The notes below the pieces were generated by a model. The model was not told where the DNA came from and ran no database searches. It saw only the letters and a list, made by a program, of their open reading frames with translations. Shown here piece after piece: positions 1 through 64,000 of a stretch of 64,000 nt of DNA. The position numbers and the translations under genes are program-made. The first letter of the stretch is position 1, and every line of letters begins with the position of its first letter. Source of the stretch: Brumimicrobium oceani (GTDB lineage Bacteria; Bacteroidota; Bacteroidia; Flavobacteriales_D; Crocinitomicaceae). The DNA lies in NCBI RefSeq assembly GCF_003143775.1, contig NZ_QFRJ01000004.1, forward strand, positions 1 through 64,000, in the 5' to 3' direction.

Positions 1-620
1 ACGCTCAAAAAGTGAGAAATTAAATCAATAAAATAGACAATAACGCTTAGTTAAAAATTGAAATTTATATTTCTCCTTTCTTAATTGGTTAAAACTAGCT
101 GATGAATAAAGCGGGTTAACATTTCATACTACAACAAATACAAAATCACTAAAGCGGAGAGACTGCCAATAATTCTTATCCTGAAATAGGTGTGGAAGAA
201 TTCGCCAGCAAAATAGTAATCAAATGGAATATAGAAACAACCAGATTGGAACAGCTATTATAGCTACATAATTTAAATATTCTGCAGCTCTTTGATCGAT
301 ACTTTTATTTATACTAATGATAGAGTAAGTATTAATGATGAACACTAAACAGTTAGCTAAGTACCTTGAGAAGTAATAGCTCTGCTCCCATTTTCAATTA
401 ATTGGATTCAAAGACCTCCAAGAGACTAATAATGAAAAATATTCATTTAAAGTATACAGAGAAAAAGGGTGAATTAAGCTTTTGAAATAGAATCGATATA
501 ATCTAAAAAGGTAAAACTCCTGACCAAGGATAGTGGTTTATAAGGTAAAACACCAATCCCCTATCATAAAAATTATTGTTTTGTACAATCTTATAACCAA
601 ATTCTAATTAAAGTCACTAT
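1..620. other. gene-free stretch at window start
   Basis: About 620 bases, AT-rich, with no open frame that looks like a protein and no recognisable tRNA or other RNA gene. The only clear element is the terminator at its right edge. It may hold decayed sequence or the distal part of a transcription unit outside the window. Confidence 0.5.
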
Positions 621-654
621 AAAAAAAAAGGGTTTGTCTATCGACAAACCCTTT
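621..654 (-). terminator. Rho-independent terminator
   Basis: A perfect 12-bp stem (AAAGGGTTTGTC at 627-638 with its complement at 643-654) and a TATC loop. Read on the minus strand it is followed by a run of nine T. It lies 22 bases past the stop of the OmpA/TPR lipoprotein gene. Confidence 0.9.
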
Positions 655-675
655 CCATGAAAGATTATAATCTTA

Positions 676-2385
676 CTATTTTTTCATTCCTACAAAAGCA
701 GGGTTTTCTTCGTACATAATGAACTCACGGTCTGTTACAGCGTAAGCTTTCATTGATGGGTCTTTTGCAATAGATTTCTCAAGATTACTGATAACCTCAC
801 CGATATTCTCTTGACGTGCAGCAATAATTGCTTTCAAGTAATAACCTCTAGCAGTTTCAGCATCAGCAGAAGCATCTATAGTAGATTTAGCACCGCTATG
901 GTCTTTATTCAGCAACTGAGCTAAAGCCTTGTTATATGTATCTTCTGAACCAAAGTTTGAAATTGCAGTTTCATATTTACCATCTTGAATATTCAAGATT
1001 CCTTTATTGTATGACACTTCAGCTCCAGCACCTTCAGCTTCTCCTAATAAATCTTTAGCTTTTTGACGTTCTCCATTCACACCAGCAATTGCAGCTAAAT
1101 TGTTTTTAGAAACTTCATTCTCTTGAATTCCGTTTGCTTTGTCAAAGTGAGCTTTTGCTTGTGCTAAATCGTTTTGCATGTAGTAAACTGCTCCAACATT
1201 ATTAGACGGACGGTAATCCTCAGGATACTTTTTCTCTGCAGCTTTGTACAATCTTAATTTCTCATTTAAGTCGTCCGTTAAAGTTGCTGTGAAAAGCATT
1301 TCTTCCAAGTTCAATGTATCAACATTTGATTTTGAAAGAGCAGTCAACTCAGCATCTGTATATCCTTCCAAATCATAAGCAACTGAGATCTCAGCACGAC
1401 GCTGTGCAGGGAAAATATTCTTGTCTAAGTACAAGTAAGTACTTAAATCACGAATAGCTTGCTCACGCGCCTCAGGAGTTTGTTGCATATCCAAAATTCT
1501 TAGAATACGGTCTTTATCTCCTTTATCCATATCAGAAGCAGTTAAAGCTCTCTTGAATCCAACATAATCCTCACCTTTACCTACTGTAGAGTAATTCGCA
1601 TCGTCTTGACCTTTCACGTTCGCTACTTTCTTTTTAGCAGCTAACTCCATAGTTGCTTTCATAGCAGACTTTGAACGATCTTCAGATAAAGTATTGTTAC
1701 GGTCTTCCTCACCCTCAATAGAAGCGTAAGCCTCAATATTGATTCCTTTTATTTTGATTTTAGGATTCTTTTGCGCTGCAATCATGAAAGCTTCTAATTC
1801 CTTCATGTCTTCGTCTACTTTCTCAGAAGAACGAACCACTGGACTACCTTTCAAGTAGTTAATCTCAGCGATTTGCTTTTCTTCAGTCACTCTTTGGAAC
1901 TCATCTGCTGCAACGATTACACGGAAATCTTTGTTTACTAATAATGGTGTGGTTACGGTACCATCAGCAATTTTTTGACTGTCAATTATACCTTTCTCTT
2001 TACCTTTTTTATAAACAGATCCTGTTAACGTCAATTCAGTAACTGCCAAGTCAGGAGTATAAGCTATAATGTCTTCATAAACCACTTTTCCTCCTGGCTT
2101 ATAAGGAACAACTGTACCATTTGCTGTTGCTTTTTCACCAACAATTGTAACAGGTTTTAGCGGATGCGTACCGATCATAGGAACAATCTCAGCATATGCT
2201 TTTTTGTTGATTCCTTTTTCTCCTACATTAACATCAATTCTAACTTTTACACTGTCACCGTGCATTTCTAGTGGAGAAGGGACTACCACATAATCCACAT
2301 CCTTCACTAAATCACAACTTGTAGCTATCAAACCAGCTGCAGCAACAAATGCTAAACCTTTGATTCCTTGTTTTTTCATTATCAT
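676..2385 (-). CDS. OmpA-like / TPR lipoprotein
   Basis: A 569-residue exported lipoprotein. The N-terminus has a lipobox (IATSC, lipidated Cys24 if the first ATG is used, Cys22 if the third codon is used). Residues ~30-170 look like beta-rich domains. Residues ~170-290 resemble an OmpA C-terminal-type domain (IKGINIEAYASIEG followed by LSEDRSKSAM), which in this family binds peptidoglycan. The rest (~350-540) is helical with TPR-like units (DYRPSNNVGAVYYMQNDL, VSKNNLAAIAGV). The mix of OmpA and TPR recalls the T9SS-associated periplasmic protein PG1058, but the domain order differs and orthology is not claimed. It probably sits in the outer membrane facing the periplasm. It is followed by a strong terminator and transcribed alone or after folK, which lies 91 bases upstream on the same strand. 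Confidence 0.8.
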   Translation of the reverse strand: MIMKKQGIKGLAFVAAAGLIATSCDLVKDVDYVVVPSPLEMHGDSVKVRIDVNVGEKGINKKAYAEIVPMIGTHPLKPVTIVGEKATANGTVVPYKPGGKVVYEDIIAYTPDLAVTELTLTGSVYKKGKEKGIIDSQKIADGTVTTPLLVNKDFRVIVAADEFQRVTEEKQIAEINYLKGSPVVRSSEKVDEDMKELEAFMIAAQKNPKIKIKGINIEAYASIEGEEDRNNTLSEDRSKSAMKATMELAAKKKVANVKGQDDANYSTVGKGEDYVGFKRALTASDMDKGDKDRILRILDMQQTPEAREQAIRDLSTYLYLDKNIFPAQRRAEISVAYDLEGYTDAELTALSKSNVDTLNLEEMLFTATLTDDLNEKLRLYKAAEKKYPEDYRPSNNVGAVYYMQNDLAQAKAHFDKANGIQENEVSKNNLAAIAGVNGERQKAKDLLGEAEGAGAEVSYNKGILNIQDGKYETAISNFGSEDTYNKALAQLLNKDHSGAKSTIDASADAETARGYYLKAIIAARQENIGEVISNLEKSIAKDPSMKAYAVTDREFIMYEENPAFVGMKK

Positions 2386-2476
2386 AATTTTTTTTACTTT
2401 CCGTGTTATAGGGCAAAAATAATAATAATTTCCCTCACTCTAATGATGTTTTTCGGAATAATTAGAACGCCAAAAT

Positions 2477-2980
2477 TTAGTGGCTATACAATACGGGATC
2501 ATTTTTATCGTTGCATGCCTTTAATAAATCTATTACTGTTGCCCTTTTTACCGGGTCGACAAACGCCGGCCTAATCTCAGCAAGAGGCCTGATAACAAAG
2601 GATCTATGATAAATTAAAGGATGCGGAATGCTGAGATTTTCACTCTCTAAAATCATACCTCCCATATACAAAATATCAATGTCAATTACACGGGATTGGT
2701 ACTCTCCATTTTTGCTTTTTTTAACTCTTCCGAGTCCTTTTTCAATGGCTTTCGTTTCCAACAAGACGGCTTCTGGACTCAAATTTGTTTCTATAACAAC
2801 ACAGCAATTCAAGAACTTATTCACCGTTTCAAAACCCCAAGCTTCGCTTTCAAAAATTGATGAGCGAATTACCTCTGATTTGAAAACTTTCGCTAACTCG
2901 GAAATGGCTTTTTCAATATATTCTTTTCTATTTCCAATATTACTCCCTAAACCGAGGATTACCTCTTTTTTTTCTTTCAT
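2477..2980 (-). CDS. folK: 2-amino-4-hydroxy-6-hydroxymethyldihydropteridine diphosphokinase
   Basis: HPPK, the cytoplasmic folate-pathway enzyme that transfers pyrophosphate from ATP to 6-hydroxymethyl-7,8-dihydropterin. Family signatures are the N-terminal LGLGSNIGNR, the central SEAWGF, and the diagnostic RVIDIDILYMGG followed by LSIPHPLIYHRSFVIRPLAEI. Length (167 residues) is normal. The start is taken as the ATG at 2980 (MKEKKEVILG). A longer frame would begin at a TTG seven codons upstream and adds residues not expected in the family. It is divergent from sppA, with the shared promoter region in between. Confidence 0.95.
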   Translation of the reverse strand: MKEKKEVILGLGSNIGNRKEYIEKAISELAKVFKSEVIRSSIFESEAWGFETVNKFLNCCVVIETNLSPEAVLLETKAIEKGLGRVKKSKNGEYQSRVIDIDILYMGGMILESENLSIPHPLIYHRSFVIRPLAEIRPAFVDPVKRATVIDLLKACNDKNDPVLYSH

Positions 2981-3058
2981 CCTATTTAATTTACAAACCA
3001 ATTAAACAACTCCCAACCCTTTTATAATATTCAAGATAAAAGTCGCATAAAAAACCCC

Positions 3059-3066
3059 TACTTTTG
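3059..3066 (+). promoter_or_regulatory. -7 box (TAnnTTTG) upstream of sppA
   Basis: TACTTTTG matches the Bacteroidota -7 consensus TAnnTTTG exactly, about 70 bases before the sppA start. No TTG is found at the usual -33 distance, so the call rests on one box. Confidence 0.4.
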
Positions 3067-3135
3067 TCCTTAAAGCTTTATTCTTCCTGTTTTCTCTGGA
3101 ATATTAAACAAATTTCAATACAAATAAACTAAATT

Positions 3136-4911
3136 ATGACAAACAAAAAAGTTTCATTTTGGCGTATTTTTTGGCCTAGCTTAATTGCTGGAATGGTAAT
3201 TTTGACAGTAATCTTTGTTCTCTTTGCAGGTGCTATAGGTTCTCTATTGAGCAGTACACCAGTATATACAGTGAAAGACAAAACTATTTTACATCTTCAG
3301 TTAAAGGGAGATATCGGTGAAATTAGCAAAAGCGAAATTAACATTAATAGTTTTGGTATGACCAACCGCACGGGCTTAGCTGATTTACTTTATGGTTTTG
3401 AAAAAGCGGCAAAAGACGATCAGATCAAAGGAGTGTTTGTTGAACTTCAGAATGCCAGATGTGGGTATAGCACAGCAACAGAAATCAGAAATGCAATTAA
3501 TAAATTTGAAAAAGAGTCAGGAAAATTTGTGGTGGCTTATCACAGTGGAGAGGCGATAAGTCTTAAGCAATACTACATTGCCTCAGCGGCAAGTGAAAAC
3601 TACGGCTTCCACTCTTCCATGTTTGAGTTTTTAGGACTTGGAACGGAGTTGATGTTCTACAAAGGAATGTTTGATAAATTAGACCTTGAAATGCAAGTTA
3701 TCCGAGGTTCAAACAATGACTTCAAAAGCGCGGTTGAACCCTATTTCTTAACTGAAATGAGCGATTCGAGCAGACTGCAAATCCAAACTTATTTAAATAA
3801 TATCTGGTCTGCAGTAAGGGCAGATATTGGTGCCGACAGAAATATTTCTATTGAAGAACTAGATCGAATTGCTGAGAAAGGATTAGTTAGACGTGTTGGC
3901 CAAGCAGTTGAATACAACCTTATTGATGATGTTATGTACCGCGATGAAGTGATTCAACTTTTGGCGGAAAAAATAAATGTCAAAAGCACAGAAGATTTAA
4001 ATTTCAAAGGTTTTGAAAAATACGCCCAAAATAAATTCGAGGATCAGCAAAATATGGCACATGTGAAGAAAGCGAACGTGGCGGTTATAATTGCAGAGGG
4101 AAATGTAATTGTGGAGGGTGATGGTTTAGCCAGCAAAAATATTACAAAACTCCTCAGAGATGCTAGAAAAGATGATGACATCAAAACGATTGTTTTCCGC
4201 ATCAATTCACCTGGCGGAAGTGCTTTAGCCAGTGATGAAATTTGGAGAGAGGTTAAATTAGCAAACGACAAGAAAAAGGTAATTGTTTCTATGGGTGATG
4301 TTGCCGCATCAGGAGGATACTACATTGCTGCACCAGCAACTAAAATTTTCGCAGAAGAAACTACGATCACCGGATCAATTGGAGTCTTTGGTGTAATTCC
4401 TTACACTGGGAAAATGCTAGAAAACAAGCTAGGTCTATCATTTGACCGAGTAAGCACCAATCAACATGCTGTCTTAAGTACAAACCAAAAACTGAATGAA
4501 AAAGAATTCAAAATAATTCAAGACGAAGTAGATCATATTTACGCAGACTTTCTAAAAGTTGTAGCGGAAGGTCGCGGAATGACAATTGAACAGGTAAACA
4601 CTGTAGCAAGAGGTCGAGTTTGGACCGGTAAAGATGCTTTGCGTGTTGGATTGGTTGACACCCTAGGTGGAATAAATGATGCCATTGCTTATGCCGCAAA
4701 AAATGCAGGAATTCAAAACCCTACAGTTAGATATTATCCTAAAGCCGAAAAAGAAGCATGGATTGAGCTTATTGAAGCTTTCGAAGAAGAAGATAACACG
4801 GTGAAAGAAAACCTCATCCCTGCAGAATTAACAGAGATGTATAAACGCATAAAGCAAGTGGAGCAAATGACAGGAATTCAAGCAAGACTGCCTTATGAAA
4901 TAATTTGGTAA
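3136..4911 (+). CDS. sppA: signal peptide peptidase SppA, 67K type
   Basis: A 591-residue membrane-bound serine protease that degrades cleaved signal peptides. One N-terminal transmembrane helix (~8-35) anchors two tandem SppA/ClpP-fold domains, the long form as in E. coli. The catalytic dyad is visible: Lys197 in FKSAVEPY (N-terminal domain) and the nucleophile Ser392 in VAASGGYY (C-terminal domain). Other family motifs are IRINSPGGSALASDEIWRE and ITGSIGVFG. The ATG at 3136 is preceded by an AT-rich leader without a Shine-Dalgarno sequence, which is normal for this phylum. It is monocistronic and ends in a strong terminator. Confidence 0.95.
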   Translation: MTNKKVSFWRIFWPSLIAGMVILTVIFVLFAGAIGSLLSSTPVYTVKDKTILHLQLKGDIGEISKSEININSFGMTNRTGLADLLYGFEKAAKDDQIKGVFVELQNARCGYSTATEIRNAINKFEKESGKFVVAYHSGEAISLKQYYIASAASENYGFHSSMFEFLGLGTELMFYKGMFDKLDLEMQVIRGSNNDFKSAVEPYFLTEMSDSSRLQIQTYLNNIWSAVRADIGADRNISIEELDRIAEKGLVRRVGQAVEYNLIDDVMYRDEVIQLLAEKINVKSTEDLNFKGFEKYAQNKFEDQQNMAHVKKANVAVIIAEGNVIVEGDGLASKNITKLLRDARKDDDIKTIVFRINSPGGSALASDEIWREVKLANDKKKVIVSMGDVAASGGYYIAAPATKIFAEETTITGSIGVFGVIPYTGKMLENKLGLSFDRVSTNQHAVLSTNQKLNEKEFKIIQDEVDHIYADFLKVVAEGRGMTIEQVNTVARGRVWTGKDALRVGLVDTLGGINDAIAYAAKNAGIQNPTVRYYPKAEKEAWIELIEAFEEEDNTVKENLIPAELTEMYKRIKQVEQMTGIQARLPYEIIW

Positions 4912-4940
4912 GCTTTCTTTTACAAGCATTTTAATTGCTA

Positions 4941-4967
4941 GAGGAGGGCTGTCCCTCCTCTTTTTTT
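4941..4967 (+). terminator. Rho-independent terminator of sppA
   Basis: An 8-bp GC-rich perfect stem (GAGGAGGG / CCCTCCTC) with a CTGT loop and seven T directly after, 30 bases past the sppA stop. Confidence 0.95.
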
Positions 4968-5154
4968 GTTTCAATAATTGAGTAACAAAACAAAATCGAT
5001 AATTGAAAATAGTCCGGTAGGTATGCTGAATGCTTTTATATTTATGTGAGTTCGATTCCGCTTAACCTATTCTCCCATCTGAAAAACGATACACTGAGCC
5101 AAGAATCAAGATTTAACTGATCATTTAAAATCTGTTGGAAGAAGGAGTTTAGTA
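4968..5154. other. gene-free stretch, left part
   Basis: Together with the repeat that follows it makes a ~400-base gap between two genes (sppA and gldD) that converge on it. No reading frame, RNA gene or terminator is recognised in this part. Confidence 0.4.
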
Positions 5155-5345
5155 TAAAATGCTTAACGGATACTATACCAGTAAACATATCTAGTCAAGC
5201 ACGTAATTAAGTGGTGTACTGAAATGATCCTTCGCAAAGTCTTATTTCCAACAACGGAAAAATCTTGTCAAATAAAAGAGAAAACTATTTTCTATTGTAC
5301 TTTATTAAACTGCTAGCAAAGTTCCCGACAAGCATATTAAATAAC
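5155..5345 (+). repeat. degenerate dispersed intergenic element, copy 1
   Basis: This stretch aligns with the reverse complement of 40010-40240. Shared blocks, in the same order, include TACCAG..AA.ATATCTA.TCAAG, AGTGGTG.ACTGA..GATCCTT.GCAAA, ACTATTTTCTATTGTA.TTTATTAAAC and TTCCCGACAAGCAT. Copy 1 is ~60 bases shorter in the middle. No protein is encoded in common. It could be an old MITE-like element or an unrecognised RNA. It abuts the 3' end of gldD. Confidence 0.6.
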
Positions 5346-5363
5346 TAGATTCAAACAAAGTCC

Positions 5364-5930
5364 TTACCTCCACTCTAGCGTATTTACAAACTCATAAAGG
5401 TCATGCTTCACGAAGTCTAGGGTAGGCTTTATAGAGTCGTAATTAGGCAGTGTATTAAAATAGACTACTCCACTTATAAATCGACTTGTACTGTCTGTTA
5501 CATAAAACTGAAATGGTGAGGCCACATTGCCTTGTAATTCAAAGAAAGTTCCAAATACACGGGCTTCATTTCTGATAAAAGAAGTGTCTAAAATAGCCGT
5601 TGCTTTCACCTTGTGCTCGCCCACTTTATCAATCGCATAATTGACGTACACAGCAAGAGAAGTATCCATATCAATCCTACTAAGGTGCAGCGTACCATTT
5701 AAAGAGGAGAGCTCAACATCTCGATTACAACTTGAACCCTTCACGTTTTGAACCTTAAAGTAGCTCGGTTTATTGTAAGTGTACCCACAGTTATCTGTGT
5801 AATTTTCGTATGTGCGCTCTGGAAATTTCAATTCTAAAAATGTAGACGGCTTAGGAACGTAATTTTGCTGATTGTTACATGAGGTAACTGAAATTAATAC
5901 AACAAAGGCAATTGCAACACTCTTCAACAT
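5364..5930 (-). CDS. gldD: gliding motility lipoprotein GldD
   Basis: A 188-residue lipoprotein (lipobox SVTSC, Cys18). It matches GldD by the early YVPKPSTFLELKFPERTY segment, a paired-Cys region (NCGYTYNKPSYFKV, SSCNRDVEL), the mid segment LHLSRID, and a C-terminal FVKHDLYEFVNTLEW. GldD is required for gliding in Flavobacterium johnsoniae and is thought to work with the GldK-N T9SS machinery, though its biochemical role is not established. It starts 6 bases after the gldE stop, so the two are almost certainly co-transcribed from the ssb side, the order known for other gliding Bacteroidota. Confidence 0.92.
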   Translation of the reverse strand: MLKSVAIAFVVLISVTSCNNQQNYVPKPSTFLELKFPERTYENYTDNCGYTYNKPSYFKVQNVKGSSCNRDVELSSLNGTLHLSRIDMDTSLAVYVNYAIDKVGEHKVKATAILDTSFIRNEARVFGTFFELQGNVASPFQFYVTDSTSRFISGVVYFNTLPNYDSIKPTLDFVKHDLYEFVNTLEWR

Positions 5931-5936
5931 TTCTTT

Positions 5937-7271
5937 TTACAATTTAATGATCTTAATGGTCTTTACTCTCTTCTTATCCGACGATTCTACAATGAATTTG
6001 AAGTTTTCAAATGTATAAGCTTCGTTATTTCTAAGAATCCTACCAGACTGTTCAACCAAAAAACCACCAATAGAATCTGACTCACCTTTAACTTCTTCGA
6101 AGGCTTTACCATCAATTTCAAGAACTTTATACATATCAACCAGTGAAGTTTTCCCTTCAAAAACGTAGGTTGAATCGTCTACTTTTGTATACACGATATC
6201 CTCATCATCGAATTCATCTGTAATTTCTCCAATAATCTCTTCCAAAACATCCTCTAGCGTTACCACCCCCGAAGAACCACCATATTCGTCCACCACAACG
6301 GCCATGTGCATTTTTTTCTCTTGGAATTCTTTTAGCAAATCGTCAATTTTTTTATTTTCCGGAACAAAGAAAGGTTGGCGAATAATTTTATTCCAATCAA
6401 AATCTGAAGGTGCATTCAAATGCGCTAATAAGTCTTTAACGAATAGAATTCCCATTACATTATCAAAGGTATCTTTAAAAACCGGAAGTCTTGAGTACCC
6501 TGATTTAAGAATTATTTGCATAAGATCTTCGTAGGACATTGTTTCATTTATGGCCACAGTATCTACACGCGAGCGCATTATTTGTCTCACATCTGTATTT
6601 CCAAAATTCACAATTCCTTCAAGAATTCGCTGCTCATCTGCAGAAGTACTTTCTTCACGCGTTAAGGCAATTGCGTTTTCTAGGTCGTCTGTAGAAACAT
6701 CAATTTGACGTTTTCTGGCATATTTCAGGATAATGTCGGTTCCAGTAACAAGAAACATTCTTAACCATGAAAACGGCGGTATTTTACCAATCGTACTTAA
6801 TGGTGTTGACATGAGTTTAACCAGTTTTAGACTATTTCTGTTGGCATACACCTTAGGAATAACCTCTCCAATTAACAAAAGAACAAAGGTTATCCCCCCT
6901 ACTTCTACTGCTGTTCTAAGATAATCTACCCCAATAATATCAGGATTAACAGGATAAATTTGTGTAAAGATGTAACTCGATAAAATTACAATAGCAACAT
7001 TGACAAAGTTATTTACAATGAGGATTGTCGCCAATAAATCTTGTGGATTATTTAATAACCTCAATGAAATATCGGCAGAGGGATCGGAGGATTCTCTAAT
7101 GCCCTCTTTGTCTTCTGGTGTCAGTGAGAAAAAGGCAACTTCCGACCCAGAAACTAGGGCAGATGCAATTAACAGCAAAAGTAGAATAGCCAGTGAAATC
7201 CAAAAACTGAACCCGAAATCTACGGAAGTAGTCGAGAGTAAAATAAAACTGAGGGGGTCTGTATCATCCAT
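5937..7271 (-). CDS. gldE: gliding motility protein GldE (CNNM/CorC-type, CBS domains)
   Basis: A 444-residue inner-membrane protein. Domains in order: DUF21/CNNM transmembrane region with several helices (~20-190), two CBS domains (~205-335, including the AVVVDEYGGSSGVVTLEDVLEEIIGEITDE motif region), and a CorC_HlyC domain (~350-440). The family includes magnesium/cobalt efflux proteins. GldE is the member linked to gldD and can partly compensate for gldD defects in F. johnsoniae. It is tightly packed: 12 bases after ssb and 6 before gldD. Assignment to GldE rather than a generic hemolysin C homologue rests on the gldD linkage. Confidence 0.92.
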   Translation of the reverse strand: MDDTDPLSFILLSTTSVDFGFSFWISLAILLLLLIASALVSGSEVAFFSLTPEDKEGIRESSDPSADISLRLLNNPQDLLATILIVNNFVNVAIVILSSYIFTQIYPVNPDIIGVDYLRTAVEVGGITFVLLLIGEVIPKVYANRNSLKLVKLMSTPLSTIGKIPPFSWLRMFLVTGTDIILKYARKRQIDVSTDDLENAIALTREESTSADEQRILEGIVNFGNTDVRQIMRSRVDTVAINETMSYEDLMQIILKSGYSRLPVFKDTFDNVMGILFVKDLLAHLNAPSDFDWNKIIRQPFFVPENKKIDDLLKEFQEKKMHMAVVVDEYGGSSGVVTLEDVLEEIIGEITDEFDDEDIVYTKVDDSTYVFEGKTSLVDMYKVLEIDGKAFEEVKGESDSIGGFLVEQSGRILRNNEAYTFENFKFIVESSDKKRVKTIKIIKL

Positions 7272-7283
7272 TAAACAAATGCT

Positions 7284-7736
7284 TTAAAATGGTAAATCGT
7301 CATCATCATCTTCAGACAATCCTCCGCTCATCGGCTTTGGTTTTTCTGGCGTATTTCCAGTATTGAAATCAGGTTGGTTAGGGTTGGGAGCACTTTCGTT
7401 TCTGCTAGACAACATAGTCATATTATCCGCAACCACTTCTGTTGTGTATTTAGTAACGCCTGCCTCATCTTGCCAAGAGCGGGTTTTCAACTTACCTTCT
7501 ACATAAATTTTCTGCCCTTTCTTCACGTATTTCTCTACCACCTCTGCCAGGCCTCTCCACACTACAATATTGTGCCAATCAGTAATATTTCTTCGCTCTC
7601 CGGTTGTCTTGTCGGTATAACTTTCTGATGTAGCAATAGGAAAACGAGCTAATTTAGCTCCATTCTCTAACGCTCTAATTTCAGGGTCTTTCCCTAAATT
7701 ACCAATTAAAATCACCTTATTAACGCTTCCTGCCAT
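7284..7736 (-). CDS. ssb: single-stranded DNA-binding protein
   Basis: A 150-residue SSB. The OB fold occupies ~1-110 (MAGSVNKVILIGNLGKDPEIR, WHNIVVWRGLAEVVEKYVKKG, YVEGKLKTRSWQDEAG). A flexible linker rich in Asn and Pro leads to the acidic tip DDDDDLPF, which recruits repair and replication partners. It is the first gene of the ssb-gldE-gldD unit. A TAnnTTTG box lies only six bases before the start codon, which suggests a very short or absent leader if that promoter is used. Confidence 0.97.
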   Translation of the reverse strand: MAGSVNKVILIGNLGKDPEIRALENGAKLARFPIATSESYTDKTTGERRNITDWHNIVVWRGLAEVVEKYVKKGQKIYVEGKLKTRSWQDEAGVTKYTTEVVADNMTMLSSRNESAPNPNQPDFNTGNTPEKPKPMSGGLSEDDDDDLPF

Positions 7737-7741
7737 AACTG

Positions 7742-7749
7742 CAAATGTA
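7742..7749 (-). promoter_or_regulatory. -7 box immediately upstream of ssb
   Basis: On the minus strand this reads TACATTTG, an exact TAnnTTTG match. Its last base is six bases from the ssb start codon, so transcription would begin at or within a few bases of the ATG. No TTG is found at the expected -33 distance. Confidence 0.4.
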
Positions 7750-7896
7750 AAAAATTATTCACTTAATTGGTCATACTATTTTCGTAAAAAATTAATAATG
7801 TAGAAATTAGGTCTGAATTAGAGAACAAGGCATAAGTTTACAGACATGATAGAATGAATTATTTTGTACAAACTCATTTTTGTCATTATTCAAAAT

Positions 7897-9642
7897 TCAC
7901 TTCATTATTCGGCTATACATAATTGATGTATTGAAAAGTTCTTCGAATTCCTCTTCTTTAGCATTGAGTTGATGAGGAGTAAGTTCATTAAATGTTTTAA
8001 CTTGATTTGACAAATCATAAATATCCTTCTCGGCCGAATCAAACAAATCACTGAGTATTTTTCCTTTATAATTCACATAAGCCAAATCTCTATTGGCCAA
8101 ATGAACTTTATAAACACCTTTTAAATTATATTTAAAATCGTAATGAAAGAAACAAGAATCGCATTCGAAAAGTACATTTTTATCGAAATCATAAAGCGTT
8201 GTTGTCATAGATGTCGAATCTACCAAAGTAAAATTCCCGAATTTACTTGAGAGAATAGATTTAAATGAAAACCAAGAAGATTTGGCATTTACATCCTGAT
8301 CTATTAATCGCTGATGTGACCCTGGATAACCATAACTATTTTTAGTTTTCTTGAATTGCGTCAAGATAAAATTATCACTTATCCTATTCCCTAAAAAGCC
8401 TCTGTATTGGAAATTGGTCAATGTCGAAGAATCTTTAATTGGGAAGGATGCAAAAGGAGAAAAATCTGGCGCGTTAAGTCGAAAAACGCCATTTTTCATA
8501 TCGTAAATGGGTATAAATTCTTTGCGAGGCTGATGCCCTATAGCACCGCCGCCAGTCGACATTGGTGCATCACTTTCATAAGCTTCATGCACAATGGCCC
8601 CTGTACTGTCTATCAAATGAATCATGCTCGAATTGGCTACTTTTCCGAATGTGCGATAGCCTGCAATACCAAAATCATTGAAATTACTCACATCATACAG
8701 CCTTTCTCTGTGAGTGGTTATTTCGAATTTTTCGTTTCCAAGTGTATCTATAAAATAGTAATCATCACCTTCTCTTACTTTGGCTAAATTTGAATTAAAT
8801 GGGCAATCTGGTAATCGAACAAATCCCTGGGCTAAAGGAGTAAAAACATCAGACGCCCTAAACTTTGGCTCAACTGCAATATTGCCATTTCTATCCAGAT
8901 AACCGTATTGACCATAAGAAATTCCAATATCAGCATGAAGACCCATAAATGGATAAAGGAAGAAAGTTCTTCGGTTATTGTTCAAGGTTCCAAATTCAAG
9001 CAAAAAAGGAACATTATCAAACTGTAAAAGGGTATCAAACTGAGTGTTCACCACAACAAAGTCACCTTTATAAATATCAGTTCTAGCATTCTTATTTTCG
9101 GAATTAATTCTTGGATAAGAAGCATACCTTTCCCGATTTGTTCTGATAACGGCAAAACCATTTATAAACTCAACTTGCCGCTTTATAAAATCAGTCATTT
9201 GAACACCCAATTTTGAGAAATAAGCTTCCTGTCTTAAACTGTCCCGAACGAGTATCAAACCGTCCTCACATTCATAAGGAGGAAAAGGATATTCGAAGGG
9301 AATTACAATTTCATTTTTATAATTGACAGCGCCATACAAACCGTCTTTGCGACAAGTAACGACACCTTCAGACCAATCTCTTTTGAATTCTGTATCATAT
9401 TCAGGAGTAATAATCCATTCCCCATCAACATTCATCCAACCCGAATTCCCGTCTTTTTCGGCTCTAAAAACTTGGTATTTTGTTTCCGGAATGGTAGGTG
9501 TGTAATCTATAAAAACAGCATCAAGGGCATTTGTGATTTTATCATTTCTATTATTTGTCTCAGCGGAATTTTTAATGGATGAACACGAAACCAACAAGGC
9601 TATTGCAAAGATTAGTAATAATGGGTTTATGTTTATTTTCAT
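7897..9642 (-). CDS. WG-repeat lipoprotein, function unknown
   Basis: A 581-residue lipoprotein (lipobox LVSC, Cys20). It carries WG-type beta-repeat units, seen as GNSGWMNVDGEWIITPEYD (~70-90), GLYGAVNYKNEIVIPFEY (~105-125) and YGQYGYLDRNGNIAVEPKF (~235-255), with more degenerate ones after. WG-repeat proteins are common on Bacteroidota cell surfaces and are inferred to bind ligands; no enzymatic motif is visible. It lies between ssb and mutY, where many flavobacteria have no gene, with 160-base gaps on both sides, so it is probably transcribed alone and looks like an insertion into a conserved block. Confidence 0.8.
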   Translation of the reverse strand: MKININPLLLIFAIALLVSCSSIKNSAETNNRNDKITNALDAVFIDYTPTIPETKYQVFRAEKDGNSGWMNVDGEWIITPEYDTEFKRDWSEGVVTCRKDGLYGAVNYKNEIVIPFEYPFPPYECEDGLILVRDSLRQEAYFSKLGVQMTDFIKRQVEFINGFAVIRTNRERYASYPRINSENKNARTDIYKGDFVVVNTQFDTLLQFDNVPFLLEFGTLNNNRRTFFLYPFMGLHADIGISYGQYGYLDRNGNIAVEPKFRASDVFTPLAQGFVRLPDCPFNSNLAKVREGDDYYFIDTLGNEKFEITTHRERLYDVSNFNDFGIAGYRTFGKVANSSMIHLIDSTGAIVHEAYESDAPMSTGGGAIGHQPRKEFIPIYDMKNGVFRLNAPDFSPFASFPIKDSSTLTNFQYRGFLGNRISDNFILTQFKKTKNSYGYPGSHQRLIDQDVNAKSSWFSFKSILSSKFGNFTLVDSTSMTTTLYDFDKNVLFECDSCFFHYDFKYNLKGVYKVHLANRDLAYVNYKGKILSDLFDSAEKDIYDLSNQVKTFNELTPHQLNAKEEEFEELFNTSIMYSRIMK

Positions 9643-9806
9643 GTTGTTTTAGTTTGATTGGGCATGAGTAGTTCTGAGAAACGCTTGTAAAATTACTTTT
9701 AGCTTGTTTTTAAACATTTTACCGAAGAGACAAACTTTCAGGCTTACATGAATGTAAAAGTGGAAGACCCTATCACACTGACTGTCAAAGGATGTATTCC
9801 CAGAGG

Positions 9807-10655
9807 TTACTCTTTTAAAACCTTCATATTCTTTGACTCCCCATCATTCCCATTAATTATTACTTGATAGTAGCCCGACTTAAAGCTTCTCAAGTCAATA
9901 GAACCATTTTTAAATTCAACATTTTTTCTTCTTCCAACCATGTCAACGAGTATAACCTCTTTTACGAACTCAGCCGAAGTGTCAATATAAAGGAGATCTT
10001 TAACCGGATTTGGATATAATTTAAAGTCAGCCGAAATATTCTCAACTCCAAGGGTAATTAATGACAAATCCCCGAATGCCATCCAAAAATAAGGGATTGT
10101 GTCATTCGATGAATTTATATATGCATAGTTTTCATTCACCTCCCAAAAAGGATCGTAATTTGACATAAAAGTTACTTGGTTTAAACTTGTCAATTCAGCT
10201 CTATACAAATCGCTTGGGCTGCCAGTATCCCACCAACCTCCAGGGTTTATACTTGTAAAGACACTGCCTTCTCTGCATTCATTGTAAAATAATGAATTGT
10301 CCCATGTTGCTACAACAGGCCAATTTTCACACTTAATATCAATCGCAACTATAGGAAACCACCCTCCCGCACATAAATTGGGCAATATCTGTTTCTTTGT
10401 GTGAAAAGTTGCATTACCAAAATGGTAAAACGCATCTGAAATCCTCACATCAAAAGTGGAGTCAAGTGGAATTCCAATTATATTCTCTTCCCCAAATGAG
10501 GAGTCAATTAATTCTGTTCCATTGAAGTCATATCCAATCGTCAAGGTGTCTTTATTCCCAATTGCGTCTTCAAAAAACATTTGAAATTGAAAAGTCTGCG
10601 CCTCACTTATTTGATAAAAGCAGAGCAAAACGAATATCAAGATTATTTTTTTCAT
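9807..10655 (-). CDS. secreted protein with T9SS type A sorting domain
   Basis: A 282-residue protein: cleavable signal peptide (MKKIILIFVLLCFYQISEAQ), a unique middle part with four cysteines (C96, C109, C126 region), and a C-terminal type A sorting domain (~205-282: FKLYPNPVKDLLYIDTS, VDMVGRRK, DLRSFKSGYYQVII) that directs export by the T9SS. The N-terminal FEDAIGNKDTLTIGYD segment is shared with the 278-residue protein at 32680-33516, so the two are paralogues of an unnamed family. The gene is preceded by homopolymer tracts (A11 in the leader, G8 about 36-43 bases before the ATG on the coding strand). Function is unknown. Confidence 0.8.
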   Translation of the reverse strand: MKKIILIFVLLCFYQISEAQTFQFQMFFEDAIGNKDTLTIGYDFNGTELIDSSFGEENIIGIPLDSTFDVRISDAFYHFGNATFHTKKQILPNLCAGGWFPIVAIDIKCENWPVVATWDNSLFYNECREGSVFTSINPGGWWDTGSPSDLYRAELTSLNQVTFMSNYDPFWEVNENYAYINSSNDTIPYFWMAFGDLSLITLGVENISADFKLYPNPVKDLLYIDTSAEFVKEVILVDMVGRRKNVEFKNGSIDLRSFKSGYYQVIINGNDGESKNMKVLKE

Positions 10656-10663
10656 GGGTTTAG

Positions 10664-10698
10664 TTTTTTTTTTTAATAAAAGGTTAATTTCCCCCCCC
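10664..10698 (-). repeat. two homopolymer tracts before a surface-protein gene
   Basis: On the coding strand a run of eight G (10691-10698) is followed 16 bases later by a run of eleven A (10664-10674), just before the start codon at 10655. Such runs are prone to slipped-strand changes; their position fits promoter or leader spacing. Confidence 0.7.
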
Positions 10699-10798
10699 CA
10701 ACCATCAGCCCACTAATCCAACAACCATTTGTTGGCTTTGTACACCTTTTGGTATAGTTATCTTTATCGAAATTAATTAAAATTCAAAGATTTACAAA

Positions 10799-11848
10799 CT
10801 ATTTCACACCATCACTCCCAAACAACATCGCATTATTCTCCAAGAACCTTTCAATTAACCTTGGCAGGGGCAAATCATTTATTGTTTCCAAATCAACCTT
10901 CACAGTCTTTTCATCATGCAACATTTCATTTACTTCCCAAAATGTAGCGTTAATATGTTGATGCGTTAAAATATGCTTCTCCTCTGAAATCTTCTTAAGC
11001 AGTTTTACATCAAATTTATCTTCAACCATTTTATTGACTTCACTTTTCAATTTCCTTTCCTCCAATTCAAGTTTTGGAAATTCATACATATTTTGCCAAA
11101 TTCCTTTTCCTTCTCTTTTAATTAATTGAATTTCTTTGGAAGGATAAATTAAATAATGAAAATACTTGGTGGTTACCTTCACCTTTTTTGATTTAACGGG
11201 AAGAAGCTTAGGGTCACCTTCTCTTAAAGACAAACAAGAATCAGATAAAGGACAATTTTCGCAATCTGGATTTTTTGGCTTACAGACCATTGCCCCCATT
11301 TCCATAATTGCTTGATTAAACTCAGCAGGATTTTCTCTATTGAGCACTTCTTCTGCGTAAGCTTTAAAAACCTTTGTTCCTTGACCGGTGTCTATCGGTG
11401 TGGCATCATTAAAAAAGCGAGAAAGCACACGAAAAGCATTCCCATCCAAAACAGCATGTGGCAAATCATAAGCAAAAGAAGCAATTGCGGAAGCAGTATA
11501 ATCCCCCACCCCTTTCAAACTTTTAATGCCTTTATAGTTATCTGGAAAAACACCATTAAACTCATTTACCACTTGTTTTGCGGCTGTATGTAAATTTCTT
11601 GCTCTGCTGTAATAACCTAAACCCTGCCATAATCTCAGCACCTCTTGCTCATCGGCATTGGCTAAATCTTGCACAGTGGGAAAATTTTCTACGAACTTAT
11701 AGTAGTAAGATTTTCCTTGATCCACTCTAGTCTGTTGCATAATTACCTCCGAGAGCCAAATTTTATATGCGCTTTTTGTTTCTCTCCATGGAAGTTTTCT
11801 GTGGTTTTGTCGATACCAAGCTTGTATTAATGGTGCAAAATGAGACAT
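10799..11848 (-). CDS. mutY: A/G-specific adenine glycosylase MutY
   Basis: A 349-residue base-excision repair enzyme that removes adenine opposite 8-oxoguanine. Visible elements are Glu34 in WLSEVIMQQT (equivalent to the catalytic Glu37 of E. coli), the helix-hairpin-helix LKGVGDYTA (111-119), catalytic Asp135 in VLDGNAFRV, the [4Fe-4S] cysteine loop (CKPKNPDCENCPLSDSC, ~190-206), and a C-terminal NUDIX-like domain with ILTHQHINATFW for 8-oxoG recognition. It is divergent from HU, as in other Bacteroidota. Confidence 0.96.
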   Translation of the reverse strand: MSHFAPLIQAWYRQNHRKLPWRETKSAYKIWLSEVIMQQTRVDQGKSYYYKFVENFPTVQDLANADEQEVLRLWQGLGYYSRARNLHTAAKQVVNEFNGVFPDNYKGIKSLKGVGDYTASAIASFAYDLPHAVLDGNAFRVLSRFFNDATPIDTGQGTKVFKAYAEEVLNRENPAEFNQAIMEMGAMVCKPKNPDCENCPLSDSCLSLREGDPKLLPVKSKKVKVTTKYFHYLIYPSKEIQLIKREGKGIWQNMYEFPKLELEERKLKSEVNKMVEDKFDVKLLKKISEEKHILTHQHINATFWEVNEMLHDEKTVKVDLETINDLPLPRLIERFLENNAMLFGSDGVK

Positions 11849-11905
11849 TTAGGATAAATTTTAAAATTATTTCAAAAAATACAAAGATAAGAGGAATAAG
11901 CTAAG

Positions 11906-11913
11906 TACCTTTG
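11906..11913 (+). promoter_or_regulatory. -7 box of the HU gene
   Basis: TACCTTTG matches TAnnTTTG and lies 43 bases before the ATG of the HU gene. A TTG at -33 is not evident. Confidence 0.5.
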
Positions 11914-11956
11914 TGGCTGAAAATCATTAAGTTGTTAAAAGTTAAAAATTTAGATT

Positions 11957-12247
11957 ATGACAAAAGCTGATATTGTAGCTGAAATTGCCGAGGAAATTGG
12001 ACTAGAGAAGAATGAAGTTCAAAAAACTGTAGAGTCGTTTATGAACACAGTAAAGAAATCACTTACAAACGGAGAGAACGTTTACTTAAGAGGATTTGGT
12101 AGCTTTATCGTAAAAGAAAGAGCGGAAAAAACTGGTCGTAACATCTCAAAAAACACTACTATTATAATTCCTGCGCACAATATTCCATCATTTAAACCTG
12201 CAAAAACATTTGTAGAAGACGTAAAATCAAACGTTAAGGTTAAATAA
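11957..12247 (+). CDS. HU-family DNA-binding protein
   Basis: A 96-residue nucleoid protein of the HU/IHF family, near the usual 90. It begins MTKADIVAEIAEEIGLEK, has the ENVYLRGFGSFIVKERAEKTGRN segment (the family signature GFGxF leading into the DNA-binding arm) and ends with IPSFKPAKTFVEDV. The arm has IPAHN in place of the common IPA-R form. It has its own -7 box and a terminator; the neighbouring gene order mutY / HU / small basic protein / RNase G is conserved in Bacteroidota. Confidence 0.95.
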   Translation: MTKADIVAEIAEEIGLEKNEVQKTVESFMNTVKKSLTNGENVYLRGFGSFIVKERAEKTGRNISKNTTIIIPAHNIPSFKPAKTFVEDVKSNVKVK

Positions 12248-12266
12248 TCGAAAAATTGTCCGCTTA

Positions 12267-12297
12267 TTGGGACTTATAAAAGTTATTTATATCTTTG
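12267..12297 (+). promoter_or_regulatory. promoter TTG-N20-TAnnTTTG for the 30-residue protein
   Basis: TTG at 12267-12269 and TATCTTTG at 12290-12297 with a 20-base spacer fit the -33/-7 promoter of Bacteroidota exactly. The predicted start (~12302) falls inside the left arm of the HU terminator, so the new transcript would not contain the full hairpin. Confidence 0.75.
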
Positions 12298-12335
12298 CAC
12301 TCCTGTTTTTTCTGAAAGCAGGAGTGTTTTCTTTT
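12298..12335 (+). terminator. terminator after HU
   Basis: Perfect 8-bp stem (CACTCCTG at 12298-12305, CAGGAGTG at 12319-12326) followed by TTTTCTTTTT. It overlaps the downstream promoter. Confidence 0.85.
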
Positions 12336-12382
12336 TGAAACACAGATATAACAAAGAATATTAATACTTAAAACATATAATT

Positions 12383-12475
12383 ATGCCAAGCGGTAAAAAG
12401 AAAAAGAGACATAAAATGTCAACGCACAAAAGAAAGAAGCGTTTAAGAAAGAACCGTCACAAGAAGAAAAAATAG
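12383..12475 (+). CDS. 30-residue basic protein, probable mS38/bS22-like (AURKAIP1/COX24-type) ribosomal protein
   Basis: A 30-codon frame, ATG at 12383 to TAG at 12475. The product is extremely basic: of its 30 residues more than half are Lys or Arg and four are His, with blocks GKKKKRHKM, THKRKKRLRK and NRHKKKK. Tiny proteins of this kind at this position (between HU and RNase G) are conserved in Bacteroidota, where I recall them being annotated with the AURKAIP1/COX24 domain of mitochondrial mS38 and mycobacterial bS22; the assignment is from memory of the family, not a search. A strong promoter precedes it with an ~80-base leader. It would bind small-subunit rRNA near the decoding centre if it is a bS22 equivalent. 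It is too short for most ORF callers. Confidence 0.8.
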   Translation: MPSGKKKKRHKMSTHKRKKRLRKNRHKKKK

Positions 12476-12554
12476 ATTTCACTTCTTTATAGTACAGCAA
12501 ACGAATAGCGCATACAATGTGACACTCTTGCTAGTGCTAGTAGGACAATTCAGC

Positions 12555-12586
12555 AAATAACTTGGCAATTGATTGCTAAGTTATTT
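12555..12586 (+). promoter_or_regulatory. 14-bp hairpin in the 5' leader of RNase G
   Basis: AAATAACTTGGCAA (12555-12568) pairs with TTGCTAAGTTATTT (12573-12586) over 14 bp with one G-U pair and a four-base loop. No T-run follows, so it is not a simple terminator. It ends 28 bases before the likely GTG start of the RNase G gene. A leader hairpin could mediate feedback control by the nuclease, as known for E. coli rne, but here this is inference. Confidence 0.6.
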
Positions 12587-12614
12587 GTATTATATAAACT
12601 TAAAAACGGCTTCC

Positions 12615-14162
12615 GTGAATTACGAATTAGTAGTTGACTCCCGCAAAGGGAGTGTTTGGCTTGCACTACTAAAAGACGGAAAGCTTATTGAGTTACACGA
12701 AGAAAGCGAACAATCAGACTTTGCAGTGGGTGATATATACCACGGTAAAGTGAGAAAGGTTGTGCCCAGTCTTAACGCGTGTTTTGTAGACGTTGGATAC
12801 GAAAAGGATGCATTTTTGCATTATTTGGATTTGGGTCCACAGTATCTCTCGCTCAATAAGTTTACCCAACATACGTTGCAAGGCAAACAAAACGTAGCCG
12901 ACCTATTATACTTCAAATCTGAGGAGGATATAGCTAAGGATGGAAAAATCACAGATGTGGTTTCTTCCTCCCAACACATAATGGTTCAAGTTGCAAAAGA
13001 ACCAATCTCGAGTAAAGGACCTCGATTAAGTGCTGAGGTAACATTAGCCGGTCGGTATTTAGTACTCGTTCCGTTTTCAAACAAGGTCTCAATTTCTCAG
13101 AAATTAAAAGACCCTGAAGAGCGCGAACGTCTGCGCGATATTATGAAAAACATCAAGCCAAAGAATTTTGGGGTGATTATTCGTACTGTTGCGAAAAACA
13201 AGAAAATCGAACAAATCGATCAAGACCTTAAAGATCTTATTGCGAAATGGACTAAATTACATGGTAATTTAATTAACTCCAAACCACCAAGAAGAATCCT
13301 AGGGGAAATCAATAAGGCCTCCTCATTGTTGAGAGATTTATTGAATTCAGACTTTACAAATATTCATGTAAACGATGATGATTTATTCGAAAAAATGAAA
13401 CTCTATGTCGCTTCTATTGCTCCCGACAAGGAAAAAATATTAAAGCGATACAACGGTAAACTAGATATCTTTGAGAAGTTTGGAATTAACAAACAAATCA
13501 AAACACTATTTGGAAAGAAAGTTCCTTTACAAAGCGGTGGATATTTAATTATTGAACATACTGAAGCCATGCATGTGGTGGATGTGAACAGCGGAAACAG
13601 AAAAGACCCTAAAGGACAAGAAAGCAATGCCTTAGCAACCAATCTTGAAGCCGCAGAAGAATTAGCACGTGTACTCCAGTTGAGAGACATGGGTGGTATT
13701 GTTGCTGTCGATTTTATCGATATGCATGAAAAGGAAAACAACAAGATGCTCTTTGAAAAAATGAAAGAGTTCATGAAACCTGATCGTGCAAAACACAACA
13801 TCTTACCTCCTTCTCGCTTTGGAGTAATAGAAATCACACGTCAGCGAGTTCGACCAGAAACAGACATTGAAACATCAGAAAAATGTCCAGTTTGTGATGG
13901 AACTGGAGAGATCACAGCAAGTATTTTATTTGCTGATGAAGTTGAAAATAATCTGACCTATTTAATTGAGGACAGAAATATTAAAGACATTTCACTTGAA
14001 GTACATCCGTATATTGAATCTCATTTTAAGATTGGATTACTTTCAAAACAAGTAAAATGGTTTTTGAAATATAAGAAATGGATCAGGGTTACGGGGGTAA
14101 CAAACTTCCATTTATTACAATATGCTTTTAAAGATAAAGAAGGCAAAATTGTGAAAATTTAG
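12615..14162 (+). CDS. rng: ribonuclease E/G family endoribonuclease
   Basis: A 515-residue RNase G-like enzyme that cuts 5'-monophosphorylated single-stranded RNA. An S1-type domain lies at ~35-130 (YHGKVRKVVPSLNACFVDVGYEKDAFLH). The two catalytic aspartates are Asp323 (HVVDVNSGN) and Asp366 (GIVAVDFIDM), 43 residues apart as in E. coli RNase E. The zinc-link pair is CPVC (EKCPVCDGTGE). The start is taken as GTG at 12615 because family members begin here (NYELVVDSRKGSVWLALLKDGKLIELH); a longer frame would begin at TTG 12573 inside a hairpin. It is followed after two bases by recX. Confidence 0.93.
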   Translation: MNYELVVDSRKGSVWLALLKDGKLIELHEESEQSDFAVGDIYHGKVRKVVPSLNACFVDVGYEKDAFLHYLDLGPQYLSLNKFTQHTLQGKQNVADLLYFKSEEDIAKDGKITDVVSSSQHIMVQVAKEPISSKGPRLSAEVTLAGRYLVLVPFSNKVSISQKLKDPEERERLRDIMKNIKPKNFGVIIRTVAKNKKIEQIDQDLKDLIAKWTKLHGNLINSKPPRRILGEINKASSLLRDLLNSDFTNIHVNDDDLFEKMKLYVASIAPDKEKILKRYNGKLDIFEKFGINKQIKTLFGKKVPLQSGGYLIIEHTEAMHVVDVNSGNRKDPKGQESNALATNLEAAEELARVLQLRDMGGIVAVDFIDMHEKENNKMLFEKMKEFMKPDRAKHNILPPSRFGVIEITRQRVRPETDIETSEKCPVCDGTGEITASILFADEVENNLTYLIEDRNIKDISLEVHPYIESHFKIGLLSKQVKWFLKYKKWIRVTGVTNFHLLQYAFKDKEGKIVKI

Positions 14163-14164
14163 GC

Positions 14165-14647
14165 ATGAATGAAAAGGACAAATATTCCTTTTTAGAAGCC
14201 AAACACAAAATTGAGGCTTGGTGTGCTTATCGAGATCGTTGTCATCACGAGGTTTATAACAAACTTAGAGATTACGGGATAGACGATGAGGACACCAACG
14301 CTTTACTCTCCCATCTTATAGAATATAAATTCCTTGACGAACAACGCTACGCAGATAGTTTCGTTTCGGGTAAACACCGCATTAAAAAATGGGGTAGAAA
14401 TAAAATCATATCCCATCTAAAGCAGAAAAGAATTACTTCAAGAATTATTCAAGACGCTTTAAAAGAGATTGACGAACAAGAATATCGAGATATGCTTTAT
14501 TCTTTAGCACTCTCAAAGTGGAAGTCTAAAAAGGGAAAGCCTTTCGAAATCAAAGTCAAGGTACAACGTTATCTCATTAGCAAAGGATATGAATTCGACC
14601 TAATTTATAACGCATTGGAAGATGTGGAAAATGAGTTAAAGGAATAA
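14165..14647 (+). CDS. recX: regulatory protein RecX
   Basis: A 160-residue all-helical RecX, which caps RecA filaments and modulates RecA activity. Typical segments are AWCAYRDRCHHEVYNKLRDYGI, LLSHLIEYKFLDEQRYADSFVSGK and WGRNKIISHLKQKRI, with a final helix repeat ending VQRYLISKGYEFDLI. Length is normal. The ATG is two bases past the RNase G stop, implying co-transcription and perhaps translational coupling. No recA is in the window. Confidence 0.9.
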   Translation: MNEKDKYSFLEAKHKIEAWCAYRDRCHHEVYNKLRDYGIDDEDTNALLSHLIEYKFLDEQRYADSFVSGKHRIKKWGRNKIISHLKQKRITSRIIQDALKEIDEQEYRDMLYSLALSKWKSKKGKPFEIKVKVQRYLISKGYEFDLIYNALEDVENELKE

Positions 14648-14725
14648 TTCTTTCAAGAATTAACCGATTAAAAACATAGGTCAAAAAATTTTAAATTATA
14701 TTAGCGAATTATAAGATTTTGAGAC

Positions 14726-15439
14726 GTGTCTGATAGCATAATAATAATTCCAACTTACAATGAAATTGAAAACATCGAACGCATGATTCGAAAAGTTTTC
14801 AGCTATGAAAAAGCGTTTCATTTACTCATTGTTGATGACAACTCTCCAGATGGAACGGCCGCTAAAGTCAAGGAACTTCAAAAAGAATTCCCAACTCAAT
14901 TATATATTTTAGAACGTCCAGAAAAAAACGGTTTAGGAACTGCTTACAAGGCAGGATTTGACTGGTGTTTGGATGCAAGCTATGATTATATCTTTGAAAT
15001 GGATGCTGATTTCTCACATAATCCTGACGATTTAATCCGCTTATATGAGGCTTGCGCACAGGAGGGGGTTCATCTCTCAATAGGCTCTCGCTACTGCAGC
15101 GGCGGTAAAGTAAAAAACTGGCCTATAATGAGAATTTTGATGTCCTACTTCGCCTCTATTTATGTACGCATGATTTTATGGATAGGAATTAAGGATACCA
15201 CGGCAGGATTTAAATGTTATACGCGCGAAGCATTACAAGAAGTAAATTACGACATTATTCCATTTAAAGGGTACGCATTCCAAATTTGTATGAAATATGG
15301 AGTACGAAAACATAATTTAGACATTGTTGAAGTTCCAATTACCTTTATCGATAGACAAAGAGGAACTTCAAAAATGAGTTCAGGAATTTTTAAAGAAGCA
15401 TTTTTCGGTGTTTGGAAAATGAGAAGCATGAAACTATGA
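14726..15439 (+). CDS. polyprenol monophosphomannose synthase-like glycosyltransferase (GT2)
   Basis: A 237-residue family 2 glycosyltransferase resembling dolichyl-phosphate mannose synthase without the C-terminal membrane part. It begins IIIIPTYNEIENI, has LLIVDDNSPDGTA (nucleotide binding), FEMDADFSHNP (DXD metal site), GSRYCSGGKV and the acceptor-site region FIDRQRGTSKM. It starts at GTG 14726. Its stop overlaps the dihydroorotase start (ATGA), so the two genes are translationally coupled. The likely product is a polyprenyl-phosphate sugar used by membrane glycosyltransferases, possibly for protein O-glycosylation, which is common in Bacteroidota; the sugar is not determinable here. Confidence 0.88.
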   Translation: MSDSIIIIPTYNEIENIERMIRKVFSYEKAFHLLIVDDNSPDGTAAKVKELQKEFPTQLYILERPEKNGLGTAYKAGFDWCLDASYDYIFEMDADFSHNPDDLIRLYEACAQEGVHLSIGSRYCSGGKVKNWPIMRILMSYFASIYVRMILWIGIKDTTAGFKCYTREALQEVNYDIIPFKGYAFQICMKYGVRKHNLDIVEVPITFIDRQRGTSKMSSGIFKEAFFGVWKMRSMKL

Positions 15440-16773
15440 AATATCTATTAAAACAAGCCACGATAATCAATGAAGGAACATCGACTGTAGGAGATGTATT
15501 AATTCAAAATGATAAAATCGAAAAAATAGCATCTTCCATTTCAGATGCTACAGCAACTGAAATCAATTGTGAAGGAAAATATCTTGTTCCGGGAAGTATA
15601 GATGACCAAGTTCACTTTAGAGAACCGGGTTTAACCCACAAGGGGAATATTCACAGTGAAAGTCGTGCTGCTGTTGCTGGTGGGATTACTTCATTTATGG
15701 AAATGCCAAACACGGTACCTAATGCACTTACGCAGGAATTGTTGGAAGATAAATATAAAATTGCTGCTCATTCAAGTATAGCAAATTACAGCTTCTTCAT
15801 GGGAGCTTCTAATGACAACATTGCAGAAGTTCTAAAAACCGATCCTAAAAATGTTTGCGGTGTAAAAGTTTTTATGGGTTCAAGCACAGGAAATATGTTG
15901 GTTGATGAACCCGAAACACTAAACAAAATCTTTAGTGAGGTTCCTATGCTCATTGCAACACATTGCGAAGATGAAGAAACGGTACGCAGGAATATGGAGA
16001 CTTACCGTAAAAAATACGGCGAAGACCTTCCGATTAAATATCATCCTGAGATAAGAAGTGCTGAGGCCTGTTATCTATCCTCATCATTAGCCGTATCATT
16101 AGCCAAAAAACACAATGCTAGACTGCATGTTTTGCATATTTCTACAGAAAAGGAATTGTCATTATTCGAAAATCAAACTCCTTTAGCTCAGAAAAGAATT
16201 ACGGCAGAGGCCTGCGTTCATCATTTGTGGTTTACTGAAGAAGATTATGAAGAAAAAGGAACTTTCATTAAATGGAATCCTGCAGTAAAGAAAAGAACGG
16301 ACCGTGATGCGATTTGGCAAGCTGTTTTAGACAATAGAATTGATGTGATTGCAACAGATCATGCTCCTCACACTATTGAGGAAAAGAACAATACTTATTT
16401 CAACGCTCCTTCTGGTGGGCCATTGGTTCAGCATGCTTTACTTGCTCTTTTAGAAAAATCTAAAGAAGGAATTATTAGCAAAGAAAGAGTGATTGAGAAA
16501 ACTGCTCACGCTCCTTCTGTTCTGTTTGGTGTTGAAAAAAGGGGATACATTCGTGAAGGGTATTTTGCAGATTTAGTAATTATTGATCCAAATAAATCAA
16601 CTACAGTTACAAAAGATAACATTCTATATAGTTGTGCTTGGTCTCCTTTTGAAGGCACTACTTTTAATCATAAGATTGAAAAAACTTTCGTAAACGGTAA
16701 TTTGGTTTTTGACAACAATAAAATTATTGACCAAAGCAAAGGAAGCCGTCTTACCTTCAATAGATTCGATTAA
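15436..16773 (+). CDS. pyrC: dihydroorotase (amidohydrolase)
   Basis: A 445-residue amidohydrolase that closes carbamoyl-aspartate to dihydroorotate in pyrimidine synthesis. Metal-site elements are DDQVHFREPG (56-65), the Lys in GVKVFMGSS (candidate carboxylated lysine), ATHCEDEE, HVLHIS and ATDHAPHT. The first His of the usual HxH is replaced by Gln58 (QVH60); I believe this is common among Bacteroidota dihydroorotases, but it should affect metal binding. The start is the ATG at 15436 that overlaps the preceding TGA; the longer frame starting at 15412 has no support. Coupled downstream to the DUF4296 gene by a TAATG overlap. Confidence 0.93.
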   Translation: MKYLLKQATIINEGTSTVGDVLIQNDKIEKIASSISDATATEINCEGKYLVPGSIDDQVHFREPGLTHKGNIHSESRAAVAGGITSFMEMPNTVPNALTQELLEDKYKIAAHSSIANYSFFMGASNDNIAEVLKTDPKNVCGVKVFMGSSTGNMLVDEPETLNKIFSEVPMLIATHCEDEETVRRNMETYRKKYGEDLPIKYHPEIRSAEACYLSSSLAVSLAKKHNARLHVLHISTEKELSLFENQTPLAQKRITAEACVHHLWFTEEDYEEKGTFIKWNPAVKKRTDRDAIWQAVLDNRIDVIATDHAPHTIEEKNNTYFNAPSGGPLVQHALLALLEKSKEGIISKERVIEKTAHAPSVLFGVEKRGYIREGYFADLVIIDPNKSTTVTKDNILYSCAWSPFEGTTFNHKIEKTFVNGNLVFDNNKIIDQSKGSRLTFNRFD

Positions 16774-17126
16774 TGAAAAAGTTAATGTATCTTCTTATGG
16801 GTTCAATTTACTTATTACTCGGCGCATGTTCTTATCAATTCGATAAACAAAGTGCTCCAGACGATTTGATTCCTAAAGATACATTTACTTTGCTGTTACA
16901 TGAGGTTATGATTGTAGAGTCCTATTTTAAGCATCAACAATCTAATGTAAAAGCCTATTCAGAATCTTTACCAGAGGCTATACTACCCATCTTCGAAAAA
17001 TACAATGTCGACAGTTCAAGATACGCTAGTTCGATGAATTATTATTCTTCCCGACAAGAAGAACTCATTGAAATTTATAGTCAAATTCAGGATAGTTTGA
17101 CATTGAACACGGTGGAGTTCGAGTAA
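16773..17126 (+). CDS. DUF4296 lipoprotein
   Basis: A 117-residue lipoprotein (lipobox LLGAC, Cys19). The core APDDLIPKDTFTLLLHEVMIVES and the YNVDSSRYASSMNYYSSRQEELIEIYSQIQD helix fit DUF4296, a family of unknown role frequently placed after dihydroorotase in Flavobacteria. The ATG shares a base with the pyrC stop, so it is the last gene of the GT2-pyrC-DUF4296 operon. Confidence 0.85.
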   Translation: MKKLMYLLMGSIYLLLGACSYQFDKQSAPDDLIPKDTFTLLLHEVMIVESYFKHQQSNVKAYSESLPEAILPIFEKYNVDSSRYASSMNYYSSRQEELIEIYSQIQDSLTLNTVEFE

Positions 17127-17329
17127 TTGATTCTGCTTGTTTGAATTGCCCTCCATTTTGATTCCCTAGGACTAGTGCTATTTAAACCGTAATATTGCCC
17201 CACATGAGAGTATAAATGGTAGAGGTGAATAAAACTTTATGGATATAAACCTTCATCAAATCAAAAATACCGAAACCTTATTGTTTAAATCCACCAGAAA
17301 ATCTATATTGGTAGGAAAAGAAAAACAAC

Positions 17330-17719
17330 ATGAGATTTCATACAAGAAAATGGGTAAAACCAGAAGATTTAAATCCAAATGGGACATTATTTGGTGGACG
17401 TTTATTAGAATGGATTGATGAAGAAGCGGCTTTGTATTCAATTATTCAGTTAGAAAATCCAAAAACGGTTACAAAATTCATTAGTGAAATTGATTTTCAA
17501 AGTTCTGCCAAACAAGGAGATATTATTGAGATTGGAATCGAGGTGATAAAGTTTGGAACAGCTTCTCTCACCTTAAAGTGCGAAGTACGCAACAAAATGA
17601 CCCGCAAAACGATAATCATGGTTGATCGAATTGTGATGGTGAGCTTAGATGAAGACGGCAATGCAAAACCACATGGAAAGACAGAAATAGAATTTGTAAA
17701 GAATAGATTGAAAGAATAA
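17330..17719 (+). CDS. acyl-CoA thioesterase (hotdog fold, YciA-like)
   Basis: A 129-residue single hotdog domain. Family features are NPNGTLFGGRLLEWIDEEAAL (the hotdog helix with the catalytic-site Asn/Asp region), TKFISEIDFQSSAKQGDIIEIG and VMVSLDEDGNAKPHG. These enzymes hydrolyse acyl-CoA to free acid and CoA in the cytoplasm; chain-length preference cannot be read. It has no close operon partner and converges on the glutamate-synthase-like gene at a shared hairpin. Confidence 0.9.
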   Translation: MRFHTRKWVKPEDLNPNGTLFGGRLLEWIDEEAALYSIIQLENPKTVTKFISEIDFQSSAKQGDIIEIGIEVIKFGTASLTLKCEVRNKMTRKTIIMVDRIVMVSLDEDGNAKPHGKTEIEFVKNRLKE

Positions 17720-17795
17720 TTCCAAAAGGATAGAAACGTAATGAAAATTATGGCGACGCCCAGTCTTACGTCTCTTCCACTTATAAATGGATTAA

Positions 17796-17827
17796 TCAAA
17801 AAAGGGACACCATATTGGCATCCCTTT
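17796..17827 (-). terminator. bidirectional terminator
   Basis: AAAGGGACACC (17801-17811) pairs with GGCATCCCTTT (17817-17827) with one G-T pair. A T-run follows on the minus strand (AAAAAA upstream on the plus strand). It serves the convergent thioesterase and glutamate-synthase-like genes. Confidence 0.8.
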
Positions 17828-17856
17828 AATTATGGTTTTAACTATTTATGTAAATT

Positions 17857-19410
17857 CTAATTCACCATCTCTAGTTCTTCTTTTTTCAGCAGCGAACCTA
17901 CTTCAGTCAATGGATAAATCTCACTGTATTTCTTTATTTTGTCCATTTCAACACGACGGTTAATATGAACTCTCTTAAGCCCTTGAGGAGTTGTTACCCC
18001 ACTTGCAGCCATCAGTTCGATAAAGCTATAAACAGTTTGAGAATGGAAGTTAGCCACACGCTGTGACTTATCTTCTACATCCAGTCCACGCATTAAGCTT
18101 TTGTCCTGTGTTGCAACCCCCACTGGACAAGTGTTTTTATGACAAAGCAAGGCTTGTATACATCCTGTTGCCAACATCATTGCACGTGCACAAGCAACAG
18201 TATCTGCTCCAATGGCTATTAACCTAGCGATATCGAAACTACTGAACACCTTACCTGACGCCACAACACTAATATCCTTTTTAAGGTCATAACCACGCAA
18301 TGTATTCACTGCATAAGCCAATCCATCTCTCAACGGAATACCAATAGCATTTGAGAATTCAACTGGTGCAGCTCCTGTTCCCCCTTCACCTCCGTCGATC
18401 GTAATGAAATCTGGTTTTATTCCCGTTGCAATCATTGCTTCGCAAATATCTGTAAACTCAATCTGCTTTCCAATACACATTTTAAAACCTACAGGTTTCC
18501 CACCTGAAAGTTCTCTCATTTCTTTAATGAAATACATGAGTTCTGTAGCATTTGTAAAAGCGGAATGCGTATTTGGTGAGTGTACCGTTGTATGTGGTTC
18601 AACGTGACGAATTGCCGCAATTTCTTCAGTGTTTTTTGAAGCTGGCAAAAGTCCACCATGTCCTGGTTTTGCACCTTGAGAAATTTTTAGCTCAATCATT
18701 TTCACGTTCGGAATACTGGCATTTTCCTTAAAGGTTACTGGATTAAAGTTTCCTTTTTTATCACGACAACCGAAATATCCAGTTCCAATTTGCCAAATTA
18801 AATCTCCACCATATTGTAAATGGTAAGGACTAATTCCTCCCTCTCCAGTATTCTGGGCGAAACCTCCAATTTTAGCTCCTTTATTCATTGCCAAAACAGC
18901 ATTCATGCTTAAAGAACCGAAACTCATTGCTGAGATGTTCATTAAACTGGCAGCGTATGGCTTTAAACAGTCTGGACCTCCAATCATAACTCTAGGGTCA
19001 TGGTCAATTTCCTTTCTGTTTTTGGCGTAAATAGAGTGATCCATCCATTCATAACCAATGTCGTAAACGTTTAACTGAGTTCCGAAAGGCGCAGTATCAT
19101 TTACTTTTTTGGCACGTTGATAAATCAAAGAGCGATCTAATCGGTTGATGGGCCTACCGTCTGTATCATTTTCCACGAAATATTGCATAATTTCTGGACG
19201 AATAGACTCAAGGATAAACCTCAAATTTCCAATCACTGGGAAATTTCTACGAATACTATGTTTCTTCTGAAAAATATCAAAATACCCTATTAGGATTAAT
19301 GGACCAAAAAAGGCCATAAACCAAAGAACGTTATTCCAAAATGGATAAACTAAAGCAACTGTTCCTGTAATCAGGATGGACAATAAAATAAATATACCTC
19401 TTGGCTTCAT
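17857..19410 (-). CDS. FMN-binding glutamate synthase-domain protein, membrane-anchored
   Basis: A ~517-residue protein with two N-terminal transmembrane helices (~5-45) followed by a glutamate synthase central/FMN domain. Visible are the GGEGGTGAAP FMN-phosphate loop, ASGKVFSSFDIARLIAIGAD, and the iron-sulfur cysteine set CIQALLCHKNTCPVGVATQ. The glutaminase (amidotransferase) domain of full glutamate synthase is absent, so it may use ammonia or act as an uncharacterised FMN oxidoreductase. The start is assigned to ATG 19410 (MKPRGIFILL), which begins at the membrane helix; an ATG at 19506 would add 32 residues and cannot be excluded. Confidence 0.85.
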   Translation of the reverse strand: MKPRGIFILLSILITGTVALVYPFWNNVLWFMAFFGPLILIGYFDIFQKKHSIRRNFPVIGNLRFILESIRPEIMQYFVENDTDGRPINRLDRSLIYQRAKKVNDTAPFGTQLNVYDIGYEWMDHSIYAKNRKEIDHDPRVMIGGPDCLKPYAASLMNISAMSFGSLSMNAVLAMNKGAKIGGFAQNTGEGGISPYHLQYGGDLIWQIGTGYFGCRDKKGNFNPVTFKENASIPNVKMIELKISQGAKPGHGGLLPASKNTEEIAAIRHVEPHTTVHSPNTHSAFTNATELMYFIKEMRELSGGKPVGFKMCIGKQIEFTDICEAMIATGIKPDFITIDGGEGGTGAAPVEFSNAIGIPLRDGLAYAVNTLRGYDLKKDISVVASGKVFSSFDIARLIAIGADTVACARAMMLATGCIQALLCHKNTCPVGVATQDKSLMRGLDVEDKSQRVANFHSQTVYSFIELMAASGVTTPQGLKRVHINRRVEMDKIKKYSEIYPLTEVGSLLKKEELEMVN

Positions 19411-19591
19411 GACATTATAAATTAATGATGTTTTACCTTGAATTTTTAATTTGTTTACTACCTCAAAACTAATCTGCAAAGCTAATTGAAATATCTCATT
19501 CAGCATTAGAGTTCAGGGAAGAATTACAGATTATATTGTAAACCCAAACAATAAATTTTGACCTGTGTTTAATGTGATAAATTTAATTCTT

Positions 19592-20038
19592 CTAAATCAT
19601 ATTTACATTGTAATACTCTGGCAGATGCGAGACTTCTTTGCCTAGCCACTCTGGATGTGCGAATTCTTCATTTTCATTTGTAAGTTCTATTTCAGCAAGA
19701 ATCAACCCTTTTTTCGGCGATTCAAACTCGTCTACTTCCCAAACAAATCGATCTATTTTAAGTTCATAACGAACTTTAATAATTTTTGCCTCGCAGAACT
19801 CTTTCAGCATCTCTTCTGCATCCGCTTTTGGAATAGCATATTCAAATTCGCTTCTGGAAACTCCTTGGGTTTTTCCTTTAATAGTAATTCTCCCTTTTTC
19901 GCCGTGCACACGAACACGAACAACTGTTTCTGGGGAAGATAGAATATACCCCTGCAAAATCCTTGTTCCTGATTCTGGCCTAACCTTATTCCAGAGTTCT
20001 TCCTTTACCAAAAATTTCCTTTCAATTTCTACTCCCAA
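19592..20038 (-). CDS. CYTH domain (triphosphate tunnel) protein
   Basis: A 148-residue CYTH/TTM fold protein. The ExExK signature is at the N-terminus (EIERKFLV), followed by basic and acidic residues lining the tunnel (VVRVRVHGEKGRITIKGK, SEFEYAIP, FVWEVDEFE, LILAEIEL). Family members hydrolyse inorganic triphosphate or make cAMP; prokaryotic stand-alone members like this are most often triphosphatases. The start codon is TTG, because the ExExK motif sits right at the N-terminus and the GAPDH stop lies one base before it. It is therefore the second gene of a GAPDH-CYTH operon. Confidence 0.9.
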   Translation of the reverse strand: MGVEIERKFLVKEELWNKVRPESGTRILQGYILSSPETVVRVRVHGEKGRITIKGKTQGVSRSEFEYAIPKADAEEMLKEFCEAKIIKVRYELKIDRFVWEVDEFESPKKGLILAEIELTNENEEFAHPEWLGKEVSHLPEYYNVNMI

Positions 20039-20039
20039 A

Positions 20040-21032
20040 TTATAATGTTTTCATTAAATCAATTAAACGATTGGAGTATCCCGCTTCGTTATCATACCAG
20101 CCAACAAGTTTTACCAAATTTCCCACTACGGAAGTCAATTGGCTATCGAATATACAACTATTAGGATTTCCGATAATATCAGAAGAAACCAAAGGCTCGT
20201 CGGTATAAGATAAAATCCCTTTTAATTCGTTTTCGCTGGCACGTTTAAATTCGGCGTTAATCTCCTCTACCGTTGGCACCTTCCCTTCTACGGTCAAAGT
20301 TAAATCCGTTAAAGAACCATCCGGAACAGGCACCCTAATTCCACAACCGCCGATGTGCCCCTCTAACTCTGGGAAAATTTTAGTTAGCGCCTTTGCGGCA
20401 CCTGTTGTTGTAGGCACAATAGATTCTGCGGCCGCTCTTGCTCTTCTCAAATCTTTGTGAGGAGCATCGTGCAATCTTTGATCTGAAGTATAACTGTGTA
20501 CCGTTGTGATATAAGCGCTTGTTATCGTGCACATATCCTTGAACAATTTCACCATAGGTGCTGCAGAATTTGTGGTACAAGAAGCGTTACTTATCAATAC
20601 ATCGTCTGGCGTTAGAATGTCATCATTCACCCCTAAAACCACAGATTTGATATTATCTCCTTGTCCAGGCGCACTAATCACCACCTTTTTAGCTCCTCCC
20701 TTAAAGTGTGCAGAGGCCGCTTCCTCAGTTCTAAAAAGTCCTGTAGATTCTAAAACTATATCCACTCCATATTTTGCCCATGGAATTTCTGCTGGATTTG
20801 AGAATTGTGTAAAAATGATCTTACTTCCATTTTCAAAAACAATAGTGTTGTTTACCACTTCAAAGGCCTCTTGAATCTGTCGATGAACTGAATCATATTT
20901 AAGTAAGTGTGCCAAGGTTTTAATGTCTGCTAAATCATTAACTACAGCTACCGACACCTCAGATTGCTTCAAACTCATTCTGGTAAAATATCTTCCTATT
21001 CTACCAAAACCATTAACACCTATTTTTTTCAT
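20040..21032 (-). CDS. gap: glyceraldehyde-3-phosphate dehydrogenase, type I
   Basis: A 330-residue NAD(P)-dependent glycolytic enzyme. The Rossmann start is MKKIGVNGFGRIGR; the active-site Cys152 is in SNASCTTN; the substrate region GGCGIRVPVPDGSLTDLTL and the C-terminal WYDNEAGYSNRLIDL are intact. Usual length. It has a clear promoter (TTG-N18-TAGCTTTG) and is followed directly by the CYTH gene. Confidence 0.96.
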   Translation of the reverse strand: MKKIGVNGFGRIGRYFTRMSLKQSEVSVAVVNDLADIKTLAHLLKYDSVHRQIQEAFEVVNNTIVFENGSKIIFTQFSNPAEIPWAKYGVDIVLESTGLFRTEEAASAHFKGGAKKVVISAPGQGDNIKSVVLGVNDDILTPDDVLISNASCTTNSAAPMVKLFKDMCTITSAYITTVHSYTSDQRLHDAPHKDLRRARAAAESIVPTTTGAAKALTKIFPELEGHIGGCGIRVPVPDGSLTDLTLTVEGKVPTVEEINAEFKRASENELKGILSYTDEPLVSSDIIGNPNSCIFDSQLTSVVGNLVKLVGWYDNEAGYSNRLIDLMKTL

Positions 21033-21054
21033 ACAGTTCTTGTTTATTTACAAA

Positions 21055-21083
21055 CAAAGCTAAGGATTCTCCATAGGATTCAA
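21055..21083 (-). promoter_or_regulatory. promoter of gap
   Basis: On the minus strand TTG (21083-21081), an 18-base spacer, then TAGCTTTG (21062-21055), an exact TAnnTTTG box. It lies 23 bases before the gap start codon. Confidence 0.7.
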
Positions 21084-21089
21084 AAGAAA

Positions 21090-21617
21090 TAATAGAAATG
21101 ATGCACTGACAAATCAATAAAATTTATCAAGGCGACCTATTTAGTGTCTGGACGGAAACACATCAAAATTAAAAATATTTCTTTTTGCGATAGTTCCCTT
21201 TATTTTTAACCGCCTGATGCTAAGGCATCACCTCATAAAAATAAATTCATCTCTCATCAAAAATAATCTATTTTATAAAATTCGTCTGTTTCCGACCAAC
21301 CACTATCGTTTAATCCCATTTGTCTTTTCTTGTAAAGAACTTTCATAATAAATGAACAGAATACATCCTTCACTCAAAGGAGTGTTCAATCAAAAATCCG
21401 GGTTTTCTATTGCCCGAATGATCTGTTATGACTTATTCCCATCGATCATCCGAAGACAATATTTTGATAATCACTACAAAACTTTAAATTTCACAGGGAA
21501 GAAAATTGACTTTTACAATCTGCGATTTAAACAGTTAGTCCTAAAATTTATTGAAAGACAAACAACTTCTTTAAAAGAAGATTCCTTTCAATCCGCTATT
21601 TTCCTTAAATTCGTACA
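21090..21617. other. gap region with an uncertain small ORF and a small hairpin
   Basis: About 530 bases between gap and the Kelch gene. A small stem (TGATGC-TAAG-GCATCA near 21213-21228) is visible. A frame from ATG 21352 to TGA 21621 (89 residues) overlaps the Kelch gene start by ATGA, but it lacks any signal peptide, domain or recognised motif; I regard it as unproven. The Kelch gene promoter should also lie here, but no exact TAnnTTTG box was found. Confidence 0.4.
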
Positions 21618-22922
21618 ATGATGCGAATTCTAATACTTTTTTCACTGTGTTTGTTCTCCTTTCTTGGAAATTCCCAAGGCAATTGGACATGGACAAAATT
21701 GAGTAATCTTCCCATTTCGACATCAAATAACGCAGTGGTGCATGCGAAAGCCGCAGATGGAAAAGCCGTCTATAGCTTCGGCGGAATCTCGGGAACGCTT
21801 AGCTCTTCAGAAATTCATCAACGCGTTTTCAAATATGATGTAAGTCAAGATCTCTGGTTGGAAATGGATGCTATTCCAGATACCTCAGGAAAAATTGCAA
21901 GTGCAGCAAGCTACGTTAATGATAAGATTTACATTATTGGCGGCTATCATGTAGAAGCCAACGGAACAGAGACGAGTTCAGAAAAAGTGCACATCTATAA
22001 TCCCATAACCGACGTATTCGAAGCAGACGGAAATCCACTCCCTATTCCCATTGACGACCATGTGCAAGCAGTTTGGCGCGACAGTCTAATTTATGTTATT
22101 TCAGGCTGGAGTAATACGGGGAATGTTCCAGACGTTCAAATTTACAATCCTGAACTCAACTCATGGACAATGGGAACACCAACGCCTAGCTTTTCTTTTT
22201 ATCCAAGTTTTGGAGCTTCGGGATACATTTTAGGAGACACCATTTTTTATTTTGGGGGAGCGAAAGACTTTCCATCATTCGAGGCAACAAATGTCTTACG
22301 CAAAGGAATTATTGATAAAAACGATCCCACGCAAATTCAGTGGACAGTCATAAATTCGGGAAATGGAGAACCTTTGTATCGTGCGGCGTGTTCAGGACAT
22401 GACAAAACTATTTTCTGGGTGGGAGGAGCTAAAAAAGCTTACAACTTTAACGCTTTAGAATACTACAACAATAAAGTAGTTAAGCCCAATAAAAGAATTT
22501 ATGAAATTGACTTAGAGGAAAAAAGTCAAAGCAACATCTACAGTGTGGAAAACCGAGGAATGGACTTAAGAGGAATTGCTAAACTAGGTGGAGGAAACTG
22601 GATTATTGCAGGGGGAATAGACAGCTTACAACAGGCAAGCAAAGCAACTTATCTGCTGCACAACCCCAGACTTTCCGACATAGGAACAAGTAACAAACCT
22701 CCCATGTTTAAGATTAGAGAAAGTGAAGACTACTTTACAGTAGAAACAGAAAATGTGGGCAAAATCATCATCTACGATATTCAAGGAAGAACAATTTACA
22801 AGTCCAATAAGCAACTGGCGGATTTAAGCATTGCAAAAACTGAGTTGCAAAGAGGAATGCTTATTTTCACTTATGAAGACGATGTGAATCTGCCCATTGT
22901 TTTAAAAAAAATTCATCCTTAA
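21618..22922 (+). CDS. Kelch-repeat secreted protein with T9SS-type C-terminus
   Basis: A 434-residue exported protein: signal peptide (ILILFSLCLFSFLGNSQG), then Kelch-like beta-propeller units (KAVYSFGGISG, IYIIGGYH, LIYVISGWSNTG, TIFYFGGAKD, TIFWVGGAKK, GNWIIAGGIDS) and a C-terminal ~80 residues that resemble a type A sorting domain (KIIIYDIQGRTIYKSNKQ, RGMLIFTYEDD). The usual YPNP motif is absent, so secretion by the T9SS is likely but less certain. Two adjacent ATG codons (21618, 21621) could start it. It lies 18 bases before recG and may be co-transcribed. Confidence 0.82.
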   Translation: MMRILILFSLCLFSFLGNSQGNWTWTKLSNLPISTSNNAVVHAKAADGKAVYSFGGISGTLSSSEIHQRVFKYDVSQDLWLEMDAIPDTSGKIASAASYVNDKIYIIGGYHVEANGTETSSEKVHIYNPITDVFEADGNPLPIPIDDHVQAVWRDSLIYVISGWSNTGNVPDVQIYNPELNSWTMGTPTPSFSFYPSFGASGYILGDTIFYFGGAKDFPSFEATNVLRKGIIDKNDPTQIQWTVINSGNGEPLYRAACSGHDKTIFWVGGAKKAYNFNALEYYNNKVVKPNKRIYEIDLEEKSQSNIYSVENRGMDLRGIAKLGGGNWIIAGGIDSLQQASKATYLLHNPRLSDIGTSNKPPMFKIRESEDYFTVETENVGKIIIYDIQGRTIYKSNKQLADLSIAKTELQRGMLIFTYEDDVNLPIVLKKIHP

Positions 22923-22940
22923 AATTGAGCGTAATAAAAA

Positions 22941-25040
22941 ATGGAATATCTAATCAATACTCCCATTGAATACCTCAAAGGTGTAGGCGCCGAAAGAGGA
23001 AATGTACTTCGAATGGAAGCCGGCATAGATAAAATGTGGGATTTACTCAACTACTTCCCTTTTAGATATGTAAACAGGTCCAACTACGCCAGAATAGTTG
23101 ATATTCCCAGTTATGAAGGTCAATCTATTCAACTGAAAGGGACAATCAAAGGCGTTAGAGAAATTGGAACAGGAAGAGGAAAACGCTTACAAGCCACTTT
23201 TCAAGATCAATCGGGAGTAATAGATTTGGTTTGGTTTAAAGGAGCAAAATGGATTAAAAACAAATTAACTCCTGGTGTACTTTTTAGAGTTTACGGAAAA
23301 CCAGCGCGCTTTGGTTCAAATTGGAATATTGCACATCCAGAAATTACACCTTTTGAACAAGTAGCCCATGAAAAAGGCTTACAACCCATTTATAACAGTA
23401 CAGATAAACTCACAAAAAAAGGTTTACATTCTAACGGAATAGAAAAGTTAACTTATCAATTGGCTTCTACCTCCAGAGGGAAAATTCCAGAAATTTTACC
23501 TCAAGAAATCATCGAGGAATATCGGCTCATTTCTAGAGATGAAGCTTACCATTTAATTCATATTCCCAAAACAGCAGAAGACATTCAAAAGGCGCAAATG
23601 AGAATAAAATTTGAGGAACTTTTGTTTCTTCAATTGGAACTGCTCTTGCGGAAAAATGCCAATACTGAGAAGTCTGAAGGGTTTGCTTTTGGGAAAACAG
23701 GGCCCTACTTTGATGAATTTTATAAAAACCACATTCCTTTTGAACTTACCAATGCTCAAAAAAGAGTGGTGAAAGAAATTAGGAAAGATTTGAGGAAAGG
23801 AATTCACATGAATCGTTTGTTGCAAGGTGATGTGGGAAGTGGAAAAACACTAGTTGCCTTACTCAGCATGCTTTTTGGAATAGGAAATGGATATCAATCT
23901 GCTTTGATGGCACCTACCGAAATTTTAGCCCAACAACATTTTAAAACAATAGAAGAACTATTGGCTCCGCTAGATGTAAAAGTGGCGCTTTTAACGGGTT
24001 CAGTAAAGAAAAAGGACAGAGTTGGTTTATTTGAAGAACTGGAATCAGGTGAAATTGATATTCTAATTGGAACCCACGCACTTTTGGAACCTACGGTGAA
24101 ATTTAAGAATCTTGGTTTAGTAGTCATAGATGAACAGCATAGATTTGGTGTAGCACAAAGGGCAAGACTTTGGAGGAAAAACACAAAACCACCGCATATT
24201 TTAATCATGACAGCAACGCCAATTCCAAGAACTTTAGCCATGACTTTCTATGGAGACCTAGATGTTTCGGTGATTGACGAACTTCCACCGGGAAGAAAAC
24301 CAATCAATACCATGCACTTTTTTGATAAAAGTCGACTAAGGGTTTTTGATTTGATAAAAAATGAAATTGCATTAGGAAGACAAGTTTATATCGTTTATCC
24401 GCTTATTCAGGAATCAGAAACGATGGATTATAAAAACTTGATGGAAGGCTACGAAGCAGTTTCAAGAACATTTCCCAGACCAAACTATCAAATAAGCATC
24501 GTTCATGGACAAATGAAAGCTGAAGACAAAGCTTTTGAAATGGATCAGTTTGCAAAAGGGAATACACACATTATGGTGGCCACTACCGTAATTGAAGTGG
24601 GAGTAAACGTTCCAAATGCTTCTGTGATGATTATTGAAAGTTCTGAAAGATTTGGGCTTTCTCAATTGCACCAATTGCGCGGACGAGTTGGTCGTGGAGC
24701 AGAAAAATCTTATTGTATTTTAATGACAGGCGATAAACTTTCACAAGAAGGAAAGAAAAGAATTCAAACGATGGTTTCCACCAATGATGGATTTAAAATT
24801 GCGGAAGTAGATTTAGAAATTCGAGGGCCTGGAGATATTATGGGAACGCAACAAAGTGGAATCATGAATTTGAATTTAGCTAATCTAGCTAAAGATGGTC
24901 AATTGGTTAGTGCTGCAAGAGAAACGGCAAGGCATATTTTAAAAGAAGACCCTAAAATTCGCTTAGGAAAACACAGGGGTTTACGCACAGAATTAAAAAG
25001 ACAATTAAAATCGAGGCCCAATTGGAGCAAAATTTCTTAA
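22941..25040 (+). CDS. recG: ATP-dependent DNA helicase RecG
   Basis: A 699-residue fork-reversal helicase. An OB-fold wedge domain lies at ~55-150 (IQLKGTIKGVREIGTG), followed by the helicase core: Walker A GDVGSGKT, TEILAQQH, DEQHRFGVAQRA, TATPIPRTLAMT, then the second RecA-like domain with IVATT-type VATTVIEVGVNVPNA and QLRGRVGRG, and the C-terminal TRG region GPGDIMGTQQSG. All helicase motifs appear intact and length is normal. Confidence 0.96.
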   Translation: MEYLINTPIEYLKGVGAERGNVLRMEAGIDKMWDLLNYFPFRYVNRSNYARIVDIPSYEGQSIQLKGTIKGVREIGTGRGKRLQATFQDQSGVIDLVWFKGAKWIKNKLTPGVLFRVYGKPARFGSNWNIAHPEITPFEQVAHEKGLQPIYNSTDKLTKKGLHSNGIEKLTYQLASTSRGKIPEILPQEIIEEYRLISRDEAYHLIHIPKTAEDIQKAQMRIKFEELLFLQLELLLRKNANTEKSEGFAFGKTGPYFDEFYKNHIPFELTNAQKRVVKEIRKDLRKGIHMNRLLQGDVGSGKTLVALLSMLFGIGNGYQSALMAPTEILAQQHFKTIEELLAPLDVKVALLTGSVKKKDRVGLFEELESGEIDILIGTHALLEPTVKFKNLGLVVIDEQHRFGVAQRARLWRKNTKPPHILIMTATPIPRTLAMTFYGDLDVSVIDELPPGRKPINTMHFFDKSRLRVFDLIKNEIALGRQVYIVYPLIQESETMDYKNLMEGYEAVSRTFPRPNYQISIVHGQMKAEDKAFEMDQFAKGNTHIMVATTVIEVGVNVPNASVMIIESSERFGLSQLHQLRGRVGRGAEKSYCILMTGDKLSQEGKKRIQTMVSTNDGFKIAEVDLEIRGPGDIMGTQQSGIMNLNLANLAKDGQLVSAARETARHILKEDPKIRLGKHRGLRTELKRQLKSRPNWSKIS

Positions 25041-25049
25041 ATTGACATT

Positions 25050-25391
25050 ATGAAAAAATTAAACGCAATTCTATTTTTCGCATTATTTCTCACGACAACC
25101 GCTTTTGGTCAGATCAGTGGCGATGTAGTAAAAGACAATAGAAAAATTACCACAGAACTTCCTTACGTTATTGAAGGACATATCACTGGGAAAATAACAA
25201 TTCAAATTAGCGTTGATGCTTTGGGAGACATTTCATCAAGTAAAGTTTTAGACGATAAATCGACAATCAAGAGTACTCCAGCAAAAATCAAAGCGTTAAA
25301 TCATGTTTCGAAATTTAAGTTTGAACCAGGTACTTGGTTTCCGAAGTTTCATCAAGGAGAAATTGTGATTACTATGGTGAGACCAAATTAG
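25050..25391 (+). CDS. secreted TonB C-terminal-like protein
   Basis: A 113-residue protein with a signal peptide (MKKLNAILFFALFLTTTAFGQ). The rest resembles the C-terminal domain of TonB (GKITIQISVDALGDISSSKVL, FKFEPGTWFPKFHQGEIVITM), as found in many small periplasmic Bacteroidota proteins. It has no membrane anchor and no proline-rich spacer, so it is not a complete TonB. It starts 9 bases after recG, probably co-transcribed. Confidence 0.72.
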   Translation: MKKLNAILFFALFLTTTAFGQISGDVVKDNRKITTELPYVIEGHITGKITIQISVDALGDISSSKVLDDKSTIKSTPAKIKALNHVSKFKFEPGTWFPKFHQGEIVITMVRPN

Positions 25392-25752
25392 GCTTTGCCC
25401 AGCTAGTTATTTACGACTTAATTCCCATACAGATTAAAATATTTGCAGCTATATGGAATACTGTGGGGTAAGTGTATATTACTAACTTGAGCTAAACAGT
25501 TATTAATTTGCCTAAATTCTTATATAAAAGGACAAGTTCAAAACCGATATCTTACAATAGATAATCCTCTTTGAGAAACAAATTTTCAAAGCGGTGTTGA
25601 GCGTTGAAATAAAGAACCTAAAGATTACAACTCCGTCAGCTGACGGACGATAGATTAATAGCCAAGGACGCAAGTCCTTGGTGTAAAAAGTACATCAGAA
25701 CAAAACCCCACAAAATCATATAACGCCAGTTATTTTGATTATTTAATATCAG
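25392..25752. other. gene-free stretch with palindromic hairpins
   Basis: About 360 bases without a plausible gene. It contains a 14-base perfect palindrome (CCGTCAGCTGACGG, 25633-25646) and, 15 bases on, an 8-bp perfect stem with a GCAA loop (25662-25681). No T-run follows either. The segment 25700-25743 resembles 39899-39942 in the other long gene-free region (shared CACAAAATCATA and TTTTGATTA). Confidence 0.6.
25633..25681. repeat. tandem REP-like palindromes
   Basis: CCGTCAGCTGACGG is followed by CCAAGGAC-GCAA-GTCCTTGG. The second has a GNRA-type loop and the same CCAAGG...CTTGG ends as the 37-base palindromic repeats at 32332 and 32438. They flank the surface-protein island on its left side. 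Confidence 0.6.
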
Positions 25753-25786
25753 AAAAATGCACACCCCAATTAAGGAATGTGCATTT
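25753..25786 (-). terminator. terminator of the 1326-residue surface protein gene
   Basis: AAATGCACA (25755-25763) and TGTGCATTT (25778-25786) form a 9-bp stem; the minus strand continues with a T-run. It is 22 bases past the stop. Confidence 0.75.
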
Positions 25787-25807
25787 CATAAAGTTTTGAA
25801 TTGTTGT

Positions 25808-28800
25808 TTACTTCTCTTTACTCACAATCAACTTAGAATTCATTTTCATAATTCCGTCGTTGTAAATATTAACGATGTAAACTCCATTTTCAAGGTTTCT
25901 TGTATCAATAAGCTTTTCACCTGTATTTTCTTCTATACTTCCTGTTCCAATTTCGCGACCATTCATGTCATAAATTTTGTATTGTGCATTTTCCAATTCA
26001 TCATAGATTTCCCATTTGATGCTTGTGAATTCACTTGCTGGGTTTGGATAAACTGTGATATTGTACATGAGTTCTTCTAAAGTTGGTTCGTTACCTGATG
26101 GAGCTGGAATTGTTAACATTTTAGCCATTCCACCGCCTTCTGGTACTTCCTTCTCGAAACAAATATCATAGAAGAAACATAAAATGTTTTCAGCGTAACC
26201 AGATGCCCTGTTGCCTTTTTCTGCTAAAGTTTCAAGGTATTGAACTTCTGTAGAATCTAATTGTGCTATGTTACGTGAACCTAAGCTAGATCTGAAAGTG
26301 ATATAATTATCAAAATCTTCAATCAGACCTATGTCAGCTTGCATACTTTCGTCGCTATTGATTGCTTGCAAAACAGAATCTGCTCTAGACCATTCACTAT
26401 TTTCTATAAAGAAATCCATCACACCTATTTTATTAGAAATCCCTTCTCCCATCAAAACGATGTTGTGTCTTTCTGAATAGGTATGTTCCTCTTTTGACTT
26501 CTTCAAATACTTAATAAAGTGAGTTGCCTCGGCAATTTTTGACTGATAAGCCATTATTTCGCCTTCTAAACTGGTTCTCACTGTTTCTGTATTCCAGTTG
26601 TTTCTAACATAATTAAGCATGTATTCTGGAAGCGCATTGTTGGTAACATCATTTAACTCAAAAATGAATTGCTCTCCTTTCGTTGCGTCAGGATTGGCTA
26701 AAAGCACCTCTAGCAGCATAGCATTAGGCAAAATATTCTCACCCGCTGCCGTCAACAATGCTTCTGTTGAAAGATATGGCGCTTCTTGCATCAAATTGTT
26801 TCGCAATGTCCAAGCATCTGATGACCAGTTATTCTCAATTTGACTTTGAAGAATATCTGTATTGCCATTGTCGATTAAAGAGATGTAATTGTAGTAAAGG
26901 TTGTTATAAGCTGCTTCATGACTGACAAGTTCTGTTTCAAAATCAGCTAATTCAGTTGTGCGTTGATCGAGAATTAACACCCCAGGCTTAAAGTTTGAAA
27001 GACATGAGTTTGAGACCTCAAGTAAAACTTCATTTACTGGGCCGACCACACCGTTTGTCATATTGGGCATCGTAATACCACCTGAATGATAATATTTTAT
27101 CTGGTTGGCATAATTAGCGATGTCTAGGGTATTAAACTGAAATGTGTTTCCTGCTGATGTTTGCGGATAATAATCACCTTGATTTTGTCTAACGCCATGA
27201 CTATTATGTGAAGAGTTAATTAAAATCGCATTATCATTATTCACATATTCATTACAAAGGAATTGCAAACCATTCTTTGCATACTTACTTCGGTTTATTC
27301 TATTTGATTTTGTTCCTTCAAAAAGATTATTTAGTGAGTTTTTATATAGCCTATTATCAGACGGCCCGCCATTATCTACAACAATACCCGACGTTTTACC
27401 ACTAATTAAATTATTTTGTACAGAATTTTCTTCTACAATATACTCGGCTGAGTTCTGAAGATAAATTCCATTACCTGAATAAGTACTACTATTATACCCA
27501 CCATCGCCAATCACAAAATTATTTCTGTTAATATTTACATTATCAAACTCTTTAACACGAATCCCCCAAATATTGTTGGTAAAATCAGTTTGAGAGATGG
27601 TAACTGCTTCTGTAACTCCGGCTCCAGCAACTTGGATAGCATACTCTAATCCATCGAAACTCGATTTCATCAATAAACCTGTTGGACAAGGCGTTCCATA
27701 AGGAAGTGGTGGAGAATCACATCGAGGAATAACCCTAAAACTAGCATCTAAAGATGAAATACCTTCATTTGGAGAACTACTTAAAGATTTATTAGTGGTC
27801 ACATTATTTGAAAAATGACAATTTTTAAAGTCAATTCCATGCACTTTCCAAAGCGTCACATAGGGCTGCTGCGGGTATCCCTCCACAAAATCATCATTTG
27901 TCAAGAATTCTGTATCGGTAAAACTGGAAGTGTTGTTTCGAAAATAACCAGGATAATTCGGTGTAAAATTCTGATAAGCCATAAACTCAACACCCCTTCT
28001 GTTGTTTCTAAACACTCCATCAGTTGATTTAATCACACCACCAATTTCACTCCAAGATTGAGGATTCCAATTGGTGAAAGCGAGATGCGCATTTTCTATT
28101 GTACCACCATTTTTTAGTTCTAACATCCCTTGGTGGGTTGGGTTATTTACTGGGAATTGGTGTAGGTTGGAAGTACCATAAACCTCAACTCCTTGCCAGT
28201 AGTAACCTTCGCTATTATCGCAAGCTAATTTCATATTGGTAAAGACGGCCCTGTCTAATGTCAACTTAGCGCCTTGCTCAATGATTACTTTGGCATCAGG
28301 TGCAAAACGGAAAGTCATATTTTTTATAACTACGTTTTTTCCCGATGGAATAATTAAATCACCTTGCATTGCAATATCTGAGTTGGAAACACCCCAAGGG
28401 TTTTGATTTGGAATTGGTTGCCATGTTGCACTTGTTCCTGCGGTATATCCTGCAACAGTATAAATTGAAGGGTACCCAATACTACTATAATCCATCCCAT
28501 CGATTTGGTCTGGGAGCATGTAGGATTTTAATCCCTCTGAGTAATATGATGCATTCTGCATATTAAAATTGTATGTGAATGGCACATCAATCATATTAAA
28601 GACGCCTGTAGACGGTGTATTTGGATTGGTGAATGAAGCCAGACCATTTGAGTGTGCCAAATACAGCTTTCCCAATTTTCCAATTTCCATTTGAGAATAT
28701 TGAAGGGCCGTGGATTGGCTTTGACTAATTCCAGGTACTGCCTGAATTCCGCTGGAAGGCGAATTGAAGTCATAATAATCAAAGGCATTAGTATAAAATT

Positions 28801-29788
28801 TATTTGTACTATGAGAGATATATAGAATACTTCCATTTGGAGAAAATTCTAAACCATGAATATATGGCTGTACTTGATTGCTCGGTAAATTCGGAAAGTC
28901 TAAATAACTTAGAAGTTCCTCTGATATTACGTCACCAGAACTATTCAAATCTAAGCAAAGAACTGATTGCGAAACCTGAGTATTGCTGTTTAAAACATTT
29001 AGCTTTAAGGCAACTGCTAAGCGATATTTTTCAGGACCTTCACCTGGTAATTCTATAAGTTCCATCTCTCCTCTTTGTTGCTGACCTGTATTTTCATTAG
29101 TATACGTTGGTATAAAAGACCAATAGTTATCAAATTGTAAGTTTGAAGCAGATACCTTAAATCGATACAAGCCTTTATAACCTGTGAAGAAAACAAAACG
29201 TGTGTTATCATCTCTTAATTTAGAAGCAGCAAAAAAGATGGAAGATGATCTTTCAGGATGTGATATATCAGGAAATTCACTAGGAATATATTGCTGTATA
29301 TTTTCACAAAACAATACTAGACCTAATCTACCGCTATTGGCAGAAACATCTGTTGGTAGAGACATGTCTAATTTTGCTACAAAAGCTTTTGAATGAACTA
29401 AGTCATAGTTGTTAGAACCAGCAAGAAATATATAAAATTGGCTACAATTATCAGGAACAGGCACTATAGTTATTTCAGCTGTTCCATATAGGTTTATACC
29501 GTTATTCGGAATTGTTAACATACCTATTCTGTAACCCTCTTTATCATATATCATGTCGTCTACAATAAAAAAGAGTAAATCTCCGTTTGCATCCTGCATG
29601 GCGTTCGAGGCGTTTGTGGCCGGCAAACCATCGTAGCCGATGCTCGGATTTTGGGTGGGGAGGGGGACGGGTGGAACCTGATTAAGCATATTAGGCTTAT
29701 AAAGCGGTGGTAAAATCCATCCCGTATTTTGTGCAATTATCCCTAATTGCAAACTTAAACAAAGCAATAAAAAGACTCCTTTTTTCAT
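25808..29788 (-). CDS. large secreted surface protein, beta-helix and T9SS type A sorting domain
   Basis: A 1326-residue protein with a signal peptide (~1-19, ending IIAQ). The N-terminal ~430 residues look like a beta-propeller-type region (repeated LYISHSTNKF, LYLAHSNGLASF units). Residues ~480-900 look like a right-handed parallel beta-helix (NVVIKNMTFRFAPDAKVIIEQ, GGTIENAHLAF, EYIVEENSVQNN, NRLYKNSLNN). A helical segment follows, then a type A sorting domain (~1240-1326: ITVYPNPASEFTSIKW, YKIYDMNGREIG, LENGVYIVNIY). This design suits a T9SS-exported adhesin or carbohydrate-binding protein; no catalytic residues are evident. It is divergent from the XRE regulator. A TAAGTTTG box lies on its coding strand at 29819-29812, without a TTG at the right distance. 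Confidence 0.85.
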   Translation of the reverse strand: MKKGVFLLLCLSLQLGIIAQNTGWILPPLYKPNMLNQVPPVPLPTQNPSIGYDGLPATNASNAMQDANGDLLFFIVDDMIYDKEGYRIGMLTIPNNGINLYGTAEITIVPVPDNCSQFYIFLAGSNNYDLVHSKAFVAKLDMSLPTDVSANSGRLGLVLFCENIQQYIPSEFPDISHPERSSSIFFAASKLRDDNTRFVFFTGYKGLYRFKVSASNLQFDNYWSFIPTYTNENTGQQQRGEMELIELPGEGPEKYRLAVALKLNVLNSNTQVSQSVLCLDLNSSGDVISEELLSYLDFPNLPSNQVQPYIHGLEFSPNGSILYISHSTNKFYTNAFDYYDFNSPSSGIQAVPGISQSQSTALQYSQMEIGKLGKLYLAHSNGLASFTNPNTPSTGVFNMIDVPFTYNFNMQNASYYSEGLKSYMLPDQIDGMDYSSIGYPSIYTVAGYTAGTSATWQPIPNQNPWGVSNSDIAMQGDLIIPSGKNVVIKNMTFRFAPDAKVIIEQGAKLTLDRAVFTNMKLACDNSEGYYWQGVEVYGTSNLHQFPVNNPTHQGMLELKNGGTIENAHLAFTNWNPQSWSEIGGVIKSTDGVFRNNRRGVEFMAYQNFTPNYPGYFRNNTSSFTDTEFLTNDDFVEGYPQQPYVTLWKVHGIDFKNCHFSNNVTTNKSLSSSPNEGISSLDASFRVIPRCDSPPLPYGTPCPTGLLMKSSFDGLEYAIQVAGAGVTEAVTISQTDFTNNIWGIRVKEFDNVNINRNNFVIGDGGYNSSTYSGNGIYLQNSAEYIVEENSVQNNLISGKTSGIVVDNGGPSDNRLYKNSLNNLFEGTKSNRINRSKYAKNGLQFLCNEYVNNDNAILINSSHNSHGVRQNQGDYYPQTSAGNTFQFNTLDIANYANQIKYYHSGGITMPNMTNGVVGPVNEVLLEVSNSCLSNFKPGVLILDQRTTELADFETELVSHEAAYNNLYYNYISLIDNGNTDILQSQIENNWSSDAWTLRNNLMQEAPYLSTEALLTAAGENILPNAMLLEVLLANPDATKGEQFIFELNDVTNNALPEYMLNYVRNNWNTETVRTSLEGEIMAYQSKIAEATHFIKYLKKSKEEHTYSERHNIVLMGEGISNKIGVMDFFIENSEWSRADSVLQAINSDESMQADIGLIEDFDNYITFRSSLGSRNIAQLDSTEVQYLETLAEKGNRASGYAENILCFFYDICFEKEVPEGGGMAKMLTIPAPSGNEPTLEELMYNITVYPNPASEFTSIKWEIYDELENAQYKIYDMNGREIGTGSIEENTGEKLIDTRNLENGVYIVNIYNDGIMKMNSKLIVSKEK

Positions 29789-29871
29789 AATTATAAGTTT
29801 TAATGTTCACCCAAACTTAGAATATTATTTCACAACCTATTACCAATTTCACGACATTTCTACAAATTATA

Positions 29872-29902
29872 TTGGTAGTTACAAAAAATTGTTATAAGTT
29901 TG
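29872..29902 (+). promoter_or_regulatory. promoter of the XRE regulator
   Basis: TTG (29872-29874), 20 bases, TAAGTTTG (29895-29902): both boxes and the spacer fit the Bacteroidota consensus. The decamer TTATAAGTTT at 29892-29901 overlaps the -7 box and occurs again at 29791-29800 in front of the divergent gene, so it is a candidate operator. Confidence 0.75.
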
Positions 29903-29926
29903 AAACTATATTCAAAAATTTTAAGA

Positions 29927-30298
29927 ATGAATAAAAAGCCTTTATCAATTTCAGAGAAAGTTAAAACTTTAAGAGAAAATCTAGGGTATAGTCAAGAATA
30001 TATGGCTGATATGCTTAAAGTTTCGCAGCAGACATATTCTTTAATAGAAAAGAAACCTGAAAAATCAAACCTTTTAAGAATTCAGAAAATTGCAACAATT
30101 CTAGATGTTAAAATTTCATTTTTGTTAAACGAGGAAGATGCTTTTAATCTATACAGTTTTCATCAAAAGGGTGGAAGTACTGCTTCTTATATTCAAAATA
30201 ATACTCATCAAGAACTTAATGAAGAAATAGTTAACCAATTAAAGGAGGAAATAAAGTATCTTCGTAAGATTATAGATAATAAAATAAATCTGTCTTAA
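29927..30298 (+). CDS. XRE-family helix-turn-helix regulator
   Basis: A 123-residue cytoplasmic regulator. The HTH lies at ~8-65 (ISEKVKTLRENLGYSQEYMADMLKVSQQTYSLIEKK), followed by NLLRIQKIATILDVKISFLL, the usual end of the XRE fold, and a C-terminal helix that looks like a coiled coil (NEEIVNQLKEEIKYLRKIIDN), probably for dimerisation. The ATG at 29927 is chosen over an upstream TTG because it fits the promoter and the domain edge. It is divergent from the 1326-residue surface protein and 20 bases upstream of a type B adhesin, so it probably controls one or both. Confidence 0.88.
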   Translation: MNKKPLSISEKVKTLRENLGYSQEYMADMLKVSQQTYSLIEKKPEKSNLLRIQKIATILDVKISFLLNEEDAFNLYSFHQKGGSTASYIQNNTHQELNEEIVNQLKEEIKYLRKIIDNKINLS

Positions 30299-30318
30299 CT
30301 AAACTTAATACTACCGCC

Positions 30319-32319
30319 ATGTACAAATACATACTACTTCCTATTTTATTCCTAACAATAAACCTAAATTGCTTGTCTCAACAAATACACTATTATTCAG
30401 ATAATTTTTATGGCGGAGTAACTGGTGGTGGTTTCAATCCAGGTCTTTCTTCTATAACCACAACAGTTTCTCTAAATATTCCAAACAATGCGACAATTAG
30501 GAAAGCATTATTGTTCGCAACATCTTCAAAATTTTTTATTCAAGAAAAATTTCTTGACTCAATTAATATTACTTTAAATGGGGAGATTATTTCGATTGGT
30601 CAACAAAATGCAATTAATAATAAATACACTCAGATTTACGGTTTTTCTCAGGATGATTACGTTGAATACACAACCTTAATTAAGGATATAACTCATGTAA
30701 GTTCCATTCAAAACCAACCAACAATAAATATCACCTCTTCAATGCAAGCAAATCTTCCTGCAGTCTGGAGATTCTATATTCTAATTTTATACGATAGCAA
30801 TGTCTTATCAAAAACTTCTATTGATGTATATATCAACAATCAAGATTATCTACCACAACTTAATTACTCTTTAATACCATCCTATAACATAAGCTATTCG
30901 GAAGATGTTGGTCTTGTTATTAATACTGGAGATATTTGTGACACCATTAACGATGGAAGTTTTGTTTCAGTCAATTCAAGTCCAATAGGTTTAATTGGAG
31001 GAAACGAATTCAACACTATAAACACATCTTGCTCTAGTCCTTCAGGAAATTTTTATTACGAAAATAATACTTTGAACGGATTAACTGATGACACTTCTGA
31101 CTCTTTAATGAATGGTACAGATGCTATTGCCAATATTAGAAATTATGGAACATCTATACCGACAGAGGTTAATTTTATTCATCAGGCTCAAAGTCATTCA
31201 AGTTCAAAAACGAATATTGTAGACCAGCTGTTCCTCACCTACACCTCCCCCTGCGACACCTTCTCCACGACCCTCACCCCAGACACCACAATCTGCTACG
31301 GTGAAACCCTCCAACTCCAAGCCACAGGCGGGGTTTCAACAGGCTCAACCTCTGGCTACGAATGGCTAGCCATTTCAAATCCTGCTGCACTAAACGATTT
31401 AAGCTGCACAGATTGTCCCAACCCAATATTTTCAGGAGATAGTAGTCAAGTTTACACCGTAAGAATTTGGAATACGGACAGTTGTTCTGTTGTAAAACCC
31501 ATTAGCATTGGCGTTTCGCATCCTTCAGAAATTATAAGTTCCACCTTTAATTCGGTTTGTAGTTTTTCTACTGGAAAAATAAAGATGCAGGATGTTCCAA
31601 GCAATGTAGTTCAATTTGGTGCCGTAAATAAAAATGGAGATACATTGACGGCTAATTCAGCCAATACTTTTAATGGTTTGTCGGCTGGAGATTACACGCT
31701 TTTTTATATTGATAAATTTGGGTGCAGTACAGACACTGTAGTCAAGGTAGAGCCTGTAATAAATACTAAAGCATTATTCAACGCTTATCCTAAAAAAGGA
31801 ACTGCTCCTATCTATATTAATTTGACCAATCAATCGCAAAACGCTACAGATTACAGTTGGTGGATCAATGATGCATACCAAGGCAATTCTTTTTCAGGGT
31901 TTTGGGCAGATACTTCAGGAACATACAATATAGAACTTATTGCGTGGAAAACGGATAGCATTTGTGCAGACACTGTTTCTTTTACAGTTTTCATTTTTGA
32001 CAGCCTGGTTGCTTCTCTTCCTAATGTTTTTACGCCTAACAATGATGGTGTAAATGATTATTTCAATGTTAAAGTGAATCTTCCTGTGAGTTACAAGTTG
32101 AGTATATTAAACCGCTGGGGAAATCTTGTTTTTGAAAATGCGGGAGATTTAACAAAAGGAGAACATAAGTTATGGAATGGTGAAACTAAGAGTGGGGAAA
32201 TTGTTACTGACGGAACTTATTTTTATAAGATGGTTTTTGGGTTGGATAGAGAATCTATAGATTGTGAATTGACGGAATGCGAGGTGGTGAAGCAAGGGTT
32301 TGTGGATGTGAGGAAGTAG
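30319..32319 (+). CDS. secreted adhesin-like protein with T9SS type B (CHU_C) sorting domain
   Basis: A 666-residue protein: signal peptide (~1-21), a long N-terminal domain of unknown fold (~25-330; Asn- and Thr-rich, starting YYSDNFYGGVTGGGF), a Cys-containing Ig/PKD-like tract (~330-560: CYGETLQLQATGG, CSFSTGKIKM, APIYINLTNQSQNATDYSWWIN) and a type B sorting domain (~575-666: LPNVFTPNNDGVNDYFNV, LSILNRWGNLVFE, TDGTYFYKM). Type B proteins are exported by the T9SS in gliding bacteria. It is 20 bases after the XRE gene with no terminator between, so it is probably regulated by it. From ~31225 the base composition shifts to higher C content for about 150 bases, which might reflect domain acquisition. 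Confidence 0.85.
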   Translation: MYKYILLPILFLTINLNCLSQQIHYYSDNFYGGVTGGGFNPGLSSITTTVSLNIPNNATIRKALLFATSSKFFIQEKFLDSINITLNGEIISIGQQNAINNKYTQIYGFSQDDYVEYTTLIKDITHVSSIQNQPTINITSSMQANLPAVWRFYILILYDSNVLSKTSIDVYINNQDYLPQLNYSLIPSYNISYSEDVGLVINTGDICDTINDGSFVSVNSSPIGLIGGNEFNTINTSCSSPSGNFYYENNTLNGLTDDTSDSLMNGTDAIANIRNYGTSIPTEVNFIHQAQSHSSSKTNIVDQLFLTYTSPCDTFSTTLTPDTTICYGETLQLQATGGVSTGSTSGYEWLAISNPAALNDLSCTDCPNPIFSGDSSQVYTVRIWNTDSCSVVKPISIGVSHPSEIISSTFNSVCSFSTGKIKMQDVPSNVVQFGAVNKNGDTLTANSANTFNGLSAGDYTLFYIDKFGCSTDTVVKVEPVINTKALFNAYPKKGTAPIYINLTNQSQNATDYSWWINDAYQGNSFSGFWADTSGTYNIELIAWKTDSICADTVSFTVFIFDSLVASLPNVFTPNNDGVNDYFNVKVNLPVSYKLSILNRWGNLVFENAGDLTKGEHKLWNGETKSGEIVTDGTYFYKMVFGLDRESIDCELTECEVVKQGFVDVRK

Positions 32320-32331
32320 AAAGAGTTTAAA

Positions 32332-32368
32332 CCAAGGTCACGAGATGGAATCTCGCGACAGCTTGGGG
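32332..32368. repeat. 37-base palindromic repeat, copy 1
   Basis: Identical to 32438-32474. Outer arms CCAAG/CTTGG enclose GTCACGAGAT-GGA-ATCTCGCGAC, a 10-bp arm with one mismatch, so the whole unit folds as one hairpin. It lies 13 bases past the stop of the type B adhesin gene. Confidence 0.9.
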
Positions 32369-32437
32369 ATTGAACATCTCCATTTTGATCCAAATTGGCA
32401 ATAAAAATACCAATACCTATAACATTACCATTTTGAT

Positions 32438-32474
32438 CCAAGGTCACGAGATGGAATCTCGCGACAGCTTGGGG
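32438..32474. repeat. 37-base palindromic repeat, copy 2
   Basis: A second identical copy in the same orientation, 106 bases from the first. The 14-mer CCATTTTGATCCAA precedes this copy and also occurs within the spacer (32380-32393), so a larger unit was probably duplicated. This copy supplies the stop codon of the 79-residue frame on the minus strand. Confidence 0.9.
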
Positions 32475-32683
32475 CTTTGATCATAAACATTAATACCTCC
32501 TTTATTTAGAAGATAATTGTCTAAGCTATTAACTGAGTCATTACAATAACTGAACGCTCTATGGCTAGAAATATTAAATAACGTATCTGAAGTTAAACAA
32601 TTTACTTGGCTCTGCACATTAAACGCAACTAAATAAAAATACAGAAATGCCATTAAATGAAAAAAGGTTGCTATTAGTTTCAT
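32444..32683 (-). pseudogene. secreted protein gene cut short by a palindromic repeat
   Basis: A frame of 79 residues with a real-looking start: the ATG overlaps the TGA of the upstream 278-residue gene (ATGA), and a signal peptide (MKLIATFFHLMAFLYFYLVA ... NVQSQ) is followed by a Cys-containing mature part. The last ~10 residues (PKLSRDSIS) are encoded by the palindromic repeat. The remainder of the original protein is not visible. An adjacent short frame (32223-32447) with two LDQNG units reads through both repeats and may be decayed sequence or chance. A short functional peptide is possible. Confidence 0.5.
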
Positions 32684-33516
32684 ATCTTCAAAATTTTGTA
32701 GGTAAATAATTTATTATTTGATAAAAATGATATATAATAAATCCCCTTGGAACAATTTAAAGGATATATGACATCACCAAATCTTTCATACTTTATTGAT
32801 ATTCCCTTTGAATCCTTTATATTTACCTCGGTATTAAATTCTACATTAGCAATCTTAATTCCATTTGTAAACGGATTGGGAACTATTTGAATAGTTTCAT
32901 TAGTTTTTGTCTGGCTAACAGATAGTAGTTCGGATGCTTTTATTTGATCTGCAAAAACGAAGTGTATCGCATAAATAGTGTCTGAGCCCTCTATTTTTTT
33001 ATTAAAATCGTAATAATAAATTTGATCCAAAATATGGAAAGAATTTAAGGGGTCAGTTCCAGAAAAATCGTTCAGCGATTGTAATAAATGCCAAGTTGGC
33101 TCTGCATCTGCCCAGAAAAAACTCGTATTCATACAGACATTCTCAATATCTTCCTTTTTATAAGAAACTTTGATAGGTCTATTCGTTGAATTAGTGATAA
33201 ATGAAATGCCATTTGCCCAAGTATTTTGCCAATTTGTCGAACATTCATTTTTAACTATTTGAATTTTGGAACGTTTACTGCCCCCAGCGTTTACAAACAC
33301 CTCGAAATTATTTTGGGACCAAGATTGATTTTCTAAATTGACTTCACCGAAAACAGAATCAATTCCTTTGGTTGCATTTACATCATACCCCACAGTTACT
33401 GTGTCCTTATTTCCTATAGCATCTTCAAAATAAACCTCAAATGAAAACTCTGGAGTTTGCTGTCCAGAAAGTCCTCCCGACATAAGGAAAAACAGTAAAA
33501 AAAGTTTCTTTTTCAT
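32680..33516 (-). CDS. secreted protein with T9SS type A tail, paralogue of the 9807-10655 product
   Basis: A 278-residue protein: signal peptide (MKKKLFLLFFLMSGGLSGQ), an N-terminal segment VYFEDAIGNKDTVTVGYDVNATKGIDSVFGEVN that closely matches the 282-residue protein at 9807, a variable middle, and a divergent type A sorting domain (~205-278: IQIVPNPFTNGIKIANV, CSKGIYYISF). Function is unknown. It is the first gene of a two-gene unit; the second gene overlaps it by four bases and is truncated. Confidence 0.78.
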   Translation of the reverse strand: MKKKLFLLFFLMSGGLSGQQTPEFSFEVYFEDAIGNKDTVTVGYDVNATKGIDSVFGEVNLENQSWSQNNFEVFVNAGGSKRSKIQIVKNECSTNWQNTWANGISFITNSTNRPIKVSYKKEDIENVCMNTSFFWADAEPTWHLLQSLNDFSGTDPLNSFHILDQIYYYDFNKKIEGSDTIYAIHFVFADQIKASELLSVSQTKTNETIQIVPNPFTNGIKIANVEFNTEVNIKDSKGISIKYERFGDVIYPLNCSKGIYYISFLSNNKLFTYKILKI

Positions 33517-33736
33517 AGTGTTTAGTTTTAATATTCATTTCAAATATAGATGAAATTATTACTAAACCAAATATCTCTAAAACATTTAACACATTGAATC
33601 CCTTGCAAATAGATTACAAAACGCTTTGTAACTGACTAAAGTTTAAGTAACGAATCTTCATTTAAATAACATAGACAACCTTCAAGCAAAGCGCATTCTA
33701 TCCCAAAATTAAGAATCATTCTCGATACAAGTTCAA
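33517..33736. other. AT-rich intergenic stretch
   Basis: About 220 bases that should hold the promoter of the 278-residue protein gene (minus strand). No exact promoter boxes or structured element were identified. Confidence 0.3.
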
Positions 33737-34057
33737 GGGGAAATTGATAGTTTGGTGGCCACTCTTCCGAATGTTTTCACACCCAACAATGATGGTATAA
33801 ATGACTTTTTTAATGTGAAGGTGAATCTTCCTGTTACTTATGATTTGGTGATTTTAAATCGCTGGGGAAATGTTGCTTTTGACTGGAAAGGGAAACTAGA
33901 GAAAGGTCAAAACAATTTATGGAATGGAGAAAGCAAAAATGGCGATAAAGTAAGCGACGGAGTATATTTTTATCGCATAGAGTTTTCTCAAATGGAATGG
34001 GTTGAAAAGGAAAGTTTCTGGGTATGTACATGTGATTGGGAAATAATCACGAATTGA
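33737..34057 (+). pseudogene. orphan CHU_C (T9SS type B) domain fragment
   Basis: About 105 codons encoding an isolated type B sorting domain (IDSLVATLPNVFTPNNDGINDFFNV, LVILNRWGNVAFDW, NLWNGESKNGDKVSDGVYFYRIEF). It closely resembles the last ~95 residues of the 666-residue adhesin (FDSLVASLPNVFTPNNDGVNDYFNV). It has no signal peptide, no ATG near its beginning (the first in-frame candidate is a TTG) and no passenger domain. It is best read as the remnant of a second type B adhesin gene, or a reservoir for recombination with the intact copy. Confidence 0.75.
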
Positions 34058-34172
34058 TTTGACTTATTACTACCAATTTTTTTTGAGACTTTTCACACTA
34101 ACAAAATCTTATCAATCCCTTCAATCTGCGTGCAAACAAAATCAGGCTATTAGCACGTAAACAAAACACCAC

Positions 34173-34200
34173 AAAAAAGGGACGTTTTACAAAACGCCCC
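34173..34200 (-). terminator. terminator of the acyl-CoA synthetase gene
   Basis: GGGACGTTTT (34179-34188) pairs with AAAACGCCCC (34191-34200) apart from one bulge; on the minus strand the stem is followed by a T-run (AAAAAA at 34173-34178). Confidence 0.8.
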
Positions 34201-34236
34201 TAAATCATATATCCAATTTAAATTTATAAAAAACCT

Positions 34237-36000
34237 TTAAACACCATAAATCTTATCCACTTTATCCTTATGGATCTCCATGATTTTCTTACGTTTAAAT
34301 TTCAAAGTTGGAGTAATTTCGCCCTTCTCTACTGAGAATTCTTCATCTAGTAATTCAAACTTTTTAATTTTCTCAAATTGTCCAAATAATTCATTGTATT
34401 GCTCTATTTCTTGACGAATTCTATCAATAACAGCAGGATGTTCGACCAATTCTTTGTTTGTTTTACCTACAGAAATATTTTTTCTAACTGCCCATTCTCT
34501 TACGAAATCATAAGAAGGAATAACCAATGCAGCCGGGTGTTTTCGTCCCTCACCAATAACCATTAGTTGTTCTATAAACCTTGATTCTTTAAATTTATTT
34601 TCCATCATTTGAGGAATAATATATTTTCCTCCAGATGTTTTAAATATTTCTTTCTTACGGTCGGTAATTTTCAGGAATTTCCCATCAATCATTTCACCGA
34701 TATCTCCCGTATGGAACCATCCATCATCAGTAAGCACTTCAGCAGTTTTTTCAGGTTGATTGTAGTAACCCATCATCACACTTGGTCCACGAACAATAAT
34801 TTCACCATCCTCTGCAAACTTCACTTCTACGTTATCTAGCACAGGCCCTACTGTTCCGAATTTTATTCCTTTTTTAAGACAGTTAACCGAAATAACTGGA
34901 GAAGTTTCCGTTAATCCGTATCCTTCTAGAATTGGAATTTCGGCAGCTAGGAATATTCTTGCGAGACGTGGTTGAAGCGCTGCTGCACCCGAAGCAATTG
35001 CCAAAACTTCGCCTCCTAAGGCCTCCTGCCATTTGGAAAAAATAAGTTTTCTAGCGATTTTCAATTTGAAATTATACCAACCAGATTTCCCTTCTTGTTC
35101 AAATTCTTCACCAACTGAAACAGCCCAAAAGAAAAGTGCTTTCTTAATTCCAGTAAGTTCATCACCTTTAGAAATAATCTTTTCATAAACTTTCTCAATT
35201 AATCGAGGTACAGCGGTAAAGACATGAGGTTTTACCTCCTTGATATTTTCTCCAATCGTTTCTAAACTTTCAGCAAAGTGAATTGAAAATCCTGCACGCA
35301 TATATAAGTAATGCAACATTCTTTCATAAACATGACAAACAGGTAAAAAAGTTAAAGATCTACTGTTGGCATCTCCTGGAATACTCGGGTAACTTCCATA
35401 TACATTTGAAAGAATATTGTTGTGAGAAAGCATAACACCTTTAGGATTTCCGGTTGTTCCAGAAGTATAAATCATGGTGGCTAAATCTTCATTTTTGATC
35501 ACCGCCTTTCTTTTTTCTACTTCAGCGATATCAATTTTACCAGCCTGATCCATAATTTCTGTCCAATGACTTGCGCCTTTGACTTCATCGAAGCAGTAAA
35601 TACTTTTTAGAGAAGGTAGTTCACTTTTTATTCCGCTGATTTTTTGATAAAGCTCATCATCACCAATTACACACAGTTTTATATCGGCATCGCCAAAAAT
35701 GTATTTATAGTCTTTTGTAGAGATATTTGGATAAATAGGCACTCCTATTGCTCCAGTTTGTTGAATTCCGATATCCATGATATTCCATTCCACCCTATTT
35801 CCTGAAACCAATCCAATTTTGTCGCCTGGCTGAACACCAAGAGCAATTAAACCTCTAGAAACTAAATTTGCTTTTTCTAAAAATTCTTTGGTGCTTACGG
35901 AATCCCACTTTCCATCTCTTTTAGTGGAAAACATTGTTTCTTGAGGGAATTTTTCAAGCTGGTAATAAGGTATATCGAATAATCGTTCTTGTTTTTCCAT
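34237..36000 (-). CDS. long-chain fatty acid-CoA ligase (AMP-forming)
   Basis: A 587-residue adenylate-forming enzyme that activates fatty acids to acyl-CoA. Motifs: P-loop TMIYTSGTTGNPKGVML (~183-199), LPVCHVYERM, GYGLTETSPVIS, TGDIGEMIDGKFLKITDRKKE, and GKYIIPQMMENKFKES with the expected C-terminal domain. The length and the LPxxHxxER element fit the FAA1/long-chain (FadD15-like) subfamily. It is single and divergent from the ECF sigma gene, with a 206-base region between. Confidence 0.93.
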   Translation of the reverse strand: MEKQERLFDIPYYQLEKFPQETMFSTKRDGKWDSVSTKEFLEKANLVSRGLIALGVQPGDKIGLVSGNRVEWNIMDIGIQQTGAIGVPIYPNISTKDYKYIFGDADIKLCVIGDDELYQKISGIKSELPSLKSIYCFDEVKGASHWTEIMDQAGKIDIAEVEKRKAVIKNEDLATMIYTSGTTGNPKGVMLSHNNILSNVYGSYPSIPGDANSRSLTFLPVCHVYERMLHYLYMRAGFSIHFAESLETIGENIKEVKPHVFTAVPRLIEKVYEKIISKGDELTGIKKALFFWAVSVGEEFEQEGKSGWYNFKLKIARKLIFSKWQEALGGEVLAIASGAAALQPRLARIFLAAEIPILEGYGLTETSPVISVNCLKKGIKFGTVGPVLDNVEVKFAEDGEIIVRGPSVMMGYYNQPEKTAEVLTDDGWFHTGDIGEMIDGKFLKITDRKKEIFKTSGGKYIIPQMMENKFKESRFIEQLMVIGEGRKHPAALVIPSYDFVREWAVRKNISVGKTNKELVEHPAVIDRIRQEIEQYNELFGQFEKIKKFELLDEEFSVEKGEITPTLKFKRKKIMEIHKDKVDKIYGV

Positions 36001-36206
36001 AGTTTTAGATTTTACATGCTTAAATCTACTAAAAAAATATCATTTACATCTAATTTCCATGCTATTATTGAATTTTAAAAAATCAACAATAAGAAAGGTT
36101 GATTATTATCAAGGTTTTAACTAAAAATAACTTAATTTAGAAAATAATTGAATTGAGGTGTAACTTTTACACCCCTTAAATTGTTTTACTGTTAAATGCA
36201 CACTTT

Positions 36207-36689
36207 TTGACCAGAAGAGAATACAATATGGCTGTTAAAAAACATTCTTCCAATTTATATGGATATGTTTTTAGCTTTCTCCGCAACAGCGAGGATAGTC
36301 AGGATATTGTACAAGATGTTTTTGAGAAATTGTGGAAAAACAAGAAGAAAGTTGAAGTTGAAAAATGCAAAGCATGGATGTTCAGAACAGGCCACAACAC
36401 ATTGATCAACTTTGCAAAAAGGAAACAGCGCACTGTTTATAATACAGAACTGATTCCGGAACAGATAAATTTAGACAATCGTTTCGAGACCCAAGAAATT
36501 ATTGATTTAGCTTTATCACTTCTTCCCCCACTTCAAAAAAGTATTGTTCTCCTAAGGGATTTAGAAGGGTATAAGTATGAAGAAATAGCTGAAATATTGG
36601 AAATATCTGATAGTCAAGTGAAGGTCTATTTATACAGAGCGAGAAAAAAAATTAAAAAACAGTTAGGCGATTTAACGTTAATTCAATGA
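36207..36689 (+). CDS. ECF-type RNA polymerase sigma factor
   Basis: A ~160-residue sigma-70 family protein with region 2 (SNLYGYVFSFLRNSEDSQDIVQDVFEKLWKN, ~15-45) and region 4 (LPPLQKSIVLLRDLEGYKYEEIAEILEISDSQVKVYLYRARKKIKKQ, ~105-150), and no region 1 or 3. A TTG at 36207 (TRREYNMAVKKHS) gives an N-terminus that fits ECF proteins better than the in-frame ATG at 36228. The stop overlaps the next start (ATGA at 36686), so it is coupled to the anti-sigma/barrel protein. Within Bacteroidota such ECF factors often act in cell-envelope responses, and P. gingivalis SigP controls T9SS genes; here the co-encoded PorP suggests a related role. Confidence 0.93.
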   Translation: MTRREYNMAVKKHSSNLYGYVFSFLRNSEDSQDIVQDVFEKLWKNKKKVEVEKCKAWMFRTGHNTLINFAKRKQRTVYNTELIPEQINLDNRFETQEIIDLALSLLPPLQKSIVLLRDLEGYKYEEIAEILEISDSQVKVYLYRARKKIKKQLGDLTLIQ

Positions 36690-38449
36690 GTGTACCAAAT
36701 TTCGAAAATATAGACCGATGGCTTTTTGAATACACAGAAGGGAACCTTTCTGCGGATCAAGAAGCACAATTATTGGACTTTTTGGAGCTACACCCAGAGT
36801 TAATGCCAGAACTGAAGGCTTGGAAAAGTGCTAAGGTAGCTGCACCAGTTCACGAAGCAATAGCTACTCAACATTTAATAAAAGCTACACCTCTTCTACT
36901 TCGGCCATATTCTTTGGTAAGTTTAGTTTTTATCTCTCTTCTTTTAACTTGGTTTGGAATTGAAATGATTCCTGAAACGCCACTCTACTCCAAAGCACAC
37001 ATTGATACTGGAATCATAGACGCAGGAAATGAGGAGTCTGACGAATTTGATCAGTTCCTATCAATGTCAGAACAGAGAACTACACACAAAAAGGACGACT
37101 TGATTAAAACTGAGCGTGCCAAACTGGAAAACTCTTTAACAACTCAGGAGTCAAACCAGAATAAAGTACACAAGGCTAAAACAATCAAAGCATCACCTAT
37201 TAAAGTTTCCAATTCCGGAGTTGATGCAGAGATTCAAAAATTAAAAGAAGAAGCACTCCAAAACGAACTTTTCTCTAAATTAACTATGAATGAAAACTGG
37301 GAGGATAGCGAGCAGGACTTTGCTTTTCAAACAGGGCACCGTAATATTCAGTCTGGAGATTTAAATAAAATATCAGATTATCTAAATGGTAAAGATCAAG
37401 ATGAAATTCAGACTACAGTTCAAGAAAACTTAGCGAATCAGCGCAACAATAATTCATCAAGCACGAGTGCTTCGCAATCAACTTTGGCCAAGTCAATTAA
37501 AAATACGTTTAGAAAAATCAAACGCATGGCCGATTATCCTGTAGCACTGCAGAAAACCAAAAATCCGTACTTCCACGCACCAATGATGACTGGATACAAA
37601 GCTAACTTTGCAATGGTGGGAACTGCTCCAGGAAATAGAATTGAAGCAACTTCGCGCCTGCATTGGATGAACGAAAGCAACAGTCAGCTCATGAATTCTC
37701 TTTCGTGGGATGGATACGCTCACGCCATTCGAGGAGGATTAGGTGTTGACATAAACTACAACAACTATCAAAATAATGACCTCAACAATTTCTCTGCGGC
37801 ATTAACTTATTCTCCGAAATTGGCAATTTCTAAAAAGATTTCTTTTGAACCTGCTTTACGTTTTAAAATGGGGGTTATTAACTTAGATATGGCCGCAAGC
37901 AGTATAGGTAAAACAGTGGAATTGGACAGAGAAAACATTATTCCTCTTTTTGAAGGTCAGCAGCAAGTGAATGGCCAACAACTTTGGTATCGAGATATTG
38001 GATTAGGCTTTATGATCAACACAGACTGGTTCTATATAGGATTTAACGCAGACAATATTGGCCGACATAACAATAACTTCTATTCAGCTGATTTGAGTAA
38101 AGAGTACAAATCTGACTTGCATTGTACTGCTGTTTTCGGAACGGAGTATGCCTCAAAAACCAAGGAGTTAAGACTAAGTGGATACGGATTATATCAAAAA
38201 TACGGAGCACTTGAAGAATTTTGGTTGGGAAGTAACTTCCAATACGAATGGTTTCAGATTGGAGCAGCCGCCAGTTCAAACCTTGATTTAGCGGCATCCT
38301 TGGGAGCTGTATTTAAAGGATTAAGTTTTCACTACAATATAGATTATACAAAAAGCAGGTTGCTGAACAAACAGGTGTTGTCGCACCAGGTAACCATGAG
38401 AATATTATTAAAACCTAGCAGACATGTTGCTAAATTTTTAAAAATTTAA
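36686..38449 (+). CDS. putative two-membrane anti-sigma factor with PorP/SprF-like beta-barrel
   Basis: A 587-residue protein of mixed design. Residues 1-60 resemble a cytoplasmic anti-sigma segment (IDRWLFEYTEGNLSADQEAQLLDFLELHPEL). One hydrophobic helix (74-92) would span the inner membrane. Residues ~95-280 are polar, charged and Ser/Asn-rich, enough to cross the periplasm. Residues ~285-587 alternate in the manner of outer-membrane beta strands and resemble PorP/SprF proteins (YHAPMMTGYKANFA-like start, LSFHYNIDYTKSRL near the end). Its start overlaps the ECF sigma stop. The layout corresponds to the dual membrane-spanning anti-sigma factors (Dma) described in Bacteroides thetaiotaomicron; the PorP-like barrel and PorP neighbour are the distinctive parts here. 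The barrel assignment is by eye. Confidence 0.75.
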   Translation: MSVPNFENIDRWLFEYTEGNLSADQEAQLLDFLELHPELMPELKAWKSAKVAAPVHEAIATQHLIKATPLLLRPYSLVSLVFISLLLTWFGIEMIPETPLYSKAHIDTGIIDAGNEESDEFDQFLSMSEQRTTHKKDDLIKTERAKLENSLTTQESNQNKVHKAKTIKASPIKVSNSGVDAEIQKLKEEALQNELFSKLTMNENWEDSEQDFAFQTGHRNIQSGDLNKISDYLNGKDQDEIQTTVQENLANQRNNNSSSTSASQSTLAKSIKNTFRKIKRMADYPVALQKTKNPYFHAPMMTGYKANFAMVGTAPGNRIEATSRLHWMNESNSQLMNSLSWDGYAHAIRGGLGVDINYNNYQNNDLNNFSAALTYSPKLAISKKISFEPALRFKMGVINLDMAASSIGKTVELDRENIIPLFEGQQQVNGQQLWYRDIGLGFMINTDWFYIGFNADNIGRHNNNFYSADLSKEYKSDLHCTAVFGTEYASKTKELRLSGYGLYQKYGALEEFWLGSNFQYEWFQIGAAASSNLDLAASLGAVFKGLSFHYNIDYTKSRLLNKQVLSHQVTMRILLKPSRHVAKFLKI

Positions 38450-38464
38450 GAAAATCGATTCATT

Positions 38465-39421
38465 ATGAAAAAAATACTCATCATATTCATGTTTTTCCTA
38501 ATTGGAGAAGTGCACGCTCAAGACCCTCAGTTTTCGCAGTTCTATGCAAATCCCATTTATTTGAATCCTGCTTTTGCCGGAAGTCATGGTTGTCCTAGGT
38601 TTGCAGTCAACTATAGGAATCAATGGCCACAACTTGATGGTTCTTACGTAACATACTCAGCATCATACGATCAATATTTTAAAGGAATAAACGGTGGACT
38701 GGGAGTTATTATGACGCACGACCAGCAAGGAAAAGGGACGATCAATCACACTACATTGAGTTTAATTTATAATTACCATTTAAAGGTAAACCGTAAATTC
38801 ACAATGATGTTTGCTGGAAAAGCGACTTGGAATCAAAAATTTCTGGACTGGGACAGATTGACCTTTGGCGATATGATTGATCCAAGAAGAGGGTTCATTT
38901 ACGCCACAGGTGATGTTCCAAGAGGGGGATCTCGAGGATTCTTTGATGTTTCCGCTGGAATGGTAGGATTTACTGAAAAGTTTTTCTTTGGTGTTTCTGC
39001 TCATCATTTAAATATGCCAGATGAATCCGTAATTGTTGGAAATAGTCCAATGCCTATTCGTTTGACTGGTCACGCTGGAGCAAAACTTCCTTTGGGTGGA
39101 AAATCTCAATACAACACCGATATTTCTATAATGCCCAATATGATTTACCAATATCAGCAAGGATTTATGGAAATGTTGTTGGGAACTTATGTACAATACG
39201 GCGCATTTACAGCAGGAGTTTGGTTTAGATCTAGAGATGCATTTATTTTATCTGCAGGAATTAACACCGGAACGATAAAAGTAGGATATAGCTATGATGT
39301 TACGGTATCAAGATTAAACAATGGCGTTACTGGAGGCTCGCATGAAGTTTCTTTAGGATTCGACCTAAATTGTAAAACGAAGAAGCCTAGTTTTAGAACT
39401 ATTTCTTGTCCATCTTTCTAA
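38465..39421 (+). CDS. PorP/SprF family type IX secretion system outer-membrane protein
   Basis: A 318-residue beta-barrel protein with a signal peptide (~1-18, ending VHAQ). The PorP/SprF start DPQFSQFYANPIYLNPAFAGS is unmistakable, followed by YRNQWPQL, GLGVIMTHDQQGKGTI and the end GYSYDVTVSRLNNGVTGGSHEVSLGFDL. PorP/SprF proteins help export or attach T9SS cargo, in several species specifically type B substrates such as the SprB adhesin. Gliding genomes carry many paralogues, so it is not safe to name it sprF. It is 15 bases after the barrel-fusion gene and ends the operon. Confidence 0.93.
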   Translation: MKKILIIFMFFLIGEVHAQDPQFSQFYANPIYLNPAFAGSHGCPRFAVNYRNQWPQLDGSYVTYSASYDQYFKGINGGLGVIMTHDQQGKGTINHTTLSLIYNYHLKVNRKFTMMFAGKATWNQKFLDWDRLTFGDMIDPRRGFIYATGDVPRGGSRGFFDVSAGMVGFTEKFFFGVSAHHLNMPDESVIVGNSPMPIRLTGHAGAKLPLGGKSQYNTDISIMPNMIYQYQQGFMEMLLGTYVQYGAFTAGVWFRSRDAFILSAGINTGTIKVGYSYDVTVSRLNNGVTGGSHEVSLGFDLNCKTKKPSFRTISCPSF

Positions 39422-39470
39422 AGTAGTGTTTTAATAAGGTTTAACTACTACTTTATTTGTTTGATGATGA

Positions 39471-39502
39471 GGGGATTTCATTGAGTTGGAATCCCCTTTT
39501 TT
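39471..39502 (+). terminator. terminator of the sigma-barrel-PorP operon
   Basis: GGGGATT (39471-39477) pairs with AATCCCC (39490-39496), followed by TTTTTT. A second weaker hairpin (AAAGTAGT / ACTACTTT) lies just before it at ~39420-39454. Confidence 0.88.
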
Positions 39503-40353
39503 AGTTCTAAACGCATACTGCGCAATTGTTGTTCCTCCCCCCTAAACCAACATTAAACATTGATCAACAAGGCTCAACAAACAAAAACCAGAGGAGCGGA
39601 ATGTTAATGACTTAATAGGGTTACCCTTTTTAGTCGCAGATTCTAACAGCCAATTAACTTTACTTCCAACTTCATGACTTTATGTTGATAGTCAGCGTCC
39701 TATGTTCTTATTGTGAATTGGAATAAATCAAAACAGATCCTTCGGAAAATAAAAACTGAGTTTTTTTTAAGGGAAGGACATCTTCTAATCTTTTTATGAT
39801 CAAAGATTCTCACAATAAAAGATCAATAGATTTAAGCGAAATTACTTATTGCAATTTAATTGGATAACCAAATCACTTAATTCTTGGGGATTAAAGGAAC
39901 AAAAAACCACAAAATCATAAAGAGTCATTCTTTTTGATTAGCTCTAGGACACTTTATTTGAATGGCGAATCATACTAACCCGTCAGAAAAGGGAACTTAA
40001 AAAATAAATGCTTGTCGGGAAGCCTACCAAAGTTTAATAAATTACAATAGAAAATAGTCTACTCTTTAATTTACCGAGATTCTTGCATCCTTAAAAATCA
40101 TAATTCCCAACGATGATGGGGATGACAGTTGTAGAAATTAAGGGATAAACGAAAAGGAAAAAACATTTGCAAAGGATCTCGTCAGTTCACCACTTTATCC
40201 CATTCTTGATTAGATATTTTTGCTGGTAAAATACCGGATAGGTATTAATTAAAAAGTAGCACATTGGCGATAAAGATTCCAATAGGCTATAAATACTTAT
40301 AAAATTTCCGAGGATAAGCCAGAACTTTTAATATTTAGCTCTAAAATTCTATG
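39503..40353. other. long gene-free stretch
   Basis: About 850 bases with no credible reading frame, the largest gap in the window. Its right half holds the inverted copy of the element found beside gldD (40010-40240). The rest is AT-rich with no recognised RNA gene, integrase site or promoter. Confidence 0.55.
40010..40240 (-). repeat. degenerate dispersed intergenic element, copy 2 (inverted)
   Basis: The reverse complement of this segment aligns with 5155-5345 through several blocks in order (GTCGGGAA end, TACAATAGAAAATAGT, AAGGATCTCGTCAGTTCACCACTTT, TTAGATATTTTTGCTGGTAAAATACC). Copy 2 has ~60 extra bases in its centre. Neither copy encodes protein. Confidence 0.6.
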
Positions 40354-40361
40354 TATATTTG
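40354..40361 (+). promoter_or_regulatory. -7 box before the kinase-fold gene
   Basis: TATATTTG is an exact TAnnTTTG match 39 bases before the chosen ATG at 40401. There is no TTG at the usual distance. Confidence 0.45.
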
Positions 40362-40400
40362 AGAATAACAGAAAGTTTAATTCTCAAATATTTTTCCTTC

Positions 40401-41477
40401 ATGGACATTTCAAAAAAGAAGCCACCATTTCCAATTAATCAAGGATTAAGAAAATATTTACGCAAATACGGTCGAGAAGATTCCATAGCTTTGGCCTACG
40501 AAGATATGTTAAGATGGAATGATAGTAGTCCTGTATATGATGCCAATGGAGAGAATACCTATTGGGAAAGTGTCATATACGATATGAGTATGCAAGAGGA
40601 GATTTTAAATGGATTAAAAGAAATTTACGCAGAGTTAAAAACAGGTGGAGATACAGAAATCATTAGTCATTTGACCGTTGGGGCAATAGATTACTGCTTA
40701 TTCGCTAACTCTAATCCTTTCCGAATCAAGATTGTCAATAAATTAAATGATCACCACGATTATTTCTACATCAAGAGAGCTGATGCGTCTAGGGTTTATG
40801 GTTTGGAATTGGAACATATTCTATCACCGAACAGGATGGACTATATGGTGGATGGAAATACACTTGTAGAAGCTCACATTGCTGGAATACCTGGGGATCA
40901 ATTTATGGACCATTATATGGACACACCTAACTTTTATCCGACAGGAATGGCTAAAGAGTTTGTTAAGTTTAACGAGCGTTGCTTTGTAATGTTATTGGGA
41001 GACATGCGTTCCTATAACTATGTTGTCGCCATCACACCCGATTTTGACAAAGAACAATATAGAGTAAGACCAATCGATTTTGACCAAACGGCCTATGAAG
41101 GCAGGAAAAACCATTATAAACCTCAATACTACAAGGAGAACAACAAAATAATTGATTTCTGTATACAGTTATTAACTCCAGAAACTGTGGAGCAATACAG
41201 ATATGAGGAAAGGACTTTAATGAAAAGACGATACAAATTGGCACTTGCAAGACTAAATCGTTTACTGGATTCAATGCTTTATCAAGATATTTCAACTCCT
41301 GAAAAAATTGCTTCCCTAGCTGCTGATTTAAATGCTTATCACAACACAAAGCGCTTTTCTAAATACAAACACATGGGTAGAATTCTTAAATCTCACTTGG
41401 CATTGATGCTAGGAAAACCTAAACCTAAAAAATTCCCAGGAAAAGCAAATTACAAAGGCAAGGAGGAAACAAAATAG
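40401..41477 (+). CDS. unassigned protein with protein-kinase-like-fold motifs
   Basis: A 358-residue cytoplasmic protein; I do not recognise the family. Several spaced residues fit a kinase-like (PKL) fold: Lys125 in DYFYIKRADAS as the beta3 lysine, Glu136 or Glu138 in YGLELEH as its partner, a hinge-like VEAHIAGIPG (156-165), GDMRSYN (Asp201 and Asn206, the D-x4-N of the catalytic loop) and IDFDQ (Asp226 or Asp228, metal site). A basic C-terminal tail (GKPKPKKFPGKANYKGK) follows a helical region. No transmembrane helix is seen. The start is the ATG at 40401; the frame extends upstream only to a TTG inside the promoter box. It stands alone after the long gene-free stretch. Confidence 0.7.
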   Translation: MDISKKKPPFPINQGLRKYLRKYGREDSIALAYEDMLRWNDSSPVYDANGENTYWESVIYDMSMQEEILNGLKEIYAELKTGGDTEIISHLTVGAIDYCLFANSNPFRIKIVNKLNDHHDYFYIKRADASRVYGLELEHILSPNRMDYMVDGNTLVEAHIAGIPGDQFMDHYMDTPNFYPTGMAKEFVKFNERCFVMLLGDMRSYNYVVAITPDFDKEQYRVRPIDFDQTAYEGRKNHYKPQYYKENNKIIDFCIQLLTPETVEQYRYEERTLMKRRYKLALARLNRLLDSMLYQDISTPEKIASLAADLNAYHNTKRFSKYKHMGRILKSHLALMLGKPKPKKFPGKANYKGKEETK

Positions 41478-41735
41478 AGATAGTTAAATTTAGTATGTTT
41501 TTTTTGTGCTGTTAAACTTAATACAGGCTCATTGTTCTAACTTGAAAACAAATAGGTTTAAACGCTAAGAGTTTAGCAAATCTACTCTCAGGTGTTTTGT
41601 AATAAGAAGTAACTTCAAGTTTGTCATTTAACGGCATGAAGAAGAGCTTTAACATTATTTGTAGTCGTATTTTTTATTTAAGCATTTCATTTCAATAGAT
41701 TTAAAGAACTAATTAGGAACTAAATTTATATCACA

Positions 41736-42374
41736 ATGAAAAATTTAAACATATACGTATTTTCGATAATAGCAGTAGGATTATTGGCCTTTAGCTGTAA
41801 GGATGCCATTCAAGCCGAAGAAGGCGGCGGTAATCAAACGGATACCTCATCCGTTGAAAAATCAAACGAAAGCAAAAATGTACAACTAGCAGATCCTTTA
41901 GAAGCGAAGAAAATTGTTTCAAAAACAACATTAACAGCCAAAAGTGGCAGCAATGCAACGGGTGAAATTATTTTTGAAGAGAAGTTAGGTCAAGTTGTAA
42001 TGGAGGCAAAATTTGAGGGATTAAATCCGGGAACACACGCCATTCATTTACATGAGACAGCAAACTGTTCTTCAGACGATGGTAAATCTGCTGGTGGCCA
42101 TTGGAATCCGACGAATGAACGCCATGGGAAATGGGGAGATGCCGAAGGTTTTCACAAAGGAGATATCGGTAATTTTGAAGTGAAAGATGACGGAACAGCA
42201 ACTGTGAATTTTGAAACAGCCGATTGGTGTATTGGGTGCGATGATGAAACAAAAAACATCATTGGGCGCTCAGTAATCATTCATGAAGGAGGAGACGATT
42301 TTATCTCTCAGCCCTCTGGAGATGCTGGAAAAAGAGTTGGATGTGCTGAAATCTCAGAATACCACGAAAAATAG
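41736..42374 (+). CDS. sodC: Cu/Zn superoxide dismutase, lipoprotein
   Basis: A 212-residue lipoprotein (lipobox AFSC, Cys21) with a ~60-residue linker and a SodC domain that turns superoxide into hydrogen peroxide and oxygen in the periplasm or on the outer membrane. Copper and zinc ligands are visible in HAIHLHE, GGHWNP, RHGKWGDAEGFHKGDIGN and VIIHEGGDD, and the disulfide cysteines in TANCSS and RVGCAEI. An extra CIGC pair (ADWCIGCDDE) is unusual. It converges on a probable copper-receptor operon. Confidence 0.94.
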   Translation: MKNLNIYVFSIIAVGLLAFSCKDAIQAEEGGGNQTDTSSVEKSNESKNVQLADPLEAKKIVSKTTLTAKSGSNATGEIIFEEKLGQVVMEAKFEGLNPGTHAIHLHETANCSSDDGKSAGGHWNPTNERHGKWGDAEGFHKGDIGNFEVKDDGTATVNFETADWCIGCDDETKNIIGRSVIIHEGGDDFISQPSGDAGKRVGCAEISEYHEK

Positions 42375-42395
42375 AAAAGCATTATATTTAAAGAA

Positions 42396-42427
42396 AAAAG
42401 TCCTGAATTTTCATTCAGGACTTTTTT
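42396..42427. terminator. bidirectional terminator between sodC and the TonB receptor
   Basis: A perfect stem (AGTCCTGAA / TTCAGGACT, 42399-42407 and 42414-42422) with a TTTTCA loop. It has A-runs on the left and T-runs on the right, so it works for both convergent genes. Confidence 0.93.
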
Positions 42428-42445
42428 TTAAAAACCAATTGTAAT

Positions 42446-44449
42446 TTAAAAAATAAACGTGGTACGCACCACGAAGTTTACTCCTTGACGTTGAATCTTC
42501 AACACGTCCAGGTGCTCATAGTAAGGCGTGTCGAAAATGTTTTCAACTCCTACCTCAGTATGTAATGCTTTATCTTTTTTCAATTTGATGTGCTTTTGAA
42601 TTGCAACATTCATCAAATTAAATGCAGGAGTAGTACCTTCTCCATATCTTGCAGTACTGACATTGTTTTGAGCAAACGCTCCTACATGCTCCACCTTCAC
42701 ATTCCATCCCTTATAGTAATATTTCAGGGCATTGATTGATTTAAAAGGTGGAATATAGGGTAAAAAACCACCTGCATCATCTATTCCATAAGTATAACTA
42801 TTTACAGATTCAATGGATAGCACTTCGATTGGATTCCATTTCACAGTTAATTCTCCACCTGTTAGCAAAGCATCAGAAATATTATCAAATTGCTTTACAC
42901 CATCAGCTCCAATAGTCATGTTACTGTATTCTGACAAGACTAAACCAGTAATATAATTGGTGAATGAATTGGCAAATCCTTCAAGTGAAATTGCAATTTT
43001 TTCATACTTGACATTCACTCCTAAATTTCCGCTGAAAGACTCTTCGTTTTTAATATCTGGATTTCCTAAATAATCATGATTATCTACTCTATTGAATAAA
43101 TAGAATCCATAGATTTCTTGTAAAGAAGGTGGTCTTTGTCCATAGGTCAAGCCACCATAAACTCCAATTTTCTTTGAGAATTTATAATTGGCTTGGGCAA
43201 AAACATTTCCAGAAAACCTTGTTTGTGCTGCTTCACCATCATAAAAACTTGTGATTGTTTGTCTTCCAATTTTAGTTGTAATATCAGAAAGGTTCACCTC
43301 TCCTCTAGCTCCATAAGAAAGCTTTAGGTTTTTATTTACAAACCACGTATCAGCCAAATTTAATCCAGCTGTTCTTCGTTGTCCATCTGGTACAGTGAGC
43401 ATAAACATTTCTGAACCGATATCTGGATACATCGTCATTTCAGCATGCAAATCATTTTGGAAAGCATTCACTTGAAAAGTGAGAATGTGTTTTGGATTCA
43501 ACACATATTTTGCTTTGCTATACATCCCGAAAGTACGTGAAGTTCCTGGCATATCCATGTGCATGGGAACCATTTCAGCTGGACGTTTGGTGTCATCCAT
43601 TGCGTGATCTATAAAATTAAAGTAGAATTTTGATTCTATGCTTCTCAATTTTCTAGAACGATTTTCATAAGTATGTGTAAGCGCAGAAATATAAGCTTTA
43701 GCAAATCCCACATCCATAGTTAGAGCTGGGTAACCGATATCATAACCTTCATCTTGAATATAATCTAATGAAATTCGGTTTTTATCGTTTAATGCCACCA
43801 CTAAATTGGCTCCAGCATTCCATTTTTCAAATTGAGAAAACAAGATTTCTTTGCGGTTTGCCGCATGGTAGTTATCCGCTTTTCTGTAAATTCCATTCAC
43901 CAATAATGCCCAACGTTTTGTACTGTATTGAAAGGTACCCAAAGTTTGAATATTATTTGCATTTGTCTGGTAACCCGTCCCTACTTTACCGCTAAACTTT
44001 TTAGCCGCATCTAATTGTGCTTTCATTAAAGCAAAGTTAATTCCTCCTCCAATTGCACTTCCTGTTTGCTCTCCATTCGGCGTTGTACTCAATTGAATTT
44101 TCTCCAAGTTGGTAGGTTCGATATAAGAACTAATTGGGTCCATGCGGTCTGTACAAGCTCCAAACATTTGCATACCATCAATTGTCGTATTGATTTGCCC
44201 TGCATTTAAACCTCTAATTGTAGGTTCTAAAGCAAAATTCCCTCGTTTAATTAACGTAATTCCGGGGGTTGTACTCAGTAACTTGTCAGTCGATTCTTGC
44301 AATTGAGCAGATGCTTTTTCATTACTGTTATTCTTCTGTCCTTGAATGACAATTTCCTTATAGTTCTGTGACGGTCTTAAAGTGTCCTCTTGCGAGAAAA
44401 CGAAACCTCCTAGAATAAAAGAAAGACTCAATAATATAAACTTTTTCAT
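42446..44449 (-). CDS. TonB-dependent outer-membrane receptor, probable metal (copper) uptake
   Basis: A 667-residue receptor: signal peptide (~1-19), plug domain (~40-160, with LSTTPGITLIKRGNFALEPTIRGL and IDGMQMFGACTDRMDPISSY) and a 22-strand barrel ending in Phe (VVRTTFIF). The GACTDRMDP plug motif is typical of the receptor group that includes copper receptors such as OprC/NosA. No SusD partner is present, which argues against glycan uptake. It lies downstream of a Met-rich lipoprotein (75-base gap) and a small Cys-motif protein; together these suggest a metal operon. Confidence 0.88.
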   Translation of the reverse strand: MKKFILLSLSFILGGFVFSQEDTLRPSQNYKEIVIQGQKNNSNEKASAQLQESTDKLLSTTPGITLIKRGNFALEPTIRGLNAGQINTTIDGMQMFGACTDRMDPISSYIEPTNLEKIQLSTTPNGEQTGSAIGGGINFALMKAQLDAAKKFSGKVGTGYQTNANNIQTLGTFQYSTKRWALLVNGIYRKADNYHAANRKEILFSQFEKWNAGANLVVALNDKNRISLDYIQDEGYDIGYPALTMDVGFAKAYISALTHTYENRSRKLRSIESKFYFNFIDHAMDDTKRPAEMVPMHMDMPGTSRTFGMYSKAKYVLNPKHILTFQVNAFQNDLHAEMTMYPDIGSEMFMLTVPDGQRRTAGLNLADTWFVNKNLKLSYGARGEVNLSDITTKIGRQTITSFYDGEAAQTRFSGNVFAQANYKFSKKIGVYGGLTYGQRPPSLQEIYGFYLFNRVDNHDYLGNPDIKNEESFSGNLGVNVKYEKIAISLEGFANSFTNYITGLVLSEYSNMTIGADGVKQFDNISDALLTGGELTVKWNPIEVLSIESVNSYTYGIDDAGGFLPYIPPFKSINALKYYYKGWNVKVEHVGAFAQNNVSTARYGEGTTPAFNLMNVAIQKHIKLKKDKALHTEVGVENIFDTPYYEHLDVLKIQRQGVNFVVRTTFIF

Positions 44450-44523
44450 CTCTTCATTTTTTTTATAAAAAACCCCATTTGAATCAACAGGGTCTTTTAA
44501 TGATTGTGTTATTTTCTAAATGA

Positions 44524-45327
44524 TTAGAACAAAACATCTATGTAAGCATTCACAATTGTATCTCCTGCTTTAATTAAGTCAAGATTCAATCTCCAGTCTC
44601 CCGTCATTGTGAAATTTGCTTTCCCATCGTAATATCCATTTCCAACACTTACTGGAGAAACATTATTTGGTGAACCATGTCCCATCGAAGTCATTTGTGG
44701 ATCCATCGCAATTGTGAAATCATTTACAGCTGGAAAAGACATCATGGTTTCTTTCTTGTGTACCATAAAGGAAACGTCATTCATTCCCACTTGCCAATCG
44801 AAAGGTCGTACTAAAGTAACGATGTATTTTTCACCGTCCGTTCCATTGTAAGAGCCCACGTACTTTGTTCCTGTTGGGTTCATCATCACGTTAATGTCAA
44901 AAGAAGCAGCTTCTCCATTGGCAATAACATCCAATTCCCAATCTCCCATGCTAGAAGCCATTGTAAACACAACCATTCCTTCATAATATTTTGAAGAAGA
45001 ATTAAAAACGGGTTGTTCTAATGGACTACTGTGTTGCATTGTTCCCATGTCCATCATTGGCATAAAAGAAACCATAGCGTTTTCAACAGCACTACCGCCC
45101 AAATCCTTCACTTTAACGTATAAAGGCGTGTATCCCATTTCAATCGTCTCCGTTTTAGCATACAACTCTACAATTAAATCATTGTCGGTTGTGTCTTTAT
45201 CTATAAGTTTATATTGTGATTGAGAACTAGTGCCTCCAGTAATCGGGTCATCCATATTGTCGTCCTCTTTATCACATGAAACAAATAGAAATGCACTCAT
45301 TAACGATAATAAAAATATCTTTTTCAT
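44524..45327 (-). CDS. Met-rich lipoprotein with FixH/YtkA-like domains
   Basis: A ~267-residue lipoprotein (lipobox FVSC, Cys18 from the ATG at 45327). Two YtkA/FixH-like beta domains are suggested (TPLYVKVKDLGGSAVENAMVSFMPMM; VNDFTIAMDPQM). Methionine and histidine clusters (MPMMDMGTMQHSSP, DPQMTSMGHGSP) look like copper-binding sites. The frame continues upstream to a TTG, but the ATG begins a standard lipoprotein signal. Probable periplasmic or outer-membrane metal chaperone acting with the adjacent TonB receptor. Confidence 0.8.
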   Translation of the reverse strand: MKKIFLLSLMSAFLFVSCDKEDDNMDDPITGGTSSQSQYKLIDKDTTDNDLIVELYAKTETIEMGYTPLYVKVKDLGGSAVENAMVSFMPMMDMGTMQHSSPLEQPVFNSSSKYYEGMVVFTMASSMGDWELDVIANGEAASFDINVMMNPTGTKYVGSYNGTDGEKYIVTLVRPFDWQVGMNDVSFMVHKKETMMSFPAVNDFTIAMDPQMTSMGHGSPNNVSPVSVGNGYYDGKANFTMTGDWRLNLDLIKAGDTIVNAYIDVLF

Positions 45328-45549
45328 CTTTTTAATTTTAATTTTAATAATATATAGCTTCAATCAAACCCGTATAATTTTTTCGAGTCGATGAATTTTT
45401 AATAAATAATTCTTGGGGTAAGGCAAATGGGAAATAGAAACTATTTCATAAAAATGCCTTTAAATTGAGGGAAGTCTAAATTTTAAATTTCTGTATCTAT
45501 TCCTAAGAAAACTGTTTAATATTCGTAAAAGGAATAAACAGATTAAAAG

Positions 45550-45927
45550 TTAGACAGTTTTTGTTTGTGGTGGTTGGAAGATAGGGTTAACAATTCCTTT
45601 TGTTAAATCCGTATTGAAGTAATATGAGATATTTTCCTCAACATGGAATTCTGTTTTTTCTTGAACTTCAACTATGGCCTCATCAAGAAACATGAGAATT
45701 TCAGGAGAGACATGAATTTCCTTACTTTCTTTCTCCTCTTGATTATCTGCCAACTGGTCTGATAAATGACATTTACCATTACATTTCAATTCTGGTTTGT
45801 CTTTGTTTTCACAGTACAATTCCGTGAACTGCTCAATATCCATAATATATTCCGCAAAAATTCCAATCTGATTGAACGAGTAGCTCAACATGATAAAAAG
45901 AAGCGATATGGATATTAGTTTTTTCAT
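45550..45927 (-). CDS. small exported protein with Cys motif, probable metal-linked
   Basis: A 125-residue protein with an N-terminal hydrophobic segment (~4-22) and a CENKDKPELKCNGKCHL motif (three Cys and one His within 17 residues), then an acidic region (QEEKESKE). Proteins with this motif are often found near TonB receptors in Bacteroidota. It precedes the Met-rich lipoprotein by 220 bases on the same strand and has its own TAnnTTTG box 9 bases before the start codon. The function is inferred only from context. Confidence 0.72.
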   Translation of the reverse strand: MKKLISISLLFIMLSYSFNQIGIFAEYIMDIEQFTELYCENKDKPELKCNGKCHLSDQLADNQEEKESKEIHVSPEILMFLDEAIVEVQEKTEFHVEENISYYFNTDLTKGIVNPIFQPPQTKTV

Positions 45928-45935
45928 TTATGATA

Positions 45936-45943
45936 CAAAGATA
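45936..45943 (-). promoter_or_regulatory. -7 box before the Cys-motif protein gene
   Basis: Reads TATCTTTG on the minus strand (exact TAnnTTTG), ending 9 bases before the start codon; it implies a very short leader. No TTG at the -33 distance. Confidence 0.4.
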
Positions 45944-46265
45944 GTATTAAAGTCAAAATAGTCCGATATTGATTTGTATGACTTTCGTCATTTTTCAAGG
46001 TAGTATTTGAGGGGATTGGAATTTAGAGATTTAAGGAATGGAGGATTAAAGAATTTAAAGATTCAAAGGTTCACGACAAACCTTTTTCTGCTTGAGGAGT
46101 CCCGTTTATTCTCAACACCATTGATCAAAACGTATCATGACTACATCATCGCTCATGCAGACTACTCAACAACTGTCTAATCGGTTTTTCGTAAACCTCA
46201 TAGTTGCAACTGTTCCAAAATTCAAAAGTATAATTGCTTTGTTTTGGTATTAAATAATAGATATT
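45944..46265. other. gene-free stretch
   Basis: About 320 bases with no credible gene. It contains a low-complexity run of the GATTTAAAGAATTTAAAG type at ~46025-46070, a decayed repeat style common in this phylum. Confidence 0.4.
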
Positions 46266-46475
46266 CTATTTATTATTGGAATTATTAAACCCTCTATAAA
46301 TGAAAAATAACGGTATTAAGGAAACGATTCCGATGCTGCTTTTAAAAATACTAAAGATGATAATTCCGATCATTGCACCAATAAAAACAGCGTTCATAAT
46401 ACGTGTTGACTTAGCTTTTCTGTCTGCTTTTAATGAGCTTTTATCTGTTAATCCCATTGTTTCTTCTTGTTTCAT
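46266..46475 (-). CDS. small membrane protein, function unknown
   Basis: A 69-residue protein with a polar, basic N-terminus (KSSLKADRKAKSTR) and two adjacent transmembrane helices (~27-43 and ~48-62). It is not recognised. A plus-strand frame covers the same bases (46300-46491), but the signal of positive-inside charge and a good ATG supports the minus strand. It lies 28 bases after the T9SS protein gene's neighbour and is read in the same direction. Confidence 0.6.
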   Translation of the reverse strand: MKQEETMGLTDKSSLKADRKAKSTRIMNAVFIGAMIGIIIFSIFKSSIGIVSLIPLFFIYRGFNNSNNK

Positions 46476-46503
46476 TTATTTTAGTTTTTAATAATTTCTA
46501 ATG

Positions 46504-48357
46504 CTACTTAAAAATTTTCTTTACCACCTTCCCTTTCGTAGATTCTATTTGCAGCAAATAACTTCCTTTCGGTAAGAAATCCAAATCAATTATTCTTTGA
46601 TTTACCACTGTTCCGCTTTTAGCGATTCGCCCATCGATGTATAAAATTGAATATTTTGCTCCATCTTCAATACCTTCTAAGTTAATTATTGAGTTAAAAG
46701 GATTTGGATAAACATTGAGGTTTATTTCGGCTTTGTTTTCGTTTAAGCCGACATTTGTTGTCATTCTTCCGAGATAATTAATTGGAATCTCCATGTTGTC
46801 TTGGAAATCACCTCCTACGTAAAGATCATAACCAGAGAAAGTTACAGTATTGACGGGCTTATCTAAAATCGCAATTGGATTTACTGAATTATACACTAAA
46901 TCATAAGTTGCCAGATTAGAACCAAAAGTCCCCATCATAAACTCTATATCGAAATCACCACCAAGTATAATTTCACTACCCATACGATGCGCTAATGAAT
47001 TTATTGAGTGATCCCTTAGTCCAAAATTATTTAAAAATAAAGGCTGCAAAATTGAATTATAATATCTGCTAAGACAAACCTTGTTATCACCCGATTCGTA
47101 GCCACAAGTACCACCAAAAATCAAGGTATTTCCTACGTATAAAACTGTGTTTACAGTATCACTAACTTCTCCATCAATTCCATACCAAGTATCAGAATGA
47201 TGACTGTGAATTACTACATTATTTACTGAAATCGTTGTATCAATTGTAGCATTAGAATTATAAATAGTAACTGAATCAAAGTGTCCTGCATGAACTCTAC
47301 CGTATGAACTTGCGGTAATATCGTTAATAACACCATTTACCTTTGCTTGCTTCTCCCAAGTATTGTCAAACAAGTAGTGCCAAATCTCTTGATTCTCCGG
47401 AATTGAAGGATGACTAATGGCTACTTTTATCTTATGATCGCTCCCCCGACGAAAAGCACTTGTTGCAATAGCACCAATTCTTTCAGGAATATCCATAAAA
47501 CTCCAATTCGTTCCATTAAACATTGCCATAGGATACAACTGTCCGTTGTGATATAATTCTCCAAACACATATAAATCTTGCGAATTATGCATAACATCAT
47601 TGATTTTCCCTTCAATCCCAGTGCCATAACATGAAAGCTGATTATTTCTGTAATAACCTACATTTAAACAAGGTAAACCATCTAGCTCCGTAAATTCTCC
47701 TGCAATAATCAAACGTCCATTCAGGTCTTTTTCAATTTTAGTTACCCTCCCATTTGCTCCTCCTAAAATTTGTTCCATTGTCTGAGTTGGCGCATACGCC
47801 GGCTGAATCCATTTTAATTCATCAAGTGTAAATCCATATTCATTTGCCCATTCCACAACTCCCACTGTGTGAATGTCCTTTATATAGTCGTAATTATGTT
47901 CTTTACTGATTTTGGCAACTAATTCTTCATTCCCAGAAACGTAAATCATTTGTCCGACAGCACAGTTCGTTCCTAAATGATCAACAAAATAAGGTGTTCT
48001 TATCGGATGATATTTATTGATTGGAAAAACTTTATTGTCAGCATACTCTTGAAGTTTGTTCAACAAGAATAATCTGTTTGAAATTTGATCTGAATTAAAA
48101 GTTGAGGAATAATTTTTTGATAAATGTTCAATGACCAGATTGAGATGCGTTTGAATTCTATCTTTATCAGATTCAAATGAAACTAAGCCTTTTGGGACAA
48201 TTTCTTTGTGATGCCTCCATTCTTTATTGGCCTCAGAAAGATGGTTAAAATAGGAATCTAGTGGTATTTTATTGTTTGCTTGAAAAGACAAATTTATCCC
48301 GATAAAAATAGTGAATAGTAAGGTTCTAATGTGTGTAAAATATTTATTGGTCTTCAT
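46504..48357 (-). CDS. secreted protein with beta-propeller-like region and T9SS type A tail
   Basis: A 617-residue protein from ATG 48357. After the signal peptide (~1-27) comes a distinct N-terminal domain (~30-190) with HPIRTPYFVDHLGTNCAVGQMIYVSGNEELV and GFTLDELKWIQPAYAP, which I recall as a domain shared by several secreted Bacteroidota proteins but cannot name. The centre (~200-530) has propeller-like units (GRLIIAGEFTELDGLPCLNVG, LYVGGDFQDN). The C-terminus is a type A sorting domain (~540-617: LNVYPNPFNSIINLEG, ILYIDGRIAKS, LPKGSYLLQIES). Probably exported by the T9SS. Confidence 0.83.
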   Translation of the reverse strand: MKTNKYFTHIRTLLFTIFIGINLSFQANNKIPLDSYFNHLSEANKEWRHHKEIVPKGLVSFESDKDRIQTHLNLVIEHLSKNYSSTFNSDQISNRLFLLNKLQEYADNKVFPINKYHPIRTPYFVDHLGTNCAVGQMIYVSGNEELVAKISKEHNYDYIKDIHTVGVVEWANEYGFTLDELKWIQPAYAPTQTMEQILGGANGRVTKIEKDLNGRLIIAGEFTELDGLPCLNVGYYRNNQLSCYGTGIEGKINDVMHNSQDLYVFGELYHNGQLYPMAMFNGTNWSFMDIPERIGAIATSAFRRGSDHKIKVAISHPSIPENQEIWHYLFDNTWEKQAKVNGVINDITASSYGRVHAGHFDSVTIYNSNATIDTTISVNNVVIHSHHSDTWYGIDGEVSDTVNTVLYVGNTLIFGGTCGYESGDNKVCLSRYYNSILQPLFLNNFGLRDHSINSLAHRMGSEIILGGDFDIEFMMGTFGSNLATYDLVYNSVNPIAILDKPVNTVTFSGYDLYVGGDFQDNMEIPINYLGRMTTNVGLNENKAEINLNVYPNPFNSIINLEGIEDGAKYSILYIDGRIAKSGTVVNQRIIDLDFLPKGSYLLQIESTKGKVVKKIFK

Positions 48358-48476
48358 AATCCTAGTTTTAAAAATTTTCGTAGTGCTTGATTTTAAGTGA
48401 AATCGAAGTACAAACCTCATATAAAACTACGAAAAGAATATTGAAACAGTTGGTTAATTTGTTGAATTTTCCACAA

Positions 48477-49934
48477 TCAAGCTTCACCATTCCGCTTCAA
48501 ACACTTCCCTCTAGGTTCATCTCCTTCGTAAAGTACAACATCAGAATGTAAGAACTGCGCTGCTTCGGCTGACTCTTTCACTTTTTTAGCGCTGCGTTTT
48601 AGCATTTCAGCTTCAAATTCAGTTAAAACACTTTCCCGAATTCCATTTTCTCGCCAATTAGACATTGGTCTGCACCCTCTTGAAATTCCTCGCGCCAAAA
48701 CTAAAGCATCCAATAGCGCCTGATTTGCTCCTTGACCTTTGAAAGGACTCATGGGATGTGCTGCGTCTCCAATTAATGTGATTTGCTTTCCTTTTTTCAA
48801 TAAATCGGAAGAAAGTAATTCTCTGTCGTAAACTGGATAACCAGAAATTTGAGCCTCTTGAGTTGCTTCCAAAATTTGCGGAATTGGATTGTGCCAAGGT
48901 GTCCTGCGAATTGCTTCTTCTTTAAGTGCTTTGGAGCCTTTTAAACTTAACTCTTTTGCATCTACTTCCGACATGGGGAAACTCAACTGCCACATCACCG
49001 ATTCAGCATCGAAAGGCATAATATAAATGCGCTCATTTCCGTTAGCCGTTTGAAAAACCGTTGCAGAATCCAATAATGGACTTTCAACATTTTTTAAGGC
49101 AGACAAAGGACAAATTCCTAAAATCACTATGCAATCGAGATATCGCAAAGGTGAAACTTCGTCTCCAATCAATAATTTTCGTACAGTACTGCGAATTCCA
49201 TCTGCTCCAACTAAAAGATCAGTTGTAAAAGTTTTCTTTTCTCCTTCTACTAAGAAATTCAATTCTACTCCTTCCATTTCACTCTCTTTAAAATCTACCA
49301 ATTGATGATTCCATTCTACTTTATCTTCTCCACCCAACTGTTCAAGTAAGGCCAATCGCAAAGACTGCCTAGCGATATGCATATTCGTTCTTTTCGATGA
49401 AGTTTTGTCTTCGGAATTCATCCATTTCCTCACACCCCATTCGCCAATTACTCTGCCATCAGTCGTGTGTACAACATGTCTGGTGGAAATTACCTTATCT
49501 TTTAATGAGAATATCCCAAAACCCTCAATTGCTTTACTCGCTTGCTGCAAAGTCAATCCGTAGCCTTGCGAACGCACATCGAAACCTCTATCTCGCTCAA
49601 AAAGCGTAAATGGAATTCCACGGTGTAAACAAGCCACTGCCAAAGCTACACCGCCAATTCCACCGCCAACTATGGCCACATGTGGGAAATTTTCTTTATC
49701 TGCTTGAGGTGATTGTTCAGAGGAAATCAATCCAGAACCATTACAATTTGTACAGCTAGACAAATGACCTTTCGGGCGAATAGGAATTAATCCTTGTTTA
49801 TTGGATTTTTCATATTCTTCTAATTCCCTCAGAAATTGAAGTTTAACTTTCTTCCTGAGTTTTTGACGTTTCTTACCTCGTCCCTGGCAGTCGGGACAGC
49901 TCGTATAATGGATATTTTTGTTTGGGGAATTCAA
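48477..49934 (-). CDS. FAD-dependent monooxygenase with N-terminal zinc-ribbon
   Basis: A 485-residue cytoplasmic protein. Residues ~12-75 carry two CxxCxGxG units (CPDCQGRG and CTNCNGSG), like half of a DnaJ zinc-binding domain. The rest is a PHBH-type FAD monooxygenase: dinucleotide fold VAIVGGGIGGVALA (~88-101), DG motif LLVGADGIRS and GD motif LIGDAAHPMSPFKGQGANQALLDALVLA. The start is TTG 49934, the only usable codon before the first Cys pair, since an in-frame stop lies upstream. This family hydroxylates aromatics or related substrates, but none can be named. The zinc module is unusual and may serve protein-protein contact. Confidence 0.87.
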   Translation of the reverse strand: MNSPNKNIHYTSCPDCQGRGKKRQKLRKKVKLQFLRELEEYEKSNKQGLIPIRPKGHLSSCTNCNGSGLISSEQSPQADKENFPHVAIVGGGIGGVALAVACLHRGIPFTLFERDRGFDVRSQGYGLTLQQASKAIEGFGIFSLKDKVISTRHVVHTTDGRVIGEWGVRKWMNSEDKTSSKRTNMHIARQSLRLALLEQLGGEDKVEWNHQLVDFKESEMEGVELNFLVEGEKKTFTTDLLVGADGIRSTVRKLLIGDEVSPLRYLDCIVILGICPLSALKNVESPLLDSATVFQTANGNERIYIMPFDAESVMWQLSFPMSEVDAKELSLKGSKALKEEAIRRTPWHNPIPQILEATQEAQISGYPVYDRELLSSDLLKKGKQITLIGDAAHPMSPFKGQGANQALLDALVLARGISRGCRPMSNWRENGIRESVLTEFEAEMLKRSAKKVKESAEAAQFLHSDVVLYEGDEPRGKCLKRNGEA

Positions 49935-50094
49935 TTTCTTCTCTTGGTGGTGGTAAATTTAGGAGGAATTTGGAAGATTTTAAGAATGACCTTTAAAATT
50001 TTACTCAAAGGATGGAAATGGAGTGGTATATTCAATTTTAGAACACACAATCTTTGTAATGCATTTGTATTTTCTTGAAACAAAAATGTACTAC

Positions 50095-50211
50095 AAAACG
50101 TTACAAAAACAAACAAAAACGTTACAAAAAACTAATATATGAGATGGTGATTTCAAGTTAGATGTTTTAGCAGATATGGAAACCTGTAACCTATTTCAAA
50201 AAATGTGTAAC
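50095..50211. promoter_or_regulatory. four TGTAAC boxes in two 21-bp-spaced pairs (candidate operator)
   Basis: AAAACGTTACAAAAA occurs at 50095-50109 and 50116-50130 (TGTAAC core on the minus strand), 21 bp apart. TGTAACCTA occurs at 50185-50193 and 50206-50214, again 21 bp apart, on the plus strand. Twenty-one bp is two helical turns. The boxes lie in the leader side of the zinc-ribbon monooxygenase gene. Confidence 0.6.
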
Positions 50212-50240
50212 CTAAATATGCTAAATAGCTTACAAGTAAA

Positions 50241-51158
50241 CTACTTCCCAAGCTTCTCTTTCCTCAAAACTCTTCCTCTCACAATCGTATTTCCTAAAAC
50301 TCCTGCTATAATCAACAACATCCCTGCAATCGCATAAAGGGAAATGATCTCATCGAATAGGAATAAGCCTAAAACAAATGCGTAAATAGAACCTAGATAT
50401 TTAAATGGCGTAACCGTTGCTGTATTTGCAGAATGCAGAGATTTTGTGGCGAAAATTTGTGCGATGTGCGTAAAAACACCAATCACCAAAATGATTCCCC
50501 ATTCTTTTCCTTGTGGAACAACATAATCAAAAGCGGTAAGAACTGCCATTATAGGAATCGCGATTAAAGGAAAGTAGAAAACAACAGTGATTGGCGCATC
50601 AGTGTGTCGCAGTTTTGCAATTGCATTATAGGCCATTCCAGCAAAAGCAGCCGAGATTACTCCAACAATTATCCACAATGGGTTTACGTTCGAAATGCTG
50701 TCGTCTTCGCTAAAATATTTTGAAAAACTAATAAACACGATTCCTAAAAATGCAATGAGGAAAAACAAACCTTGTATAGGCTTTACCTTTTCTTTAAGAA
50801 TGAAAATAGCCAATATCACTGTGAATATTGGACTCAAATACTGAATTGTGGCGGCGATGGCAATAGGTAAATTGTTTAAGGTGTAGAAGTACAAAGTCAA
50901 GGCAATTGTTCCTGTAACTCCACGAATAACTAGCCATTTTTTATTGTTTCCTAAAAGCGGAATTCCTTTGCTTCTAATGACAGCCAAACAAATAGAAAAT
51001 GTTATGATGGATCTGAATAGGATAATCTCAGGGATTGGGTATTTTTGCAAACCTGAAATGATGTCTTGATCTGGACCTTCGCCAAGAATTTTAACCAAGA
51101 CGTTGACTATTATATAGCACAGTCCAGAAAGAATCATATACAGAATGCCTTTATTCAT
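50241..51158 (-). CDS. EamA-family (DMT) transporter
   Basis: A 305-residue inner-membrane protein with about ten transmembrane helices in two EamA repeats (LITFSICLAVIRS...VRGVTGTIALTLYFYTLNNLPIAIAATIQYLSPIFTVILAIF in the first). Members export metabolites or drug-like compounds; the substrate is unknown. It is divergent from the MutS-like gene, with start codons about 33 bases apart. Confidence 0.9.
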   Translation of the reverse strand: MNKGILYMILSGLCYIIVNVLVKILGEGPDQDIISGLQKYPIPEIILFRSIITFSICLAVIRSKGIPLLGNNKKWLVIRGVTGTIALTLYFYTLNNLPIAIAATIQYLSPIFTVILAIFILKEKVKPIQGLFFLIAFLGIVFISFSKYFSEDDSISNVNPLWIIVGVISAAFAGMAYNAIAKLRHTDAPITVVFYFPLIAIPIMAVLTAFDYVVPQGKEWGIILVIGVFTHIAQIFATKSLHSANTATVTPFKYLGSIYAFVLGLFLFDEIISLYAIAGMLLIIAGVLGNTIVRGRVLRKEKLGK

Positions 51159-51191
51159 GGGCGCAAAGATATAATTAGAGCCAAGAAAGAA

Positions 51192-52982
51192 ATGACAAAA
51201 GAGAATTATTCAACAACATTTTATAAAGAGCGACTAGAAGCATTAGCTTTAGAATTAAAAAAATACACCAAACGATCACGGATGTGGGTGGCCGTGCGCC
51301 TCATTTCATTCCTATCCATCGGTGTGTTGGCTTATTTCACCTACCCTTATGGTGGATTTTCAGCACTGGGAATTTTGGCTACTGTAGTTTTGTTCTTGAT
51401 TTTCGTTAGGAAAAGTGCCGAAAACAAGGACCAATTAAATTATGTAAAAGCGCTTATTCGCATCAATGAAAACGAAATCAAAGGAAGTGAACATGATTTT
51501 TCGAGTTTTGACGATGGTGAAGAATACATGAATCCGCAACACCCTTTTAGTTATGACATGGATATTTTTGGAAAGGGAAGTTTCTTTCAATTATTCAACA
51601 GAACGGTTACAAAAAAAGGAGAAGAAGCTTTGGTTAAACGTCTTTTAAATGGAGTTGAAACACCATTAAAAAGTGCAGAGGCCATTAACGAATTAAAAGA
51701 CAAAAAAGAGTGGTATCAGGATTATTTGGCCCACGGAAGCAGTTTAGATAAAGAAGCTACAGAAGTGAGTATTTCTGATTTATCGAAAGAGGAATATCCT
51801 GCAAAATCTTGGATGAAAGCTCTGCGAATTCTCTCTCCAATAATTGCTTTCCTAGCTTTTGCTGCCTATTATTTCGATTTTATCGGTGGAATTCATTTTG
51901 TAGTTGTAGCAATTATTATTTTTATTCCTGTTCGTCAATCCTTAAAAACTACAAATCGTTTACATCAATCATTATCTAAAATTGGATTCAGGGTTTCCGC
52001 CATGCAAAATCAACTGATGAGAATGGAACAAGAAAGTTTTTCATCGGAATTGATGACAGAGTTTCACAAGGAATTGTTTGAATCCGAAAACAATGGAAAA
52101 CAAGGATTAACCGAACTTTCGAAATTAGTAAAACAAGCCGAATTCAGAAATAATATTCTTGTAGCAGTTTTCTTAAATTTCTTCTTCGCATGGGATTTCC
52201 GTTTGTTGATTAATATGGAGAAATGGAGCGCCCTTTATTCTGCAAAAGTAGAAAGATGGGAGGAAATCGTTTATGAAATGGAAGCTTTAATTAGTGGGGC
52301 GAATTTCAGATACAATTTTGAGAAGCACACCACAGTTCCAACATTGAGCAATCAAAAAGATGGACCAATAGAATTGATTAAACTGGGGCATCCTATTATT
52401 CCCTTACAGAAATTAGTGACTAATGATTTCCAACTTTCTTCTATTGAGCAATTCGCAATAGTGACAGGTCCCAATATGGCAGGAAAAAGTACTTTCTTGA
52501 GAAGTATTGGAGTGAATTTAATGTTAGCCCGAGCAGGATTTCATGTCATGGCAGAAAAATTTGAATTTCCTAACATGAAGCTCTATTCCAGCATGCGAAC
52601 GAGTGATGATTTAAAAGATGAAACTTCCTATTTCCATGCTGAATTATTGCGTTTGCGTTTTATTGTTGACGCCATTGAAAGAGGAGAAAATGTATTTATT
52701 ATTTTGGATGAAATTTTAAAAGGAACAAATTCTAAAGACAAGGAAGAAGGTTCTGCGAAATTCTTACAAAAATTGAATCAATTAGAAGCTCGGGGTATTA
52801 TTGCCACCCACGATTTGTCACTCACTCAATTGGCCAATGTTTATAAAAGTGTGGTCAATAAATATTTTGATACCGAGATTAATGGAGATGAAATATCCTT
52901 TGATTATTGTATTCGTGACGGGGTTGCAAAAAACATGAATGCGAGCTTTTTATTGCGTAAAATGGGACTTATAGACAGATAG
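51192..52982 (+). CDS. membrane-anchored MutS-like ATPase
   Basis: A 596-residue protein with transmembrane helices near the N-terminus (~30-75) and again at ~210-260, then a MutS-type domain. The ABC-like ATPase is complete: Walker A GPNMAGKST, AxxMRTSDDLKDETSYFHAEL, Walker B IILDEILKGTNSKDKEEGSAKF and ATHDLSLTQL. The mismatch-recognition domain of true MutS is absent. Related membrane-linked MutS-like proteins exist in Bacteroidota with no established role. The start is ATG 51192; the frame extends upstream over the EamA gene, which is not used. Confidence 0.88.
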   Translation: MTKENYSTTFYKERLEALALELKKYTKRSRMWVAVRLISFLSIGVLAYFTYPYGGFSALGILATVVLFLIFVRKSAENKDQLNYVKALIRINENEIKGSEHDFSSFDDGEEYMNPQHPFSYDMDIFGKGSFFQLFNRTVTKKGEEALVKRLLNGVETPLKSAEAINELKDKKEWYQDYLAHGSSLDKEATEVSISDLSKEEYPAKSWMKALRILSPIIAFLAFAAYYFDFIGGIHFVVVAIIIFIPVRQSLKTTNRLHQSLSKIGFRVSAMQNQLMRMEQESFSSELMTEFHKELFESENNGKQGLTELSKLVKQAEFRNNILVAVFLNFFFAWDFRLLINMEKWSALYSAKVERWEEIVYEMEALISGANFRYNFEKHTTVPTLSNQKDGPIELIKLGHPIIPLQKLVTNDFQLSSIEQFAIVTGPNMAGKSTFLRSIGVNLMLARAGFHVMAEKFEFPNMKLYSSMRTSDDLKDETSYFHAELLRLRFIVDAIERGENVFIILDEILKGTNSKDKEEGSAKFLQKLNQLEARGIIATHDLSLTQLANVYKSVVNKYFDTEINGDEISFDYCIRDGVAKNMNASFLLRKMGLIDR

Positions 52983-53041
52983 TATGGCTTGACTTCATGA
53001 TGATATGCCAATTTGTCTTTAATTTAGACTTGGCAGAAAGT

Positions 53042-53072
53042 TTGATAAATCGGTCATGAAGGTTTATATTTA
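53042..53072 (+). promoter_or_regulatory. promoter of thioredoxin gene
   Basis: TTG (53042-53044), 20 bases, TATATTTA (53065-53072), one base off TAnnTTTG. It lies 47 bases before the thioredoxin start. Confidence 0.55.
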
Positions 53073-53118
53073 TCAACTGAATAAATAAAAAGAACATAAA
53101 TTAATAAATAATAAGATT

Positions 53119-53436
53119 ATGGCAGTAGAAATAACAGATGCAAATTTTGATGAAGTGGTAATGAAATCAGACAAACCAGTTTTGATTGATTTTTGGGCAG
53201 AATGGTGTGGACCATGTAGATTAATCGGGCCAATCATCGACGAAATGCACGGAGAATACGAAGGAAAAGCAATTATTGGAAAAGTTGATGTTGATTCAAA
53301 CCCTGGTGTTTCAGCGAAATTTGGTGTACGTAACATCCCAACCGTTTTGTTTATCAAAAATGGTGAGGTAGCTGACAAATCAATAGGAGCTGTTCCTAAA
53401 GAGCAATTGAAAGGTAAATTAGACGCTATTATGTAG
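53119..53436 (+). CDS. trxA: thioredoxin
   Basis: A 105-residue thioredoxin with the active site WAEWCGPCR (Cys32, Cys35 by count of the family), the cis-proline region VRNIPTVLFIKNGE and VDVDSNPGVSAKFGV. No signal peptide, so it is the cytoplasmic disulfide reductase. Single gene with its own promoter and terminator. Confidence 0.95.
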   Translation: MAVEITDANFDEVVMKSDKPVLIDFWAEWCGPCRLIGPIIDEMHGEYEGKAIIGKVDVDSNPGVSAKFGVRNIPTVLFIKNGEVADKSIGAVPKEQLKGKLDAIM

Positions 53437-53459
53437 TGTTCGTTTTTATAGAATTCAAG

Positions 53460-53490
53460 AAATCCCCGCTAGCATTAGTGGGGATTTTTA
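53460..53490 (+). terminator. terminator of trxA
   Basis: AATCCCCGCTA (53461-53471) pairs with TTAGTGGGGATT (53475-53486) with a G-T pair; T-run follows. Confidence 0.9.
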
Positions 53491-53552
53491 ATTTTAGATG
53501 AGTTCGAATTACAAAAACACCTTCTTTAACAAATTATGCTGGGTTTTTAAGT

Positions 53553-53584
53553 AAAAATACACAAACCATTGGGCTTGTGTATTT
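53553..53584 (-). terminator. terminator of the ferritin gene
   Basis: AAATACACAA (53555-53564) pairs perfectly with TTGTGTATTT (53575-53584); on the minus strand it is followed by TTTTTA. It lies 27 bases past the ferritin stop. Confidence 0.85.
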
Positions 53585-53610
53585 CAAGGTAAATAAATGT
53601 AACTCTGACC

Positions 53611-54153
53611 CTAAATCGTTTCTTCTCTTGGCATATCACCTTCTTGAGATGCGGAAGCTAAATCTTTATCCATATCATAAAGATTAGAGTTCCCTCCTTT
53701 TCCATCGCCAGCAGCTAAATTATATTTGTCGATAACATCATTAATCAACGCTTCTTCCTCTATTTGTTCTTGAACAAACCACTGACCAAAGCTAAACGTT
53801 GACCAATCTTTTTCCTCGTGCGCTAAATTTACAATTTTGTCAATCTCTTTCGAATTATCAATTTCATGTTGTAATATCTTTTGAAAACAGTCACCTAGAT
53901 CTTTTGGATTTGCTGGAGGCTCATTAATTGCTTCAATTTTTGTTGCCCCTCCTCTTTCATTGATGTATTTCAAAATTTTAAACATGTGTTCACGCTCTTC
54001 CTGCATGTGTCCGTATAAAAACGAAGCTATTCCTGGGTATCCATTAACCTCCGCCCAAGAACCATACGATAAATACACTTGAGATTGATAAGCCTCCATG
54101 GTCATTTGCTTGTTTAATATTTTCTCCATTTTGTCTGAAATTCTCTTACTCAT
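53611..54153 (-). CDS. ftnA: ferritin
   Basis: A 180-residue four-helix ferritin that stores iron as a mineral core after oxidising Fe2+. Ferroxidase residues are seen in the helices: EAYQSQVYLSYGSWAEVNGY, HMQEEREHMFKILKYINERGG, ILQHEIDNSKEI and WFVQEQIEEEALINDVIDKY. The C-terminus is extended by a polar, acidic tail (NLYDMDKDLASASQEGDMPREE), an uncommon feature. No haem-binding Met of bacterioferritin is apparent. Confidence 0.94.
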   Translation of the reverse strand: MSKRISDKMEKILNKQMTMEAYQSQVYLSYGSWAEVNGYPGIASFLYGHMQEEREHMFKILKYINERGGATKIEAINEPPANPKDLGDCFQKILQHEIDNSKEIDKIVNLAHEEKDWSTFSFGQWFVQEQIEEEALINDVIDKYNLAAGDGKGGNSNLYDMDKDLASASQEGDMPREETI

Positions 54154-54279
54154 AATTGTTTGTTTTGTTTGTTAGCTTAAAATAGGAATTATCTAGCAGA
54201 GAGGGAGTTCGATTTTAGGTTTTTTAAGACTTCTATATTACATCTGACATCTATGTGACAAGAATGTTGTGGGGAGAGG
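54154..54279. other. upstream region of ferritin
   Basis: Short stretch that should carry the ferritin promoter; no exact TAnnTTTG box recognised. It runs into the GC-richer repeat-like segment that follows. Confidence 0.3.
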
Positions 54280-54430
54280 AGAGGAAGGATTACGGTAGAG
54301 GTGCGCAGGAGAAAAGAAGAATTACGCAAAGTTGAGCTGAGAGGGTAGAGAATCGCAGAGGGTTTTACCGAAAAGGCCGCGGAGAAGGCACAAAGTTCAC
54401 AAGGAAAAAGAAGAATTAGGTGTTTGAGGT
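54280..54430. repeat. CGCAGAG-type degenerate repeat region
   Basis: A purine-rich, degenerate tract with repeated units like ACGCAAAG, CGCAGAG, GGCACAAAG and TTCACAAGG. The segment 54321-54360 aligns closely with 57934-57973. Such tracts are recurrent in Bacteroidota intergenic regions. No gene is present. Confidence 0.6.
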
Positions 54431-54487
54431 ATTTTAATCCACAGAGGAGAATTTTCTACAAATTAAATATTGGAAAAAACTGTAGAA

Positions 54488-54829
54488 TTAATTTTTATCC
54501 TGCGAAAAAATTGAGATTTTGTTTTCGCTGGTGATGGTGATATCATAAGAGGTGCATTCGCTCATATTAACAGACTCTGACAATTGAATGCCATCAATGG
54601 AGCCACTAATTGTTGCTACTCCGGGTGAGTAACTTTCTTCTGAAGAGATTAGGCCTTTCCCCAGTTCTGAAATTGAAATTACATTCCCAACAGATGATGT
54701 TATTTGTAAACTCACACTGGCAGTTCCATTATTTATAACTTTGGCAGTAGGTTCTTCATTGTTGCATTTTTCACAACTTACGAAAATCGTTAAAAAAGAT
54801 ATACTGAGCAAAATAATAATTAATTTCAA
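54488..54829 (-). CDS. small lipoprotein, function unknown
   Basis: A 113-residue lipoprotein (lipobox IFVSC, Cys19) with a Cys-rich start of the mature protein (CEKCNNEE) and a single Ig-like beta domain (TAKVINNGTASVSLQITSS...SYSPGVATISGSIDGIQL). One further Cys (MSECTSY) may pair. No recognised family. Single gene, flanked by repeat-like sequence. Confidence 0.68.
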   Translation of the reverse strand: MKLIIILLSISFLTIFVSCEKCNNEEPTAKVINNGTASVSLQITSSVGNVISISELGKGLISSEESYSPGVATISGSIDGIQLSESVNMSECTSYDITITSENKISIFSQDKN

Positions 54830-55056
54830 CTTGAATTATGTGTTTTTGATGACTTTCAAAGGTAAGGTTTAATTGATTACAAATTTATCAATTTCAAATT
54901 ACGTTAGATTGAAAAACGCAAGTGTTCATGAAACTACTATGTTCACGTATCGCGAACATGGTTAACAAATGAACATTTTATCTTTTTGTCTAGTTCCCTA
55001 GTTTCAGCAGCCACTAATTCACTTCACAACTCACGGTGCATCATTATTTAAATTTC

Positions 55057-55596
55057 ATGTTTATTCAAAAGATTTTAAGTAAATTAGCCAGTTCTATGGC
55101 TTTAAAACTCACTCTTATCTCAACAGTTTTCATGTTCACATTTCATGCAAGTGCACATGAGTTCTACTTCTCTTTTGCAGAAATGCAATACAACCCGCAA
55201 ACAGAGCAATTTGAAATTTCATTGGAAGTGACGGGTCACGATTTAGAGGATTACCTAAAAGATAAAGGAATTGCGATTCCTAGACTGGAAGATTGTATTG
55301 GAAATCCTATTTATTTAAACACAATTGAACAAGAATTGACCAAAGGGTTTCAGTTATTTGTGCAAAATTCCACGCTGGCCTTAGATTTAATTGGAATGAA
55401 AATAAATGATAATGACCAAGTTGTCTTTTTCTTAACTTCCAGGAAAATGAAGCAACCAAAATCTATGACAATCAAATACGATTTATTAATGAACTTTTTC
55501 CCTTTGCAACAAAACAAGCTCACTTTTTTCAAGCCGGAAGGGAAACAATTTGTTACTTTTCTAAACACCAGATCAAAAAGAACTATTGAATTATGA
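55057..55596 (+). CDS. DUF6702-like exported protein
   Basis: A ~179-residue protein with a hydrophobic signal segment and then HEFYFSFAEMQYNPQTEQFEISLEVTGHDLEDYL, the pattern of DUF6702, small periplasmic proteins of unknown role in Bacteroidota. Possible starts are GTG 55036, ATG 55057 or ATG 55096 (MALKLTLISTV). The last four bases overlap the peptidase start (ATGA), so the two are coupled, a pairing I recall in related genomes. Confidence 0.75.
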   Translation: MFIQKILSKLASSMALKLTLISTVFMFTFHASAHEFYFSFAEMQYNPQTEQFEISLEVTGHDLEDYLKDKGIAIPRLEDCIGNPIYLNTIEQELTKGFQLFVQNSTLALDLIGMKINDNDQVVFFLTSRKMKQPKSMTIKYDLLMNFFPLQQNKLTFFKPEGKQFVTFLNTRSKRTIEL

Positions 55597-57899
55597 AAAT
55601 ACTCTTTACAATTATCTTCGCTTTTAGCTGCCTGAACAGTTGGAGTCAAGGACACGACAATACTGAAAACATTAACATGAATAAGTTTCGTCAGTTGAAA
55701 CAAGAATTGGCAACACCAAATGTTTACAGAACAGCTTCTGGAGCACCTGGGCATGAATATTACCAACAACAAGCCAACTATGACATCTCCATTGAATTAG
55801 ACGACGAAAAGCAAATGATTCATGGAAAAGAGCGCATTACTTACATTAATAATTCTCCAGACCAACTAGATTATTTGTGGTTACAACTTGACCAAAACAT
55901 GCGTGCTCAGAATTCCGATTCTAAACTTATTCAAGTAGAAAGGATGGAAGATTTCAATACACTTGCTAAAGTTCACCGTAAAATGTTTGAGTTTGATGGT
56001 GGGTACAAAATAGAATACATCAAAGCGACTAATGGAGAGGACATGGAATACGCGATTAACAAAACCATGTTGCGAATTGATTTAAAAGAACCATTACAGT
56101 CAGGAAAATCCATAAGTTTTGATTTGAAATGGTGGTACAACATTAATGACAGAATGAAAATTGGTGGTCGAGCAGGTTATGAATACTTCCCAGAAGACGA
56201 TAATTACCTTTATACCATTGCCAAGTTTTTCCCAAGAATGTGTGTTTACAATGATGTTGAAGGATGGCAAAACAAACAATTTCTGGGTCGAGGTGAATTC
56301 TCCTTGCCTTTTGGAGACTATAACGTAGAAATTAAGGTTCCAGACGATCATGTAATTGCTGCCACAGGAGTTCTTCAAAATGAATCTCAAGTTCTAAGCA
56401 GTATTCAGAGAGAACGTTTAGCTGCCGCAAAAAAAGACTTTTTAAAACCTACAATCATCATTAATCAAGATGAAGCAACGGAGAACGAAAAAACGAAATC
56501 AAAGAAAACCATGGTTTGGAAATTTAAGGCAGAAAACGTGCGAGATTTTGCATTTGCTTCTTCAAGAAAATTCATTTGGGACGTAATGCCGGTAAAAATT
56601 GATGGAAAAACCACCCTCGCAATGTCCTATTATCCGAAAGAAGGAAATCCTTTGTGGGAAAAGTATTCAACGGAAGTCGTGGCGCATACCTTAGAGGTTT
56701 ATTCAGATCACACAATCCCCTATCCTTATCCCGTTGCAATTTCTGTTCATGCTGCATCTATAGGAATGGAGTACCCTATGATTTGTTTCAATTTTGGTCG
56801 ACCAGAAAAAGATGGAACATATTCTCCACGGACAAAATATGGAATGATGTCAGTAATTATTCACGAAGTGGGGCATAATTTCTTCCCAATGATCATCAAT
56901 TCCGATGAGCGCCAATGGACTTGGATGGACGAAGGTTTGAATACCTTTTTACAATATGTTGCAGAGCAGAAATGGGAACGCAATTATCCTTCGAGAAGAG
57001 GTCCAGCCTACATGATTAGCGATTATATGGGAGGAGACAAAGAATTCATTTCCCCAATCATGACCAATTCTGAATCGATATGGCAATTTGGAGACAATGC
57101 CTATGGGAAACCAGCAACAGCTCTTAACATTCTTAGAGAAACAGTTATGGGAAGAGAATTATTTGACTACGCCTTTAAAGTCTATTCTAAACGTTGGGCA
57201 TTTAAACACCCCACCCCAGCAGACTTTTTCAGAACGATGGAAGACGCATCTGGAGTAGATTTGGACTGGTTTTGGAGAGGTTGGTTCTATACAACAGACC
57301 ACGTAGATATCGCAATGACGGATGTGAAGTGGTTTCAAATGAACACAGGAAATCCACAAATTGAAAAGAAAATTGAAAAAGCTGAATCAGAAAGAGCTTC
57401 TGAATTTATCGGAACTCAACGCAACTTGGCTGACACAAATAAAACAAGGCTTGAGAGAAAACCAGAATTAGCAGATTACTACAATAAGCAAGATCCTTTT
57501 GAAATAGAACCGGCAGACCAACAAGATTTTGAAGCCTTACAAAACAAATTAAGTCAAGCAGACAAAGAGCTTTTAAATAGTGGTTTGCATTTCTACGAAT
57601 TAAACTTCGAGAATATAGGCGGGCTCGTAATGCCTTTAATCATTAAAGCTGAATTTATTGATGGCACTGAGGAAGTGATTAGGATTCCCGCTGAAATTTG
57701 GAGAAGACATAATTATCTGACCTCAAAAGTGTTGTATTTCAATAAAGAAGTGACTTCTTTTTCATTGGATCCGTATTTAGAAACAGCAGATACAGATTTA
57801 AGCAATAACAGCTGGCCAAGGAAAGTTGAACCTACAAGGTTTAAATTGTTCCAGGAGCAAAGAATGAATGAAAATCCGATGCAGCGATCGAAGAGGTAG
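55593..57899 (+). CDS. M1-family zinc aminopeptidase, exported
   Basis: A 768-residue metallopeptidase with a signal peptide (~1-18, ending SWSQG). The zinc site is HEVGH (424-428) with Glu447 nineteen residues after the second His (MDEGLNTF); the general base is Glu425. The N-terminal part (~60-260) is the M1 beta-sandwich (IHGKERITYINNSPDQLDYLWLQLDQN). The aminopeptidase GxMEN motif is present as GMEYPM, somewhat altered. It is coupled to the DUF6702 gene. Likely periplasmic or outer-membrane peptide trimming. Confidence 0.9.
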   Translation: MKILFTIIFAFSCLNSWSQGHDNTENINMNKFRQLKQELATPNVYRTASGAPGHEYYQQQANYDISIELDDEKQMIHGKERITYINNSPDQLDYLWLQLDQNMRAQNSDSKLIQVERMEDFNTLAKVHRKMFEFDGGYKIEYIKATNGEDMEYAINKTMLRIDLKEPLQSGKSISFDLKWWYNINDRMKIGGRAGYEYFPEDDNYLYTIAKFFPRMCVYNDVEGWQNKQFLGRGEFSLPFGDYNVEIKVPDDHVIAATGVLQNESQVLSSIQRERLAAAKKDFLKPTIIINQDEATENEKTKSKKTMVWKFKAENVRDFAFASSRKFIWDVMPVKIDGKTTLAMSYYPKEGNPLWEKYSTEVVAHTLEVYSDHTIPYPYPVAISVHAASIGMEYPMICFNFGRPEKDGTYSPRTKYGMMSVIIHEVGHNFFPMIINSDERQWTWMDEGLNTFLQYVAEQKWERNYPSRRGPAYMISDYMGGDKEFISPIMTNSESIWQFGDNAYGKPATALNILRETVMGRELFDYAFKVYSKRWAFKHPTPADFFRTMEDASGVDLDWFWRGWFYTTDHVDIAMTDVKWFQMNTGNPQIEKKIEKAESERASEFIGTQRNLADTNKTRLERKPELADYYNKQDPFEIEPADQQDFEALQNKLSQADKELLNSGLHFYELNFENIGGLVMPLIIKAEFIDGTEEVIRIPAEIWRRHNYLTSKVLYFNKEVTSFSLDPYLETADTDLSNNSWPRKVEPTRFKLFQEQRMNENPMQRSKR

Positions 57900-57912
57900 G
57901 GGTATAGATAAG

Positions 57913-58017
57913 GTGACGCAGGGTAAAAAAAAGGATTACGCAGAGTTGCGCAGAGGAGCAGAGATTCGCAAAGTAAATGAAGGATAGCACAGGATTGCTC
58001 AGAGAAGAGAAAGGATA
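57913..58017. repeat. CGCAGAG-type degenerate repeat, second copy
   Basis: Contains GATTACGCAGAGTTGCGCAG, GAGATTCGCAAAG and GCACAGGATTGCTCAGAG. It matches the tract at 54280-54430 at most positions over ~40 bases (57934-57973 versus 54321-54360). Both lie near the peptidase operon, one on each side of it. Confidence 0.65.
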
Positions 58018-58228
58018 ATTATTAATACGATAAAGGTTTTAGCATGTAAGTTCGTTATAGTTATAGCAAACAATAAAAGTTAAACTACTATCACGATAAA
58101 GTCTTGTCGTCTGATTTCACCTCTATCAACCCTAGCTACTCGTAATTTCACAATTTTGTCAAAGTAATATTACTTTTAACAAATGGTCTAAATTTTAGAA
58201 ATATCCAATAAATCCTTGATCAAACCCT
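58018..58228. other. intergenic stretch
   Basis: Between the repeat and the S4-domain gene, which reads toward it. No gene or clear terminator recognised. Confidence 0.3.
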
Positions 58229-58444
58229 CTATTTTATAATTATCTCTACACTTCCCTCTACTTCCACTACATCACCTTTACGAATCTTAGCGCGTTTACG
58301 TGTTTCTACTTCTCCATCTCTCACAATACCTCCTTCATCAACCATCATCTTTGCATGACCTCCTGTCTGGGCTATTCCAGCTGCTTTTAATAATTGAAGT
58401 AATTCTATATATTCTCCTTCGAGGTTAAATTCTATTGTTTCCAT
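58229..58444 (-). CDS. S4-domain RNA-binding protein (YbcJ-like)
   Basis: A 71-residue protein consisting of one S4-like RNA-binding domain: EYIELLQLLKAAGIAQTGGHAKMMVDEGGIVRDGEVETRKRAKIRKGDVVEVEG. The length and GGxAK motif fit the YbcJ group, thought to bind structured RNA, with no defined substrate. Single gene downstream of the POT transporters on the same strand, separated by a hairpin. Confidence 0.88.
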   Translation of the reverse strand: METIEFNLEGEYIELLQLLKAAGIAQTGGHAKMMVDEGGIVRDGEVETRKRAKIRKGDVVEVEGSVEIIIK

Positions 58445-58469
58445 AATACTATTTTGTTTGATTTCTTAA

Positions 58470-58503
58470 AAAAACAAAACCGATGAATTGAATCACCGGT
58501 TTT
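58470..58503 (-). terminator. terminator of the POT transporter genes
   Basis: AAAACCGATGA (58476-58486) pairs with TCACCGGTTTT (58493-58503) apart from one mismatch; the minus strand continues into GTTTTTTT. Confidence 0.8.
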
Positions 58504-58531
58504 GATATAACAATACATTTTCTTGTAAATA

Positions 58532-60616
58532 CTACTTTACTCCGTGCATTAATTTCTTCAACAGTGGATTTAACACTGCGATAAGAATACCCGCAACTAC
58601 TGGAATAGCAGTAAAGATTAAGAAGAAAGTAGACAAGCTGTATTCTTCCTGAATTTGCTCAACCATTCCCCCCAAAGATGCTGCTGTTTTATTTCCAATG
58701 GCAATGGCCAAATACCACATACCAAACATCAATGCGATCATTCTTGCCGGAACCAATTTACTTACGTAAGAGAGTCCAACAGGTGATAAACAGAGTTCTC
58801 CAATGGTATGGAATAAATACGCCAAGACTAACCAAACCATACTCACCCGCACCATTCCTGCTTCTGCTCCTGGAGGAATAAAGCTTGAACCGTAAGCTAA
58901 AATTGCGAACCCAACTCCAACTAAAATCAATCCTAAAGCATACTTCATTGCTGCAGATGGATTGTATTTACTTTCCCACCATTTAGAGAAGAAAGAAGCA
59001 AATGCAATAATGAAGAATGAATTCAAGATACTAAACCATGAAACCGTAATTTCAACTTCATTGTCTTTCACTTCTGCCACTTCACCTAATACGATTTGAG
59101 ACTGCAAACCTTTGTCAGCATAATCGATTGCCAATTGATTTTGTTTTTGATCATCCAAATACTGGTATTTACCTAGCTCTAAGTGAGCCGCAACAGGTTC
59201 TCCAACTTTCAATTCGCTACTTGATGAAATACTCAAAGTTTGTGTTTCTGCCACTTCTCCTGCTTGTAAAGGTCTTGCTTCCGTAATTGGAACAAATTCT
59301 TTTACCATTTCTCCATCAACCTCAGTTTCTACTTGAACCGCTTGATAAGTTACATCGTAAGATTTAGTAGAGAAATCTTGAACCAACATCCAAACTACAA
59401 CTCCCCAAACCAAGGCAAAACAAATGGCCAAAGTAATGTTACTTCCTGGTATCTTTTTAAATGATTGCTTATTCAATAAATAAAGTACCCAAGTAATAAT
59501 CATCAATGGAATAACCGTTAACAATGTATTGACAACATTAAAGATGAGCGCTGAATTTCCAGTCAAAACACGATCTGTGTAATCTCTGGCGAAAATTACC
59601 ATTGAAGTTGCGGCTTGTTCAAAAGGAATAAAGAACAATACAGTAAAGAATGCGAAAATAATAACGGCAATCATTCTGTCTCTCACCACTTTTTCATAAC
59701 GAATAATTCGCGTGATAATGAGGTATAAAAACAAAATTACACCCGCAATAATGATTACTAAATCTCCAGATAAAGTGTCTTTTGATAATAAGAACTCCTC
59801 TGGTAAAAGATTAACACCACCAATTTTAGAAACCGGGTCATTAATTAAATATAAAAGTCCAATGATTGCAGTAACAACAATTAACACCTTATCCACCATT
59901 GTGAACTTATTCTCTTTGTAGTCTTTAACTTCAACAGCTTTTTCTTCTTTGGTTTGGCGAACTGGTTTTCCACCAATTTTACCAAACAATGGCTTAGCTA
60001 ACAAGAACTGAATTGTTCCAAATAGCATGAAAACACCTGCTAATCCGAATCCCCATGACCAGCCTACGCGCTCTGCAAGATAACCACAAAGCATCATTCC
60101 GAAGAATGCACCAGCGTTTACCCCCATGTAGAAAATGGTATACGCTCCATCTTTCTTTTCAGGAAGATAGGTATACATTTCTGAGATTATGGAGGTAATA
60201 TTAGGCTTAAAGAATCCTGTTCCTAGAACTAGAAGTGCTAACCCCATGTACAAGGAGAATTCTGTTTCGAAAGCCATGGAAGCATGACCTAAAGTCATGA
60301 TAACACAACCAATTAATACCGCAACACGATATCCCGTAAACTTATCTGCAATTACTCCACCTAGAATTGGTGTTAGATAAAGCAAACCAGCATAGGTCCC
60401 GAAAAGAGCTCCCGCATTCTCTGCAGTCCATTCCCAACCTGGATTACTTCCAATAACAGCCATGGTAAGGAAGTTAATTAATAGAACCCTCATTCCATAG
60501 AAAGAGAATCGTTCCCACATTTCTGTAAAGAAGAGAACAAACAACCCTGCTGGGTGACCTAAAACTTTACTTTTAAAGAACTCATCATGCTGAGATCTAT
60601 CAACTGCTTCTGCCAT
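58532..60616 (-). CDS. POT-family proton-peptide symporter, long form (first of pair)
   Basis: A 694-residue inner-membrane transporter with ~14 helices. POT signatures are FFTEMWERFSFYGMRVLL (~29-46, the ExxER proton-coupling element) and the FYMGVNAGAFFG stretch (~160-171). About 100-130 extra residues (~395-510, Glu-, Val- and Gln-rich, non-helical) interrupt the second half and are absent from typical ~500-residue POT proteins. It lies 42 bases after the second POT gene, both probably co-transcribed. Confidence 0.9.
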   Translation of the reverse strand: MAEAVDRSQHDEFFKSKVLGHPAGLFVLFFTEMWERFSFYGMRVLLINFLTMAVIGSNPGWEWTAENAGALFGTYAGLLYLTPILGGVIADKFTGYRVAVLIGCVIMTLGHASMAFETEFSLYMGLALLVLGTGFFKPNITSIISEMYTYLPEKKDGAYTIFYMGVNAGAFFGMMLCGYLAERVGWSWGFGLAGVFMLFGTIQFLLAKPLFGKIGGKPVRQTKEEKAVEVKDYKENKFTMVDKVLIVVTAIIGLLYLINDPVSKIGGVNLLPEEFLLSKDTLSGDLVIIIAGVILFLYLIITRIIRYEKVVRDRMIAVIIFAFFTVLFFIPFEQAATSMVIFARDYTDRVLTGNSALIFNVVNTLLTVIPLMIITWVLYLLNKQSFKKIPGSNITLAICFALVWGVVVWMLVQDFSTKSYDVTYQAVQVETEVDGEMVKEFVPITEARPLQAGEVAETQTLSISSSSELKVGEPVAAHLELGKYQYLDDQKQNQLAIDYADKGLQSQIVLGEVAEVKDNEVEITVSWFSILNSFFIIAFASFFSKWWESKYNPSAAMKYALGLILVGVGFAILAYGSSFIPPGAEAGMVRVSMVWLVLAYLFHTIGELCLSPVGLSYVSKLVPARMIALMFGMWYLAIAIGNKTAASLGGMVEQIQEEYSLSTFFLIFTAIPVVAGILIAVLNPLLKKLMHGVK

Positions 60617-60658
60617 ACTTATTCTTTATTGTTATTCTTATTTTGGTAATCCTTTTTA

Positions 60659-62473
60659 TTAATCCTTAATTTCTGTATCTGCTATTTCATAGCCCTCTGC
60701 TTCTAGGCCTTCAACCTCTTTATCCTCTGCGCCATGAGTTAATTTCTTCAATCTTTTCAGGAACAATAAAAGAAGGAATCCGAAACTTACTGTGAAAATA
60801 GTCAGCCACATAAAGGTTTGGTACTCTTGCTCGTTCTGCTCTTCTGTTAAAACAAATGAAACGCCATAATCTTTACCATCACCTTTATTTTCAATATTTT
60901 TTGCAGATTCACCATCTTTTTCGAACACTAGACGCGCATGATAAGGAGTTTCTCTAGTTGCATTATTCTCTTCAAGCACCTCTTTTAACTCAGACTTACG
61001 TTCGTCTTCTAGTTTGAACATTCCATTCAAATCTTTTTGTGTTTCGAACTCAGCAAACTGAATTTGATTGTCTTCCAAAAATACATTACTTTTTATTTCA
61101 AAGTTTTTATCTTCATTAATTGGATAATCATAAACGGTAACAATTTTATTGTTTTGGTTCTTGATTTCCATAGAATCTTTTACCATGAAATCCGTTAATT
61201 GACCTTTATCAAAAACAACCTCACCAGAATAAGGAGTTAACTGAGAAGATTCTCCAATACTTCCGGCCAATTTATTACCAAATCCTGTTGCAGCAAAGAA
61301 AATACCCATCATGATAGATGCATATTTTAAAGGCGCCAACTTAGTAATGAAAGACAGGGAAACTGGAGAAGTTGAAAGCTCTCCAATTGTGTGGAATAAG
61401 TACGAAAGGAAAATCCAGAACATGGCTGCCTTACCAAAAGTTTCAGAACTTGCTTCTTTTGATGCGAACATCATAAATACATATCCAAGACCCATGATAA
61501 TGGTACCAATTGCCATTTTGAAAAGAGAAGAAGATTCTCTACCACGTTTTTTCCACCATACCCAGAAACCACCAATTACAGTTCCGAAAATAATAATATA
61601 GGCAGCGTTTAAAGATTGGAACACTGCGGCAGGAATTTCCTCCATCCAACTCAATCCAATTGTTCTGTCAATTTTAGTATCAGTGTAAAGGTTCATTAAT
61701 CCTCCAGCTTGCTCGAAAGCTCCCCAGAAAACAATAACGATTAGGAAAGAAATTAAAAGTACAATAATTCTATCTTTTTCAATTTTAGATAAAGGTTTAT
61801 TTGCTGCCGCTTTTTCTGCTGGACTCACCTTATCACCTCCTGTAAATTCACCTACACCAACAAGAAACTTTTGTCCCCAAATATAAACTGCTTGCCCTAG
61901 TAACATACCGATACCTGCCAAACCGAATCCGTAGTGCCAGCCATAGTAATAAGCCACTAAACCAACTGAAATACTTGCCAAGAAAGCACCAATATTAATT
62001 CCGATGTAGAAAATAGTAAAACCGCTATCTCTTCTAATGTCTCCTGGAGCATACAAACCACCAACCATTGTAGAAATGTTCGGTTTTAATCCACCTACAC
62101 CTAAAATGATTAATGCCAATCCCGTAAAGAAGGCCCAATCTTGCGGAATAGCCAAAACCCCGTGACCAATACACAGCAGGAGTCCACCGTACATTACCGT
62201 CTTTTTTTGCCCTAAAAACTTGTCGGCAATCCACCCCCCTGGAATAGAAGCTACATAAACAAACATGGTATACCATCCATACAACCAAATTGCATCTTTA
62301 CTGCTCCATCCTAATCCTGGGTCAACTGCGGTAGCAGAAGCTGCGATATATAAGGTAAGAATACCTCGCATTCCATAATATGAGAACCTTTCCCACATTT
62401 CCGTAAAGAATAAAATAAACAATCCTACTGGATGTCCTAAGAACTCTTTTTTCACACTTGCATCTAAACTCAT
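60659..62473 (-). CDS. POT-family proton-peptide symporter (second of pair)
   Basis: A 604-residue paralogue of the downstream transporter, with FFTEMWERFSYYGMRGILTLY (~22-42) and FYIGINIGAFLAS motifs. An extra charged segment of ~130 residues (~410-545) sits just before the last helix, a different place from the insertion in its partner. The start (ATG 62473) is clear. Substrate choice (di- or tripeptides) is inferred from the family. Confidence 0.9.
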   Translation of the reverse strand: MSLDASVKKEFLGHPVGLFILFFTEMWERFSYYGMRGILTLYIAASATAVDPGLGWSSKDAIWLYGWYTMFVYVASIPGGWIADKFLGQKKTVMYGGLLLCIGHGVLAIPQDWAFFTGLALIILGVGGLKPNISTMVGGLYAPGDIRRDSGFTIFYIGINIGAFLASISVGLVAYYYGWHYGFGLAGIGMLLGQAVYIWGQKFLVGVGEFTGGDKVSPAEKAAANKPLSKIEKDRIIVLLISFLIVIVFWGAFEQAGGLMNLYTDTKIDRTIGLSWMEEIPAAVFQSLNAAYIIIFGTVIGGFWVWWKKRGRESSSLFKMAIGTIIMGLGYVFMMFASKEASSETFGKAAMFWIFLSYLFHTIGELSTSPVSLSFITKLAPLKYASIMMGIFFAATGFGNKLAGSIGESSQLTPYSGEVVFDKGQLTDFMVKDSMEIKNQNNKIVTVYDYPINEDKNFEIKSNVFLEDNQIQFAEFETQKDLNGMFKLEDERKSELKEVLEENNATRETPYHARLVFEKDGESAKNIENKGDGKDYGVSFVLTEEQNEQEYQTFMWLTIFTVSFGFLLLLFLKRLKKLTHGAEDKEVEGLEAEGYEIADTEIKD

Positions 62474-62886
62474 ACTTGTTTCATTAGTATTTGGGTCGTG
62501 AAAATAATTAAAATTATTGAGCCTTAGCCAAATTACGTTAATTTAGTTTAGGGAAGAAAGAAATACAATCTACAAAGCCTTCGTCATTTTAGAGATATTG
62601 GTGGTCATCTTAATTCTGCAAACAAGATTCTAATACAAGAACAAAGGATATATTAACCAGGGAAATAGACACTTTTCTTACTTCAAAAAACACTAATGTT
62701 CTAATTTTCATCTATCAAATAGACAACCCGATTCTGACCGACACTTCCCCTTTCGACGAAAAGGGTACGCGTTGATTTATAACAGCATTTAGCCACTCAA
62801 TTTTCATTAGGCTACATTTGAAAATCAACTCACTTATCGAATACCTCATAAATAGTCCTATTTTTACACTTTATAAACACTTAAGT
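62474..62886. other. divergent intergenic region
   Basis: About 410 bases between the divergent POT and M1 peptidase genes; it must hold both promoters. A small stem (CCCTTT near 62748 with AAAGGG near 62760) is visible. No exact TTG/TAnnTTTG promoter and no gene were found. Confidence 0.4.
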
Positions 62887-64000
62887 ATGATTAAAAAAAT
62901 TTTTACCGCATTTACAATTTTGGCTTTATTTTCGTGTAATCAAGAGGGAAATAAGGAGGAAACAACAGTTGAAAACAAAACAGAAGAAAATGAAGTTGTT
63001 GTGACAAACCACAGTTACGCCAGGCTAAATCAAGTTAGAACACTTCACATAGATTTAGAGTTAGCGCTGAACGTGCAAAACAAAACCATTGATGGTGTAG
63101 CGAGACACCGTGTAAAAAATGAAGGTTTCGACAAAGTCTATTTCGACATTAAAGACCTAGACATCAAAAAGGTTACCTTAGGTGCAAGAAACAACGAAAC
63201 AGAAACCCAATTCGAGATTGGTGAATATGACTCGCTTTTGGGCTCACCACTCATTGTAGACTTACAAGTGGGAGATTTATTTGTGAATGTTTACTACTCT
63301 ACTTCTCCAAATGCTGAGGCTCTTGGTTGGTTGGCACCTGAATTAACAGGAAGTGGAAAGTATCCATTCGTTTATACTCAAGGACAAGCCATTCTAACAA
63401 GAACTTGGATTCCAATTCAAGATACTCCTGAAAACAGAATTACTTATACAGCGACCGTGAAAGCTCCTGAGGGAATGTCAACAATTATGAGCGCTACAAA
63501 CCCTACTGAATTAAACGGAAATAATGAGTTTCGTCATGAAATGAAACAGCCTATCCCCTCCTATTTAATCGCATTGACTGCTGGGGAGTTAGAATACAGA
63601 AAGCTAGGTAAAAACTCTGGTGTTTATGCCGAACCACACATGATTGATGCCGCTGAAAAGGAATTTAAAGACATTCCGAAAATGATGATTGTTGCGGAAG
63701 AATTATATGGTAAATACCTTTGGGATGTCTACGATGTCTTGGTACTACCTTATTCTTTCCCATTTGGAGGAATGGAAAACCCAAGATTAACTTTCTTGAC
63801 TCCTACCCTCGTTGCAGGAGACGGAAGTTTAGTAAGCACTGTAGCTCATGAATTAGCGCATTCCTGGTCTGGAAACTTAGTTACCAATGCTTCATGGGAT
63901 GATTTCTGGTTGAATGAAGGGTTTACCGTATATTTTGAAAACAGAATAATGGAAGGAGTTTATGGTAAAGAAGTAGCTGATATGCTAGCAATAATTGAGC
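62887..64000 (+). CDS. M1-family aminopeptidase lipoprotein, partial
   Basis: The first 371 codons of a gene that runs past the window end. It is a lipoprotein (lipobox ALFSC, Cys17) with a M1/leukotriene A4 hydrolase-like peptidase: N-terminal beta-sandwich (~40-220, LHIDLELALNVQNKTIDGVARH), the substrate-binding GGMENP (~296-301), zinc site HELAHSWSG and the downstream WLNEGFTVYFEN with the third zinc ligand. Probably trims peptides at the cell surface, in keeping with the adjacent peptide transporters. Confidence 0.92.
   Translation, partial: MIKKIFTAFTILALFSCNQEGNKEETTVENKTEENEVVVTNHSYARLNQVRTLHIDLELALNVQNKTIDGVARHRVKNEGFDKVYFDIKDLDIKKVTLGARNNETETQFEIGEYDSLLGSPLIVDLQVGDLFVNVYYSTSPNAEALGWLAPELTGSGKYPFVYTQGQAILTRTWIPIQDTPENRITYTATVKAPEGMSTIMSATNPTELNGNNEFRHEMKQPIPSYLIALTAGELEYRKLGKNSGVYAEPHMIDAAEKEFKDIPKMMIVAEELYGKYLWDVYDVLVLPYSFPFGGMENPRLTFLTPTLVAGDGSLVSTVAHELAHSWSGNLVTNASWDDFWLNEGFTVYFENRIMEGVYGKEVADMLAIIE

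Follow-up and report, generated by a model that had tools for sequence, protein, structure and literature searches.

A PorP-type barrel in a candidate envelope-spanning anti-sigma factor, encoded between an ECF sigma factor and a duplicate PorP in Brumimicrobium oceani

The anti-sigma factors FecR and RsiW have an inner-membrane anchor. To our knowledge, how Bacteroidota balance their stock of outer-membrane shuttles against type IX cargo is an open question. In P. gingivalis the PorXY-SigP system is described as tying an ECF sigma factor to the expression of the type IX secretion system (T9SS), with a proposed feedback from the surface to the cytoplasm whose activating step at the surface is given as still unresolved (PMC7712824). 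Dma of Bacteroides thetaiotaomicron is described as an anti-sigma head, one transmembrane (TM) helix, a long disordered tether and a C-terminal beta-barrel, encoded beside an ECF sigma gene, and the Dma2 gene is placed in a three-gene operon (PMC13088901). The sigma factors next to Dma genes are of the ECF21 group. Among the PorP/SprF shuttles, cysteines in the C-tail of SprF are reported to attach the shuttle to GldK (PMC12635249).

The locus described here occupies positions 36207-39421 of the window, by which we mean the whole stretch of 64,000 nucleotides of contig NZ_QFRJ01000004.1 that was analyzed. A first-pass annotation had read it as an operon of a sigma factor, a probable anti-sigma fusion protein of 587 residues (hereafter the fusion) and a PorP, and the three open reading frames (ORFs) were found at the coordinates it gave, in an order that is near-invariant in relatives. 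Compared by description, the fusion as modelled shares with Dma the succession of a head (here a candidate anti-sigma domain), TM helix, tether and barrel, the adjacent ECF sigma gene and the three-gene operon, but its barrel belongs to the PorP/SprF shuttle family and the third gene encodes a duplicate of the PorP from the core T9SS and gliding locus. Some aquatic Bacteroidota appear to have joined a relative of an outer-membrane secretion barrel to an inhibitor of sigma factors that spans both membranes. The architecture and operon logic of the unit are well supported, and sequence and models together support the architecture, the operon, the promoter and the duplication. The features are as follows:

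34237..36000, minus strand: acyl-CoA ligase-like gene, divergent and outside the operon, a locus marker in many relatives
36159..36185, plus strand: predicted ECF-type operon promoter TGTAAC-N16-TTGTT, from the motif scan of upstream regions
36207..36689, plus strand: ECF sigma factor gene, 160 aa, TTG start, with an in-frame ATG alternative at 36228
36686..38449, plus strand: 587-aa fusion gene, ATGA overlap with the sigma gene; candidate dual-membrane-spanning anti-sigma factor with a PorP-type barrel
36686..36835, plus strand: anti-sigma-like three-helix head, residues 1-50, predicted cytoplasmic (pLDDT 93-98; helices 9-18, 23-35 and 37-49)
36905..36964, plus strand: single TM helix, modelled at residues 74-93
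36965..37483, plus strand: predicted periplasmic tether, polar and of low confidence, residues 94-266 (pLDDT mostly 36-60)
37559..38401, plus strand: PorP/SprF domain, residues 292-572 (Pfam PF11751, E 2.7e-18)
38465..39421, plus strand: PorP/SprF-family gene, 318 aa, 15-base gap after the fusion gene; near-identical duplicate of the gldJ-linked PorP
39469..39498, plus strand: terminator-like hairpin with T run, 3' of porP, named for its position and not for its number (a hairpin scan over the region found 1 versus 2.2 expected in shuffles)

The cytoplasmic start, one TM helix and long polar linker claimed by the annotation were recovered in an AlphaFold model of the 587-residue protein alone, a prediction that it had proposed, as the head, helix 74-93, a low-confidence tether of ~170 residues and a C-terminal barrel. 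The predicted dual-membrane, Dma-like layout is supported by the model together with sequence matches, and the fusion as modelled has the single TM helix, long disordered tether and C-terminal beta-barrel that characterize Dma. As judged from the model and hydrophobicity, its N-terminus is a helical head with the first hydrophobic segment at 74-93 and not a signal peptide followed by a secreted N-terminus. A hydrophobic 19-mer above threshold was present at the TM position in 73/78 homologues and a second one within the tether in 0/78, and 152-272 residues separate the TM and N290 columns across the 78. A Foldseek search with the head against 350,542 PDB chains gave eight matches up to E 10, the first six being weak matches to the anti-sigma chains RsiW/ChrR (best E 1.1), and the same genome has the head domain in one more ECF-linked protein. 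The fusion resembles FecR-type proteins and the class I anti-sigma factors RsiW/ChrR in its small helical head beside an ECF sigma factor, in a predicted inner-membrane anchor such as FecR and RsiW have, and in these weak fold matches. It differs from them in that a Pfam search of the fusion found no family matching the head, and no anti-sigma or FecR domain, and in that the modelled protein would reach the outer membrane itself.

For the C-terminus, described by the annotation as patterned like PorP/SprF, the evidence now goes further because Pfam, hhalign and fold agree, and it is by these three that the fusion shares its barrel domain with the type B shuttles. The profile check against PorP/SprF that the annotation had suggested gave residues 292-572 a PF11751 (PorP_SprF) score of 66.9 bits, where the cut-off is 22.3 (E=2.7e-18), and PF11751 was matched at E<=0.01 in 66/78 aligned fusion homologues. 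Profile-profile comparison with the partner PorP (hhalign probability 99.8, E 2.7e-28, 293 columns) aligned the PorP core motifs. The modelled barrel has 14 long strands (318-574, counted by eye; pLDDT mostly >90), and its top PDB fold matches, 6h3i_F and 8gl6_F, come from T9SS translocon entries. Sequence searches of the PDB, run with the fusion by itself and with both alignments, returned nothing useful. The score against NCBIfam TIGR03519 (72.6 bits, under the cut-off of 90.55) marks the barrel, by sequence, as a divergent relative and a non-standard shuttle. Unlike the shuttles, the fusion has a cytoplasmic head and inner-membrane anchor instead of a signal peptide, and unlike SprF-like track-attached shuttles it has no conserved C-tail cysteines: those conserved in PorP are conserved in none of the fusion tails. 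Since the barrel is also only ~22% identical to PorP, its binding to cargo or track may have been lost.

The survey of the three-gene order proposed in the annotation showed that the order recurs, with all exceptions at contig ends. The sigma gene was directly upstream of the fusion in 40/40 operons of a first sample and at 79 loci among the best 80 of 128 relatives (the two samples overlap), the single locus without it lying on a contig that begins 90 bp upstream of the fusion; the sigma-fusion junction is normally a 4-base overlap. PorP was directly downstream in 35/40 operons and at 63 of the same best 80 of 128, and at every locus without it the contig ends within 250 bp of the fusion stop. 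Random contig breaks were considered as the cause and replaced by an intragenomic repeat, because a near-identical porP copy lies elsewhere in the genome. One of the best 80 (L159) has a shortened fusion ORF of 276 aa. In a second family from the same class, all 8 operons include the sigma gene and have PorP sequence after the fusion, intact in 6 of them, and all 8 bear the operon promoter with spacing 15-16. Here too the PorP/SprF likeness extends to the neighborhood: the fusion adjoins PorP, and the second family also lies near type B cargo-like ORFs, as 4/8 of its operons run on into a long ORF and a scan of three of these for the type B sorting domain gave one score above the cut-off of 35 (53.2) and two just under it (34.4 and 31.1).

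Two things are newly found here: the operon PorP duplicates the core PorP beside gldJ/porU/porV, and the operon has a conserved ECF-type promoter that also stands before an unlinked porP in one relative. The operon PorP (PF11751, 8.4e-58) ends in a C-x11-C, SCPSF C-tail, not C-x-C, in which both cysteines are invariant across 24 aligned copies. In its mature part it is 99.7% identical in amino acids and 87.4% in nucleotides to the copy at G000:C23 beside gldJ/porU/porV; the proteins are near-identical and the promoter types differ. Gene conversion alone was rejected as the cause of this identity on the dN/dS pattern of the pairs: the G000 pair has dS 0.93 and dN 0.004, versus dN 0.02-0.07 for orthologues at similar dS, and median pn/ps was 0.084 in 10 within-genome pairs versus 0.33 in 92 non-independent between-genome pairs. 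The low-dN pattern is absent from the pairs of G003, G014, G028, G046 and G061, and the two PorPs were <85% identical in 5/17 genomes. At least two close PorP copies were present in 24/36 family genomes with the fusion versus 4/24 without it (Fisher p 1.8e-4, a value that ignores kinship). Some lineages keep a second porP without sigma and fusion, which implies that the link between porP and the regulator is dispensable. Given the near-identical duplication, shuttle supply is the better-fitting output of the operon.

The promoter scan for TGTAAC/TTGTT matched 104/119 upstream regions; with TTGTT required, 100 cases had a spacing of 16 bases and 2 had one of 15, and 11/15 of the non-matching regions are one-base variants of the same geometry. 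On this sequence basis the operon is apparently autoregulated through its own ECF-type promoter. The core porP-gldJ loci had, read by eye, a GTAAC-N16/17-CGT promoter in 12/18 and a TTGTT-type operon promoter in 0/18. In a distant relative, G081, the sigma-fusion pair and porP lie on separate contigs and both bear the operon promoter, as does the porP of G087 from the same genus, the one genus in which this case was seen. A scan of ten genomes of the genus for the TTGTT promoter gave 18 sites, of which 9 were operon promoters and 9 others (reversed control, 5), so a few further targets may exist beyond the operon. Extra sites recur in three genera ahead of a small lipoprotein encoded near a pheS-like gene, and in two genera ahead of small ORFs that resemble OM barrels. 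A broad T9SS regulon was rejected, as the promoter was not seen across T9SS genes in the ten genomes. The predicted regulon is narrower than the T9SS genes at large that the annotation brought up, the motif being located at the operon and at the unlinked porP of one relative. SigP, in contrast, acts through a two-component system and has many T9SS genes as its targets; the operon here is a candidate for a direct trans-envelope anti-sigma route with a small, motif-defined regulon.

We propose, as a reading with an even chance of being correct, that the operon encodes a self-regulating unit that spans the envelope and controls a T9SS shuttle protein. In this unit a Dma-like anti-sigma factor with a PorP-type barrel would sense the state of shuttle or cargo and induce a spare shuttle. 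The N-terminal head of the fusion would keep the ECF sigma factor at the inner membrane, while the fusion itself would cross that membrane once, span the periplasm with its polar tether and insert its PorP-type barrel into the outer membrane. The monitored state would most likely be type B cargo or translocon sites left unserved by free PorP, or a loss of barrel assembly; once the barrel encounters it, the head would free the sigma factor. The freed sigma factor would transcribe its own operon. This would give more sensor, as a shut-off, together with additional PorP, which as a protein equals the core shuttle encoded beside gldJ. More tentatively, a duplicated secretion shuttle could have been remade into an envelope-spanning sensor of its own kind. 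Its barrel would vie with genuine PorP for type B cargo or for sites at the translocon, report the level of free shuttle and summon a second gene for the same shuttle through a private sigma factor and promoter. On this tentative reading, one envelope-spanning protein would be a direct feedback meter for type IX secretion. The operon suggests that these bacteria survey and tune their secretion apparatus at the outer membrane itself, and if the main reading holds, sensor, sigma factor, promoter and output are small, testable parts of one operon.

The fusion could instead be a general outer-membrane stress sensor of the Dma type, its barrel reporting folding or lipid state, with PorP merely one output and no T9SS cargo sensed. 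Dma1 and Dma2 are described as sharing the layout and affecting vesiculation (PMC13088901), and the fusion is far less conserved than its partner PorP (mean column identity 31% versus 63%), but the barrel is a T9SS shuttle homologue whose constant output in two families is a T9SS shuttle, and a general stress sigma factor should command a broader motif-defined regulon than was observed. We regard this account as somewhat unlikely. A FecR-like relay, in which the barrel contacts the neighboring PorP as the true receptor, in the way that a TonB-dependent receptor signals to FecR, appears improbable. It would suit the adjoining genes (mostly <20 bases apart or with a short overlap) and the shared promoter of the unlinked porP, yet FecR-type proteins end in a periplasmic domain while the fusion is modelled with a barrel, and a dedicated receptor role is less likely for a PorP that is also made from the core locus.

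Improbable as well, in our judgment, is a role outside regulation, by which a PorP tethered to the inner membrane would serve as an anchor there for type B cargo or for the gliding track, the sigma factor being merely co-transcribed. The aligned PorP core motifs and the cargo anchoring described for PorP/SprF proteins (PMC12635249, PMC12618676) are in keeping with such a role; against it, the sigma gene is directly upstream wherever the contig is readable, and the head both matches anti-sigma folds, if weakly, and occurs a second time next to a different ECF gene.

The sigma factor itself matched Pfam Sigma70_r4_2 (1.6e-19) and Sigma70_r2 (4.2e-12). The family NF058625 (sigma_PG0214/GFO_1088) was rejected for it on a score of 121.3 bits, under the cut-off of 130. 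A class-wide search with NF058625 gave 30 loci of strong members, and at 29/30 of these the next ORF is a closed frame of <300 aa, too short for a head and barrel. At one of the 30 (L170), the next ORF is an open frame of 502 aa.

The sigma factor, fusion and PorP genes were all found where the first-pass annotation had placed them, and the order it described recurs in relatives. BLAST against 99 genomes of relatives, including that of the window, identified the fusion in 36 of 60 family members, two of these matches being fragments of the N-terminus where a contig ends; six genomes from other families of the order also have it. Genome G081 joined the fusion set through a promoter search, not through BLAST. 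The named relatives belong to Brumimicrobium, Lishizhenia, Crocinitomix and Fluviicola, accompanied by MAGs mostly labelled Crocinitomicaceae or Flavobacteriales. Of the operons, 40 were read in detail: all have the sigma gene ahead of the fusion, usually with an ATGA overlap at the junction, and 35 have PorP downstream, the contigs of the remaining five stopping 125-250 bp past the fusion. Likewise, of 80 loci from named genomes, 79 have the sigma gene ahead of the fusion and 63 have PorP after it, with the misses at contig ends. Outside the home family, the full-length fusions among the matches listed for a class-wide sample of 395 genomes came from 8 of the 10 sampled genomes of a second family, f24, from outside the order of the home family. 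The other matches listed were PorP alone or f1 fragments; about three first-look candidates were scored per genome in this sample, so weaker fusions may escape. In all eight f24 operons there is a sigma gene whose promoter is of the type seen in the home family, and PorP sequence follows the fusion; this sequence is intact in six, a short fragment in L283 and in two pieces in L287. An ORF of 1082-1297 aa comes next in four of the eight; three of these were scanned for a T9SS type B sorting domain, which scored above the cut-off in one and just below it in two. Type B proteins are carried as cargo by PorP/SprF shuttles, as described in two papers (PMC12618676; PMC9143113).

The proposal that the fusion ends in a PorP/SprF-like barrel was supported. 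Pfam placed a PorP/SprF domain at residues 292-572 of the 587-aa protein (E 2.7e-18), a profile of 78 fusions aligned with one of 24 partner PorPs over 293 columns (probability 99.8), and the AlphaFold2 model, built from a 78-sequence alignment (mean pLDDT 78, pTM 0.59), has a barrel at residues 318-574 with pLDDT mostly >90. The fusion scores below the cut-off of the stricter NCBIfam PorP/SprF model. By our own count, the barrel has 14 long strands, two short ones at 410-420 being taken as loop. The top two solved structures in a Foldseek search were chain F of the T9SS translocon entries 6h3i (E 4.2e-6) and 8gl6 (E 5.4e-6), which we take to be PorV, followed by FadL, TodX, BamA and OmpG-type barrels; the query-normalised TM-scores were low (0.31-0.33), partly because the head and tether were included in the query. 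Ahead of the barrel, the model has three short helices at residues 9-49 (pLDDT 93-98), a hydrophobic helix at 74-93 and a low-confidence stretch at about 94-265. The earlier description of a single transmembrane helix and a long linker also stands: by a hydrophobicity threshold, 73 of the 78 homologues have a first transmembrane segment and none has a second, and the tether region measures 152-272 residues, which is ample for crossing a periplasm.

For the anti-sigma-like start, a Foldseek search with a model of residues 1-110 alone returned eight PDB matches up to E 10, and the six ranked highest are RsiW or ChrR, both anti-sigma factors (best match at E 1.1 with probability 0.63). The likeness of the modelled head to these proteins is specific, yet statistically weak. 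The head recurs in L196, a second ECF-linked protein of the same genome, at residues 72-157 (hhalign, probability 96.3, E 1.6e-9). In this 358-aa protein (G000:C1, ECF gene at about 362697) the fusion-type head precedes a transmembrane helix, and the first 50 residues resemble, by eye, a further copy of the head.

An alignment (MAFFT) of ten upstream regions from the genus revealed a conserved GGTGTAACTTTT block with a TTGTTT block downstream. GTAAC with [TG][TG]GTT was found by a pattern scan in 104 of 119 upstream regions; in these, the first element was always TGTAAC and the second nearly always TTGTT, then T-T-A. The distance of TTGTT from the first element, counted without preference over a range of 8-24, was 16 bases in 100 cases, 15 in two and 8-9 in seven. 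The 15 non-matching regions were 11 one-base variants with the same geometry, two without the motif in the stretch read, one that is N and one with the start codon called too far upstream. The elements assigned in the window were as follows:

36159-36185, predicted operon promoter
39469-39498, hairpin and T run after porP

The pattern precedes the operon in nine of the ten genus genomes, the tenth having a variant, and occurs at nine other sites in these genomes versus five for a reversed control; the motif-defined regulon is therefore small. The clearest example is G081, from another family, in which the sigma and fusion genes are without a neighbouring porP and have the promoter 58 bp ahead of them (L266); its second porP, on a separate contig (L236), is preceded by this promoter at a distance of about 60 bp. 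Since this unlinked porP has the promoter of the sigma operon, control of porP by the sigma factor likely survives loss of linkage, as judged from the promoters of one genus; in G087, of that genus, the second porP (L234) likewise carries this promoter. TGTAAC-N16-TTGTT was also seen before a small lipoprotein-like ORF near a gene that is pheS-like by eye in three genera (L269, L271, L274), and before small OM-barrel-like ORFs in two (L268, L273). As called here, TTG is the start of the sigma ORF in the window (36207) and in most homologues; in 64 of 104 regions 20-39 bases separate the -10 element from this start, which would leave a very short leader.

A gene at C23 encodes a nearly identical twin of the operon PorP and is flanked by the divergent groups porU-porV-ispF and gldJ-murF (NCBIfam naming), and the surroundings are similar at the other core loci read, based on protein comparison or on ORF size and ends. 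In the window genome the two mature proteins are 99.7% identical and their DNA 87.4%; across the 17 genomes having both copies, protein identity is at least 98% in eight pairs and <85% in five. The PorP tree mostly groups the copies by genome, with exceptions in G045/G058, G028, G046 and G047/G059, and has 16 label changes, at least 14 of them forced by well-supported branches. At comparable synonymous divergence, amino-acid changes are fewer in several within-genome pairs than between orthologues; five genomes are without this reduction. No TTGTT-type promoter precedes the core porP at any of 18 loci. At 12 of the 18, a GTAAC-N16/17-CGT element was recognized by eye within 65 bp of the start, and it is reminiscent of the CGT-box SM6 promoters that serve T9SS genes in Flavobacterium psychrophilum (PMC9723704). 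Two or more close PorP copies were present in 24 of 36 family genomes with the fusion versus 4 of 24 without it. Seven fusion genomes had no close copy at the cut-off used, and their assemblies were probably broken by the twin copies. Contigs seem to stop strikingly often no more than 250 bp past the fusion, at or inside porP, as they do for L050, L051, L066, L076, L079 and 17 of the 80 named-genome loci (L083-L162); a near-identical second porP forms a repeat, which likely explains the stops inside porP. In G021, where neither BLAST nor the class-wide search found a fusion, the porP adjacent to a gldJ-like gene is broken by stops and the porP adjacent to an acyl-CoA ligase gene is intact, and for this reason the ligase-adjacent copy can probably replace the core copy. 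In the lineages of L230, L231, L237, L239 and L302, a second porP lies next to a ligase gene of this type, with sigma and fusion both missing.

The findings are most simply explained by an autoregulated unit of sigma factor and PorP-type barrel that would adjust shuttle supply. The fusion would keep the sigma factor bound, its PorP-type barrel in the outer membrane would report too little shuttle or too much cargo, and the unit would then make more of the same shuttle; of this scheme, we infer the sigma binding, the outer-membrane insertion and the signal. The fusion aligns with PorP over the entire barrel, without C-terminal cysteines, and in the tail of the partner PorP two cysteines, C303 and C315, are invariant. 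These recall, but differ from, the C-x-C of SprF, which is disulfide-bonded to GldK (PMC12635249). Given this difference in the tails, the sensor would be anchored at the inner membrane, whereas for the shuttle the anchor may be the track. The predicted layout of the fusion is that of Dma proteins (PMC13088901). Among the best-ranked matches in the open-access literature, there was no description of a PorP-type anti-sigma factor or of an ECF-anti-sigma-PorP operon.

Several other ECF-linked proteins were observed. L197 (G000:C2:99257-100390; ECF gene at about 100422) encodes 378 residues with one TM segment and a PKD domain, and its C-terminus is a type IX secretion signal domain of the CHU_C kind (PF13585, E 4.5e-14; TIGR04131 28.9 bits, below the cut-off of 35); it is a candidate anti-sigma factor ending in a cargo signal. 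Near-full-length relatives of it occur in the nine remaining genomes of the genus, as well as in several other families. L195 (G000:C1, ECF at about 195929) has a TM segment and a PKD domain (PF18911, 1.1e-8), and L275 (G068:C1) has an end like type B sorting (TIGR04131 33.2 bits, also below 35). L202 (G000:C1, ECF at about 191957; 418 aa, TM near residue 47), with an end that is barrel-like by eye and no convincing match in Pfam or NCBIfam, is possibly a more ordinary Dma-type anti-sigma factor within the same genome. The NF058625-type sigma gene at L170 (G128:C15) is followed by an open frame of at least 502 aa, unlike the other 29 loci of this type, where short ORFs come next. About 2 kb off the operon, a short window ORF (33752-34057) encodes the type B sorting domain of a T9SS cargo protein (TIGR04131, 41.9 bits) with the rest of the cargo gene absent, and is perhaps a remnant of such a gene.
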